Shown piece after piece: positions 1 to 64,000 of a stretch of DNA of 64,000 nt. How positions within the stretch are numbered: the first letter of the stretch is position 1; each line of letters opens with the position of its first letter. The position numbers and the translations under genes are program-made. This stretch comes from Sanghuangporus weigelae. Its lineage: Eukaryota > Basidiomycota > Agaricomycetes > Hymenochaetales > Hymenochaetaceae. The notes beneath the pieces are model-generated. The model had not been told where the DNA came from and made no database searches. It saw only the letters and a program-made list of their open reading frames with translations. The DNA lies in NCBI GenBank assembly GCA_033182465.1, contig CP137329.1, positions 1 to 64,000 on the forward strand. The letters run 5' to 3'.

Positions 1-234
1 ACCCTAAGCCTAACCCTAAGCCTAACCCTAAGCCTAACCCTAAGCCTAACCCTAAGCCTAACCCTAAGCCTAACCCTAAGCCTAACCCTAAGCCTAACCC
101 TAAGCCTAACCCTAAGCCTAACCCTAAGCCTAACCCTAAAGCCTAACCCTAAAGCCTAACCCTAAGCCTAACCCTAAGCCTAACCCAAAGCCTAACCCTA
201 AGCCTAACCCTAACCCTAAAGCCTAACCCCTAAC
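1..234. repeat. Terminal telomere array with alternating hexamers
   Basis: The first 234 bases are made of CCCTAA and GCCTAA units, mostly in strict alternation as a 12-bp unit (CCCTAAGCCTAA), with a few irregular units containing AAAGCC or CCCAAAG near the inner edge. On the G-rich strand this reads TTAGGG alternating with TTAGGC. The C-rich strand runs 5' to 3' from base 1, as expected for a left chromosome end. Most fungi carry plain TTAGGG, so the alternation is unusual. The array ends abruptly at the retroelement repeat that begins at 235. Confidence 0.93.
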
Positions 235-335
235 CCTTATAAAAAGGCGAAATTGGAGGTGTGTGTTCCCCCACTCACCAATAGCTGATTAGTCTTTTAG
301 CTCGCTTTTGGGATATTTGCTTCACCGCCTAACCC
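235..335 (+). repeat. 5' copy of the 101-bp element repeat (pLTR)
   Basis: Identical base for base to 4611-4711 on reading. It starts CCTTATAAAAAGG and ends CACCGCCTAACCC. The last eight bases (328-335, CCTAACCC) are telomeric in sequence. Penelope-like elements often carry such partial tandem repeats, called pLTRs. Confidence 0.9.
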
Positions 336-384
336 ACCATTACATCCCCTGTCGCCCTAGCATACTTGTATTTTCTTCCCCACC

Positions 385-3300
385 ATGAACTCTTTTACCT
401 CTACGCTTTTGCGGGCCATGTCCCCTTTGACGGATGCAGGCCCTTCGGATTTTCTCAGTAAATCTGCAGGAAATTCGCAAGCGCGCTATGGACGCATCCA
501 CCGGCTCCAGGCGGCCTCTAGCCTGGAGGAGTTAATTTCTCTAGTCCCTGCGGACTACCGGTCGCTTCTGCGGTCACCCCTTCTTTCCATCGCGTCTACG
601 GCTGAAAAGCTGCAGAAGGCGAAAGTCAGTCTGGAGAACTGGCGGAGCGCTCAAAGCGCCGGAAAGATCCCCGCCTTCATCCGTTCTCAAGCCCCCTCTG
701 TCCAAAAGACGAAGGAATACAAGGCTGAAACGGGGCGGGTCGTGGAATCTACGGTTGCGTCTATTCATGATGCTTATCTTAAGGACGTTCTCTCAGCGGC
801 AATCGCTGAAAAAGAGGATGAAGTTATTTTCCTAAAGGACCGTATGAACCATGAGCGCCTTTTCCGCGAGATCAGCGACTTAGTCAAAGCTCGCGGCGCA
901 GTGCTTACCACGTCTCAGTTGCTTCCCGAATTTGTCATGAAAATGAACGAACAGACAGGGCAACAGGAACAAGTACTCGAATGGCGTCCATCCCCCGTTG
1001 CTGCACGTATTGCCGAAGAACTCCTTTGTGATTGTATGGCTTACGTATACCGCGCTATCGATATCGTCAATGGCCGGCATCTCATTGCGGATCAAAAGAA
1101 AGATCGCAAAAGGCAGATAGCGAAGACAGCCGACATCGAAATGGCCGACGCAACTACAGCTTCAAGCTCGAAAGTCGCCCCATCGATTCAATCTGCGATT
1201 GATAAAGCAATATCGAGTCGGCTCAAAAAGGTTAATGCGCCTAAGAAAGGCAAAAAGGTCGGTAGTCCAGTAGATCATCTCACTAGTACACTCAGTGATA
1301 TGACATTCTGGAATACCACAGAACCCGAAAAAGAAGTCATCAACCTCCAAACCGGTAAACGCGCCGCGATACATCCCGCCTGCCCTCGGAAAAGGCAAAG
1401 GCAAGATCGGATCCGCACTTTCGCGCAAACCCGTACCGAAGTCCAAAACCTCGGTTTTAAAGAAGAAAGCTCCGAAAGGAAAGGGAAAGGGAAAGAGCAA
1501 GGCATGAAACGGTACGCAGACACATTCGTATATATGCCAGGAAAACCCCATCTCATTCCGGATTGGATTCTTGATATCCCCTTCATGGATGCAGTTAAAA
1601 TAGTAATCTTAAATACGCCTGTAGATATTATCAGTGCCGCCCAATTTAAGAATCTCGTTCATTGCAGCCCTGGTGTGAGCTTTCCAATTGAATTAAGTCA
1701 CCAACTGAGTGTAGGCATGAAATATATGTTCATGCGTCCGGGTAATGCTAAACTTATCACTAGCGCCTGGAATGATTTCAAACGTAGATTAAGATGGCGT
1801 CTTAAATTTGCATTTGACAAAGCATCGCCCTTTGGTGTAAGCGATGAATTCTATGACCCCGATTACGACGTGCGTAAAACTACTAAAAATAAACCGCCCG
1901 TGCTACCGCTATATCTTGAATGGGGCCTTAAGAAGGGTAATCATTTCGTATTTAAATCGATTGAAAAAATACCTCTTAAGGACGAACCGGATCAATTTAA
2001 ACCTCTCAATCCGGCCATCCATACCCTCGAGAAATTCTTAAGTGAACATAATTATGTTATCACACATACTGATAAGAACTTGGGCATTGCGGTGTCTGAG
2101 AGAACCTGGATCATAGACAAATGTCTCGACATTCTCAAGTCAGAAAAGGATTATCAACCCTTGACTCGTACACAAGCTTGGAAATATCTCGACATTAAAT
2201 ACAAACTTTGCTCAGAATTATCTGAAGACGCTGATGCATATGTCCCATATCAATATGGTTCGGTCGCTGACTTTTTGCGGTCTAAATTACCGGAAGACAA
2301 CGACTTTATTAATGCATTTCAACGTAACTATCATGTGCCTACCTTCTATGGTATTCCCAAAATCCATAAACAACCCGTCAAACTACGACCGATTGTTCCA
2401 TGTCATAGTGCCATGCAAAACCCTTATGCAAAGTTCTGTTCAAAAATGCTGAAACCGATTATCCAGTCGGCGCCTACCATTATACATGGTACAAAAGATC
2501 TGGCGCTAAAATTCAGCAAAATCAATATTAGCACACATCGCCGATGGTTTATAGTCACCGGTGACGTAGTCGCATTCTACCCAAACATTCCTCTAATACA
2601 ATGTCTTGACATAGTGTACGACATGTACATTAACCATTACTGGCAACAAATGTTAGACAATCGCGAACCTACGTTTTTCGTAAAAGAACAACAAGAGTTC
2701 TTTAAACACGCTCTTTATTGTGCTAATACCGATCTTGTATTGCAATTTCAAGAACAGTTTTACCTTCAAATTCGCGGCCTCGCAATGGGTGTCGCAGACT
2801 CACCGGATCTTGCTAATTTATTCGGTTGGTTCTTTGAAAGTAAAGCCAACATTCTTACCCATCCGTCAATCCCATTTTACGGAAGGTACATCGACGACTG
2901 TCTTGCACTAGTATATGCTGATAGCGAAACTGAAGCATGTAATCTCGTCAGCAGTCTTATAAAGTTCGATGGTTGCACTATTGAATGGTCCGCGTCTGCC
3001 TACGGGCAACCCTTCCTTGACATGTATATCTATAGAGACCATTATGGTCTTCTCCAACACATGCCATACCGCAAAGCACGGAACCATCAAGAAAGAATTC
3101 CATTCATATCACATCACCCAATGGATGTCAAAAGAGGTACCTTCATTGGCGAAATGTCGCGATTAGCCACACTCAGCAGTACATGGTCACATTACTCTGA
3201 TGCACTTCACGGATTAGTCTCCTTATATGTGCAACGTGGCTACCCGCGTGAACTTGTTATATCATGGCTTAAAAATAATATCCAAGAACGATGGCAAAAT

Positions 3301-3882
3301 CGGATCTCTTCCAATGGTCCTAAACGGGAGCCCGCAAACGTTCTTGTTCTTAAATCAGAATATAACATGGTCTGGAATTATTTTTCAGCTACAGAATTAT
3401 CAAAAACTATCTTCGGATACTGGGTCGAGTGGCTAGAAAGAGCCGAACGATGTGAACCTTATAACATAGAGTTCCCAGCACCGATGTCGTTGGTTGGTGA
3501 TGATATCTCAGGGTCTACGGCCGCCTCTACGGGGGTTCGCAATGCGACTGGGACGGAGCAAATCTTCGTACCTGACGTGCGCAAGCTAGATATCCTTAAC
3601 CGGAGAATCCTTGTTTCACGAAAACGAACAAGGAATCTATTTGATCTCGCATCATTATGGAAAAAGACAGTTTTTGAACACTTGGATGAGTTAGTAGCCA
3701 AGGACGAAGGAGGGATAATGGAAACAGACCCTCCTCCCGCTACTATCGCTAAACCCTCCAATACTAGTATACCTCCTGGCACGCCGCCCCGACGAAGGGC
3801 TGACGGTAAGCCGATCGAAGACGGAGACGAAATTATTATTGGACGGGCCTCACCCAAAGACAACTCTATAGCTTGGCGATGA
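385..3882 (+). CDS. Penelope-like reverse transcriptase, endonuclease-deficient
   Basis: Intron-free ORF of 1165 residues that copies the element RNA into DNA. Visible landmarks in order: a basic Lys/Arg-rich N-terminal third; a DKN variant of the Penelope DKG motif near residue 563; FYGIPKIHK and RPIV near 655-675; motif A, GDVVAFYPNIP, with Asp near 727; motif B, LAMGVADSPDLANLF; motif C, YIDD, at about 835-838; and the thumb motif region with HPMDVKRG and GEMSRLA. Both catalytic Asp positions are present. After the RT there are about 200 residues with no GIY-YIG endonuclease, which places it with the endonuclease-lacking, telomere-associated group. The ATG at 385 lies 50 bp inside the element and no other ORF is needed. 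There are no internal stops, so it could be active. The orientation towards an internal telomere stretch supports chromosome-end attachment rather than cut-target insertion. Confidence 0.93.
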   Translation: MNSFTSTLLRAMSPLTDAGPSDFLSKSAGNSQARYGRIHRLQAASSLEELISLVPADYRSLLRSPLLSIASTAEKLQKAKVSLENWRSAQSAGKIPAFIRSQAPSVQKTKEYKAETGRVVESTVASIHDAYLKDVLSAAIAEKEDEVIFLKDRMNHERLFREISDLVKARGAVLTTSQLLPEFVMKMNEQTGQQEQVLEWRPSPVAARIAEELLCDCMAYVYRAIDIVNGRHLIADQKKDRKRQIAKTADIEMADATTASSSKVAPSIQSAIDKAISSRLKKVNAPKKGKKVGSPVDHLTSTLSDMTFWNTTEPEKEVINLQTGKRAAIHPACPRKRQRQDRIRTFAQTRTEVQNLGFKEESSERKGKGKEQGMKRYADTFVYMPGKPHLIPDWILDIPFMDAVKIVILNTPVDIISAAQFKNLVHCSPGVSFPIELSHQLSVGMKYMFMRPGNAKLITSAWNDFKRRLRWRLKFAFDKASPFGVSDEFYDPDYDVRKTTKNKPPVLPLYLEWGLKKGNHFVFKSIEKIPLKDEPDQFKPLNPAIHTLEKFLSEHNYVITHTDKNLGIAVSERTWIIDKCLDILKSEKDYQPLTRTQAWKYLDIKYKLCSELSEDADAYVPYQYGSVADFLRSKLPEDNDFINAFQRNYHVPTFYGIPKIHKQPVKLRPIVPCHSAMQNPYAKFCSKMLKPIIQSAPTIIHGTKDLALKFSKINISTHRRWFIVTGDVVAFYPNIPLIQCLDIVYDMYINHYWQQMLDNREPTFFVKEQQEFFKHALYCANTDLVLQFQEQFYLQIRGLAMGVADSPDLANLFGWFFESKANILTHPSIPFYGRYIDDCLALVYADSETEACNLVSSLIKFDGCTIEWSASAYGQPFLDMYIYRDHYGLLQHMPYRKARNHQERIPFISHHPMDVKRGTFIGEMSRLATLSSTWSHYSDALHGLVSLYVQRGYPRELVISWLKNNIQERWQNRISSNGPKREPANVLVLKSEYNMVWNYFSATELSKTIFGYWVEWLERAERCEPYNIEFPAPMSLVGDDISGSTAASTGVRNATGTEQIFVPDVRKLDILNRRILVSRKRTRNLFDLASLWKKTVFEHLDELVAKDEGGIMETDPPPATIAKPSNTSIPPGTPPRRRADGKPIEDGDEIIIGRASPKDNSIAWR

Positions 3883-4589
3883 AAAACAGGTGTGTAGGTG
3901 AACTACAGACTCCTCATAGTAAGGGCATGGGTCACCCGAAACGTGTGAGCGACGAGGTGAGCCGTATTTATGCATTTGTCAATTGTTGTCGAGTTACCGG
4001 ATCTAGCCGTCAGTAGGTAAAAATACCCTCCGAGCGCCGTTAGAGAAGGAAGAGTAAATCTCTGTGTATTCTGTAGGACAGTCACATTCAATCGGTAGGT
4101 ACTACGGTACTATTTCGTTACGGTATTATTAATCGTGGTCTTTTAGAGCCCCCAAGCCTAACCTGAACCTAAACCTAACCGTATGTACTATACTTAATCG
4201 TATATAAGTCAATTATTCTGACATGCTCTTGATATCCTTAGCTAATCCTAACGCTAAGCCTAACACCTAACTCCTAGAGGTGCTAACCCATGTTTTGATA
4301 GTGCGTGACATACACTGTCAGGTGATTCCATTAGATTACGTAACTCGGATCAAATCGGACATCACTCGGATCTGCACCGGCATGATAGGATCAAGATCCG
4401 ATCACAAACCCGTGATCGGAAAAAGGTACGCGGCCTTACTAAGTGTTTACACTGACGATATTACGTTCCGGCCCGTTCACATGACAGCACGTGATACTCC
4501 AACCAATCGGAAAGATCGGTGAGTAATAATTTTTGACAACTGACTGACTAACCCCGACTCCGACACGGAGCGGACTGACTAACATGACT
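3883..4589 (+). other. 3' untranslated region of the retroelement
   Basis: About 700 bp without a convincing gene. It holds two telomere-like islands (about 4150-4182 and 4239-4275, irregular CCTAA-type units). Its last 50 bp carry three GACTGACTAA-like repeats and a hairpin CTCCG-ACA-CGGAG just before the hammerhead ribozyme. A short ORF at 4280-4522 has no recognisable features and is not called. Confidence 0.6.
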
Positions 4590-4670
4590 GACTAAGTACA
4601 GCCTGACGAGCCTTATAAAAAGGCGAAATTGGAGGTGTGTGTTCCCCCACTCACCAATAGCTGATTAGTC
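4590..4670 (+). ncRNA. Hammerhead ribozyme, type I
   Basis: All conserved parts of a self-cleaving hammerhead are present in order. The stem I 5' side is GACTAA-GTA-CAGC (4590-4602). The core CTGACGA is at 4603-4609. Stem II is GCCTT-ATAAA-AAGGC (4610-4624) and the core GAAA is at 4625-4628. Stem III is TTGG (4629-4632) with CCAA (4654-4657), followed by TA. The stem I 3' side is GCTG-A-TTAGTC (4660-4670). The stem I sides pair as CAGC/GCTG and GACTAA/TTAGTC around a small internal loop. The cleavage triplet is AUA and cleavage is predicted between 4659 and 4660. Hammerheads are known in the repeats of Penelope-like elements. Only the 3' repeat copy has the full motif; the 5' copy begins inside stem II. 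Confidence 0.88.
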
Positions 4671-4711
4671 TTTTAGCTCGCTTTTGGGATATTTGCTTCA
4701 CCGCCTAACCC
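4611..4711 (+). repeat. 3' copy of the 101-bp element repeat (pLTR)
   Basis: Exact direct repeat of 235-335. It carries stem II onward of the hammerhead and runs without a gap into telomeric repeats. Its terminal CCTAACCC (4704-4711) is shared between element and telomere, so the exact junction is ambiguous by eight bases. Confidence 0.92.
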
Positions 4712-4737
4712 TAAGCCTAACCCTAAGCCTAAAGCCT
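4704..4737. repeat. Interstitial telomere stretch, former chromosome end
   Basis: Three CCTAA-type units in the same alternating style and orientation as the terminal array (CCTAACCC, TAAGCCTAACCC, TAAGCCTAAAGCC). They sit between the retroelement 3' end and unique subtelomeric DNA. The simplest reading is that the chromosome once ended here and the retroelement was added to it. Confidence 0.85.
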
Positions 4738-5493
4738 TTAACAGCGGACGTCTGAAAATGCGGCTCCAGATGGTACTGGAAACAGAGTCATCGCATTTAT
4801 TGAAATGCGCATAGCTGAACATGTTGGTTCCCCGGTGGATGCAGAGAGACCCCGGCTGACCTGGTGGGATGCAGTGGTGACCTCGAGAGTCGCGCATACA
4901 TGCCGCACGAGTTCTTGGTAGTGTGCCAGAGTACCGAAAAGCTTTGTAATTGTATTCTTGTCTGGGTAGATGTAGGCTGAAAAAATGGAGATCCTCTTCG
5001 CGTTGTGGCTACTTGTCCCTTCTGTACAAACAATCAGGAGACATCGACTCTAGTTTACATGTACTTGTATGAATTCAGTGGGCTCTGGTGCATTATCCAC
5101 AGCTTTGTGAACTTTGTTTTATTGCAGGTATTATATACTCCGTAATCAATGTCTGGATCCTTTGGACATGAGTGAGTATCACGATCAAATACGTTGTCTG
5201 GAAGATCTGGACATTGAGTCTGTGTGTATGACTGACCGGATGCGCGAATGCACGATAAATTAAAGGGTGACTGACAAGGCTTGAAAACAGTACAGTACTA
5301 GTAAGATCTTATTTCTTCGATGAAGCACTCCCTCACAGGATTGTAGTATACAGGAGCCCCAAGAGCCCCAACGAAGAATAATGAGCTCATAGTGGCGGAA
5401 AGAGCGTCAATCAGTCTACGTACCAACAGTCAGTCGTTTTGATATCCGACGTACTATTGAGTCTGAATCCCATTGCGTATACGAACAATAAAT
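4738..5493. other. Subtelomeric intergenic stretch
   Basis: No ORF with family resemblance or plausible splicing on either strand. The short ORFs here are chance frames. Confidence 0.5.
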
Positions 5494-6478
5494 TTATAGA
5501 GGTTGCTCTGTTCCAATCGTGGATATATACTTGTGGATGTTTTCCGCTGCCGTACCATTCCAACTTGTACCTTCCATCTGACAGGCTTTCCAGGACTCTG
5601 ATTTCCATGTTGCCTGGAGTATCTCATTGATGTCGTCTGCGTTCAGTGTGAGCACGTGTCTGCCAGATGATGGGTCACCTGGATTATTCGTGCTATGTTG
5701 AGTCTGTTGTGGTCCAAGATAGACAGCGCTATCACTAGAGGTTATAGGAGTAGCACGATTGAGAAAACCGGTTGAAGTATTGAGTACTCCGTCAGAAAGT
5801 ATCCAATCCTGCCAAGCGGGGTCATCATCAGGCAATACCACGTTAGGATCTTGAAATGGATGGAATTCACGAACACGCATTTCATGGATTATGAACAGCG
5901 AAGGAAAGGGTGCGTGGCGATCTAAAATGTTGAGCCCAACTGCTTTGCCGTGGAACTGCTGAAAATCGGAGGAATTGGAATAGTTGGCGAATATGAATTT
6001 GCGCTTCTGTTTGTCATGAGTAGTTGCACCAAAACTAGGAGAAAAGGGAGAAACCCACGGAAGGTAAAAAACGTATGAAGAAGTTGTATCTGTCAAATGA
6101 CCTGTGATGGTTGGCACACATAAACAGCCCGTCTCGAGGCTCATGCTCTGGATGGCCTTTTGCTTGTCGAGGGAGCCAGTGGCGCTCCTTGAGTTCAGAC
6201 CACTGTGTCTTACATGAGTCTCATGAGAAAGTTGGATGCCCTCGACTTACCAAGAGACCTTCTGCCCTTGAAATTATGTAGCAGTGTTCCAAAGCTGCAG
6301 GCTGTCGCACCCCACAGATGATGCAACGAGGTATACCAAGGAAGACATCCCGGTCATTAATTCCAGTGCTGAAAGCCGTGGTTGATGACAAGGCCGAAAA
6401 CTCGCGTTCCTCCCAGCCGAAGTCGGTTGGTGGCCCATCTGGACGAAGAGGAAGTTGAAATGTTGGCAAAGCCGACAT
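5494..6478 (-). CDS. HNH-nuclease-like protein, fungal family
   Basis: Three exons on the minus strand, 6251-6478, 6059-6202 and 5494-6006. The introns are 48 and 52 bp, both in phase 0, and join into one frame of about 294 residues. The spliced protein shows the metal-binding pattern of a family common in Agaricomycetes: PRCIICG and LEHCYIISRAE in exon 1, then EPRDGLFMCANHHRSFD in exon 2, which supplies the distal His residues. Exon 3 continues with RKFIFANYS and ALFIIHEMR-like conserved stretches (here PSLFIIHEMRVREFHPFQ) and ends with SWKACQMEGTSWNGTAAEN. The start is taken at MSALPTF; an in-frame ATG lies at 6520. The substrate of this family is unknown to me, so nuclease activity is inferred from motif only. 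It lies just inside the telomere, a typical place for dispensable genes. Confidence 0.8.
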
Positions 6479-6885
6479 GATAGTCGCAAAAGAAGGTATG
6501 GCATAAGTACGTGACGACATTCGGTAGTACACTTTAAGATCATGTGACTCAAAGTAGAGCATAGCATATTAGAATGAGACGTTATACTATACATATGCAT
6601 GTTGGATTGCTTTTCGCAGTCACAGGGCCAGAAAAAAAAAGACCTGTTGGCACGCACATCTGTCGGAATTCCGTTTGAACGTACATGTGCGGGTGGTGAA
6701 GTCATAAAGCTCGTTGTACCCACTGTTTTGTCGGGGATATTGTGTGTAATCTCTCTCTCGACAACAAAATGTGTTTGGTCATTATCGATATTTTACACTC
6801 ATAGACTCTGATACAAGGTCGTTGGAACCATCCGGAATTTGGGGTATGTAACTACGCGCAAAGCATGCCAAGCAATAGAGGAAGA
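6479..6885. other. Intergenic stretch between HNH gene and hexokinase
   Basis: About 400 bp holding the HNH gene upstream region and the hexokinase 3' end. No further gene is seen. Confidence 0.5.
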
Positions 6886-9089
6886 CTAAACATGAGAGAA
6901 GATCCCCGCTTCCTTGCGCGCCTTCGTCATTGCTGAAGAAGGTTAAGTGAGGCAAAATCAGCAACAGCAGACAACATCGGAGAAAAGTACGTGAATGGCA
7001 ACGTACCAGCAATGATCGCACTCCCAACTCCACTGCCATCTTCGGCGTGATGCGTTACTATATTGCTAAAAATGTACGTTAGCCCAGAGTTCCGTGACTC
7101 GAACGAGGCGGCAAGGCACATACCGGCCCTTGTCACCGAAAATGTCGACTAAACCCTCGTGTACACGATCTGCAAAGCCGGGGTATTTCTATTGATGATG
7201 AGACAACGCATCAAATTCAGTATGTCGCCAATACTGTGAATCGAACGCACGTTATATAGTGATCCGTCTGCACCAACACTGCATCCTTCATCTAAATAGC
7301 CCATTTTGGTCACAATAGCCGCGATACCGCAGGCACTCAAACGCGCAGCTCGACGCCCTACCAGACGTGCAAGGGCTCGGAAGAATTGCCGTTCGGCAAG
7401 CGTTGTCTCAAGAGCAAAGAAATGCGTGAAGATACCGATGATCATGAGAAGCTCGTCTGTCGGATCACTGGCGACGGAATATATCATTAGTAGCGGACAA
7501 AGCTGCGCCAATAAGAGCCGCACCTTTCCATCAGTGATAGGAAAGCGGTATCAAAGCAGTATGGTTTCTCGAGCTTGTACGTATTTTGACCGAGGAAAAG
7601 TACACCCTCGTCGATAAGTTCGCAGATGACCAGCCGTAAGATTTCACCCAGGTATCGACCAGAGATGAGTTTCTAAACGTGTGCGTCAAAGAAAGGATAT
7701 AAGAGAGCAGAAATGAACCCTACGCACTTCAAATGCTTGTTCCCCGGGCTTGTTTGATGTTTCGTCAACAATCTGATCGTATTTTGTCCTGGGAAGATGT
7801 TCATGAAGATGCGAATCGAATGCGCCCTGATGTAAAGTTCATCTCAAGGTGCCTCTTCCCGAAAATAAAGGCTACACGCACCCACTCGCAGTTGATTGCC
7901 ATCTCAGAGTAAGGACCTGTTTCGGACTTGTTCAGGCCGATTTCGTGGATCTTTGTGATTTCGCTGACTTTCTCCATGTAGGCAGCATTGCATCCTGTAC
8001 CAAAGATGACGGCAATCTTGGTACGTGGGTTGACATAATGGGAGGCAATGAGTGTTCCGGTGGTATCATTGATGAGCGCAGTCATCTTTATTGGAAGAAC
8101 CTGACGACAGGCCGATGAGAGTTTATGCAGGATAGGATAGGCAAAGATACGCACTAGTTTCTCGATGGACTTTCGGAACATCTCTGCGACATCTCGGCCT
8201 TCAGTATTAGGCGCGCCAAAGCCCTTTGTCCAACGAATGAGCACTCCGTGATCAATGCGTTCTTGGCTACAGAAGAATGTCGTATGCGAGGTCACAGCAG
8301 AGAGAAACGCGAGTGACTCACTCGCATGGATAAGAGAACTACGAAAAGTTTTGAGCTCGATCAATGGCCAAGGATAATAAGAAGTCGAACTCACCGTAAA
8401 GCCGAGGGGCAGCTGTTGCCCAGGCTGTAACAAGGTTTCCGTGTGCCCAGATGATCCTGTCTGCTCTACTCGGATCGACTTCTTATCCTTCTCTTCAGTG
8501 TCAAGAGAGACGTTGGCACCCGGTTCAGAAACGGTAGACAGATTTGTTTCGATGAACGTCTTGAGGCACTCTGCGCAGAAATCGAATAGTTTTTCTCCGT
8601 CGTCATGTTTTTGTTCTTCTGTAAGGCGATATTTTGTTTGGGTGATTTCGAACTTGCCCTCGCCTTGGAGAGAAACGAGACAGACGCGCAGGTTTGTGCC
8701 ACCTGGAGGTCAAGATATATGCATTATTGATAGACACGGCGATCGGCATGTGACGCTATGACGCACCTAAATCGAGCGCCAGATAATCACCGACTTCGTT
8801 ACCTGTTGGCCAACCAAAGACGAAAGTTGGAATCATCGGCTAGACAGTACCAACGAGAGTGGTGGGTATATGCGTGTCGACAGCTAAGTAATGGAACTTA
8901 CGACTACTTGATTATGCTTTTTGAGACCGTTGTCAAGAACTTCACTGAACGCCTGCGTGATCATGCGCATGCGTTGAGGAGTGAGCGTGAACCTGTCTCG
9001 ATACGCGACACAACACTTGAGCAAGGTCGAAATGATCTGGAAACGAATGGGACGTACAGTTGCTCATACTTGCGGAGATGATCCGCCAT
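6886..9089 (-). CDS. Hexokinase
   Basis: ATP-dependent phosphorylation of glucose and other hexoses, the first step of glycolysis in the cytosol. Many short exons on the minus strand splice into one uninterrupted frame. Exon 1 gives MADHLRKYEQL (9058-9089). It is followed by FTLTPQRMRMITQAF, IPTFVFGWPTGNE, the phosphate-binding region LALDLGGTNLRVCLV, the substrate-site region VLIRWTKGFGAPNTEGRDV, the catalytic Asp in ALINDTTGTLIA, FGTGCNAAYMEKV, SGRYLGEILRLV, SVGADGSLYN and HAEDGSGVGSAIIAA. It ends MTKARKEAGIFSHV. All key motifs are present and no frame break is seen. A further 5' exon cannot be excluded, because the called first exon encodes only 11 residues. It is divergent from the carboxypeptidase at 9637. 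Fungal hexokinases may also act in glucose repression, which cannot be judged here. Confidence 0.93.
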
Positions 9090-9351
9090 TGTTCTGTACG
9101 CATATTGGTCAACTTGGAATGAATGCGAGAAATATGGATGAAATGGCACTTTTTAGTTGCATGGGGGAGGTCCTCCTCATCCTGCGTCCTTGTGTGTATG
9201 GCGAGTGTTGCCCCCGAGGGGAGGGTAACGCTGCCGCTGCCTCTCCGAGATGCAGGCATTGTGCAATGTTATGTTTGTGGTGATGGTGGAAGGAGAAAGA
9301 GACGAAATAGTCGTCGATGTCGCGGGATCGATCGTCCTTGTCTTTGTGACT

Positions 9352-9408
9352 TGAGTCCGGCTCCGAGTCCGAGTCCGAGTCCGAGTCCGAGTCTGCGTCC
9401 GAGTCCGC
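9352..9408. repeat. (GAGTCC)n microsatellite
   Basis: About eight hexamer units of GAGTCC with a few substitutions, in the intergenic region upstream of hexokinase. Confidence 0.85.
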
Positions 9409-9575
9409 GCTAACGCCTCTACCCTCGCAGTTTATTTATTTGCATGTTTCACGGCATTTTAGCCAACATTGCATTTTTCATTTTTTTTTTTTGTTCCGTT
9501 ATCACACCGAACAGTCAACCCATATGGCTGTCTGTGCGAACCACACCGGAAATGGGCTTCTCGATTCGTGTATCG

Positions 9576-9585
9576 TTATAAATAG
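9576..9585 (+). promoter_or_regulatory. TATA-like box of the first S10 peptidase
   Basis: TTATAAATAG, 52 bp before the ATG at 9637, a spacing usual for fungal core promoters. Confidence 0.5.
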
Positions 9586-9636
9586 TGCCCTGAGAGCCGT
9601 CAACGTTCCCCAGGCCTCAGGTCTCTGTTCTTCACC

Positions 9637-11996
9637 ATGTTGATGTCGCCGAGGTCGTGGTCAACCGCCGCCGTCGCGCTTGTGTCTTGCACTCTCACGC
9701 TCTCAGCACTCCGCGGTGTGCACGCGTCTCCCGTCGACGGTCATCTGCTTACCTCCTCCGTCCACACCGTATTCGAGTCTCGCCAGCAGAATGACGCAAA
9801 GCTGCGTTTCGTTCGTGATTCCGGTGTCTGCGAGACAACGCCAGGCGTAGGCCAGATATCAGGCTATATCGACATTGGCCCCAACATGTCAATGGTCAGC
9901 CCACTCTTGTACATCGTTAAGGCAGGCGGATCTAATATTCTACTTGCAGTGGTTTTGGTTCTTCGAAGCGAGACACAACCCGGAGACCGCACCTTTTACG
10001 CTTTGGTACAGCTATCTACCAGCTATGTCGTTTTTCTGCGCAGTCGCACTCATGATACCCCTTTTTTCAGGTTGAACGGAGGTCCGGGTTGCTCATCTAT
10101 GATCGGACTTTTCCAAGGTCGGTCCCCCCACTCTTTTCTCCCGATCTCCTACCAAAGCATTCTTTTCAGAGAATGGACCGTGTAATGTTCTGGGAGATGG
10201 TCAAACGACAGTGCTGAACCCATTCAGGTCAGTGCCGTTTGCATCTAGTCCCCCATGAATGATCAGCTCATGGCCGCTCTCGTCTGCCAGCTGGAACAAT
10301 ATCAGCAACAGTTCGTAACCTTGTTATCCCACTGTGTCCGTCATTCTCAAATCTGTGCAGTGATATACATCGACCAGCCTATTGGCACCGGCTTCTCTTT
10401 CGGCTCTGATCTCGTCAACAGCACCAAGTCAGCTGCTCCTTTCGTCTGGACCGCTTTCCAGATTCTATTCGAGAGCGGCGAGTTCAGCAAGTTCCGCAGT
10501 CGAGAGTTAGCAGATGTCCTATGCTCTGTATTACCGACTCGAACTGATTCCGGATACTCAGGTTCTTCTTCGCCACAGAGAGTTACGGAGGGCACTACGG
10601 TCCTGCTTTCGTCACCTTCTTCGATCAGCAGAATGAACGGATCGCAGACGGGACAATCGAAGGCGTTCCAATCACTGTCAGTGCTTTGCTCATCAATAAG
10701 TACGCGATTCTGTTTTTATTTCCCAATCCGTTTTCTTACCTTGGGATATGCAGCGGCTGGTATGACCCCCTCCTCCAAAACGAGGCCTATGTCCAATTCG
10801 CGATGGACGCACCAGGTTATGGACCTCTTCAGCCCCCCAACGTCCTCAAGAAGTTAAACCAGTCATTCTTCGAACCTGGTGAGTTGCTCTTCGGTTTACT
10901 TCCCAAGAGCGAAACATTTCCATTTGACCGTCCTTGTCTTCGCGCTCTATATTTTGTTCTAGGTGGCTGCATGGATCAGGAACTCGCTTGCTATCAAGCT
11001 GATGCGGATGACGAGGTACAGAACACTGGCAGTATTCCCTCTGTTTCTCTGATATACAGCTGTCTACAATAGGCCGGCGAGCACGGCCCGGGTAACTTCG
11101 CTTTGAGCAATCAAGTGTGCAGGCAGGCGGACAATTTCTGCGTAAGAATAATTCTTAATCTCTGGTTCTTCATAATGTAAACATATATCGAATAGATTGA
11201 GAACGTCTTTGTACCTGCGGTTGGCGATCGCGATTCGGATGACCTGCGCCAAAATAGCTCTGCGCTATTCCCTCCAGAGTTTTACTTAAAGCTTCTCGCT
11301 AATGAGACTATCAAGCGGCAGATCGGGGCAGAGAGCACCTACTCGGAATGTCCCGATGCGCCGTTTGAGTTGTTTGATCGAACGGGCGATGTATGTGCTG
11401 CGAGCTTAATAAGCAACAGGTTGGAAACTAAACCTTGCATCCTTAGGACGCGAGGACATTGCTACCCCAGCTCGGAGCACTTGCGAATTCAGGGATGAAG
11501 ATGCTTATTTGGGTGCGCTGACTTTTCATTTGTCATTTATTTTCATGACTTGAAGCGTTACAGGCTGGTGACGCGGATATCAAGTGTGTTTCTCAATGTC
11601 TTCCGGACATATCATCATCTTACCTCGCATCCTAGCTGTAACTGGCTCGGAGGACATGCTTCCGTCCTCGCTATGGATTGGTTTGGACATGATCAGCTTG
11701 CCGCAACACCGTTCACGAATATGACAATCAATGGAAACCCTGTCGCGGCTATACAGAACGTGGGCAACTTTTCGTTCGCGTACGTAACCCTGATGTTTTT
11801 CTGTTCAAAGAATACTCAGCTATATCCTTTGCAGGCGAGTATTCCAGGCAGGTCATGAAGTGGTAAGCCTCGTTTATGTTTTCCTTCTCGACAGATAGCA
11901 CTGGCTGAGATGCACCTGTAGCCGGCATTTCAGCCTGGAGCGGCATTCGTAATATTCTCGCAAATCATCAACGGTGAACAACTTCACTCTGTGTAA
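9637..11996 (+). CDS. Secreted serine carboxypeptidase (S10), first copy
   Basis: Releases C-terminal residues from peptides, probably in the secretory pathway or outside the cell. An N-terminal hydrophobic signal (about the first 30 residues) ends near GVHASP. Spliced landmarks in order: the oxyanion region FTLWLNGGPGCSSMIGLFQ and ENGPC; YIDQPIGTGFSFG; the nucleophile Ser in FFFATESYGGHYGPAF; LLINNGWYDP; the catalytic Asp region LIWAGDADIKC; and the catalytic His in VFQAGHEVPAFQP. The end is GEQLHSV and a stop at 11994-11996. About ten short introns are needed and every junction tested keeps frame, so the gene looks intact. A second, diverged S10 gene follows on the same strand, so this is a small local cluster. 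The precise start could be the Met at 9637 or the one two codons on. Confidence 0.9.
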
Positions 11997-12678
11997 GGAT
12001 CATTGGGGCAGGTGATGCCTAGACGGAACGGCAGAATGAGTTGTATCGCGGACCGTGATAAGAAGGAACGAAGCCGTTGTGACCGATCGAAAATAACGTG
12101 CGTGTGAACTAAAGGCATAAAATGTTTATGATACCATGGTGCTTGAAGTGTGACCGAGTTCAAACACCACGATTCTCCCGATGATGCCATGCGGTTCTTC
12201 GACTTATCTGTCGGACGACGTGCTAGAACGTTGAGTGAAACTCCTGCCGCGATATCTCTGATAACGCTGGAATGACTATTTCTCGTGTGTTCCCTACACT
12301 CGAATTCCTTTTGTTGTTCTCTGGTTCTTACACCTGCGTTGGCTGGACTGTTGTACGTTGTCCCGACCGAGGTAAACAAAAGGGGACTCTCTCAATTGCA
12401 ACGACCAAGCTAAAATTAGACGAGCGATCATGCTGACTCCTTGAGAAATTCTGTTCTTCTGCTTCTTATTGCGATCTCGTGGCCAGCGAACATACGCTCT
12501 TCCTCCTGCTAGCGCGTGGTCTCTGTGCATTCTCTTCCGTTGCCTTCACCGATGATGCCTAATGATAAGACAAACCTCGGCCGCCAAGCCGCGAAGACTC
12601 GGTTTGTCAGGACTTCAGTGGTATATAAATATAAGCATAAATCTTCCTGGTTAAACGATCAAGGTCGCGTCGACGAAG
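11997..12678. other. Intergenic stretch between the two S10 genes
   Basis: About 680 bp with no gene recognised. It ends with a TATA-like element GTATATAAAT (12621-12630), about 50 bp upstream of the next ATG. Confidence 0.55.
12621..12630 (+). promoter_or_regulatory. TATA-like box of the second S10 peptidase
   Basis: GTATATAAAT followed by more A/T-rich sequence, 49 bp before the ATG at 12679. Confidence 0.5.
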
Positions 12679-15240
12679 ATGAAGGTCGTAGGTGCCACAC
12701 TCCGCTTCACTCTGCTTATCGCTTGTGGCTTGGTCCAGTATGCTATGGGCCAAGCAGGCGCCAGCTCTCTTACTGGAATAGACGAAACTATTGCAATCCA
12801 GCGCGAAGGTCTACAACGCCTGCGCGAGTTCCTCGGTCCCAGTGGATTTTCGGAGGGCCCAAAGAAGAGAGCCTCCGAACCAACGATAACGTTCTTTAAC
12901 CCTGAAGCACAACAGTTTTTCGTTGATGGAACAACTATTCCAGATGGTTGGTCACCGTTCAGTATTGTCTGTCTGATATTTTTCTTTCTGATTGGTGCAT
13001 TCGGTAGTAAACTTCGACGCCGGACCGTCCTGGGCAGGTCTGATGCCAATTAGCAACGCACCGAATGAAACACGTAAACTTTTCTTCTGGTTAGTATTCG
13101 TTAACGTGTAATTCTTGGTTTGATATAATGTCGACAGGTTTTGGCCAACGAATAATGCCTCAAACGGCGATGATTTACTTTTCTGGACAAACGGTGAATT
13201 GTAACGACTGATGTGTAACATTGTCTTTCTCACTATGTTGCCTGTAGGGGGTCCTGGATGCTCATCTCTAGAAGGATTCTTGCAAGAGAACGGTCCTATA
13301 TGTGAAACTTATTTTTGGCCTTTCCATTTCCAAAGTAAATGAGCTGATGTGTTCTCTGATAAGCTTGGTCTTGGGGACAAGCGGAACCGACACCGTGAGT
13401 CCAATTTGCCTTTTACGCCTATATTATTGCTGAAAGCCATAATATCATTCAGAAACATGTGGTCATGGACAAATCTGTCTCACGTACTGTGGGTTGAGCA
13501 GCCAGTCGGCGTGGGTCATTTGAGTCGTTTGTTGGCTAGACAGGGCAACTGATGTGATGGAATGTATAAAGACGGGCTTCAGTCAAGGGACACCAAGCAT
13601 CGAAAACGATGATCAACTCGCAGAGCAGGTTATGGGATTCCTAGGACAGTTCCTCAATGTCTTTAGCGAGCTCAAAGGAAAGAATTTCTACGTATCAGGG
13701 GAGAGCGTGAGTAATGAGAAGTCTTTACTATATTCTCCTCTTCAACAAAACTGATGAAGTGCCCAGTATGCTGGCTTCTGTGAGTTTGATTTCAATAGTG
13801 TTAGCTGTGCGACTGTAAAACGTTCTCCCAAAGACGTCCCGTATATAGCGAATTGGATATACGAGCATCCCAGCCTTGATTTGAACCTGAAAGGCATCTG
13901 GATCGCGGATCCTACTCTGACCTACGGTGTCTTGCAACAAGATGTTCCAGCACTTAGATTTGTCCAGGTAACCGAATTTACAATATTATTTTGACTCGTA
14001 CAATCTCTTATCTATCGAGAACAGTCACATCCGGACCTGTTCCCATTCAACTCTTCTTTCATGGTCACCCTGCAGAACATATCCGATACCTGCGGGTACA
14101 CAGATTATCTCGATCAGTTTGTCACCTATCCTCCTGCAGGCCAGCTACCCTTACCAAACGGAACGCAAGGAGGTTTTTCAGCTGTCGCTTCGTGCCGAGT
14201 CCACAGTCCAATTCAGAGAGCGATACAGGTGTAAGATCATTCATTCGGTTTGGAGAAAACCTGACGCCAACGTTCCGACTAGGTTGAACCCTGTATTCGA
14301 TGTTTATCGTGTATCTGATACCTGGCCAAACTTATGTGAGCACATCCTGATGCTCCTGTATACTAATATTCTGAATGGAATAATAGGGAGTGTACTCGGC
14401 TTTCCTCGCTCTACCCAAGAGTTCGTTTACTTCAATAGGTAAGCCGAGTCGAGATGCTTCACCGTCTTCATCACCTCAACCTGAATCAACTTCTAGGACT
14501 GATGTACGAAATGAGATCTAGATCTTCGAAACTATCGTGCCTGAATGCCTTTTTATAGGTGCAAGATGCCATCCACGCACCCCACATTGTCTGGCGGTCG
14601 TGTACAAATACGAATGTTTACGTGAACACTACGACGGGACGTCCGATCAGCGATCAATCGATCCCATCGATGCTGAGCATCATGCCTAATGTCATCGAAA
14701 AGTCAGAACGCACAGTTGTTGTGCATGGCCTTGCGGTATGCTGCAGAACGCTCAATCAGATTCACTAATAACTAATGACGCCTCACTCCTGATAGGATTT
14801 CATTCTTATTGCTGAGGGAACCCGCATTGCTATCCAGTCTGTCTTTCCATTCCATAGTTTGTCTATCCTGAAGTAAACCTACATAGAAACATGACATGGA
14901 ACGGTGCGCAAGGCTTTCAAACGCCAATCGAACCGGAATCGTTCACTGTCGAAAATTTCGGGACTTTCGGCAGTGAACATACAGAACGCGGGCTAACCTG
15001 TGCGCACGTTTTTTTATCTTCACACTTTCAATACGCTGATACTTGTCAGATGTGGAATTCGAGTTTTCTGGGCACATGACACCTCGTATGCTCTGGTTCT
15101 TTTAATTTCCTGTGATTCATCTTGGCTAATTCATCTTGTATAGAATTCGTCCCGTGGGCGGCTTTCAATACCATTGCATTTCTCCTTGGAAGACAGGCAT
15201 CCCCTTCGACTTGAAGGAGTACTACAAGGTGCTACAGTAA
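12679..15240 (+). CDS. Secreted serine carboxypeptidase (S10), second copy
   Basis: Signal peptide MKVVGATLRFTLLIACGLVQ and following residues, then a spliced S10 protein. Landmarks are PSWAGLMPIS, KLFFWFWPTN, LLFWTNGGPGCSSLEGFLQE, VLWVEQPVGVG, FSQGTPSIENDDQLAEQ, the nucleophile in GKNFYVSGESYAGFYVPYIA, GIWIADPTLTY, the Asp region VVVHGLADFILIAEGTR and the His in FEFSGHMTPQFVPWAAF. The ending is LKEYYKVLQ and the stop is at 15238-15240. The nucleophile motif is split by introns (GES|YAGF|YVPY) that rejoin in frame. The subfamily differs from the first copy (GESYAG against TESYGG), so the pair is not a recent duplication. It is tail to tail with the MFS cluster, with only about 30 bp between the stops. 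Confidence 0.9.
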
Positions 15241-15272
15241 AATAGATCATCTACAAGCAGTTATTGTGTTGA

Positions 15273-17943
15273 TTATAGCGTATATTTGAAATCGGGGGCA
15301 CGATCTCCGAGCTCGTGCATTTCTTCAACTGAAAGGTCGACTTTGCCTCCTGCCTGTTCAATATTCTCGCGCCTGCGGGAATTGATCCCGTAAATATGCC
15401 GCAATCGCCAATGGTGTGCACGCAAATCCAATCCCAATAAACAATAGGACAAGTCCGTCTTCCAGAAAAGAATATTATTCATTTGCCTTAAAGTTCGCGA
15501 GACGTGGAAACACAGAAAGCTTACGTCCAAGGATGTAACGTGGAGCGTCCATTGTTCGGTATATGTTGCTAGCTAGGATCGCACGCGTCAGGCGTGATTG
15601 ATGCTGAAACGAAGAAATAATGTACCTATTGCACCAGAAAAACTACCGATACCGATTTGCAATGTCATCCCAACACCACGTTTATACTGACCTGAAAGAT
15701 TGTTTCCGAGCCTACAGAAGAAAATGGTATGCAACTTCTCTCTTGACAAGGAACAACGATTCCGACTCACTACGCGACCACCCCGGGAAAGGGAGCGTAG
15801 GATCCCGCAACACATAAAAAGGTCCCGAAGTACTTCACGCCTCTCGGTGCCGGAGATATATTGATGCTGAACCCGACGACGAGTATTGCCAACCCCAACA
15901 GGATGAAGGGAGAGCGTTTCTGGACCTTATCGGAGAAATGCGCGAATACGAGAAGCACAATACCCGACAAAATAACCGACGAATCGGCGTTGGATCTTAG
16001 GCAGAAGACACCGCATTAAGACACCGTATTTCGACTCACATGCAAAGACATACGGAGGAACCGTCAGTAGCTGTGTAATGGGAACACTGTATCCAAAGCT
16101 ATAGAAATATTAGTATTGACGTCGAGTAGCCAGATCAACGATGGATTCTACCCAGAGATAATAGAGCTGCCAGTGCACCGCGATCTCATCAGCATCAACA
16201 TTTCTCAAGAAAAGAGCAGAACCTCACGGCAAGAAGAGCGAAATGCTGTAGACTGACACAGAGTTTAAGTTTGTGATGGAACAGGTCATGGAATACAGGC
16301 GACTTACGCGGTCCAACGATTGACATGTACACCAATATGTGAAGCCATACTTGCCAATCCTTGAAAGCTGCCCACACATAGCGTAAAACAAACTCCTCGG
16401 CCTCACCAAATCCTCTCGAGTTGTCATACTCTACAGTCAGGAATTGCATAAACTCTGGGTGTATGTCGGAGTAATTATCCCTACTTTTTCTGTGAATCAC
16501 ATAGGCGCGCTCCTCCGGAGTTAGGAAGGACGCAGTCACCGAGAAATCGACCAACACTAACAACCAGGTTAAAATCTACACAGTCGCAAGTGAACGTCTA
16601 GCGAACCAAAAAAGGCTACAATGCCAACGGCGACGGTTGCAATGCCTTCAAGAATCTAAATTTGTTGAATTTAGATCAAGGTCGACGCCTTCAGATCGAA
16701 CTCACGAAAATCCACGACCATGCTCTGAAGCCCTGCGTACCATCCATATGCTCGATCGCAAATGCCAACAAACCAGAAAACGCTCCAGCGATTGTCGCTG
16801 CGCCGAAGAAAAGACCAATCCTATATTGCTGCATATAGCGCGGGTACCAGAATGTGAGACTGGTTTAACAGCATCAGAAAAGCCTATTAGAACGGCAGAT
16901 ACCAAGTGAACTCACTAGTAAACAACACCCGGGAAAAGCCCTGCTTCTGCTACTCCGAGACAGACTCGAGTGCCAACCAACTGAGGGTATCTGTGCGTTC
17001 CGAATCAGATCAAATGAAGCGCTCAGGGTACAGACGGATTCGGTTCACGTTTTTACTAGGCCCATCAAGGTCCTAGATATCATGCATTCAAGTCAGTTTA
17101 TCACAAACACGGACCAAGCTCGTAGATTCTCACATCACCGTTCCCCAAACGATCTGATCATCGTTATCTTAATTTTTCTTCCGTAAATTCGAAGGTGCCT
17201 TACGTACAGTAATCCCAGGAAGCCATCTATAATACATCATCAGAAAGAACATAACTCGGGGTATCATAGCGTCCTTACCTTGAAGGGCGAAATTTCTTCA
17301 GCACCAAACTGCGTGTCGACTTTTCAGAGGGTGTTTGATCATAAAAGTCATTGCACTCACTTTGCTGGGCACTCAAATAAACAATAAGGGATGAAAAAAT
17401 GGTCTTTAAACAGCGTCAATGAGAGCCAGGAGTATCCGAAGTTGCCGCTTACAAGGGCAATATTGTACTTGTTTCCGTCTGTACATCATCAATCAGTTTA
17501 CTTAATGTACGATGGCATAGAAGAAGGGAGAGCCATGCCTAGTTCGAGCTCTTCAACAAGTCCAGCAAGCTTCGCATTTCCTTACATGATAGAATGTGGG
17601 AAGTAAACTCAGGAGCGAATTCTGAATTGTGGTAGTTTACCGATGTTCCCTGTGCAACGCAAGATCAATAAGACATAAATCATTGATGCCAAAGCACACG
17701 CACCGCGATCCAAGAATGAGCAAAGGTACATGAGGCTCAAAATAGGCAAAATTCTCGAGTCAATCTTTCTATACTATACAAACGCTTCACCTCCTCGGGG
17801 GAAAGCTCAGGAGGCGGTGGAAGAGTCGAGTCGCCTCCGAAGTCGAATTGCACTGTTCCGATCTTCTTCTCATCGATAACATCTTCTATAGATCCTTTAT
17901 CGAGACTCGCCGAGTCGATTTCGCTCTTGCGCACCTGAGCCAT
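15273..17943 (-). pseudogene. MFS transporter of the allantoate/nicotinate permease type, copy A, probably inactive
   Basis: First of three tandem minus-strand paralogues of the fungal anion:cation symporter (DAL5-like) group of the major facilitator superfamily. It starts MAQVRKSEIDSASLDK, has the PPPPELSPEEVKRLY lead, and ends LGDRAPDFKYTL, as copy C does. Conserved stretches remain (LTPEERAYVIHRK, DWQVWLHILVYMSIVGP). Near residue 51 the tandem 5-bp duplication CTATACTATA (17769-17778, plus strand) shifts the frame just before the RKIDSRILPILSLMY stretch that both sister copies keep in frame. A further insertion of about 60 bp, absent from B and C, follows the exon encoding GNAKLAGLVEELEL. 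A 9-nt micro-exon (GGAACATCG) matches those in B and C. A TATA-like TTTTATAA lies about 65 bp upstream. The 5-bp change could be an assembly error, but two lesions favour decay. Confidence 0.75.
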
Positions 17944-18227
17944 CCTAATCAAAGTGAAAGGAGAAGGGCAACTGAGCAAAATGGGCAATCGCAATCAACT
18001 GATCCGCTTTTATAACATTTGTTCTGTCGAATAATCATTTGCGCCATTCCATTGATCACTGACGAGCCTTGGTTGGAATAAGATAACGAGGTCATGTGGA
18101 TGATGGTTTGGAGAAGTCCCTCTCACACGACCACTCGCCGACCAGTCCTAATTCCGGGTAGCTAAATCCAGATCATCTCTTTACATAATAATTGCTTCCT
18201 TTAGAAAAAAACGTTTTCACACAAATT

Positions 18228-20834
18228 TTACAGAGTATAAATAAAATTAGGCGCCCTATCTCCCATCTCCCTTAGTTCGACGACTGAATACCTATCCGTG
18301 CCTGCTTCAATTTCTCTCTTTCGCCTGGCATTTATCCCCGTGTACAAGAAGATAAGTGAAGGCGTCGCTACGAGACCGATACCTACAAACATAAGAGCAA
18401 TGCCGTCTGGAGTATCATTAACATCAGAATTCTACGGAGACTGAGTATCAACTAAATATTCCACGCACGACCAAGTATGTAACGAGGCGCATCCCGTGTG
18501 CGATAAATATTGCTCGCTTTTAGGAATCTGAGTATTCTTCATAGACGCCCAAAGATGAAATAACGCACCAATCGCCCCAGAAAAATTACCAATGCCAATA
18601 TGCAGAGCCATTCCGACTCCTCGCTTATACTGTCCCGCAAGATTATTTCCGAGCCTTATTCATCGTGGAAGTTTGACTATCATCATTTCATCCGGACTTT
18701 GAATGAATCCTTACCATGCAACCACGCCTGGAAAGGCCGCGTATGACCCGGCAACGCAAAAGAATGTACCAAAGTATTTTGCTGCCCGAGACGCTGGAGA
18801 GATGTTTATACTGAAACCAACAAGAAGCATTGAGAGACCAAGCATAATAAACGGTGAGCGCTTTTGCATCTTGTCTGAAAAGTGCGCAAATGCGAAAAGA
18901 ACAATTGCTGGTTTAGAGAGAGAGGAAAGCGTAAGAAACGTAGATCAGACGCAAGAGCTTAAACGATTTACTCGCAAAGACATAAGGAGGAACCGAGAGC
19001 AGTTGGGACACGGGTGCGCTAAATCCAAATCTGAGCGACGCGATCAGACGAATGCATAAACAAGATAACTAAAGAAGTGCCGAACCCCGAAATTATGGAT
19101 CTGTGAGATAGCTTAGACGAAATATATAAAAGTTTTGGAGCTAAGGTCTTACGGTAAGAAGAGCGAAATTCCGTAGACTATGCGATGGTTTGTTAGTCTT
19201 TGCATTATTCATGAACATTGATGCAACATACGGGGCCCGACTATTGACATGTACACCAAGATGTGAAGCCATACTTGCCAATCAGTGATCGCATCCCATA
19301 CATATCGCCACCGAAACTCTTCAGCTTCTCCGCTGCCTGAGTTGTCATATTCTGCCCAAATTTTCGATGGTGAGTTACCTTGAGCAAACGGCAAGCAATT
19401 GCTCACTTTTCCTGTGGACGATATAGGCTCGCTCCTCCGGAGTTAAGAAAGTGGCAGTAGAAGGAGAGTCGACGATGACTGATATAGAACGTGGGTTACT
19501 TACACTCCAATCATAAGATCTACTCTTACTAAAGAATGCCATAAGGCCAACTACAACGGTTGCAATTCCTTCTAAAATCTACTTCTTTGAATATGACTTC
19601 ATCTTCTGCAAATGTTGTTTCGTTGACTTACAAAAATCCAGGACCAAGCTTCAAGCCCTTGTATACCATCCATAAATTCAATGGCAAATGCAAGTAGTCC
19701 CGAGAATGCTCCAGCTGTTGTGGCGGCGCTTTCAATAATGCCAACGAAGCTGCATCATGTTTCGTGGATACCAAAAAGTCAAGCTACCGGCAATAGTTTC
19801 ATTATTTCAGAAAAGATCTCGAAACGGAGAAAAACTGACTAGTAAACCGCGCCTGGGAATAGACCCGCCTCTGCAATGCCCAGGCATATTCTGACGCCGA
19901 TCAGCTGAGGATAACTAACAAAGGGAAATAAGGTCATGACGTGAAGGCCAGGGTCACACTGCACCTATTTACGAGACCCATAACAGTCCTGAAATCGAGC
20001 TATGCTAAGTATGGACTTCTCGAATAATGCCAACTCACATGACTGTGCCCCAAAGGATCTTTCGTCAAGAGGCGTGAGTCGACGATACAAGAATGCAAGT
20101 AATGCGGAAGCTTACAGTAATACCGGGCAGCCATCTAGGTGGAAATGTCAAGCATTTGTATGTACACGTCGAATTAGGCACACCTAGATGGTCTTAACTT
20201 CTTGAGCACTAGACTTTTTTGCTAGATTGTCAGTGGCTATATAGTCCTAGCATAACGCTCATCACATACTTAGCCGGACATTCTGCGAGGCAGTAAGGCT
20301 TCTTGAAGTTAGAATTGAAACAAAATAATCAAACGCTCGCTTACTATAAAGTACATAGTCTTCGACAGAATATATCAGTGCTATATCTGTCTCAGATGTG
20401 CGAGTGCACTTACAAGAGCTATGTTGTACTGATTTCCTACAAGGTGTAACTGGTCTACGAGTCCGGCGAGCTTTGCATTGCCTATATGTTACATAAGATC
20501 AAGGGCCCGAAGTGATGAAAAGGAGACCCACCAATATTTCCTAACGCGAACATAAAACGTGTCAGTACTGGATAACGGATATTACGTGCCATTGCGTACC
20601 ACGGTCCAAAAACGAGCAAAGGTACATGATACTTAGGATTGGCATGAGTCTGAAATCAATTTTCCGGTAAAGTCGTGCTACTTCCTTGTCGGAAAGCGCA
20701 GGTGGAGGAGGTAGTGCAGAATCATCATCAAATTCGCGTAGCTCAAGAGAATTCTCTTCCAGCTGAGTATGCTCTGACACTGAGACCAATGTAGAACGTT
20801 TTGCTTCGTACTCTTTTTCCCTTGCCTCTGTCAT
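18228..20834 (-). CDS. MFS transporter, allantoate/nicotinate permease type, copy B
   Basis: Plasma-membrane proton-coupled transporter for small organic anions or vitamins, judged by family; the substrate is unknown. It starts MTEAREKEYEAKRS, followed by PPPPALSDKEVARLYRKIDF and LMPILSIMYLCSFLDRG, which begins the first membrane segment. A 9-nt micro-exon GAAATATTG then supplies part of GNIGNAKLAGLV. Further on come STATFLTPEERAYIVHRK, the stretch GEAEEFRWRYVWDA and DWQVWLHILVYMSIVGP. The C-terminus is INARRKREIEAGTDRYSVVELREMGDR in two adjacent parts, ending APNFIYTL. It has many short introns. Not every intron was traced, so integrity is likely rather than proven. Coding identity to A and C is clear but not high, so the tandem array is not young. 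Confidence 0.82.
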
Positions 20835-21204
20835 AGCAAACAGCTTTGGCAGGTAGAGGGAATAAGAAACAGGGGTGGTCACTTGGGCGCATATATAAAT
20901 GGCTGCCGGGATGCGACACATTCCCTGCTCTCCACACTAGCACCGGGCGAGCGCTCCCCTTCTCTCATTCAATTGGTTGACTAGAATAGTGCAGAACAAA
21001 AAATAACTTCAACGAAGATCATGCAGTTCCATACTTGCTCACGCCGGTCATGGGTTCTGTATGCTTGCGGGTTCGACGTAATCGGTTCGTTCCTCTCTTA
21101 CTTTATAAGCCGCATATCCGACGTCGGAACGGCGAGAAACATGTGCAATCGGGTGTGAGAGTCGTCTATTGCAATATTGCGATAATCGCGTCAGAGCTAC
21201 AGGT
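20835..21204. other. Intergenic stretch between MFS copies B and C
   Basis: About 370 bp, with the copy B promoter (TATA-like at 20891-20900) and the copy C 3' end. No other gene is seen. Confidence 0.55.
20891..20900 (-). promoter_or_regulatory. TATA-like box of MFS copy B
   Basis: ATTTATATAT on the minus strand, about 57 bp upstream of the copy B start codon. Confidence 0.5.
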
Positions 21205-23868
21205 CTACAAGGTATACTTGAAGTCTGGCGCTCGGTCACCAAGTTCGTGCAGTTCCTCAACGGTAAACTTTGTGATTCCTCCGATGCGCTTCAGTTCTGC
21301 TTCACGTTTGGCGTTGATACGGGTGTACAAGAGAATGAGGAGAGGAGTAACAATGAAGCCAATACCGACAAAGAGAAGTTCGACACCATCTGGAAGTAAA
21401 GGGAGTAAATTGAAGCGCGAGAACGAAAGAAAGTGATGGAATCGCGTACGGCCAATAACGTAGCGAGGAGCGTCCTGAGTGCGATAAATATTGCTTGCTG
21501 CCCGGCTCGTGAACAGGACGAAAGTTAAGTAAAAGTAAGATGACCCACCAATTGCCCCTCCAAAGTTCCCAATTCCGATCTGTACTGCCATCCCTACACC
21601 ACGCTTGTATTGCCCTGCCAGATTATTTCCAACCCTTCGATACGCATTTATATTTAGACTAGAAACGGAGACAGGCAAAATGATCCCTGAACGCACCAGG
21701 TCACGACACCAGGGAAAGCAGCATAAGAGCCAGCCACGCAAAAGAACGTCCCAAAATATTTCACGCCACTAGAAGCATGCGTTATATTGATCGTGAACCC
21801 GATGAGACACATCGTGAGTCCAAGAAGGATGAAGGGCGAACGTAGCTTCGTCTTGTCAGAGTAATGTCCGAATAGGAGAAGCGTAATAGCTGATCGGAGA
21901 GATTCAATCAATCTGGTACATCTCTCGCAGGCGAAAGGGAAGGACGTACTAGCAAAGACGTAGGGAGGAACAGTAAGAAGCTGAGTGATCGGAGTACTGA
22001 ATCCGAAGCTGATCAAATGACGTGAATTATCAAAGCATCAAGGGCATACAAGCCTCAAGACTTCTCACCCAGAGATGATCGACCTAAAAGTATGAATGAG
22101 ATAGGCACCAAAATGGCAATAACACGCACTCACGGAAGAAAAAGAGAGATCCCAAATACTAGGGTTAATACATATATTCGTATCGCAACCAAAGAGTACA
22201 AGGGTAGTTAAGAGCAGTACTCGTTATCAGGGCAACTAAGACAGACGTACGGGGAGTGATGACAGACATGTACGACAACACGTGAAGCCAAACTTGCCAG
22301 TCAAGAAGGGCAGCTCGCACGTATCGTACAGCGAACCGTTCTGCTTCTCCGGCTGCCGTATTGTCATGTTCTTAACGATGACGGGCCATTAGTAAAAACA
22401 TCAAAGCAGATCATCTTTTCTGACTTACTCTTCTTCCAAAGGACATAGGCTCGCTCTTCAGGCGTTAGGAACTTTGCAGTCACCGGAAAATCAACGAGTA
22501 CTACAGACATCCTTTAGGACGAACACGCCTGATCAGGAATCTGAAACATACTGAAAAGCGAGATTATCCCAACAACAGCGGTTGCAATGCCTTCAAGTAT
22601 CTTGACATGGCTAGTTCTCAGAGACACATGCAGAGTAAGTAGTTAAAACTGAACTCACGAATATCCATGACCAAGCCTCAAGGCCCCGTTTGCCATCCAT
22701 AAATTCCATGGCAAATGCCAGTAGCCCACCAAAAGCGCCGGCTACGGTCGCCGCACCGAAAAACAAACCCACGCGGTATTGTAATCTGTGTCTGGGGTAC
22801 CATATGGATAGACTAGAGTAACGTCAATCGGTCTTCTTTGTCATGATCGCACCTAAGCAACTTACTAATAGACTACACCGGGAAAGAATCCTGCTTCAGC
22901 AACTCCGAGACAGATACGAACACCAACAAGCTGAGGGTAACTGCAGGCGAAAAGATCGTTAGGAACAGGATCACTCCAAAGATGATACGTGCAGACGTCT
23001 TGACAAAACCCATTGTCATCCTGCACGATTCGTCAGTGTGCTTCGCTTCGCAAGTTGATAGATCCTTACATCACTATGCCCCATGCAATCTAAGGTGATA
23101 CAAGCAATGAGCTCACTACAAGCAAAAGTGGCTCCTACTCACTGTAATTCCAGGCAGCCACCTTAAACGTAATTCATAAGACACCCGATCGTAAGTTGTA
23201 ACGATGATACGTACTTCGAGGGCCTAAGTTTCTTTAAGACTAGACTAATTGATACACGTGTCAGCATGGGATAACAACGGTTATGAATCACAGACTTCGA
23301 AGGACATTCAAATAGACAATATGGCTACAATCGGGTCAGAGATAACTCCATTTTTTCCAGACTTGGCTGGGTGCTTACTATGAAAAACATGGTCTGCACA
23401 AAAGAATGGCAGTGAGCGAATATATACCGAATAAAGCGGAACAAGAACGCACTAGCGCTATGTTATATTGATTTCCGACAAGTCTTAGCTGGGACACGAG
23501 TCCAGCAAGCTTTGCGTTACCTGCAGGTTGTCAATAACCAGCTTTGCTTCGCCAGATGGAAACAGTTTACCGATATTTCCTTGGGAACACATCAGTACAG
23601 AAGCGCTGTGCGCAAAGTATGCGGAACACGTACCACGATCTAAGAAGGAGCAAAGATACATGAGACTCAAGATTGGCATGAGCCGAAGGTCTATCTTTCT
23701 ATAGAGGCTTAGCTCCTCTTCCGGTGTAAGAATTGGAGGTGGTGGAAGGGTCGAGTCACCGCCAAAGTCTACCACGAAATTGGTCTCTATCCTCCTTTCG
23801 ACGGCGTTCTCCGAGACCGAAGAAGAGTTCTTCCCTATACTAGCAGAGTCGACTTCGTTGCCTGACAT
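21205..23868 (-). CDS. MFS transporter, allantoate/nicotinate permease type, copy C
   Basis: Third paralogue. The start chosen is MSGNEVDSASIGK because it has A at -3 and aligns with the start of copy A; in-frame ATGs exist at 23883 and 23916. It continues with VDFGGDSTLPPPPILTPEEE, LYRKIDLRLMPILSLMYLCS and FLDRG. The 9-nt micro-exon GAAATATCG follows, then GNAKLAGLVSQLRLVGNQYN. Also visible are FLTPEERAYVLWKK, VRAALLDWQVWLHVLSYMS, NLAGQYKRGVGMAVQIGIGN and the C-terminal EELHELGDRAPDFKYTL, nearly the same end as copy A. Role as for copy B. No frame break was found in the parts traced. Confidence 0.82.
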
Positions 23869-24381
23869 TGTGGATCGTCTCATATGGCTGATGCCCGAGG
23901 AAACTACAAGCGCCATTCGTTGACATGGTGTAGGCGACTAGAAATACTCTTGTCCTCCGTTGCTTACAAGATTGTTCCCGAAGAAATTCTCACTAGATTC
24001 TTCTAATTCACTGAACCAGAACCGTGTCTTGCGAAAGTCGAGGAAGCCTGAGAGATTTGACATGATAGCGAGAATTAGCACGTAAGAACCCTCTAGCTAA
24101 TCTTGGACGTTAGCAAGATGCGCTGATATGATCGTGTACAATAATACGAAATGCGGACATACCAAAGGACAGGCAAGAAGTCACAACCGGTCCGCAGATT
24201 CTCACGTGGTGTGTCTTCCATTCGGTCCAAGTGTCACTTTTTGCAGAAAATAAAGGCTTCTGAAAAATAAGAGAGCAAATTAGAAGCGCCCAGAGCACGA
24301 TGGATAAGGCTCACATGACCAACACGACGAGACTTAAAAAACCTCTACTATTCTGAAGGACATCGAGGACGGATTACAGCC
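23869..24381. other. Divergent intergenic region, MFS copy C and GH92
   Basis: About 510 bp between divergent genes. No recognised coding sequence or clear motif. Confidence 0.5.
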
Positions 24382-27300
24382 ATGCTCCTCGCAGCCCATC
24401 TTCTACTACTTTTTTCTGCCAGGCAAGCTTTCGGACATGTTCCTCGAGCCATGGACAGCATCCATACCAACCCACGAACCCGCACGATAGATGAAAGCGA
24501 TCCTCTGAATTTGGTAAACCTGTTCATCGGAACCACGAATGGAGGTAACGTTTTTCCAGGTGGGCCCAATTTTAAAGATGCTTCCATTGGAGAGATAAAC
24601 ACCGCAGCTGAACGAGAAAGTTATCAGGAGCAACAATCCCGCATGGGATGGTGCGCATCGCCTCTTATTGCTTATGTGAAAATATTGACGTTCTGCTGTT
24701 GTGTTTAGGTTAAAGTTGGTATGGACACTGGTCGGTATACTATTTAGTTGCCCAACTCGCAGCGTGGGAGTGAGAGTCCGTTTTTAGACTCTCCGGTACG
24801 TGATCCGAACTCTCTAAGAAAACTTACGTAATTATTTGCTTTTTGGTAGCACAACGTAAGCACTTCCTTTTAACGGATCAATCAGTAAAAACTTTTACCT
24901 TTCCGATTCTGTTGCAGCAAGCGGGATACGACGCAAATTCGACCTTCAACGCAACCGGATTCTCACAATTGCATGATAGCGGTACTGGAGGCGTGAGTAT
25001 GTTATACATAGCCACTTTGAAATGGCATTATTAATCCCCAATTCTCTCAGGATGTCCCACTCTCAAATTTCAAGCTCTGGCCCTTTGCATCTTGTAATAC
25101 GACTTTTGAAAGTTGTCAGACCTCCATCGATGGCAGAAAGACACAAAGGAAAATTCTTGAAGATGGTAATTTTGGCCCTCGTATATTTCAGCTCGATTCT
25201 GACATTCGTCCAATGGCAGGCATCCCTGACGACTTTGCGATCCCGGGATACTTCTCCACGAATCTCGTGAATACTGAATCCATTAACGATAGTAACCATT
25301 CTCACTTAAATATGCAGACCACAGGAGTTCGTGTCGAACTAGCGTCTTCCCGGAGGACTGCGCTTCATCGGTATACGTTTCCCTCAAACTCTACTGAACC
25401 TCGTATCGTCGTCGATATAACAAATGACGGTACGACTCACAGTTCTCCTCCTTTTCTTCCTTTTTCATCTTTTCCATTACTGAGCTATTCTATTGACCCA
25501 CTCTAGGTCAACAAAGCAGCACGAATCCATTCATGACTATTGATCCAGACACGGGTCATGTCATCGGTAATGTGTTCTACTGATGGTTAGCATAGACTAT
25601 AATAAGTTGTGTCTTCTCAGGCGGTGCAGAATTTGCTGCCTCATTTGGTCCAGGACGATACTCTGTGTTCGCATGCTTCGACTTCCGTGCTGATGGTTTC
25701 AAAATGACCAGTCCAACGGAGTATGGAAGCTGGCTTGGTAATTTCCCTGTCCGTTTCACCACGAACCTGCAGCAGGTTTATTTTGGTCAGTTTTTCGCGT
25801 AATTCCTTGAGATGGGAAACTTAGCACATTTATCTAGGTTTCGTATCCGAACTAGGAGCTTTGCTCACATTCCCTCCCAATCCATCCCCCAACTCCACCA
25901 CGACTATTCTTGCGCGTGTTGGTGTTTCCTTCATATCTTCGGATCAAGCTTGCGCAAACGCAGAATCCGAAATTCCGGATTTCGATTTCGATGGGACTGT
26001 AACTGCAAGCCAGGCGCTATGGCGCGATATACTGAACAGGGTTCAAGTCAATACAACCGGAGTAGATGATGACACTGTTGAGCTTCTGTATTCCTCAGTA
26101 AGCTCGTATCGTCTGCGACCAAGTCGTCCCCGTTCTGACTCCGTTTTTAGCTCTATAGAACGCATATTTCTCCTGCAGATTGTGAGTATCCCAAGTATGA
26201 ACTTTGAAGCTGTCTCATTTCTTTCTCCAAGATACTGACGAGAATCCGAAATGGAATTCCACGGAGCCATACTATGACTCACTGTATTGCAACTGGGACA
26301 CCTATCGTACCCTCTACCCATTGTACTCGCTGCATGATCCAGAGACTTTCGCCCGTATTGTGAGGGGTCACATAAATATCCAGCAGCATGAAGGTGAATC
26401 CATATGAAATTTGAAGACAGCGTTTACTGATATGGTTCGCAGGATGGCTGCCGGAATGCCGAGGAGCTACTGCGCAGCACTTTATTCAAGGTGGAAGCAG
26501 TACGTGACCAGCATCTAAAGCCCAGTAGCCTCTACTAACAATCATCCTTTACAGACGGAGACCCGATCTTGGGAGAGTTCTTTGTGAAGCAAGTCCTCCG
26601 TCTTTTGCCTTCTGTTGTATTCTCACACGTGTCCTTCCTAGATTTCATAACTTCTCTGAATCTCTCAATGTCTCTGCTACGGATTTATATGCGGCACTAC
26701 TCGCAGATGCCGAAGAGCAGCCGCCAAATTGGGACCTTCAAGGACGTCAAGCCAATGCATGGAAATTGTTCGGTACGAGAGGTGTGGCTAACTTACTGTA
26801 GTCATATCATGATTCCATTCATATAGGTTATATTCCTGGCGATATTTTTGAAACGAGTGGGACGAATACCAAGCAGGTTTCGAGAACTCTTGAGGTAAAA
26901 TTCATCTGATGTATAAGACAATATTAGAGTCTCATACCGAAGCGAATAGCATGCATTTGGAGACTTCGCGATTTCCCAAGTTTCTCATCTCCTAGGAAAA
27001 TCGGATGACGTCTTGAAGGTTCGATGCACATGTTTCTATAACTATAAGGCTGCTAACGGAAACTCGTTAAGTATCAGAACCGATCAGGAAATTTTGCAAA
27101 CGTATGGAATCCCAACACTACAGTTCCTGACGGCCCTGGCTCCGTGAAGGGCATGATGCAGGTGAATAAGCAAATTTATCTTAATAATCGTCGAGGACAA
27201 TTCATTCATTCTTCTGGTTGTAGCCACGATTCGCGAACGGGACGTTCAATCGTACCGACCCTCGCCACTGCAGCGTCCATGACCCACTTCATTCAACGTG

Positions 27301-28245
27301 TTTCTTGAACGCAGCTAATCGGGATGGCTTCTATGAGTCATCCCCTATAGTGGTGAGCGTGGTTCTATCATGAGCATGCTTACTCCATACTGAGGGTTTT
27401 CAAAGTATTCACAGGTACTATTTGCACCTTTATTCCGTTGCCTGGTTATTTCTAACATTAATTCAGTATGCTCCTCACGATACAGCTCGTCTTATCGAGT
27501 TACAAGGAGGAGCTGACAATTTCGTCTCGCGCCTTGACTTTATATTCGATGAAGTATAATCCATGTCATTTATCTTCTATGCACTTGCTTATGCCCTATC
27601 TAGGATTATTTTGATCCTACGGACGAGCCATCGCAACAGATTCCGTTCATGTATCATTATGCGAATGTACCTGGTCGGAGCACGCAGCGGTCACGACAGG
27701 TCATTGCTTCAAATTTCAATACATCCGTCGATGGGCTCCCGGGCAACGACGGTACGATTTACTTTATCTTTGCAATCGAGGCCCAGACCTCCTGACAAAG
27801 AAGCGATGCTAGACTCGGGAGCTATGGCAAGTTATGCCTTTTTCTATCTTGCTGGACTGTACCCCGTTCCTGCGACACGGCAGTTCCTCGTTTCTTCTCC
27901 CTTCTTTCCTCAAATATCACTCTTCAATCCCCTCTTCAACTCGACGACGACAATCATCGCGAACGGTTTCCAGGGCAATCCCGCCAACGGTACAGGCGGT
28001 AATGTTTTTGTCGAGGTCAGTGAGGGGGTTTCCAAATCAGTCAGATATTTTGACGAGTCTACCTTTGCTAGAATGTTAATGTCAACGGCGAGAAGTACAA
28101 GTCTAATTGCTACCTGGACTGGGACGTGTTCGAAAGCGGGTCAACCATTACGCTCCAGCTGTCAAGCAATATAAGTGTTACGTGCGGTGAAGGGCCGCAC
28201 GCCCTTCCACCGTCCCTGTCGACTGGTGGATTCTTAAGTGGATAA
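24382..28245 (+). CDS. GH92 alpha-mannosidase, secreted
   Basis: Family GH92 exo-acting alpha-mannosidase, expected to trim mannose from N-glycans outside the cell. The signal peptide is MLLAAHLLLLFSARQAFGHV. Spliced landmarks: VNLFIGTTNGGNVFPGATIP, HGMVKVGMDTDSP, NQAGYDAN, FSQLHDSGTGG, FGPGRYSVFACFDF, YYDSLYCNWDTYRTLYPLYS, GWLPECRGA, GGADNFVSRLDFIFD, YHYANVPGRSTQRSRQVI, GNDDSGAMASYAFFYLAGLY, and the C-terminal beta domain ending LSTGGFLSG. The family's catalytic-region motifs all look present. The stop is at 28243-28245. More than fifteen introns are needed. Two tandem micro-exons of 8 nt (24788-24795) and 6 nt (24850-24855) encode DSPHN, which family conservation requires. A polyadenylation-like AATAAA lies at 28291. 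Confidence 0.9.
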
Positions 28246-28412
28246 AGCGGGACTGTGTCGTTGGATACATAATGTGATTACATAGCATGAAATAAATATG
28301 TACAATATTTTGCTAAGTTTGAGTGTATGTCGATCACGATCACTTTCCAAAAGCAGATATCATGGTCTCGTCTCGTTTGCAGTACTGGACACATAGTCAG
28401 TCAGAGCCGGCC

Positions 28413-28914
28413 ATGATCAGCCTCAAGGGCACCCTCAACGTTCGTTTCCACATTTGGTTCGCATGTCCTTATCTCACATCAGCGTAGGTCATAGACAACT
28501 CCGGCGCACTCCTCGTCGAGTGTGTCAACGTCCTCAAGCACAAAGTTAACCACGGCTTTGGAGGAGTCGGCGACGAGATCGTCTGCGTTGTGAAACGCGC
28601 TCGGCCCATCCCAGCATCCGCTCTGCTCTCTTCGGCCGCAGCGAAGGTGAAAAAGGGCGATGTGCGACGTGCACTAATCGTCCGCACCAAGAAGCCTTCA
28701 CCCAGACCTGACGGAAGGATCGTCAGGTTCGACGACAATGCTTGCGTGCTGTTGAATAACAAAAAAGAGATGCTGGGCACGCGTATCGGTGGACCAGTCA
28801 GTGCCGAGTTGAGAACGAAGGGATGGGGAAAGGTTCTGAGTTTGGCGCCGAAGGTATGCCTTTTGCCTCGCGTAGAATGTGTCCATGTTCTGATGGATTG
28901 TGTAGGTGTTATGA
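28413..28914 (+). CDS. MRPL38: Mitochondrial large-subunit ribosomal protein uL14m
   Basis: Structural protein of the mitochondrial ribosome, the L14 family. Exon 1 (28413-28439) encodes MISLKGTLN. Exon 2 starts at 28488 with [19 protein letters not shown] and continues [50 protein letters not shown] and [13 protein letters not shown] last exon of three codons gives V, L and the stop (28906-28914). Length and end fit the yeast mitochondrial protein rather than cytosolic uL14. A long antisense ORF overlaps it and is a shadow. The next gene is another nuclear-encoded mitochondrial protein (HSP60), tail to tail. Confidence 0.92.
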
Positions 28915-29391
28915 CGGAAATTTCACTTGTCCATCCTAGACGTAGCAGATATATCTTAATATTCTTAGATGCAAAACTGACTTGCAGGGGACTGTGTGCC
29001 ATGGTCCCAGAAAAATGAATGAAAATGCTCGACTTTCCTGCGATGGCAGACCCGACTACATCTCCTTTACTGAGTTTCTTCTTCTTTCCTCTGTCGTCGG
29101 TAATTCCAATGCTGATGCAATTTCCTCCATGATTCAGACATGTAAACCTCATAAAGGAGTTAATAATCACTGAGTGGGGAGTGAAATGCGCTATTATACC
29201 TACACACTTGTTGCGGGATGTGAATAATGCTAAGAGGTAAATCAATCTGCTAGGCAGCTGTACGGTACGAGGAAAAGGAAAGCAAACGTAGATGAGAAGG
29301 AATGAGATTGGAAAGAATACCCTTTTTTCTTGCGCGCGGCAACGCAAACCATAATATAGCAATAGATCCAGAATTCTGAAGCCATAATGGT
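28915..29391. other. Convergent intergenic stretch, uL14m and HSP60
   Basis: About 480 bp holding the two 3' ends; nothing else is recognised. Confidence 0.5.
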
Positions 29392-31347
29392 TTAGAAGCC
29401 TCCCATGCCTCCCATGCCTCCCATTCCGCCCATTCCGCCCATTCCTCCCATAGCAGGCTTTTCCTTCTCTTCGGCCTCGACAACACACGCTTCGCTTGTG
29501 GTGAGCAAGCTGGCAACACCAGCAGCATCAACCAGTGCCGTACGTACGACCTTGAGTGGGTCGACGATACCAGTCTTGATCATGTCAACAAACTGCCCTT
29601 TGCTCGCGTCGTAGCCCTGTGCAAATTGCTCTGGCGCTCCGTGTTGCGACACGAGCGTGCCGACGATCACAGAAGCCTCCTCGCCCGCGTTCGTCAAAAT
29701 GGTGCGAGCAGGCTGGCTCAAAGCACGACGGATAATCGATACACCAAGTTCCTGGTCGAAGTTTGCAGTGTGAATGGGTTCTGGACTGCTACTTCCATTG
29801 CTCGACGTCGGAAGCGCGAGCGAGGCCTTGAGAAGAGCGACACCGCCACCAGGAAGAATACCCTCCTCAACAGCCGCACGAGTAGCATTAAGCGCATCAT
29901 CATAGCGGTCCTTCTTCTCCCCAACCTCGACTTCACTGGAACCACCAACCTTGATGACAGCAACACCCCCGGAAAGCTTGGCGAGACGCTCCTGGAGTTT
30001 CGTCTTGTCGTATTCACTTGTCGTCGGGTCATTCAGGGCAGAACGAATCTGTTCGCAGCGTGCTTGGATAGCATCCTTCGATCCCTCGCCATTAAGGAAG
30101 ATCGTGTCCTCCTTAGTGACTGTCACAGAGCCGGTTGAACCAAGCATGTCAGGTGTTGCTCGTTCAAGCTTGATGTCAAGTTCATCCGTGAAGACAGTGC
30201 CGCCAGTCAAGATTGCAAGGTCACCGAGGATGCTCTTGCGGTTGTCACCAAACCCAGGCGCTTTAACTGCGCACACCTGAAGTTGACCGCGGAGTTTGTT
30301 GAGGATACACGCCGCGAGCGCTTCACCGTCCACGTCCTCCGCAATAATTAGTAACGGGCGTCGGGCCTGCGCTGCGGTCTCGAGCGACGGAAGGATATCC
30401 TGAAGAAGTGAAATTTTCTTCTCAGATAAGAGGACAAACGGCTTCTCGAGTTCAGCCTTTTGCGTTTTGACGTCGGTGATAAAGTACGGTGAAATGTACC
30501 CGCGATCGAAGCGCATGCCTTCGGTGATCTCAATCTCATCCTCGATTGTTCGTCCCTCCTTTACGGTGATGACACCCTCCTTGCCGACCTTTTCCATTGC
30601 TGTTGCGATGAGGTTTCCAACATGCGTGTCTCCATTCGCCGAAATGGTTGCCACCTGTGCGATTTCCTCAGTCGTCGTTACGGCCTTTGCATGTTTTGAC
30701 AGATAATCGACAACACGATCTACTGCAGCTTGAGCGCCACGGCGGAGATCCATCGGATTGCAGCCTGCAGCAACGTTCTTGACACCCTCCGCGTAGATTG
30801 CGCGTGCGAGAACCGTCGCAGTTGTTGTACCATCACCTGCGACCTCATTCGTCTTCTGAGCGACATCTTGCACCAGTCTACATTGCCCGCGAAAGTGATT
30901 AGTAATGTAATTTCCAGGATAACATGACAAAAAAAAAAACTAACCGTGCACCAAGATTCTCAAACTTGTCTTTGAGAGTAATAGCCTTGGCAACAGTTAC
31001 ACCATCTAAATATCAATGAGATCAGGAAAGCAGATCAGCTAGTTAATGAAAGAAAAAACTTTTACCCTTGGTGATTTTGGGTCCACCGAACGACTGCTCG
31101 ATGATGACGTTACGACCTAGAAAAGCAAATCGGTAAGATAACAGCCATCAGCTCTCTAACGACCATGGTTACCCTTGGGACCGAGCGTAACGCTGACTGC
31201 CTTAGCGAGAACATCAACACCAGCCAGGATTGCAGCTCTGCCGTCGTTGGAGAACTTGATCTCTTTGTGAGCACCGCGAGCTAACACGGGTTTCGCAGCC
31301 TTAGCTGCACGACGGGCAACAGAAGAGCTTTGACCTAGACGATGCAT
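29392..31347 (-). CDS. HSP60: Mitochondrial chaperonin HSP60 (group I)
   Basis: Folds imported proteins in the mitochondrial matrix. It starts [20 protein letters not shown], an Arg-rich, acid-free leader suited to mitochondrial import. The mature part follows: [49 protein letters not shown], the ATPase motif [49 protein letters not shown] and the C-terminal GGM repeats ending GGMGGF. The first three introns lie near the 5' end and most of the protein is one long exon. The gene looks intact. A heat-shock element lies upstream (31499-31511). A GGC/GAC triplet run (31376-31406) lies in the presumed 5' UTR. Confidence 0.96.
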
Positions 31348-31375
31348 GGCGAGCACGAGAGACAGCTAGGCGAAA

Positions 31376-31406
31376 ACGACGACGACGGCGGCGGCGGCGG
31401 CGGCGC
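31376..31406. repeat. GAC/GGC trinucleotide run in the HSP60 leader
   Basis: Consecutive GAC then GGC triplets, 29 bp upstream of the HSP60 ATG. Confidence 0.75.
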
Positions 31407-31498
31407 GATGAAGAGGAGATAGAGGTACAAGAAGGTAAGCAAACGAAAAAAAAAGGGCCATGACCACGTCAAAATATTCTCAGATTACGTAATTCATA

Positions 31499-31511
31499 GA
31501 AACTTCAAGAA
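31499..31511 (-). promoter_or_regulatory. Heat-shock element upstream of HSP60
   Basis: GAA-AC-TTC-AA-GAA is a perfect three-unit alternating heat-shock factor site, about 150 bp upstream of the HSP60 start codon. This fits the known heat induction of mitochondrial chaperonins. Confidence 0.75.
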
Positions 31512-31611
31512 ACCGCGTCTCATCCCAAAAGATTCTGATTGGTTAAACACGAATACATATTATATAAACACTGTTATATTATACTGTTACATTATTGCAG
31601 TACTGTATTAT

Positions 31612-34600
31612 TCACTGGTCTCGCGTTCCACGATTTTCCGTAAGAGGCTTCCAGATCTGACACGCATCTCTGCAAAGAAGGCATCAGCCAGTGTTGACTA
31701 GGCGTTCAAGCAAGCTGTGCGACTCACCTTGGATCCGTGTTGCGATGTCTCTCAAAGACAAAGTCATGTTTCCTGGCTTCTTTATCATCCTCCAGCAGTT
31801 CCTTCATAGTCTCCAGGACCTCGCTTGCGCTGTCCTTCTCTACTGTATATTGCGGTCCTTTCAGCTCGTGGCTCACTATTCGTTTTGTCAGGATCGGCGC
31901 AATGCTTTAAGTCCTTTTCAACGGATTGCCTACCTTTGAGGTAGTACTTGTCGTCCTTCTTTCTATAGAAAAGCCTGCACCATCCGTATCTTTCTTCAAG
32001 ATCTAGACACAAGGTAGCCGTCTAGATTTGCGCTGCACAATTTAGCTCCTGGAGACTTACCGGCGAAGATTTGTCTCACAAATGCCTCGTTATTCCGTCC
32101 TTGAAACGCTTGGAAAGAAGTGGAATTCTGCTTAGTGACTTCATGGTATTCCAAGTGGTCCAACATCTCTGCTCTTGCCTTCTCTTCTTTCGTCCCGTAT
32201 GTCGTAAATCCAATCACTGGGTGGTCGACTTCAAGAAAAAGAAATTAATATCAAACATATCAATTTAGTGCCGGACTGAAGCAAAATACCCTTGACCGCA
32301 AAAAGTTTGCCGGGTTTCTTTCCAGCATTCTCTTTCCATCGCATGTTCTCTTTGATTTCCACCTTGATCTTCTCGTTCTTTAATTCTTTCACATACAACT
32401 TAGGTTCAGTAAGGAAGTTCCTCTCGTTCTGTATAGACTGCAGCTCTGGTCGTCCGCGAAGTCAGCACCGAAGTATTCGAAGCCTGAAATCACTCACTAT
32501 TAAGCAATGCATTATACTCCTTCTCGGTCTTCGATACCCTCTTGAATTCCAAGACTTGGACGACTTTCGGGACAAGGTTTTCGAACTTTTCACTGTTATG
32601 CTCTATCTTGTAGAATTGATCCCTGTATTGAACTGGGATGCGATTAAGTCGATTATTTGCGAGAGTTATGCAGCGGAATAGGTCTCACTCTTGATTCCTC
32701 GAGGCTTCGAGCAGTAATATACGTCTATATCTTTATCCTTATAATTCCGCCGAATGACTTTTTCGAAAAATGAATTGTTTATCTTGAAACATATAAAATG
32801 GGACGTACTGCTGAAGATCGGCCTAAAAACTCCCTTCTCATCATAGTCTCGTGCTTTCTTGTACTTGTCATCATGTTCGAGACTTTGGGTCCGCTGGTTT
32901 CTTACTTCGAAATAGGACTTTGTAATATCAAATACGAAATTTTCCCGTGCCTTAGACTCGTTTTCCTGGAGGAAGTGATACAAGTCTTTGGCTATTTCCG
33001 GCATCGAACCCATGTCCCTCATATATTGTATTCCCCAAATAGGATGATCCACTAGAGGTTTCATTGATATCGACCGCTGATTCATCAATTATTCAACATA
33101 CCTTTCACCTTGTGCTGACCTGTCTTCGCAGACGAGGTTGTCTTAGCAAATACTTCACAGAGACCGTAAGACGGCTGCAGAGCTAATTCATGAACAAATT
33201 AGAAGTGACATTCAAGCAAAAGGGGAGAGTAAGTCATACCACGGAAGACATCCTTCCACTCGGGATCGCTGCTTGGAGGATTCTTGTCAGTGAACTTATT
33301 GTATTCCAAATGAAGTTCCATGTTTCTAATCGCGTCTGCCTGATGTTTGCCATGCACTTGGAATCCTATCACTGGATGCTCAACTAGAAGGAATGTATAT
33401 ATGAATTGATCTGACAGACTTGACGAAAACGTACCTCTGATGTACCAGCAAGGAGATTGATTGTAGACACTGTCTTCGTCTTTCTTTCGAAGAATTCTGA
33501 AGCCATCTCCGTTGGTGACCTGGGGATGCTCCCTAACCACTAAATATATATTCAATGAACAAAACTGTCGTACTAACAAGAGATATCAGCTTACTGTCAC
33601 ACATGCGACTGTAGTTTTCATCGTTTCTTGAAACTTCCTCGAAGTCAAAGAGAAACTTGGTTTGGCGTGTCGCAAGCGCTAGACTACCGCTCTGAAGCTT
33701 GAAAACAACCCTGGGCCTGTCATCATCAAACGTCTTGACTAGAATAATTATGTTAGCTTGTTGAGCCCTCCTTTCAACAATCGGACAAACGCACTCGCAA
33801 TTGTAATATTCTTGTGCTTACGACTGTAGTAGACTTTGGCTTGTTTATTGTAATGATTAGCCACGGCTGGACTTTCATTAGCAGCGTTTCGTACGGAGGC
33901 GAAAGAATTTTACCGGAAAGCAAGTCACGGAAAGCACCCCCCTCTGTTGTTGCCTTGACTTCAATCTCCGTAAAGTCCCCGCTTGCATCATCATTGAGTC
34001 CCCGGCGGAATGTATGCTTAGAGCCTTTCGTGCTTCTACTATTTTCGATTAGGCTGCTTAGCGCTATCACAGCTTCGACTTCATTCTCTTTCTTTCCGCT
34101 GGTGAAGAGTTCTCCTTCCGTTTCATCGTCGACTACGAAGGGAAAATGAGTATCAGCTAAAATGCGACTAAGCTAGACCACTTACGTTTAAGAGTGTAGT
34201 TCGAGCCTTCACGCCTGCAGAACAGACTGCTGTCGATGTAGTACTTTTTCACTGTAATGTTCAGAATTGTTCACTTAGCACGCAAAGAAGGAAGAAATGG
34301 GGAACAATGGGACCTTCGAGTAATTTCTCCCACTCTGCAGCTCTTTGATCAAAATCACGATTAAACAGCTCTCTGAACGTCTCCTTGGTTACTGGCATGT
34401 AGTCTGTCAGATGATCTACCAGAGCTTGAACCGCCTTCTGAACGGTCTTGCCGGACTTTGTGAATCCCCAGAACGGATGTTCCACTAGTCAAATATCAGT
34501 TTCTGCTTGTCACAAACAGTCAAGATGACTCACGTCTAACTTTATGCGTGAATCCACTCATGAGTCCGATCGACTTGGACTTGCAGAAGATTTTAGCTCC

Positions 34601-36458
34601 AGAAACGCTCCTCGGATTAGAGCGGTCCCGATATCTCGAATTCATCTTGTTGAACCCTGATAAGCATTTAATATGGAAGGACTATACAGATGTGCGAGAA
34701 AAGACTTGCATTGTACTAGAGGTCGATAATTGTCGTCATTGTTGATATCCACCTCTTTCTCCTGGAACCGCTCCATAAGCTCTTTGACGGCAGTATCCTT
34801 CCTGCTTTTGTGGATAGTGATCGCTGGCTTCCCTGTGTCCTTTGGTATCCCTATCCAAGATAACAATGAGCAATCTTCAAATAAAGTCTGAAGATAGGAC
34901 AACATTGGAGTATCACGCTCGACGGAGCACCATCACAATTGTAGCGGAGGATGCCTTCAAGTTTTTTCTTCCTTGTATCTAACCGACGATCTGTAAGCAC
35001 CGTGACTATGTTATAATCGCTGGAATGACACACAATCAACCACTTGAGCGAAGGCGCCACCATCTTGGCCCCTCCTCGTAATCTCGGCCCAGCCGGGTCT
35101 AACCGTTTCCGTACTCAAAGTACGAGGTGCATGAAGGATGGTTTTTCGCTTATATTCAATCTTGCGACTATGGATCCAGCTTCTGAGCTTCTCTGCTGTT
35201 TCGTTGCGGTGATCCCCTATCGCCTCGTGGATTGTGGTTTCATCCGGACGTGACACTATATCGGCTTATCGGCGACTGTTCTGAAAACCCTGACACTAAA
35301 GGTAAAACTTACGTCTGAAGATCCACTTTTTTCCAGAAGCCTCGTCGACTGTCTTACGAAAGACTTTTGCGCCTGCGTAAAACTCTCTTCTACCTACCAC
35401 GTGAAATAAGCGCATCAGATAAACGGCCCTATCTATAACACAAGCAAACGAACAATGATCAATATCCTTCCAGACCTCGTTTCGTGTCCATGATGTGCTA
35501 TCGTAGTTCGTTTCAAATTCACCGAGATGTTTCTTCATTGCTTCAATGGCTTTCTCTTGGCTGCTTTCTTTAACTGACCAAGCACGGGTTCGATGATCGA
35601 CTATTTATACTTTGTGAGCTTCACATTGCGAATACCTCCCAGGAGCCGGCTAACCTCTGACTATCCATTTTCCATCGATGTCTTCTTTATACAGAATCTT
35701 TACTTTGTCATCTTTCAATTTGTCAATCGACATTTCATGCAACCTCAGGTACTCTTCTGTGAACATTGATTCCGGATTGAGGAGCTCTGAGGCGAGGGAT
35801 AAGTGCCATGAATCAGATCCACGTAGCATCCACGTACTTTCATACAGATCTTTGAACCGCTCGTCATCCTTCCTGGCAACCTTGTACTGTACTTCCTTTT
35901 TTATATGGCGGATTCCGTGATTGAGGTCTTGATGCTCTTCGGCTTTCCAGTGTACCTCGCGAGCTGGATGTTTCACTGAAAATGCAACGCATGAAGATAA
36001 TGCGGTATGAAGCAATGAAACAGAGAGCTTACTTCTAATTTCGAGCATATTGGTTGCTTCTCCTGGTCTTTTCGGCCTATAAATCAGCTGTCCGCCTTTG
36101 TATCCTTTCTTGTCGATTGCTTGGAGAATAGTAGGAAAGAGGTTTGGAGCGCTGAAATCAGTTTCTAAGCCTCCTCTCGAATGTAAGACTTACAGTTCAG
36201 GATTTTCTTGAATTTTCCTCCCTCCGTTTCTTTCGTCACTACTTTCCAGCCTTCGGGTATTGCCTGGTCCGTGGTTCGTGCTGAGGATGCGGTGTTGCTG
36301 CGGTGGGTGCGCTGGGAGGTATCAGAGCGATTGGAATGCTGAGAATTCATGCTGGAGGTCCTGTTTAGGCGATGGCCACTGATCGCACGTCGAACTCTCT
36401 CCCTACTGCGCTTCAAAGTATGTCTCAACTTTCCGCCGGGCATACAGAGCTGTGGCAA
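31612..36458 (-). CDS. Unrecognised large protein of about a dozen exon-encoded two-part repeats
   Basis: About 25 short exons on the minus strand join into one frame. It opens with a basic, Ser/Arg-rich leader (MPQLCMPGGKLRHTLKRSRE) and ends NRGTRDQ at 31612. The body alternates two exon-sized modules. Module A starts V-D/E-HP then GF or GI (VDHPIWGIQY, VEHPVIGFQVHGK, LEHPFWGFTKSGK, VDHPVIGFTTYGTK), has a helical middle, and ends in W-x(4)-L-x-G or EGGxFxxLL (TEGGKFKKIL, TEGGAFRDLL, QDGGAFAQVV). Module B is a short strand-like unit of the type FYRKKDDKYYLK (KVKILYKEDIDGKWIVR, YIDSSLFCRREGSNYTLK, DGFRILRKKDEDSV). Every intron traced is phase 1, so each exon is a symmetric unit. The first intron uses the acceptor before 36119. 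No signal peptide or membrane segment is seen. I do not recognise the family. Confidence 0.75.
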
Positions 36459-37158
36459 AGTTCTGATGTACAGATATGATGCAGAACGGTCGGTCTTTAA
36501 TGACCTGGCGCATGCAAAGCGGGAATTCTTGGGATGTCCCTCAAGTTAAGCACCCCAGATGTTGGGAATGCCGGGTTATCTTACCCAAAGCAAAAAGGGG
36601 ATACAGCAAAGTTGCAGCGAAGTAAAGAGCACATGGATGCAAAGTAGATCCTAGAGTGTGATTGAGAACGCCACATTTCCTTGTCGTATGGGATGGTCAG
36701 ATTGCCTACAAGTGGTTCTGAAACGTGATATCGGGTTCAAAATGTACATACTCTAGAATGTCCGGTTTTCTCGCAGAAATTGAACGCTCGATGGCCATGA
36801 ATACCCGTTCCATTTGAAAATTAGAGATGTCAAGTTTGCTCTTGACAATGAATATTGCAGTTAGGAATGATAGTTTCGAGTCAGTTGAGCCAGATTACGG
36901 CTTTCAAGAAGAGACGAGCATTAAGCATGGGTAGAAATATCATATTGAAAATTCACGTCGACGAAGATCGCCGAGTCTCGAAACTTGACGATAACACTCC
37001 AAATATATGGTCGCAAAGTTGTCATTTTGACAGGATACATGGAGAAGATGCGTACAACGCAGGAGAGGGGACAATAAAGGAAGGGGTAATGCGATCTGTG
37101 AAATGCAAGGTGACAAGAAGCAATAATGAGAGGGAAAACGAAGGAAAATGATGATAGG
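36459..37158. other. Intergenic stretch upstream of the repeat-protein gene
   Basis: About 700 bp without a recognised gene; it contains the presumed promoter of the repeat-protein gene and the 3' flank of the P1 gene. Confidence 0.5.
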
Positions 37159-37806
37159 TCAGTCGAAAAGACCGAAACCCTGTGGTAGATATCATCAAAT
37201 TCATCGTACATAAGAATCACAGTGCTACATGAACGCACCATATCCTCGTCACTCTCTTCTTTCTCCTCCTCCTTCTTCTTCTCTTCCTCTTTAGGTGCTT
37301 CAGCTGCGGTAGCAGATGCACCGCCAGCAGCAGACGCAGCAGCAACCGGTGCACCACCACCCGATCCAATATTGGATAGAAGCTCTTTCACATCCTTCCC
37401 TTCCAATGCCTTTGCGAGTAATGAAGCCCAGATAGGTTCGACTTCGACAGAGGCAGCGTTTGTCAAGGCTATGATCTTGTCTGCCTGTATAACCATATCA
37501 AAAACCTGCTACCTGATGCAGAAAGATGGTATTACACACAGTAATTTCGATGCCATCGTCGGCAAGAATGAGGGCGGCATACGATGTCGCAAGGTCTACG
37601 GAAGCCTGATAAACGGAAATTGAATGTCAGAAGTGGCCTAATAATTTCAAAAGAAAATGCGGCCGGGTCTTCTCCAAAGCACCGACCGAGTCCATCCATC
37701 ATTAGTCTCATCCATCCACCAAATAACCGTCCAATCAACCAATCAAATCATCTCCGACGAAGGAAAAGGACATGTTTAACCTAGAATCAGGCTGGATACA
37801 TACCAT
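37159..37806 (-). CDS. RPP1: 60S acidic ribosomal protein P1
   Basis: Ribosomal stalk protein that recruits translation factors. The coding exons join as M, then [62 protein letters not shown], a long Ala/Gly hinge, an acidic Lys/Glu tail and the conserved end ESDEDMGFGLFD. The final exon supplies GFGLFD and the stop (37159-37161). The first coding exon is the ATG alone (37804-37806): a donor GTATGT follows the start codon directly, and an intron of about 195 bp runs to ATCAG before GCTTCC. Introns near the start codon are common in ribosomal protein genes. It is divergent from ATG7. Confidence 0.93.
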
Positions 37807-38000
37807 TTAGACGATGATTGAGGACAGGAAACTGGCCCTTGCTACTTTTGAGAGTCGAGCGTTCGATGTCGTCGGTCGAGCACACTAGTTACCTCACGTG
37901 ACAAAGTCCCGAATGATCACGTGGCATGCGCATGGTCTTGCCCTAACCAACCACGATTGTTGTAGTGTCAGATAGACCTTCCTTCTATTCCAGCTCAACC
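37807..38000. promoter_or_regulatory. Divergent promoter RPP1/ATG7 with two CACGTG boxes
   Basis: A 194-bp region between two start codons. Perfect CACGTG palindromes lie at 37895-37900 and 37918-37923, 17 bp between their starts less than three helical turns apart. CACGTG is bound by bHLH factors in fungi; which factor acts here is unknown. Confidence 0.6.
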
Positions 38001-40585
38001 ATGGCGGATGACAGGAACTCCGTAGTGCAATTTACTCCATTTTCGTCGCTTGTCCAGCCCGCATTTTGGCACGAACTCACCCGTCTCAAGATCGACGTGC
38101 TTCGCCTTGCGGAGCACTCTCTACCAATTGCGGCAAGTTATGCCGTTGGACGCTCCGTCAAGGATCGGGAAACGGGAAAGGAAGTGGATCTTGGCTGCCA
38201 TATTACTCTTGGGGAAGACGCCTTTGATATGATTGCAGAGTGAGTCCAGAGGTATTGAAAGATATTGTATGTCTTATGTTGACTAATCCTAGACCACCGC
38301 AGCAATCTGTCCGATGCACAGGCACTTTCAAGAACTTCAACACCATAGAGGATTTTAAGGCGGCAGATAAAGCTGCTCTTTTTAATGAGGTCACTGACGA
38401 GGTTAGTAGTCCTGTATACATATTTATGCTGGACCCAAACGTCGTGGGGTCCAAAGCTCGTTGCATATCTCATAACATGTCTGTTCTCGACATGATACCT
38501 TTTTTATCACTACCTATTCTCGTTGTACTTGTCGTGTTTCTTCATGCAACGGTCTGCTTTATTTCTCTGCCATTTAATTCCGTATTTTACAGTACGCAGT
38601 CCTTATATGCGGTGCTCACTGAATGATGCCTAGATCTGGAACGCAGTGAAAGAGACCGGAGATATCTCTGCTCTGAACAAATTTCTTCTGATTACATTCG
38701 CGGACCTCAAGAAGTATAAGTATTATTATTGGTTCGCTTTTCCCGCCCTGGTCGCCAAACCGGCATGGTCTATCTCCGATCCAGGCTGGCATAGTGCGTC
38801 AGAAGTACTGGGTAGTTCGGCGCTTTCTTCAATTCATGCGAAGCTCTCACCTAAACTCCTCAACTATTTCCTCGCTCGCCCATCCGGTAACGATTATGAA
38901 GTTGCGCCGATATCAGAATTCGAGACTTTCTTTGCGAACATTCCAGCTTCGCAACAAACTGTTGGTTTCCTTGATCCATCTGCCAGTACCGAGCATCCTG
39001 GATGGCCTTTACGGAATGTTCTCGCTTATCTCCGGAGTTGGTACCTGACCAAAGGTCCCGCTTCGGTGCGGGTGCTATGCTGGCGGGATACAGAGCAGCC
39101 GCGGGATGGAGTATCTTGGAAGAGCCGATTTGGAGTCGTCGAGTGTCCTGCATCTGAATCATCTGGAAAGCCGAATGCAGTGGGGTGGGAGAAGAACACC
39201 TCTGGAAAGCTAGGTGCTCGGTTAGCTGATCTCGCACCTATGCTCGACCCACGACGGCTTGCTGAGCAAGCTGTTGATCTTAACTTGAAATTGATGCGCT
39301 GGCGCATTCTTCCGGCTTTGGACCTGGAGCGCGTTGCAGGGACCCGGTGTCTGCTGCTAGGCGCGGGTACGCTCGGTTGCTACGTTTCACGTGTCTTACT
39401 TGGATGGGGTGTGCGTGATATAACCCTCGTCGATTCTGGCAACGTGGCATTCAGCAATCCTGTTCGACAGCCGTTGTTTGAGTTTGAGGATTGTCTTCAG
39501 GGCGGGAAGCCAAAGGCGGCTTGTGCAGCAGACGCACTGAAGCGTATCTTTCCGGGAGTAAATGCGAAGGGTATCATGTTATCGATTCCGATGCCTGGCC
39601 ATCCGATTCCGCCTCAAAGCGTACGGCAAATTCGTCAAGATATCGCTCAATTGGAAACACTCATTTCTGAACATGATGCGATATTCTTGCTGATGGACTC
39701 AAGAGAGAGTCGGTGGCTACCAACAGTGATGGGAAAGGCAAAAGGAAAGGTGCGTGCGTACCTGGATATATAGATGTCATTATGCTCAAGGACTTTCATT
39801 CCAGATTGTACTGAATGCGGCCCTCGGATTTGACTCTTACCTTGTCATGCGCCACGGCGGTCGGGCATCGACAACGACTAAGCCTTCCAATCTTGGATGC
39901 TACTATTGCAATGATGTCGTTGCACCATCGGATGTACGCCGTCTCTAGCTCGTCTCATCGATCGTTACTCACATTACCCACTAAACTTCTAGTCGCTGAC
40001 GGATCGCACCTTGGACCAAATGTGCACGGTTACACGCCCAGGGTTGGCTGCTATCGCGTCTGCGACTGCCGTCGAGTTGCTCGTCTCAGTGTTGCAACAT
40101 CCCGCAGGGTTAGCATTCTATTCATTTCAACTGAAGCAAGCACGCCTAATTCTTTCCCGCCAGTGTGCATGCTCCCGCCCCTCCCGCAGACTTCCTCACA
40201 AAAGAGTATAATGACGAGGACGCAGAGAAGGGCGGATACAAAGGAGTTCTGGGCGTTGTCCCACACCAGCTTCGAGGTTTCCTCGCTCAATTCCGAACCT
40301 TGCCCATAGTCGGTGCAGCGTATGAAAGATGCACAGGATGTAGCGAAGCTGTACGTAGTTTGTTGATATCTTTCGAGCATGATGACAGTATTGGTTCTGA
40401 GCTTCATTTCTATATAGGTTTTACAAGCATACGAGAGAGAAGGTTTCGACATGCTGCTGAACGCATTCAATGATACTGGATATTTGGAACGCCTCACTGG
40501 GCTCGACAAGCTGCACAGCGAGGGTGAAGCTGCCCTTGAGGCGATAGAAGGTGTAGAATGGGACGATGAAGACGACGATATATGA
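38001..40585 (+). CDS. ATG7: Ubiquitin-like-modifier activating enzyme Atg7 (E1 for Atg8 and Atg12)
   Basis: Activates Atg8 and Atg12 with ATP during autophagy. The start is [16 protein letters not shown] at 38001 with context CAACCATGG; an in-frame ATG lies at 37965. The N-terminal domain includes [14 protein letters not shown]. The adenylation domain shows [47 protein letters not shown] and [13 protein letters not shown]. Zinc-type pairs are CYYCND and RCTGC. The catalytic Cys lies in [15 protein letters not shown], split by introns but in frame. The acidic end is WDDEDDDI. The stop is at 40583-40585. No lesion was found. Confidence 0.95.
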
Positions 40586-41245
40586 CTTCTTCCTTTACAG
40601 AATATTAATGATGAAAAGAAATGGATTTGGCAAATACAAGAAAAGATTGTATACCTCTTCCCCATGTATTAATATTTGTCGTGACGAAATCGAGAATTCT
40701 TTGTGTATTGAATAGATAATAGTTATACAATGATCTCACGGATCAAACCTATATTCCAGCTGAACCTTAAGGAACCCATCTGCTTTATGAGCGGTAGCAG
40801 ATTGCATGTTTCATTGCGAGGTCAAGATATGTAAGGTCCCTTCCTACAGCTACTTTGATATAAACCAAGTACGTGCTATGCCGGTGAAGAATAAAACTGC
40901 TATCCAAATTTTTTGCCATGTTGAATCATTGTTGACATTTGGAACGGAAACGGCGTAATACATGGCTTATGTCTGCGTCCGACTCTCAGCATTTGAACTC
41001 CGACCAATCTCGATGCTCTCAGACGTGTGCTTTGTTTTCCTTCCGCTATGTCCCAAGAGTCACCCTTGTCGGTAAACACTTTGAAGACCATTTGTTCCGC
41101 TTATTTAGTGACAAAAGGACCTACTTTATTCAACAATGATTTAATTCCAACACCAGCAATGAATCCCATGCCTGCCCTTCCTTTAGCGACTCGCTAATTT
41201 TCGACGCGGTATGTGCTCTGGTAAGGGAACAGACTCGTTCCATAT
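40586..41245. other. Intergenic stretch between ATG7 and the P450
   Basis: About 660 bp holding the ATG7 3' flank and the upstream region of the P450. No gene is recognised. Confidence 0.5.
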
Positions 41246-43331
41246 ATGTCTATCACTTATGACGTTTATTTGCAGGTCGTCCACGGAGTGTATGACCGGC
41301 TTGAAGCTGGACCTGCAAATCTAGCAGAGACATTCTTACTGCTCATAGGAATACCGGCGGTACCGCGCTACTTCCTAGCTGATCACATAGAGTCCATGCC
41401 TTTCTCTATCGTTATTGCTTACGGACTTTTCTATGCGGTTCTCATCCCATCGATCGTGCTCTATCGTATATCACCATTGCATCCGCTCGCAAAGTATCCT
41501 GGGCCACTACTCTTGAAGGCATCCAAGCTCGTCGGCATGTGCTTCGCATTGGGTGGGAAGCAACATGTGTACTTCAAGAGTTTGCATGATAAATACGGCC
41601 CTTTTGTGCGCATCGGTGAGTCCATTGTCTATGTCCTCGATCCAAACAAGTAGTAACCCATTAAGTAGGTCCCAATGAACTGCTAATAGCCGACGTTGAA
41701 GCCATTCCATCTATCCTTGGTTTGGATGGCATGAGGAAAGGCCCATGTGAGGATCTCGTTTAGTCCGAATCGTAATGCATTTAGATATACAATGCTTTGT
41801 TCCATTTCTAGTATGGTCAGCTTCTGCTAGGCCAGGAACAACACTGAGTCTTGTTGTCCTGCGGAACGTCGATCTACACAACGAGCGTCGTAAGCTGTGG
41901 AATCATGGATTTACTTCTGCATCCATCAAAGAGTTCCAGCCTGTGGTGGAGAGCAGAGTCCTCGAGCTGATAGGAGAGCTCAGCAAACGGGTTTCTCACA
42001 GCCCGGGGGGGAGAAGAGAAGTCCCTGGATCTTGCTTTATGGCTGTCCAATTTCTCGTGCGTAGGGCAAATTAAGGTGCTTTATTCTTGTGAGTTAACAG
42101 GCTTGTTAGGCATGACTTTTTGGGAGACATAGTGTAAGTACTTACAGATAGTGCTCCGTTGATGCTCTCGTTGTTCATATCTCAAAGATTCGGCAGTAGT
42201 CTTGGGCTCATGCAAAGCAGTGATGGAGACGGCATACGAAATGTAATTGAAGGCAATGTGAAGTAAGAAATTTCTTATTGCCAACTCGGATATGGTGATA
42301 TTCACATACTTGCGCCCGTTAGGGCTCTTGGGATTTTAGGGCAAATACCATGAGTCACAAGTCTGTTCCACAAAATGTCGGGGGTACCGAAAGGATAACG
42401 AAGCCTTCAGGAGTTGGCATTTCAGCACTATGTCATGCGCAAGGAGCAAGGGCCGACAAAGAGAGACCTGTTCCATTATATCGTAAGTTGCTTTCACTAT
42501 TTGTCCGTTCCTTGCCATTCATCAACTACTAGACCAATGAAGATGGGTTGGAAAAAGTAAAAACTCCACAGTATCAAAGCATGAACGATATTCTTGCAGC
42601 TGTCGTCGCTGGCGCAGATACTGCTTCAACCGTCTTAAGCGGTCTCTTCTTCCATCTCCTTCCAAATCCATCCACTTTTGATCGACTGAAAGTGGAAGTG
42701 GACTCGGAATTTCCTGTAACAGAGGGGGAACCATTTGACGTGGTTAGGCTTGCCAGGATGTCGTATCTCAACGCATGCATGTAAGCCAAATGTAATTTTC
42801 ACATTAAAGCAGTGCTAAATTACCTTCCCGTCTTAAAAACGAAGCGCTCCGCCTCCAGCCACCTGTACCTACCATGCTCCAGCGAAGCCCGTTTAAGGGC
42901 AGAGGAGGGAAGCCTGTCGCTGGAAGGTCAGTCCTTTGTTGCAAATGCTGCCAACATTTGGCTCTGACAACGCACTCTCAAGGTTTGTTCCAGAAAGTAC
43001 AGCAGTATACGTCCCACCGTACGTTCTTCATAGGGACCCACGCTACTTTTCGCCGTTTCCCGACTCATTCATCCCCGAGCGATGGATCGACGATAGTAAC
43101 AAGTTCACCACTAACACATCCGCATTCCTACCATTCTCCACAGGTCCGTCAAATTGCATCGGAAAGAATCTGGCCTTGCTGGATATGCGCATGGTGGTCG
43201 CGGCAATAGTTCAGAAATTTGATAATAGGTTTGTCGCTGATTACGATCCACGAAGGTGGGACGAAGAGCTTCAGGATTTCATGGCAATGAACGTCGGAAA
43301 GCTCCCGATTGCTCTAAATCCGAGGCAGTAA
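41246..43331 (+). pseudogene. Cytochrome P450, probably decayed
   Basis: A microsomal-type P450. The N-terminus has membrane-anchor-like hydrophobic stretches (FSIVIAYGLFYAVLIPSIVL) and then HPLAKYPGPLLLKASKL and YGPFVRIGPNELLIADVEAI. Later come ERRKLWNHGFTSASIKEFQ, the I-helix ILAAVVAGADTAST, the K-helix ExxR in NEALRLQPPVP, YVPPYVLHRDPRYFSPFPD, PERWI and the heme ligand loop FSTGPSNCIGK, so all the core P450 motifs exist. However, a run of seven G at about 42006-42012 puts the following, well-conserved EKSLDLALWLSNFS stretch one base out of frame. Between about 42360 and 42410 the frame also changes without a clear intron before LAFQHYVMRKEQGPTKRDLF. Two independent breaks suggest a pseudogene; the G run alone could be a sequencing error. 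It lies next to the transposon nest. Confidence 0.7.
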
Positions 43332-43606
43332 ATTTCTTCTGTTCTGTTCAATTACCTGATAGGGTCCGCTTTTATGAAGTTGACGTAGATCGTCCCTGAA
43401 TGTACATAAACCAAACAGTAAATGAGCCAGCGTTCCTTTCTCTAATGAATTCAAGAAAGCGGAATCCGTATGTTTTGAGTGTGTCGCAGTTTGTTTGTTT
43501 GAGTAGCTCAACGGAATATAATGGATATTGCTGATATAATAGAACTCCGATCGAATTCGCGCGCGAGCTTCCGTGTAACTCGATCGCCGGGAGGAGCCTC
43601 TAGATA
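43332..43606. other. P450 3' flank
   Basis: Downstream flank up to the TA (43605-43606) where the outer transposon begins; no gene is seen. Confidence 0.5.
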
Positions 43607-43729
43607 CAGTAATTCACCATTACTCCAAACACCAATCTGAAATTCCATATCCCTGCCTCCCGCCACAATATACTTCTAAGAATTTTGTATGGTTGTGAAG
43701 CCACATACTTACAGCCGTTTGCAAAAGTA

Positions 43730-44772
43730 ATGAGAATCACGTGATTTCACCACTTTTCTCGCCATGAGAGCCTCAAAACACAGATAAAATCATATCTCAC
43801 CCAAATCTCAACGGTTTCACATCATCTAAGTTGCTAAATTCATCTTTTCGAAAGGGCTTTCGCTTAAAGAAAACTGTAGAAAAAATAGAGTGAAAAATGA
43901 CCCTAAAATGGCGAAAATATCGGTTTTTGCCTCTTCCTTGCATGTGCAATTTTTTCTGTGATCCCTGCTGGTCCAGAACCTCCCCAAAGCTATCCAGAAT
44001 GATAATATGATTATAAAATGAATTTACAGACTGAGTTTGAGTTGAATTGTGTACCAGAATGTGCTGCTTTGAGCCATGCCTGAATCACTCAAAACTCATC
44101 ATTTCCCCCTAGCCTCCCAGGCTCCAGGAAAAATTCTTACAGGCCAGATTCATGCATGTAAATTCATTTTGGATATAATAGACTAGGTTTGTGTACTAGC
44201 TAAGGCCTCAGCATCCACTGGTGAGCTGGGCTGAACAAGTGATTCTGGTTGTATGCATCATTTTAGACAGCATCTTCCCAGCTCACCAGTGGATGCTGAG
44301 GCCTTAGCTAGTACACAAACCTAGTCTATTATATCCAAAATGAATTTACATGCATGAATCTGGCCTGTAAGAATTTTTCCTGGAGCCTGGGAGGCTAGGG
44401 GGAAATGATGAGTTTTGAGTGATTCAGGCATGGCTCAAAGCAGCACATTCTGGTACACAATTCAACTCAAACTCAGTCTGTAAATTCATTTTATAATCAT
44501 ATTATCATTCTGGATAGCTTTGGGGAGGTTCTGGACCAGCAGGGATCACAGAAAAAATTGCACATGCAAGGAAGAGGCAAAAACCGATATTTTCGCCATT
44601 TTAGGGTCATTTTTCACTCTATTTTTTCTACAGTTTTCTTTAAGCGAAAGCCCTTTCGAAAAGATGAATTTAGCAACTTAGATGATGTGAAACCGTTGAG
44701 ATTTGGGTGAGATATGATTTTATCTGTGTTTTGAGGCTCTCATGGCGAGAAAAGTAATCACGTGATTCTCAT
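43730..44772. mobile_element. 1.04-kb foldback/MITE element nested in the left arm
   Basis: Nearly perfect palindrome: two arms of about 500 bp around a spacer of roughly 45 bp near 44232-44280. The ends are ATGAGAATCACGTGATT and its inverse, flanked by TA (43728-43729 and 44773-44774). The right giant arm has the empty site, AAAAGTACAGCTAATTG, with a single TA, which proves a TA target duplication. The two halves differ by a small indel near the ends. It carries no coding sequence, so it is mobilised by another transposase. Confidence 0.92.
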
Positions 44773-45800
44773 TACAGCTAATTGCAAAATTGTTGGCAAT
44801 TTGGAAAATCACATGTATTTTTGATGCAAAGTGCATCCTGGATGAGCAAAAAAAAACAAAATAGCGAATATCTCAGTCAATACAGCACATAAAAATCTGA
44901 TATAACCATGTAAAAAACCTGCTCGAAAATGCGCTCCAGTACATATAAAAATGTCTGGGTTTTGTTGAGTATGTACTTCGCTACTAAAAAGATAGCATCA
45001 TAATGCTAAATCCTTGTCATGCCCTCCGTTCAGTGTAAAAATTGTAGCTTGCCCAACATCATCCGGAAAAATCTGATTCAAGTTTGATAAATCAGGCCAG
45101 CCCAGTGGGCACCTGTACGCAACTCCTCGAGGCTCCCTGACATGATTGTGGTAGTGAAACTGGGTGGTTTGTTGTCACTCCTGCTCACAGAACTCTCCCC
45201 TACTTCATTGCATCTGTCATAACTCACGCATTTGGACACCAAAAAATCTGATTGTTTCTGCTAAAAAGACAGCAGCATAGGCGCTTTCAGCCAAGACAGT
45301 AGCTGAGCTGACTTAGGCTTGGGTGTGGCTACATTACTTGTGCTATCTACCAATCAGACTTGAAACCACCCCGGTGACCATCCTCTGCTGAAATGTCACC
45401 CAAAATCATATCTGGGCGAGGGCGAACAAGGTCGGCTCAGCCATCATGCACTCCTGCTGCAACCAAACCGAGCGTGCCCACCAGGGCCGCAGAAACATCT
45501 CTCAGAGAAACACGAGTGTACGCACACGACGGTAGTCTTTTGTACGCAGCATCTCCTCGCACAGCAGCTCTCATCACTTGTCCACAGTTCCCTCCTCACC
45601 CTCACCAATCCCTCATCACCCACAGGCATGAGGGAACCCCCAGTTGTTGGGGACGGACCATCACAAGAGACGAGGCACCACGGCAAAGAGATAGGAGGCA
45701 GCGACGCATTTGAGGACTCACGTGTCGAGTCGCCACTTGATCTCGAGCCATCACCATCTTCACAGCCACCATCTCTACAGCTTATGTTGAGCATTCGTTC

Positions 45801-46995
45801 ATGCAACCCCGGCGACGCGGCAGAAGGCTGTCCAACGATTTACGGGAATGCATCATCACTATGAACAAGAAACTCAGCGCCTCTCAGATCGCAGCCTTGA
45901 TCGACATACCCAAGACAACAGTTTTCCGGATAATACGAGAGTTCAAGTGCAACAGGACTGTTGCTGCGCATGAACTTGGTTTTCGTGGAAGGCCTCGAGT
46001 GCTTGATTATATCCACACCGAGGTATACACATGTTGAAACCTGTCCTGGTAGCTGTTGGTTCACACCACGTAGTTCCTTTGCGGGTCACTAAGCAATCTC
46101 AATGACCGTTACATCGACGAGTTGAGGCTACTGCTCCAGGAAAGATGGGAGAAGGAGGTCTCGGATGCGACTATACGCAGGTCCTTGCTGCACGCTGGTT
46201 TCACACTTAAGAAGGTGGCTGTCTCTGTCGCTTTGCTTCCCCACGCAGTCCACGCGAACTGAAATCGTCGTTGTCTAGTTATCGAAAAGGGCTCTCGAGC
46301 GGAATGAGACTCTGCGTGCACAGTATGTCGTACGTATCGCCTCTCAGTACACAGCGGAACAGCTGGTGTTTGTCGATGAGAGTGCTTGTGATCGGCGGGC
46401 TTTTCTTCGCAACACTGCTTGGGCCCTTGAGGGTCGCTGTGCATGTCGCAAGCAGTTTTTCAATAGGGGGAAACGGTGATTCTGCCTCTTGTGGCACGTC
46501 GCAAGCTTCTGATTCACTCCGTTAGCTTCTCCGTCTTGCCAGCTATCAGCCTCGATGGGACAATCGACTGCACTATCGTACAGGGCGCATTCAATACCAA
46601 ATTGTTCGCAGAATTCATCGCCGGCCTGTTGGACAAAATGCATCCCTTCCCCGGCACCCAATCAGTCATCGTGATGGACAACTGCCCAATACACAAGGCT
46701 CCCGAGATCCGGGAGCTCATCGAATCTCGGTCTGTCTCACTAGCAATGCAAGTCGCAGCTTGTACTGACCCCTTTGCTTAGGGGTGTCAGGCTTGAATTT
46801 CTTCCTCCTTACTCACCAGACTACAATCCTATTGAACTTGCATTCTCCGTAATCAAGTCTAGGTTAAAATGGCAGGGTCCCGGTCCTCAGGATGGCACGT
46901 CAGTTGTTGAGCAACTCTGCAGGCAAGTGTATTCCATTAATTCTTTGGATAGTTATTCCTTCTTTCGCCACTGTCGCTATGATGTGCTTGTATAG
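45801..46995 (+). CDS. DD34E transposase (IS630/Tc1/mariner type), left copy
   Basis: Cuts and pastes the element. It splices into one open frame from MQPRRRGRRLSNDLRE. First comes a helix-turn-helix N-terminus (MNKKLSASQIAALIDIPKTT, VFRIIREFKC, FRGRPRVLD), then LQERWEKEVSDATIRRSLLH. The first Asp is in QLVFVDESACDRR and the second Asp in SVIVMDNCPIHKAPE. The Glu is in LEFLPPYSPDYNPIELAF, 34 residues after the second Asp. The C-terminus is FFRHCRYDVLV. The introns found include those ending at 46089-46102, near 46278, before 46530 and before 46784, each short with GT..AG ends. No lesion was found. An upstream ORF (45393-45713) may be a 5' exon but could not be joined with confidence. Confidence 0.85.
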
Positions 46996-47139
46996 GCCGT
47001 TGAATCTGAAGATAGTGTATGTTTGCGGACTTTGGATCATCGATCTCCGGAGGGCTAGTAAGCGAGCTGGGAATACGTTTATAAGCAGCTACCTTCTTCG
47101 TTGCCACATCACTTTTTTTTTTTTTCATCTCTTACCATC

Positions 47140-47579
47140 ATGAGTCCCACTCCTAGAAAACTCGCAGTTCGCAAGACTGCAGTTCGCAAGACTGCAGCTA
47201 GTAAGACTGCCGGGACGAAGCAGGCATCCGCCGTTACAAGAAACTCCTCTCCCAAAAAAGCAGCAACGGCCCTGGAGCCCCAGCGAGCAAATGGCCCTCA
47301 TTCGAACTCTCAAAATGCAGATGTCATTGCTGAAGGACCACGGAAACGAGGCTGGCCAAGGAAGGCAGAGCGGCCTGCTGTCAACAAGAACGGTGTTGAA
47401 GAGATGGTAGTACTGATAGTCTTGTCTTCTGGTATTGCACTCATACTTCATAACAGAATAACATGGAAGCGGAGCCCACCATGACAAAAGCAAGGGGCCG
47501 GAGAGCTGCTGACGAGGACCTGACATATCAATATGAAGAGCCCTATGATGAAGAACCATCACAACTTGATATTGCCTGA
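47140..47579 (+). CDS. Lys/Arg-rich, AT-hook-like protein, left copy
   Basis: Starts MSPTPRKLAVRKTAVRKTAA, a histone-H1-like tail with repeated RKTA/SKTA units, and includes RKRGWPRKAERP, which resembles an AT-hook. One intron follows GVEEM (GTAGTA..AACAG), and exon 2 gives NNMEAEPTMTKARGRRAADE and an acidic end EEPYDEEPSQLDIA. The stop TGA (47577-47579) is followed at once and in the same frame by ATG GCT of the next ORF, so these may be one gene interrupted by a single TGA. A DNA-binding role is inferred from composition only; the family is not recognised. Confidence 0.6.
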
Positions 47580-48463
47580 ATGGCTAATGACAATCTGGGT
47601 CAAGAGTCAGATACCAACAGAGTCCGTACTAGCAATCCTTGGGACTTTGATAATCCGTTGCTTGCAGCCGGTGTGTAGACCATTATAGGAGTTTGTCAGT
47701 CTCTAATGATTTAATAGACTATGCTGACAATTCGGACCAAGAGTATAGATGCGACTCTTCGGTTGTATCTTACGTGCGTTTCATGGAAAATCTCGAACGT
47801 GAAAAAGAGGAGCAGCAAGCTCCTAAAGAAACGCGATCAACACTTGTTGTTCTGGTTGACGATGGGCGGGCTTTGCGCAAAATGAACGTCGAACCTCAAC
47901 ACAGCATAATCGATGTGCGTCAGAACGTGGCAAGTATTCTTCAGTGCTATCTCACCTCGGTTACACTAGGCTACACCGGTCCGTGGTTTAAGAAGATTGG
48001 AACGAAGATTCAACCACGGTATCTCGAATCCGATGTAGATCTTGATGAGCTTGTGCAAGGGTTCAAGAAGTATCTTGAGGAGCTAAAGAAAAAGCGCAAG
48101 GTCGATAGTGCAGGCGAAATTGTGCTTATGAACATGAACGATGAACGGGTAAATGTGATCATTTGCCTTTCTCTCTTTCACGTGTTGATGCGCGAATTCT
48201 GTTCCATTTAGAAGGGTTCTAAATGCTCAGGAAGCGTACTTCAGAATGCGACCAAACCAACCAGTGTGGCGGAAGCAATGAAAGATGACCTGAATGCAAT
48301 GCTCGCGCCTCATATCAAGGAGATCAAGAAGAACCTACGGTGTAGCGCGCATCCGGAGGAAGTTTGTTATGTTCATGCCGATGGCACTCATATATATTAT
48401 ACAATGAAGAATTATTTTGATCATGCAAGGCTCCTAGTACGTGTCTTACTATTATCTATGTGA
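47580..48463 (+). CDS. Unrecognised acidic/charged protein, left copy
   Basis: Begins MANDNLGQESDTNRVRTSNP. A 47-nt intron joins to DYADNSDQEYRCDSSVVSYV, then NLEREKEEQQ, STLVVLVDDGRALRKMNVEP, SVTLGYTGPWFKKIGTKIQP and ELVQGFKKYLEELKKKRK. A second intron leads to KGSKCSGSVLQ, AHPEEVCYVHADGTHIYYTM and NYFDHARLL. The end is uncertain: a donor GTACGT follows LL, so the protein may continue in another exon. A diverged relic of the same gene lies in the core (50380-50860). No family is recognised. It is in frame with the upstream Lys/Arg-rich ORF across one TGA. Confidence 0.6.
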
Positions 48464-50334
48464 TTCTGGAGGCTTCTGAGCTTTTGTAGCTAAGTAAAGC
48501 TCCGGGCGTTGTAGCGCACTGGCTCCTCCTGTGCCAGTACACTCATACTATGGCTCCCTCTTACTGCAGATACCATATCCCAGCACTGCCGACACCTGAG
48601 AGTGTGAGGGCACACTCCTATTGCACTCGGGACATCATTTGAGCACGTATCCATTGATTCCAGCACACGTACTGTACTGCGGCGCCCTCCTATGACCCAA
48701 ATCGATCCGCCGATGGCTCCCCGACACTCAGACAGGTCCGCCGACAGCTCCTACCCAGCACCAGGCACTATAGGACACATCCCTCAGTGACTACGTGCCG
48801 CCGATCTTATGATTTACCATACGTACAGCCGTGCGGCGACTCTGGATGCCTCCGAGTCGGCCCCCCTTGGCGCCGATCAATGCGGCGGACACTCAGACAT
48901 CCTCAGGTACCCTCGCCGACGCCTCCTACAGCTTACCAAGCAGTCCCCCATTGTCTAGGGAGCTATATATTGTCATATGTGCTTACATGCCTCATTACGA
49001 TGTATCTGCCACCAGTCCGGCAGTCCCCCACAGCACTGCCGCTCCGGCCACTCATATTAGTCACTAGGGATTGCCCACACTCTGTATTGAGTGCCGCCGA
49101 TGCATCGGACACCTCAGGGACATCGGCTGATGCGCCCTTTGTCTCATATACGCGATATCAGCCTCCAATCATCAGTTCCGATGTTTCCCGACTTCCCCCC
49201 GACGCGGCGGCCCCCATTAGACCATGTATGGAAGGTAGGCATGTGGTACATCGGCGTGCCAAGCCACCGACTCGCGCCGCCAAGCCCAACTCCACCGGCG
49301 CCCGTGTTATTACAGATACTCAATATTTCATGTGATTGGATGCCCCCCTCACGTTGCCGCTCTCAGATTTCACCTGGGCGCTCCGGCAGCGGCCCTTGGT
49401 GACCCAGATGACTCAGGAGATGTTGTCAGACAGTAGGATGTGTCGGCGACAGCAGTAGAGTATATATAGAGCTTATACTAGCTTGTAGACGACAAGGATT
49501 CCAAGCCTAGCAAGGATTCCAAGAGCATGTACCAGACCGAGCGCCAGAGTTTGAGATATCCCTCACTCTGAGTCTCCCCTCATGTACTGAGCCTCCCCCT
49601 TGACTATATACTATCCTTGACATCTCCTCTTGTTTGACTCCACATTCTACTTGCCTTCGCCGCCTCCGGTACGCCTCTGCCGCTCTGACGTTCAGTGAGT
49701 GAGTAGGGCTTGGGATTTAACCCTGAGCCTCCTCCCCACACTTTATACCTGTCCGGCGCCCCTCTATTTGACATCGGCGACCCTTTGGCGACCCAGGCTT
49801 CTTATCAGACTCCCCTTCGGCGTCCTTTCCAGCCTTTCACTCCAGTTTATCCCATCTATTGATCTTATACGGTCTTTTCCTTTCATCTATCGCGTTTACG
49901 CTACTTCGGCAGATTTGTGCAGCCTCCCCCTCAATCCGGCACCCCTCTATTCGACATCGGCGGCCACCTGGCGACCCAGCCTTCCTATCATGCACCCCTG
50001 CAGCGCCCTTTCCAGCCTTTCACTCCAGCTTAGTCCATATATTCATCTTATACGGTCCTTTCTCTCCATCTATTGTGTTTACGCTACGTCGGCAGCCCCC
50101 TGTGATCCCCCCTCTCAAGCGGCGGTCCTGTTATCCTATTCCCTTTATCCAGCGGCATCCCTAGACCCATCCATTACATCTCCGACGGTTCCTGGCACCT
50201 GCCGGGTAGTAGGTCTTTGAGAGTCTGATAGCGTCGGCATCCCATTTTTGGAGGTCCCTTCATACATTCAGCACCCTTAGTAGGACGGACATCTGTAGCA
50301 CCTTCAGATACGACACCGCCGACCGACAGCGCAT
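48464..50334. repeat. Non-coding C-rich inner part of the left arm with minisatellites
   Basis: About 1.9 kb with several overlapping open frames but no credible gene. It contains an 18-bp minisatellite (CCTAGCAAGGATTCCAAG, about 49489-49533) and an approximately 190-bp tandem repeat (about 49750-50110) with units running from CCCCTCTATT to GTTTACGCTAC. The right arm has one more copy of the 18-bp unit and diverged long units. Confidence 0.7.
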
Positions 50335-50379
50335 TGACCGTCATAGTAGTATGGCAATCTGACGATTTGATAGCTATCG

Positions 50380-50860
50380 CATTTGATGTACAACCGGATA
50401 ATGGACGCGACCCGTCGGTTCTATCTTACATGCGCCTCATGAGAAATCTCGAACATAAAATTAAGGTCCAGTACGCTCTCAATGAAAGATGATCGATACT
50501 CATTGTTCTAGATTACGAGGGGGGCGCTTTGTGCAAAATGAACATCAAATCGCGACACGACATAATGATGTGCATCAGAATGCCACCTCGCCGCAGTTTA
50601 AGAAGATTACCACAAGTGTTCTAGCATGGTGTGTTCTAGCATGGTACCTCAACTCCAACAAAGGCATTGGCAAACTCGTTAAAGGATATAGCGCTGATGA
50701 ACACGATCAATGAACGGTAGGTGCGATTGTTTACCTTGCCCCTTTCCTTGCATTGTGCGCTTATTTGTTTCAATTAGAAGTGTTCCATACGCTCAGGAAA
50801 CACTTTCACCAGTGCGGCCCAAGCAGCTTCAATGCAATGCTCGCATTTCATATGTGTAAC
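50380..50860 (+). pseudogene. Diverged relic of the arm charged-protein gene
   Basis: Stretches such as SVLSYMRLMRNLEHK (against SVVSYVRFMENLEREK) and GALCKMNI (against RALRKMNV), and later the sequence around the conserved TTCAATGCAATGCTCGC, align in order with 47755-48310. The copy has lost much sequence and its frame. It shows that an older duplicate existed in the core side of the element. Confidence 0.7.
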
Positions 50861-51101
50861 TGTAACTATAAATAGAGATCGTTGCCGGCAGAGCCAGAAA
50901 TAATCAAAGAAGCTCTGATTCTCGCTTATGAAGCAGCAGTCGCTTTTGGTGAGTTTTTTTGAAGAGTATGCTTCCTTTTGATGAAGCGTCCATAAGTATC
51001 TATCTGGTCTCACGGCATGACTTTGCTTTCCCATGCCCATGAGATCGTGTCAATTGATCAATATCGAGATCGATATCTGTTCCCCTCTAACCACGACCAA
51101 C

Positions 51102-52522
51102 ATGTCATTTGAGGGCACTACCGAAAACCAGAGTTTATGTGGGTCCTCATCCTCCATTCTCCTTGACTTGTTCTGAGATTGTCTTAGATATCCAAGTTCC
51201 TTGGGATGAAGGTAAGAATTTTCTCTTATGTAGAGTTCATTCTCGTTGTACTTATAATCGGGTATAAGGCACCCTCTCGGAATTGCGGGTGCCCATTTCT
51301 ACATGGAATATGTCTGTGTCCAGAGCTCTGAATGAGCAGGCCATCAGCAGCTCTGATTTCTACCGGGGGTACTTGGCTGCCATTCGGCAGGTGGCACCCT
51401 GCATCCGCGAGTTGTTTCAGGCACATGTGGAGCTGGCCGTCCGCACCGATACGCTGATTACCCTGCATAACCAAGCCACAAATGACGATCTGCAACGGAG
51501 GATGGCAGAAGTGAGTTTTAGCACTTTCTTTCAAGGATTTATAATTGCTTATAATCTCTTAGGAACAATCGTTGACTCACGCTATCGGAGGAAGGAGTAG
51601 TTTGGATATCGGTCTGAAGCTCCTCACCGAAGCGGGATGTATTATGGCGGAAATCGGTAGCCAGGACGGTGTCCTTCAGGTCGGAAACGAAACGAGACAT
51701 CAAGCTTTTATGACCTGCATCGACAAGTATAAAAAACCCATCCCGAATGTCTTTCTCTCCAATGTGTGCAGTTTGATGATCGGCTTCAAGGAACTAGTGG
51801 TGAAGGAGGAGGAGGATCCGAATGCGGTTGATGTAATGATGGCGTTTCTGGCGGCAGTTCAATGGCGAATCCCGCTCTTAAAGGACACAATCGAAACCGT
51901 GTCAAGTAGCCTACTGTCACGGCGGAGAAATCAGGTTGAACTTCTTGAGTTCTGCGTGCGGGCATTCCCTCCGGAAGAAACTTATGCGCAGGCAGCGGTT
52001 GATTTTTTTGTCAACAAACGCAACCCCATTCGGCAGCTTGGAAACAACGCTGCTCACCCGATAGACATCGGGATGTCATTCGCCTCGATCAATTTTTTGG
52101 TCGAGCAGGTTCGGATAAGCGAGGAGAATAAAACAGCCCTACGTCAAATTGCCTTCGAAATGGAAACTATTCACGATTCCTACCAAGATATAGAGCTCGG
52201 GTATGTCAGGCGGGAAGAAGAGGAGGAGCCGAAGAAGGAGAAGAAAGGGAAAGGGAAGGGGAAGAAAGGGAAGGAGAAGGGCGATACCATTGCTGTTTTA
52301 CTCGGTGATACTCAAAAACGCACACCCAGAGTCAAGCCATGGGCTAAGGAAATGTTCATGCCAATGAGGACGGTTCTCCGAGAACCTCGATCAGAGGAGT
52401 ATGATTCAACGCCGATCGAATCGAGCGCAGGAGGGAGTGGCGAAGTTGTGGTAGAGGGAAAAGGAAAAGGAAAAGGGAAAGGGAAAGGGAAAGAGAAGGC
52501 GAGACCGAGTAAGAGGTGTTGA
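51102..52522 (+). CDS. Core cargo gene 1, unrecognised, with an HEPN/DUF4145-like motif
   Basis: Four exons in frame: MSFEGTTENQ, then NIQVPWDEG, then TLSELRVPISTWNMSVSRAL and AYL-type helices (DFYRGYLAAIRQVAPCIREL) to RRMAE, then the long last exon EQSLTHAIGGRSSLDIGLKL to KARPSKRC. The introns are short with GT..AG ends. The middle is all-helical by look. RNPIRQLGNNAAHPIDIG resembles the LRxxGNxAAH signature of DUF4145/HEPN-like domains, which is suggestive, not proof. The last 90 residues are a Lys/Gly/Glu low-complexity tail (KGKGKGKKGK and similar). It is unique to the core, on the plus strand, and 320 bp ahead of core gene 2. Its function is unknown. Confidence 0.65.
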
Positions 52523-52840
52523 GTGTAAATGAAGGGAGGAAAGAGAAGAAGAGGAGATGATTGCTCCCACTGTGTACTTTAGTCCAAGCTCTGTGTCCTT
52601 TGCTCCTCGAAAGATTCAAAGAAAGAAAGCGCGCACCACTTGGCCACACTAGATTAGAGATCCGGTCAGACGACCCTAGATGTTAGTCAGCCGAGCCTGG
52701 GTAAGATTCGGCTTGTCGTCCGTATATAAGAAAGCCAGAGATGAATGATCCCCAGTACCTACTTTGTCTCCTCCCACCATCATTGTTATCTCCCTCCCCT
52801 ACACCGATCTTCCCCACTCAAACTCTGTTTGAGTAGTGTC

Positions 52841-54158
52841 ATGTACTCCTCGCGAGCTATCCTTAGGGGCTGTGAGTATCAGCCGCTATTGTTCAAAGCA
52901 CTGAAAATAACTGACCGCCACAACCTAGCCCTGAGTTCCAGAAATGTTCCCATTCTGGAGAAAGTCAGCCCAGGTACGTTTCCTCGGTTGAATGCTGTAG
53001 CATGCACACTTTCGAACTCTTTTGATCAGTATCCAAGACAGTAACTTCTGCGAAGTCCGTATCTCCAGATACAGAAGCAGTGAATGCTGCGAAGACTGCG
53101 AAGGAGAAGGAGGATGCGTTTGTAGACGACATGAACCAACACTTTACGGCTATGTGCGAGCAAATTGGACTCGGAATTAAGAGCACCCAAGAAAAATTTG
53201 CCATTATACATAGGGAATTGTACGAACGGAGAGAGCGTTTGAATAAAAACGAGATCGCTTTCAATATCGTAGGAATCTTTCTCCTTTCTTTTTTTCGGCA
53301 TAATGGGAAGTTTGATTTGTCATGTTTTAATAGGCAACCCGGACCCAAGCAAACGAGACAAATCCAGAAGTTCTCCAGAGAGCGTTGACCATTGTGTACG
53401 ACGCAGTAGCCGCTTACGTGGATAGTCTACAATCCGCAGACCAGCAGATTCCTGGGGGCGCCACCTGGAGACTGGAGGACGCAAAGACTTCCGACAGACG
53501 TATTAATGCCGAGATTTTCACGCAGAAGCTCTGGGAATTCCTCGAACTCCAGCGCGATTCCATTGTGGGAACAGAATTGGCATTTTTAGCGGAGCGTTTC
53601 TGCCAAAAGCTGGTTGAGTGGACTAAATTTACAGAAGATCAGCACAAAAGTACCAAGGAGATGGATATAGATAAGGCAGAGGATCGATTTCGTCGCCTAA
53701 AGCGGGCGTCTGAATGCTTCCCGAAGGACGATGTCTCGATTAAGATCCTATCCTTTGTGGTTTTCGCGCCGAAAGCCTCCGGTACTGAGAATAATTATAA
53801 AGCGGAGATGAAAGATCGATATGATTCCCATCGCTACTGAAGTGTTGCGTACAGTTCCAAGGCGAGGTGCGACTATGAGCAAGGCAGCGAACCGCTTGAA
53901 GAGAAGAAGAAGCGTATTTGGTATCATGGTCATTTATCAGTGCTCGCACTTCTGCTGGAGCGGGTCAGGCAGGCCGAATCCGACGACCCGAATCGTGGTT
54001 TTCCTGTTTTCACTCAAGCGGACACATATGGTGATTCGGATGATGATTTGGATGGTGATTTGGATGGTGATTCATCCGGGACAGACGACATGGATACGGG
54101 CGACAAAAGTGAATCCTCAGTGTCGAACGGTTGTCCGCCGGTGGTGAGCCCTGCATAA
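52841..54158 (+). CDS. Core cargo gene 2, unrecognised, helical with acidic tail
   Basis: Start uncertain; MYSSRAILRGCEYQPLLFKA at 52841 joins in frame by an intron to SKTVTSAKSVSPDTEAVNAA. Then come helical stretches DDMNQHFTAMCEQIGLGIKS and RELYERRERLNKNEIAFNI. An intron leads to ATRTQANETNPEVLQRALTI and WEFLELQRDSIVGTELAFLA. A further intron leads to SKARCDYEQGSEPLEEKKKR and LLLERVRQAESDDPNRGF. The end is an acidic Asp/Gly/Ser tail, VVSPA. There is no transmembrane segment or known motif. Together with gene 1 it gives the core two helical proteins in tandem. Confidence 0.6.
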
Positions 54159-54458
54159 ATTCGTAAGGTATTTGGGTCTCCGCACCATTTTTTATGGTTG
54201 TAACTAACATGATCTGAGTTTGCTCCTTGCGTTTGGGCCTTAAGTTAGTGGAATTTTTCGAAATCGCCTTATTCTCATTTCGTTATGGCGGTTCGTTTGA
54301 TATGCATACCAGTTTTTCGATAGGAGTTTCTGGGAACATTATTGATTTCGGATCGTCTCCAGAAATTTGTTCCCACTTCCTTTCGTACCCTTATTTATTG
54401 TGCGCATGAATATATGTAATGTAACACATCATGTTTATTATTGAACGTTATTGTCTGT

Positions 54459-55226
54459 TCAGCCAATGTCCTCCCGGGCATAGAAAAGCACGGCGGATGC
54501 AAGCCCACGTGTGATGTGAACACCCGACTGTGACGCCATTGAAATCAATTTGTCGGTTGTCAACCTGAGTAGAATCGGGTTAATGTGCGGATATCCATTA
54601 CATTTCAGAACATCGGCCAGCACTGAGTAGTTCATGTTGTCGCGCCCTCGTTCCATATGATCATCGCACATCTTCAACCAAACCTCTACCAAAGGATAAT
54701 CACGAATTTTATTCTTCGCGGACGGGGAGCCTCGAGTTCTGTTGTGGTGACCTTTGCGATGATATCCGTTACGACGCGATGCAGAGTGCCTGTTCCGATA
54801 TCTGTGATGCCTGTAGTCATCCTCGGATAACGAACTGCGATCGTGATAATCCTTTTCTGCGGAGCTTTCAGAGTCCGCCCGCCCTGATGATGATGAGGAT
54901 CGAAAGTGACGTGTATGACCTCTCTTTCTGATGGATCGGCTCCTGCCACGCGATGATCCACAGTACCTTCTATCATCCCTCGGCCTGTCTCGTGCAGGCC
55001 GGGAGGCGGGCGATGGCGATGCATGGCGAGTCCTTCCAGCACTGGAATTTTCTACACCTGGTTTGATCTGCGGATCCCCATCCGCTTGTGCTTGACCAGC
55101 GCCAGCTTGGTTTGTAAGCCCCTGCTGCATGCCTATGGCGGTTGAACCTAAGGTGGTCTGCACAGTTCGCTTTGATTTGTGGTAGTCGAGCAAGTTCAGC
55201 TGCCTGGGAACCTCCGAAGCTGTCAC
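54459..55226 (-). CDS. Core cargo gene 3, Arg/Ser-rich protein with SAM-like C-terminus
   Basis: Minus-strand ORF. The middle is rich in Ser, Arg and His (SRGRSRSIRKRGHTRHFR, SSSSSGRADSESSAEKD). The last 80 residues are compact: RDYPLVEVWLKMCDDHMERG, YSVLADVLKCNGYPHINPIL, RLTTDKLISMASQSGVHITR and ASAVLFYAREDIG. The pattern of a LEVWL-type start and a GYxxI..LLRLT middle is reminiscent of SAM-like helical domains in fungal proteins; this is tentative. No ATG is present at the 5' end. The open frame crosses the core/arm border at 55227 and continues into the arm as PLVGRTSVAPSDTTPPTDS, so the gene either starts in the arm through an upstream exon or was cut when the arm formed. Confidence 0.55.
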   Translation of the reverse strand: MTASEVPRQLNLLDYHKSKRTVQTTLGSTAIGMQQGLTNQAGAGQAQADGDPQIKPGVENSSAGRTRHASPSPASRPARDRPRDDRRYCGSSRGRSRSIRKRGHTRHFRSSSSSGRADSESSAEKDYHDRSSLSEDDYRHHRYRNRHSASRRNGYHRKGHHNRTRGSPSAKNKIRDYPLVEVWLKMCDDHMERGRDNMNYSVLADVLKCNGYPHINPILLRLTTDKLISMASQSGVHITRGLASAVLFYAREDIG

Positions 55227-57057
55227 GCTGTCGGTCGGCGGCGTCGTATCTGAAGGTGCTACAGATGTCCGTCCTACTAAGGGTGCTGAATGTATGAAGG
55301 GACCTCCAAAAATGGGATGCCGACGCTATCAGACTCTCAAAGACCTACTACCCGGCAGGTGCCAGGAACCGTCGGAGACGTAATGGATGGGTCTAGGGAT
55401 GCCGCTGGATAAAGGGAATAGGATAACAGGACCGCCGCTTGAGAGGGGGGATCACAAGAGGCTGGCGACGTGGTATAAACTCGGCCACAGGAAGGTATGA
55501 AGTGTATAAGATGAATATAAAGGATAAAATGGAGTGAGTGGCTGGAGAAGGCGCCGCTGGGTCGTCTGATAGGATGCCTGGGTCATCGGATGGCCGCCGA
55601 CGTCGAATAGAGGGGTGCCGGACTGAGGGGGAGGCCGCAGGAATCCGCCGAAGTAGCGTAAACGCGATAGATGAAAGGAAAAGACCGTATAAGATCAATA
55701 TATGGGATAAACTGGAGTGAAAGGCTGGAAAGGACGCCGAAGGGGAGTCTGATGAGAAGCCTGGGTCGCCGAAGGGTCGCCGACGTCGAATAGAGGGGCG
55801 CCGGATCACTGAACGTCAGAGCGGCAGAGGCGTACCGGAGGCGGCGAAGGCAAGTAGAATGTGGAGTCAAACAAGAGGAGATGTCAAGGATAGTATATAG
55901 TCAAGGGGGAGGCTCAGTACATGAGGGGAGACTCAGAGTGAGGGATATCTCAAACTCTGGCGCTCGGTCTGGTACATGCTCTTGGAATCCTTGCTAGGCT
56001 TGGAATCCTTGCTAGGCTTGGAATCCTGTCGTCTACAAGCTAGTATAAGCTCTATATATACTCTACTGCTGTCGCCGACACATCCTACTGTCTGACAACA
56101 TCTCCTGAGTCATCTGGGTCGCCAAGGGCCGCTGCCGGAGCGCCCAGGTGAAATCTGAGAGCGGCAACGTGAGGGGGGCATCCAATCACATGAAATATTG
56201 AGTATCTGTAATAACACGGGCGCCGGTGGAGTTGGGCTTGGCGGCGCGAGTCGGTGGCTTGGCACGCCAATGTACCACATGCCTACCTTCCATACATGGT
56301 CTAATGGGGGCCGCCGCGTCGGGGGGAAGTCGGGAAACATCGGAACTGATGATTGGAGGCTGATATCGCGTATATGAGACAAAGGGCGCATCAGCCGATG
56401 TCCCTGAGGTGTCCGATGCATCGGCGGCACTCAATACAGAGTGTGGGCAATCCCTAGTGACTAATATGAGTGGCCGGAGCGGCAGTGCTGTGGGGGACTG
56501 CCGGACTGGTGGCAGATACATCGTAATGAGGCATGTAAGCACATATGACAATATATAGCTCCCTAGACAATGGGGGACTGCTTGGTAAGCTGTAGGAGGC
56601 GTCGGCGAGGGTACCTGAGGATGTCTGAGTGTCCGCCGCATTGATCGGCGCCAAGGGGGGCCGACTCGGAGGCATCCAGAGTCGCCGCACGGCTGTACGT
56701 ATGGTAAATCATAAGATCGGCGGCACGTAGTCACTGAGGGATGTGTCCTATAGTGCCTGGTGCTGGGTAGGAGCTGTCGGCGGACCTGTCTGAGTGTCGG
56801 GGAGCCATCGGCGGATCGATTTGGGTCATAGGAGGGCGCCGCAGTACAGTACGTGTGCTGGAATCAATGGATACGTGCTCAAATGATGTCCCGAGTGCAA
56901 TAGGAGTGTGCCCTCACACTCTCAGGTGTCGGCAGTGCTGGGATATGGTATCTGCAGTAAGAGGGAGCCATAGTATGAGTGTACTGGCACAGGAGGAGCC
57001 AGTGCGCTACAACGCCCGGAGCTTTACTTAGCTACAAAAGCTCAGAAGCCTCCAGAA

Positions 57058-57941
57058 TCACATAGATAATAGTAAGACACGTACTAGGAGCCTTGCATGA
57101 TCAAAATAATTCTTCATTGTATAATATATATGAGTGCCATCGGCATGAACATAACAAACTTCCTCCGGATGCGCGCTACACCGTAGGTTCTTCTTGATCT
57201 CCTTGATATGAGGCGCGAGCATTGCATTCAGGTCATCTTTCATTGCTTCCGCCACACTGGTTGGTTTGGTCGCATTCTGAAGTACGCTTCCTGAGCATTT
57301 AGAACCCTTCTAAATGGAACAGAATTCGCGCATCAACACGTGAAAGAGAGAAAGGCAAATGATCACATTTACCCGTTCATCGTTCATGTTCATAAGCACA
57401 ATTTCGCCTGCACTATCGACCTTGCGCTTTTTCTTTAGCTCCTCAAGATACTTCTTGAACCCTTGCACAAGCTCATCAAGATCTACATCGGATTCGAGAT
57501 ACCGTGGTTGAATCTTCGTTCCAATCTTCTTAAACCACGGACCGGTGTAGCCTAGTGTAACCGAGGTGAGATAGCACTGAAGAATACTTGCCACGTTCTG
57601 ACGCACATCGATTATGCTGTGTTGAGGTTCGACGTTCATTTTGCGCAAAGCCCGCCCATCGTCAACCAGAACAACAAGTGTTGATCGCGTTTCTTTAGGA
57701 GCTTGCTGCTCCTCTTTTTCACGTTCGAGATTTTCCATGAAACGCACGTAAGATACAACCGAAGAGTCGCATCTATACTCTTGGTCCGAATTGTCAGCAT
57801 AGTCTATTAAATCATTAGAGACTGACAAACTCCTATAATGGTCTACACACCGGCTGCAAGCAACGGATTATCAAAGTCCCAAGGATTGCTAGTACGGACT
57901 CTGTTGGTATCTGACTCTTGACCCAGATTGTCATTAGCCAT
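57058..57941 (-). CDS. Unrecognised acidic/charged protein, right copy
   Basis: Inverse duplicate of 47580-48463 with the same two-intron structure; the translated sequence is identical where compared. The same uncertainty about the 3' end applies. Confidence 0.6.
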
Positions 57942-58381
57942 TCAGGCAATATCAAGTTGTGATGGTTCTTCATCATAGGGCTCTTCATATTGATATGTCA
58001 GGTCCTCGTCAGCAGCTCTCCGGCCCCTTGCTTTTGTCATGGTGGGCTCCGCTTCCATGTTATTCTGTTATGAAGTATGAGTGCAATACCAGAAGACAAG
58101 ACTATCAGTACTACCATCTCTTCAACACCGTTCTTGTTGACAGCAGGCCGCTCTGCCTTCCTTGGCCAGCCTCGTTTCCGTGGTCCTTCAGCAATGACAT
58201 CTGCATTTTGAGAGTTCGAATGAGGGCCATTTGCTCGCTGGGGCTCCAGGGCCGTTGCTGCTTTTTTGGGAGAGGAGTTTCTTGTAACGGCGGATGCCTG
58301 CTTCGTCCCGGCAGTCTTACTAGCTGCAGTCTTGCGAACTGCAGTCTTGCGAACTGCGAGTTTTCTAGGAGTGGGACTCAT
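57942..58381 (-). CDS. Lys/Arg-rich, AT-hook-like protein, right copy
   Basis: Inverse duplicate of 47140-47579, identical in translation. It shares the TGA that abuts the ATG of the next ORF, so that stop predates the arm duplication or was copied by conversion. Confidence 0.6.
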
Positions 58382-58525
58382 GATGGTAAGAGATGAAAAA
58401 AAAAAAAAGTGATGTGGCAACGAAGAAGGTAGCTGCTTATAAACGTATTCCCAGCTCGCTTACTAGCCCTCCGGAGATCGATGATCCAAAGTCCGCAAAC
58501 ATACACTATCTTCAGATTCAACGGC

Positions 58526-59720
58526 CTATACAAGCACATCATAGCGACAGTGGCGAAAGAAGGAATAACTATCCAAAGAATTAATGGAATACACTTGCCT
58601 GCAGAGTTGCTCAACAACTGACGTGCCATCCTGAGGACCGGGACCCTGCCATTTTAACCTAGACTTGATTACGGAGAATGCAAGTTCAATAGGATTGTAG
58701 TCTGGTGAGTAAGGAGGAAGAAATTCAAGCCTGACACCCCTAAGCAAAGGGGTCAGTACAAGCTGCGACTTGCATTGCTAGTGAGACAGACCGAGATTCG
58801 ATGAGCTCCCGGATCTCGGGAGCCTTGTGTATTGGGCAGTTGTCCATCACGATGACTGATTGGGTGCCGGGGAAGGGATGCATTTTGTCCAACAGGCCGG
58901 CGATGAATTCTGCGAACAATTTGGTATTGAATGCGCCCTGTACGATAGTGCAGTCGATTGTCCCATCGAGGCTGATAGCTGGCAAGACGGAGAAGCTAAC
59001 GGAGTGAATCAGAAGCTTGCGACGTGCCACAAGAGGCAGAATCACCGTTTCCCCCTATTGAAAAACTGCTTGCGACATGCACAGCGACCCTCAAGGGCCC
59101 AAGCAGTGTTGCGAAGAAAAGCCCGCCGATCACAAGCACTCTCATCGACAAACACCAGCTGTTCCGCTGTGTACTGAGAGGCGATACGTACGACATACTG
59201 TGCACGCAGAGTCTCATTCCGCTCGAGAGCCCTTTTCGATAACTAGACAACGACGATTTCAGTTCGCGTGGACTGCGTGGGGAAGCAAAGCGACAGAGAC
59301 AGCCACCTTCTTAAGTGTGAAACCAGCGTGCAGCAAGGACCTGCGTATAGTCGCATCCGAGACCTCCTTCTCCCATCTTTCCTGGAGCAGTAGCCTCAAC
59401 TCGTCGATGTAACGGTCATTGAGATTGCTTAGTGACCCGCAAAGGAACTACGTGGTGTGAACCAACAGCTACCAGGACAGGTTTCAACATGTGTATACCT
59501 CGGTGTGGATATAATCAAGCACTCGAGGCCTTCCACGAAAACCAAGTTCATGCGCAGCAACAGTCCTGTTGCACTTGAACTCTCGTATTATCCGGAAAAC
59601 TGTTGTCTTGGGTATGTCGATCAAGGCTGCGATCTGAGAGGCGCTGAGTTTCTTGTTCATAGTGATGATGCATTCCCGTAAATCGTTGGACAGCCTTCTG
59701 CCGCGTCGCCGGGGTTGCAT
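58526..59720 (-). CDS. DD34E transposase (IS630/Tc1/mariner type), right copy
   Basis: Inverse duplicate of the left transposase with the same exons, the helix-turn-helix region, both Asp and the Glu of the DD34E triad, and no lesion seen. Both copies appear competent, so the element is potentially autonomous. Confidence 0.85.
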
Positions 59721-60919
59721 GAACGAATGCTCAACATAAGCTGTAGAGATGGTGGCTGTGAAGATGGTGATGGCTCGAGATCAAGTGGCGACTCGACACG
59801 TGAGTCCTCAAATGCGTCGCTGCCTCCTATCTCTTTGCCGTGGTGCCTCGTCTCTCGTGATGGTCCGTCCCCAACAACTGGGGGTTCCCTCATGCCTGTG
59901 GGTGATGAGGGATTGGTGAGGGTGAGGAGGGAACTGTGGACAAGTGATGAGAGCTGCTGTGCGGGGAGATGCTGCGTACGAAAGACTACCGTCGTGTGCG
60001 TACACTCGTGTTTCTCTGAGAGATGTTTCTGCGGCCCTGGTGGGCACGCTCGGTTTGGTTGCAGCAGGAGTGCATGATGGCCGAGCCGACCTTGTTCGCC
60101 CTCGCCCAGATATGATTTTGGGTGACATTTCAGCAGAGGATGGTCACCGGGGTGGTTTCAAGTCTGATTGGTAGATAGTACAAGTAATGTAGCCACACCC
60201 AAGCCTAAGTCAGCTCAGCTACTGTCTTGGCTGAAAGCGCCTATGCTGCTGTCTTTTTAGCAGAAACAATCAGATTTTTTGGTGTCCAAATGCGTGAGTT
60301 ATGACAGATGCAATGAAGTAGGGGAGAGTTCTGTGAGCAGGAGTGACAACAAACCACCCAGTTTCACTACCACAATCATGTCAGGGAGCCTCGAGGAGTT
60401 GCGTACAGGTGCCCACTGGGCTGGCCTGATTTATCAAACTTGAATCAGATTTTTCCGGATGATGTTGGGCAAGCTACGATTTTTACACTGAACGGAGGGC
60501 ATGACAAGGATTTAGCATTATGATGCTATCTTTTTAGTAGCGAAGTACATACTCAACAAAACCCAGACATTTTTATATGTACTGGAGCACATTTTCGAGC
60601 AGGTTTTTTACATGGTTATATCAGATTTTTATGTGCTGTATTGACTGAGATATTCGCTATTTTGTTTTTTTTTGCTCATCCAGGATGCACTTTGCATCAA
60701 AAATACATGTGATTTTCCAAATTGCCAACAATTTTGCAATTAGCTGTACTTTTGCAAACGGCTGTAAAGTACATGTGTGATTTTTTTCAGCCCAGAAAAC
60801 ACTTTGGATGAATTTACAGAGAGGAGGGAAAAATGAAGGGTTCCCGAGCTAAAAACCACTACTCCAAACACCCCTTCGCGTAATCAAATTGTTACCCAGA
60901 ACTTGCCAGTAATCTCTTA

Positions 60920-61049
60920 CACACCGGGCAAAAACTTATTTTCGAACCGTGAAAATGTTACCCAGAATGGAAAAAGAGCCAATCGGATGAGAGCTCACCC
61001 GTTCCGATCAAAATTTCTAAGGGCGCGGAATGAGTTTTTGCCCGGTGTG
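60920..61049. mobile_element. 130-bp MITE with TTA duplication
   Basis: The ends CACACCGGGCAAAAACT are inverted at the right end. TTA flanks both sides (60917-60919 and 61050-61052). There is no coding capacity. Confidence 0.8.
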
Positions 61050-61052
61050 TTA

Positions 61053-61720
61053 CAGTCATTTACCGGTCCTTTAAACAGTACTGTTCCTTTGAACACTCAA
61101 ATTTTCTCCCTCAATTCTTCTTTCCTTGTCATGAAAAAAATCACACAGATGCAGAGAATATGTACCAGTTATAATACCAAATTTCAGAAGATTTGAGTGA
61201 GGCGTTCAGTGCAGAGAAATTATGCACTGGCTAATTTGGTTGTATTTGGTTGAGTTTAACTTGCAACAATTGCTCTTGAGCTTGTTCTGGCCCATTTACA
61301 TAGAAGATAGCTGTACATATCACTAAAGTATTGCCATGGGTGCGTCTGTGCAAAGTTTGAAGAGAAAACAGTTACTCTACGAATTAATGCAGGGGAAACA
61401 AACAGAAAGTGTGACAGATGGGAGGAGGGATTTTTACATGCTAAGATCGGCGGTCATATTTTGCCGTACCGAGAACTAGCACCGTGACAGCAAATTCTAA
61501 TGTCACATAGTGTTCAAAGGAGCGGTTTTTGTGACATTCTTGCATCTTTTTTCTTTCACCTCTAATAATTTTTCCTGTACAATTTACAGCTTTGAAAAAT
61601 TAGTAAATGTTGCCCTCGTTAAGGGCTATCAGAATATGTACTTGAAAGTTATAAATCTTCTGTGTGGTGAACTGGGTGAGTGCATCTGTATTGGGTGTTC
61701 AAAGGACCGGTAAATGACTG
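61053..61720. mobile_element. 668-bp MITE with TA duplication
   Basis: The ends CAGTCATTTACCGGTCCTTT are inverted at the right end (20 bp perfect). TA flanks both sides (61051-61052 and 61721-61722). It sits at the right target repeat of the 130-bp element. There is no coding capacity. Confidence 0.85.
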
Positions 61721-62415
61721 TACATCATCTAATTTTCTTATTTCCCACCACTTTTGTAAACTTTTGTCAAGTGTCAGCCCCATATAAATACGAACTCTTG
61801 CCCAATTTCCCTCCTAAAACATGTAATAGATTCCTGAGATGCCATTTTATTCACCTGTGTGCCCAAGACTCTCAAAACAGTGTCATTCAGATCAAAGGAT
61901 AATTTTGAAAGTGTACTAGGGAGAATAGTTATTGAAATTTCCTCAATGTTTGAATTTTCATGGCTCTTCTACTGCTCCGATTGCTACCAAAATTCATGAG
62001 TATATCGAGTTTACATGTGAAAGTTTCCATGAATTTTTTCAATGGTAGGTATGTAAAATTGAGGGAGGAAACGGCAGGTGTTTGGAGTAATGGTGGTGTT
62101 TGGAGTAGTGGTGAATTACTGTAGATGTTTTGTATTGATCTGATCTGCGATTGAAAAAATAATATTTTGAGCAAAACGGAAATATGAGCAGGGTGGGCCA
62201 GATGTTATGGGGAAAGTGACACATAAAGAATGAGCACTCCCCACATTTAAAGGTGGGTTCCATCTGGAAAGTCGCCTCAAGGTTGCCGTGGCTCGACAAA
62301 CCAGATTCAGCTGCCAGTGAACGAGAAGAGATGGAAAATGGACTATCTGATCACGTGCGGTGTCCTAAAAAATTATGGATTGTAACTCTTGCAGCGACCA
62401 CAGGCGACGAACAGT

Positions 62416-63848
62416 ATGGTTGCCCAAGCGCAAGAAGGGATGCACACTCTCCCGGTACTCTTTTCAACGCGCACTCCCTATCTTCTCCCTTCTCAAAAAT
62501 TCATGATTCCAGCGTCATGGAAGCGCTACCAATTATCTCAGCTCGTCAACAAAGCTCTTGCTCTATCCAACCCGGTTCCGTTCGACTTCATATTCAAGAA
62601 GACTGGCGAGCTCCTCAGAGACTCACTACAAGCATGGTGTCAAGCTACCGGTGTTGGAATGGTCAGTTTGCTTATAACAGGACAAATGTCTGAGCCGTTG
62701 AGCTGATATACTGACAGACACCCGGATAACAGGAAGAGACCTTGGAGATTGAATATGTCGAGTCTCTCCTTCCACCGTCGCGTCTCGCTGGAATACCGCA
62801 TAACGACTGGGTCTCGGGTGTCTCCCTCGGCATACAAGGCCATTTCGTCTCGACAAGTTACGATGGTCTCGTGCGCGTTTTTGATCAATCGCAGATTCTC
62901 GTGCATGCCCTCTCTGGTCACACCGGTCCTGTGACATCGGTCTCTGTGCTTTCTGGCTCGCAAAATAGTGATGAAGTTATCCTAGCCAGCTCATCGCATG
63001 ACACTACAGCCCGTCTCGTTTCTTACAATACCGTAACGAAGACGAGTCAGGCATTGGCGTCTCTCCACCTTCACTCTTCGCCCGTGTCCTCGATTTCGTC
63101 CTCTTCATCTGGCACGCATCTCCTCACTGCTGGCTGGGACAGTCTTATCGGTGTTTGGGACACTCACATTCCACCCTCCGATGAGGTTGATCTTCCCTCG
63201 GTTGACGAAGGCAAGAATCGAAAGCGCAGGCGAATAGCAAACGGCGGCGATGACACAGCTTCACCAAAACGAAAAGCACCTTTATCGGTGCTCAAAAGTC
63301 ATACTTCGCGTGTCGCGGCAGTCCTCTTCTCTTCGACGGATGAGAATCAAGCATATAGCGCGTCGCTCGATTCATCAATACGAAAGTGGGATATCGAAGT
63401 CGGAATCTGTTTACATAGTCAGATAGTCGCAGAAGCTCCATTCATCGCCCTTGCGCATCTTTGTGCGCCAGACATCCTTGCGGCATCATCAACAGATCGA
63501 ACCGTCCGCATATTTGACTCGCGTACATTCATCTCCAAGCCATCCTCGTTGACATCATCGGCGCCAATAATCCTACAACAGGCAAGCACTCCCGCAACAC
63601 TTTCTGCATCACCTACGAACTCGCATCACGTCGCGAGCGGCGGATATGACGGCGTCGTGCGTATATGGGATGTGCGCAGTACGAAAGGAGCCGTAGCTAG
63701 CTTCCGGGCCGGGGAAGGTGCGGAACCCGAGAAGAGAGGAGACGGGAAAGTATTGGGATTGGACTGGAGGAATGGAGTTATGGCCGTTGGTGGTGAGGCC
63801 GGGCTGGATATTTGGCGCGTGCCAGAAAAGGCGGAAGAGGTGTCATAG
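62416..63848 (+). CDS. YTM1: Ribosome biogenesis protein Ytm1 (WDR12)
   Basis: Member of the Nop7-Erb1-Ytm1 (PeBoW) complex needed for 60S subunit maturation in the nucleolus. Two exons, 62416-62661 and 62733-63848, give about 453 residues. The N-terminal NLE domain (VLFSTRTPYLLPSQKFMIPA, LSQLVNKALALSNPVPFDFI) normally contacts the AAA-ATPase Rea1. It is followed by WD40 repeats: NDWVSGVSLG, ALSGHTGPVTSVSVLSG, LLTAGWDSLIGVWD, AYSASLDSSIRKWD, AASSTDRTVRIFDSR, HVASGGYDGVVRIWDVRS and GGEAGLDIWRV. A basic insert, GKNRKRRRIA, looks like a nuclear localisation signal. The stop is at 63846-63848. The start MVAQAQEG has good context. The gene lies 290 bp from the transposon edge and is intact. Confidence 0.95.
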
Positions 63849-64000
63849 CACGTCTGTCTTGGTTAGTCAAAAGTATACGTGAGTTCCGTCTTGCTTTTCT
63901 TATGGCTTTGGATTGATTATAGCTTCCATTCTGTAGTATAATGTTCCTCCTGTTGTTCTATGTAGACCCAATGTAGGCCCATGACGAACAAGAACCGATG
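63849..64000. other. YTM1 3' flank
   Basis: 152 bp to the window end; nothing is recognised. Confidence 0.5.

Follow-up and report, generated by a model that had tools for sequence, protein, structure and literature searches.

The window, which is the whole 64-kb stretch of DNA that was analyzed, begins at a chromosome end with a telomere array (1..237) built of the unit CCCTAAGCCTAA (TTAGGCTTAGGG on the other strand), and directly under this telomere lies a 4.4-kb retroelement with a single open frame, which the array caps. Tandem Repeats Finder describes the array as having a period of 12, 19.4 copies, and 95% matches. The 12-base unit CCCTAAGCCTAA can be read as TTAGGC and TTAGGG in alternation. 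No title among the matches listed reported CCCTAAGCCTAA as a fungal telomere, and one paper on fungal chromosome ends was a match for CCTAACCCTAAG only (PMC4978913).

The element is bounded by two plus-strand copies of a 101-bp direct repeat, one at its 5′ end (235..335) and one at its 3′ end (4611..4711), which are 100% identical, are separated by a unit spacing of 4376, and show no leftward extension. The 5′ copy begins within the last bases of the telomere array, which overlap it from 235 onward, and the cap joins the element at 235-238. Each copy ends in GCCTAACCC, nine element bases complementary to the G-rich strand of the telomere. In the 5′ copy, GCCTAACCC lies 49 nt before the ATG and is followed by ACCATTACATCC, the leader, and the open reading frame (ORF). 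In the 3′ copy, it occupies 4703-4711 and passes into telomere repeats, forming with them a telomere-complementary tail (4703..4737, plus strand) that matches the telomere stretch 190-224 at 97% over 35 nt. The telomere repeats after 4711 probably belong to the older chromosome end, and the 3′ untranslated part holds two degenerate tracts resembling telomere sequence (4155-4189 and 4234-4280, plus strand; 63-66% matches to the telomere stretch), perhaps left by earlier joins. The element therefore carries a telomere-complementary 3′ tail, which lies beside the hammerhead ribozyme (HHR) described below, and a telomere-capped 5′ end that faces the chromosome end. A retroviral-type LTR was ruled out as an identity for the repeat, which ends in the telomere complement.

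There are three TATAAA sequences in 1-5200 (at 238, 2958, and 4614), two of them at the very start of the repeat copies. The TATA-like stretch TATAAAAAG opens the 5′ repeat at 238-246 and recurs at 4614-4622, where it spans the loop of stem II of the HHR and reaches into both strands of that stem. The analysis covers one copy of the element: tblastn found no second copy elsewhere in the 64-kb window, and blastn gave only four matches of 15-30 nt there, three of them inside tandem repeats near 52.2-52.5 kb. A 183-base tandem repeat is also present at 49752-50095, with 1.9 copies and 83% matches.

The single ORF (385..3882, plus strand) encodes 1165 amino acids from the first ATG at 385, in a frame that is open from stop to stop at 361-3882. 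It contains the reverse transcriptase (RT) motifs FYGIPKIHK (2344-2370), IVTGDVVAFYPNI (2551-2589), QIRGLAMGVADSPDLANLF (2767-2823), and YGRYIDDCL (2878-2904), and a Penelope-like thumb stretch at 3061-3180. We take the RT motifs, together with a TDKNLG stretch and the thumb stretch YRK..SHHP..RG..GE..RL, to be typical of Penelope-like elements (PLEs). Profile searches returned weak RT matches, with six RT models in PADLOC (best E 2.8e-4, covering residues 332-476 of a 792-aa part; weakest E 0.02) and, in NCBIfam, Drt3a (E 0.0076) and a retron RT (E 0.1). Pfam gave nothing at E 0.001 and, up to E 10, only unrelated names at E 0.08-0.25; sequence searches of the PDB with the RT gave no match; and PHROGs gave three matches to the element protein, all of unassigned function (E 0.1-0.32). 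A structure predicted for the RT region from its sequence alone had a mean pLDDT of 38.9 and was unusable. A pattern search of the three forward frames of 241-4710 gave no GIY-YIG motif, and Pfam gave none either, which is weak evidence because Pfam missed the RT too. Searches for relatives of the ORF found none in viral contigs, where a pattern search gave 2 stretches with 0 confirmed, and none of 18 stretches was confirmed in genome contigs; the exact 23-base stretch around the predicted ribozyme cut was likewise absent from the viral and genome contig collections. An absence of relatives is expected here, since the element is that of a eukaryote and the collections are of viruses and prokaryotes.

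The RT motifs and the weak RT profiles point to an RT, and its probable membership of the PLEs draws partly on motifs taken as PLE signatures. The first-pass annotation had called the locus a telomeric Penelope-like element, and the analysis agrees to the extent of a telomere-linked retroelement with PLE-like features, namely the RT motifs, a perfect repeat, no endonuclease motif found, and a telomere-complementary tail. Inside the ORF, a second frame at 1304-1507 has a Lys/Gly-rich end (..KGKGKGKSKA), and the stop codon that closes it shares bases with an in-frame ATG of the RT at 1504. Codon statistics favor the long frame, narrowly at 1345-1464 (3.4 vs 2.1), and the stretch may be either a single fused ORF or a pair of overlapping ones.

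Part of a hexokinase gene lies on the minus strand about 3 kb beyond the inner end of the element (7804-8709; Pfam Hexokinase_1, E 1.7e-38), and genes therefore begin very near the telomere. A Cpn60/HSP60 gene occupies 29392-30939, also on the minus strand, and the best 2 of the 60 PDB chains listed for it are glomalin (9k47) and a mitochondrial Hsp60-like protein (8pe8), both of which we take to be fungal, pointing to a fungus as the probable host.

A type I hammerhead motif across the repeat border

The plus-strand sequence at 4590..4670 is a type I HHR motif in which 20 of the 20 named pairs can form. Outer stem I joins GACTAA (4590-4595) to TTAGTC (4665-4670) with 6/6 pairs, and inner stem I joins CAGC (4599-4602) to GCTG (4660-4663) with 4/4 pairs. 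The core strand CTGACGA (4603..4609, plus strand) leads into stem-loop II (4610..4624, plus strand), where GCCTT (4610-4614) faces AAGGC (4620-4624) with 5/5 pairs around the loop ATAAA. GAAA follows at 4625-4628 and, together with stem III, takes up 4625..4658 on the plus strand. In stem III, ATTGG (4628-4632) and CCAAT (4654-4658) form 5/5 pairs, A15.1-U16.1 included, and the stem can be extended by 5 further inner pairs within 4636-4641/4648-4653, with one mismatch. Because H17 is A4659, in an AUA triplet, the cut is expected at 4659/4660, and GCCTAACCC of the 3′ copy lies 43 nt downstream of it.

This arrangement corresponds to the definition of a type I HHR, with CUGANGA, GAAA, and UH in order and three ordered helices open at stem I, and the conserved positions at 4590-4670 are intact when compared with the general HHR consensus, which also served for the descriptor used below. 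An internal loop in stem I (GTA/A) and loop II (ATAAA) are both present, and a contact between them is a candidate only. Three copies of GACTGACTAA (4542, 4573, and 4586) stand at or upstream of the HHR, and TTAGTC of outer stem I could pair with any one of them. The first-pass annotation had placed all of the parts of a type I HHR here, in order and at these positions; the motif is real and complete, and was correctly recognized.

The HHR had also been said to straddle the border of the 101-bp repeat, and the repeat does begin at 4611, inside stem II. Consequently, the 5′ copy (235-335) has neither CTGACGA nor the 5′ strand of stem I, and it is not a ribozyme on its own because telomere repeats cap it at 235-238, inside the would-be stem II. 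The element thus has the pseudo-LTR repeat with an HHR that is a trait of PLEs, with the HHR complete only in the 3′ copy. Two other arrangements were ruled out: a ribozyme in both terminal repeats, because the 5′ copy starts inside stem II, and a 5′ end of the element made by the ribozyme cut, because the equivalent cut, at 283/284, would fall 49 nt farther downstream. Judged by its position, the predicted cut in the 3′ copy would set RNA ends inside the repeat. As TATAAAAAG overlaps stem-loop II, the bases of the ribozyme there may also serve as a promoter.

Chance expectation, covariance scores, and competing folds

A strict HHR descriptor, written after the find had been seen, required stems of at least 4 pairs, a loop II of 3-10, and a loop III of 3-50. 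On both strands of the 64-kb window it matched 1 place, which is 4590-4670. It matched nowhere in 204.8 Mb of order-1 Markov sequence (0 of 1600 window equivalents, with 71630 core heptamers tested), a control that preserves neighbor-base content and not the higher-order features of real DNA. With the descriptor relaxed to stems of 3 and loops up to 20 and 80, there was again 1 place in the window, compared with 48 in the 204.8 Mb of simulated sequence, or ~0.03 per window. A pairing-free pattern, CTGANGA..GAAA..CCAATA, in which CCAATA and the spacings were derived from the find itself, occurred once in the window vs 0.02 expected, and found a match in 2 of 100 shuffles. Chance assembly of the parts had been described as very unlikely, and the lack of any strict match in the simulated sequence upholds that description.

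The significance of an Rfam hammerhead covariance match had been set beforehand as a test able to refute the ribozyme, and by this test the result counts against it. Rfam 15 gave no match at the gathering score in the whole window. At permissive thresholds, the best match was Hammerhead_3 at 4588-4634 (12.6 bits, E 5.7), and when 69 bases were searched, Hammerhead_3 matched over 4597-4634 with 18.8 bits (E 0.038), vs a gathering score of 48.5. The Rfam output gives only the best model of a clan, so these scores are those of Hammerhead_3 and not of the type I model, and the gathering score is a threshold of the library rather than a defining trait of type I HHRs. We suspect that the long stem III and the seed sequences of the library account for the failure.

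In energy calculations, the minimum-energy fold reached -24.9 kcal/mol, vs -21.7 kcal/mol with the HHR pairs enforced. A competing fold is therefore better by 3.2 kcal/mol at 37 °C, and the gap in its favor rises to 4.65 kcal/mol at 20 °C. The competing fold retains stems I and II, while the core CTGA pairs with TTGG and stem III is broken or shifted; the pairs of HHR stem III have a model probability of only 0.02-0.03. Because the energy model omits the non-standard pairs of the HHR core, this result is not decisive, and the predicted competing fold leaves room for an inactive form of the HHR. The region folds better than its shuffles (z -3.03), with 2 of 200 shuffles equally good.

Relation to known Penelope-like elements and retrozymes

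Hammerheads had been described in the earlier annotation as established in PLEs, in agreement with the available portion of a review that gives HHR motifs in all available PLE sequences, usually minimal and without helix III (PMC6155905). The element resembles the Terminons and Athena of bdelloid rotifers, which excerpts of two papers present as endonuclease-lacking PLEs at chromosome ends, with a 3′ HHR directly before a telomere-complementary stretch and a 5′ end cut by telomere repeats (PMC6431247, PMC12477314). In Terminons, according to the excerpt, the HHR is followed at once by the telomere-complementary stretch, which is short, and telomere repeats truncate the majority of copies at the 5′ end (PMC6431247). 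In contrast to the Terminons, the element described here is a compact 4.4-kb unit with one ORF, in a probably fungal host, and has a tail that matches a 12-base telomere unit. Its HHR also has a full stem III, whereas the HHRs of Terminons and PLEs are called minimal, without helix III or loop-loop contacts, in the excerpted text of a 2020 review, which further calls the role of the HHR in PLEs and Terminons and its in vivo activity a mystery (PMC7761336).

Among fungi, telomere-linked PLEs are described in Agaricus bisporus in the excerpt of a paper from whose available text the word hammerhead is absent (PMC7473861). Coprina is named, in excerpted text, among the PLE superfamilies, and the element is like Coprina and other fungal telomeric PLEs in its probable host group and its telomere position. 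Five Hammerhead_3 matches are given for Pleurotus ostreatus, with no link to PLEs in the excerpt concerned. An HHR in a fungal telomeric PLE was named by no title among the matches listed, the papers likeliest to report one lying outside that scope. Fungal and protist PLEs reportedly encode HHRs that are stable as monomers, a result attributed to Cervera and De la Pena in 2014; if this is so, a full stem III would be expected here.

A further comparison is with PAc, a Penelope/Poseidon element of the green anole, in which, according to excerpts of its description, reverse transcription has an internal start 111-118 bp into the ORF, the HHR cuts 26 bp into the ORF, upstream of that start, and no RNA-seq ends fall at the HHR cut (PMC11167929). 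The element would share with PAc an HHR upstream of an internal reverse transcription start, more ORF downstream, and pseudo-LTRs from tandem units, but PAc, as excerpted, has a GIY-YIG endonuclease and cuts AT-rich DNA (PMC11167929). With retrozymes that carry a type I HHR, the element has in common a canonical type I HHR in a retroelement-borne repeat; retrozymes, in contrast, are described in the available text as short (about 170-400 nt in animals) and non-autonomous (PMC7229834).

Proposed working of the element and alternatives

Taking together the observed anatomy, repeat, tail match, and telomere position, we consider it probable that the element is an endonuclease-lacking PLE that adds itself to chromosome ends, and that 4590-4670 is its type I HHR. 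The exposed G-rich overhang of a short telomere (..GGGTTAGGC-3′) would pair with the GCCUAACCC that the element RNA carries 43 nt past the cut. From this primer the RT would copy first the ribozyme, then the 3′ untranslated part, and then the ORF, after which telomerase would cap the new end. Because GCCTAACCC in the 5′ copy is followed by the leader and the ORF, priming is probably internal, on a multi-unit template that could be head-to-tail or circular, and the terminal repeat would result from copying 101 nt beyond one full 4376-nt unit. In multi-unit or read-through RNA, the HHR would make a single cut in each unit, at 4659/4660. We infer priming, the multi-unit template, cleavage, and the use made of cleavage from this arrangement. 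Several points count against the explanation. Early cutting would destroy a linear template, since the priming tail is parted from the body by a cut at 4659/4660; there is no Rfam match at threshold, and the competing fold is favored; Pfam, the PDB, and the contig collections gave no relative; and in the anole PLE, HHR mutants inserted normally in vitro, cutting needed the protein, and RNA-seq ends at the cut were absent (PMC11167929).

Since the cut would part body from tail, and given the results with the anole HHR, a serious rival is that the HHR acts as a fold and not as a cutter, a role to which we lend tentative credence. The RT would recognize the HHR-shaped 3′ end, with the tail held free, and cleavage would be rare or suppressed by the competing fold. 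The advantage of that fold (3.2 kcal/mol at 37 °C), which has stems I and II in common with the HHR, is consistent with such a role, as is the waste of a linear template that would follow from cutting between body and tail. For the anole PLE, the excerpts call unprocessed RNA the dominant substrate, and report that cutting needed protein and that HHR mutants inserted normally in vitro (PMC11167929); for Terminons, exposure of the telomeric stretch by the HHR fold is put forward in the available text of a review (PMC6431247). However, the catalytic core of the HHR at 4590-4670 is intact, including the UH step, and a purely structural role would not need it.

The remaining explanations carry less weight. 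It is unlikely that double cutting and ligation produce a 4376-nt RNA circle on which the overhang primes at GCCUAACCC and the RT travels once round plus 101 nt. The unit spacing of 4376, the exact identity of the repeat, and a priming site internal to the unit would suit a circle, and retrozyme RNAs with HHRs are circles according to excerpts of two papers (PMC7761336, PMC7229834). Yet a head-to-tail transcript explains the same repeat, and the 5′ end of the element is found 49 nt upstream of the cut, not at the cut. Similarly doubtful is the view, modeled on Drosophila HeT-A, that an upstream neighbor supplied the 5′ repeat as a promoter, copied from its own 3′ end, with selection on the TATA-like stretch and the HHR secondary. 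The presence of two of the three TATAAA in 1-5200 at the very start of both repeat copies argues for such a promoter, but an RNA starting downstream of the TATA would yield cDNA without the TATA, and the complete HHR would be left unexplained. That an ordinary repeat merely resembles an HHR by chance, or contains a ribozyme that has decayed, seems very improbable. It would be in keeping with the absence of an Rfam match at threshold and with the better competing fold, but not with the 0 strict matches in 204.8 Mb or with conserved HHR positions that are intact by the general consensus. The motif also sits where PLEs are said, in the excerpts available, to carry HHRs (PMC6431247, PMC6155905).

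A more speculative possibility, and something of a long shot, is that the ribozyme makes a 4.4-kb circular RNA on whose internal GCCUAACCC the G-overhang primes, as on a built-in telomerase template. Reverse transcription by a rolling-circle mode would then lengthen the chromosome end, with the 101-bp repeat as its trace. If this were true, a ribozyme-made circle would be a telomere-extending template.

Read as an endonuclease-lacking PLE with its own HHR, the element is within the known Terminon/PLE scheme and adds one clean example to it. Its anatomy is unusually readable: the frame is open, stem III is full, the terminal repeat is exact, and each base of the tail can be compared with a telomere whose 12-base unit is itself unusual. 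As a single 4.4-kb unit, it offers a convenient test case for the RNA cut site, the telomere priming site, and the need for cutting.
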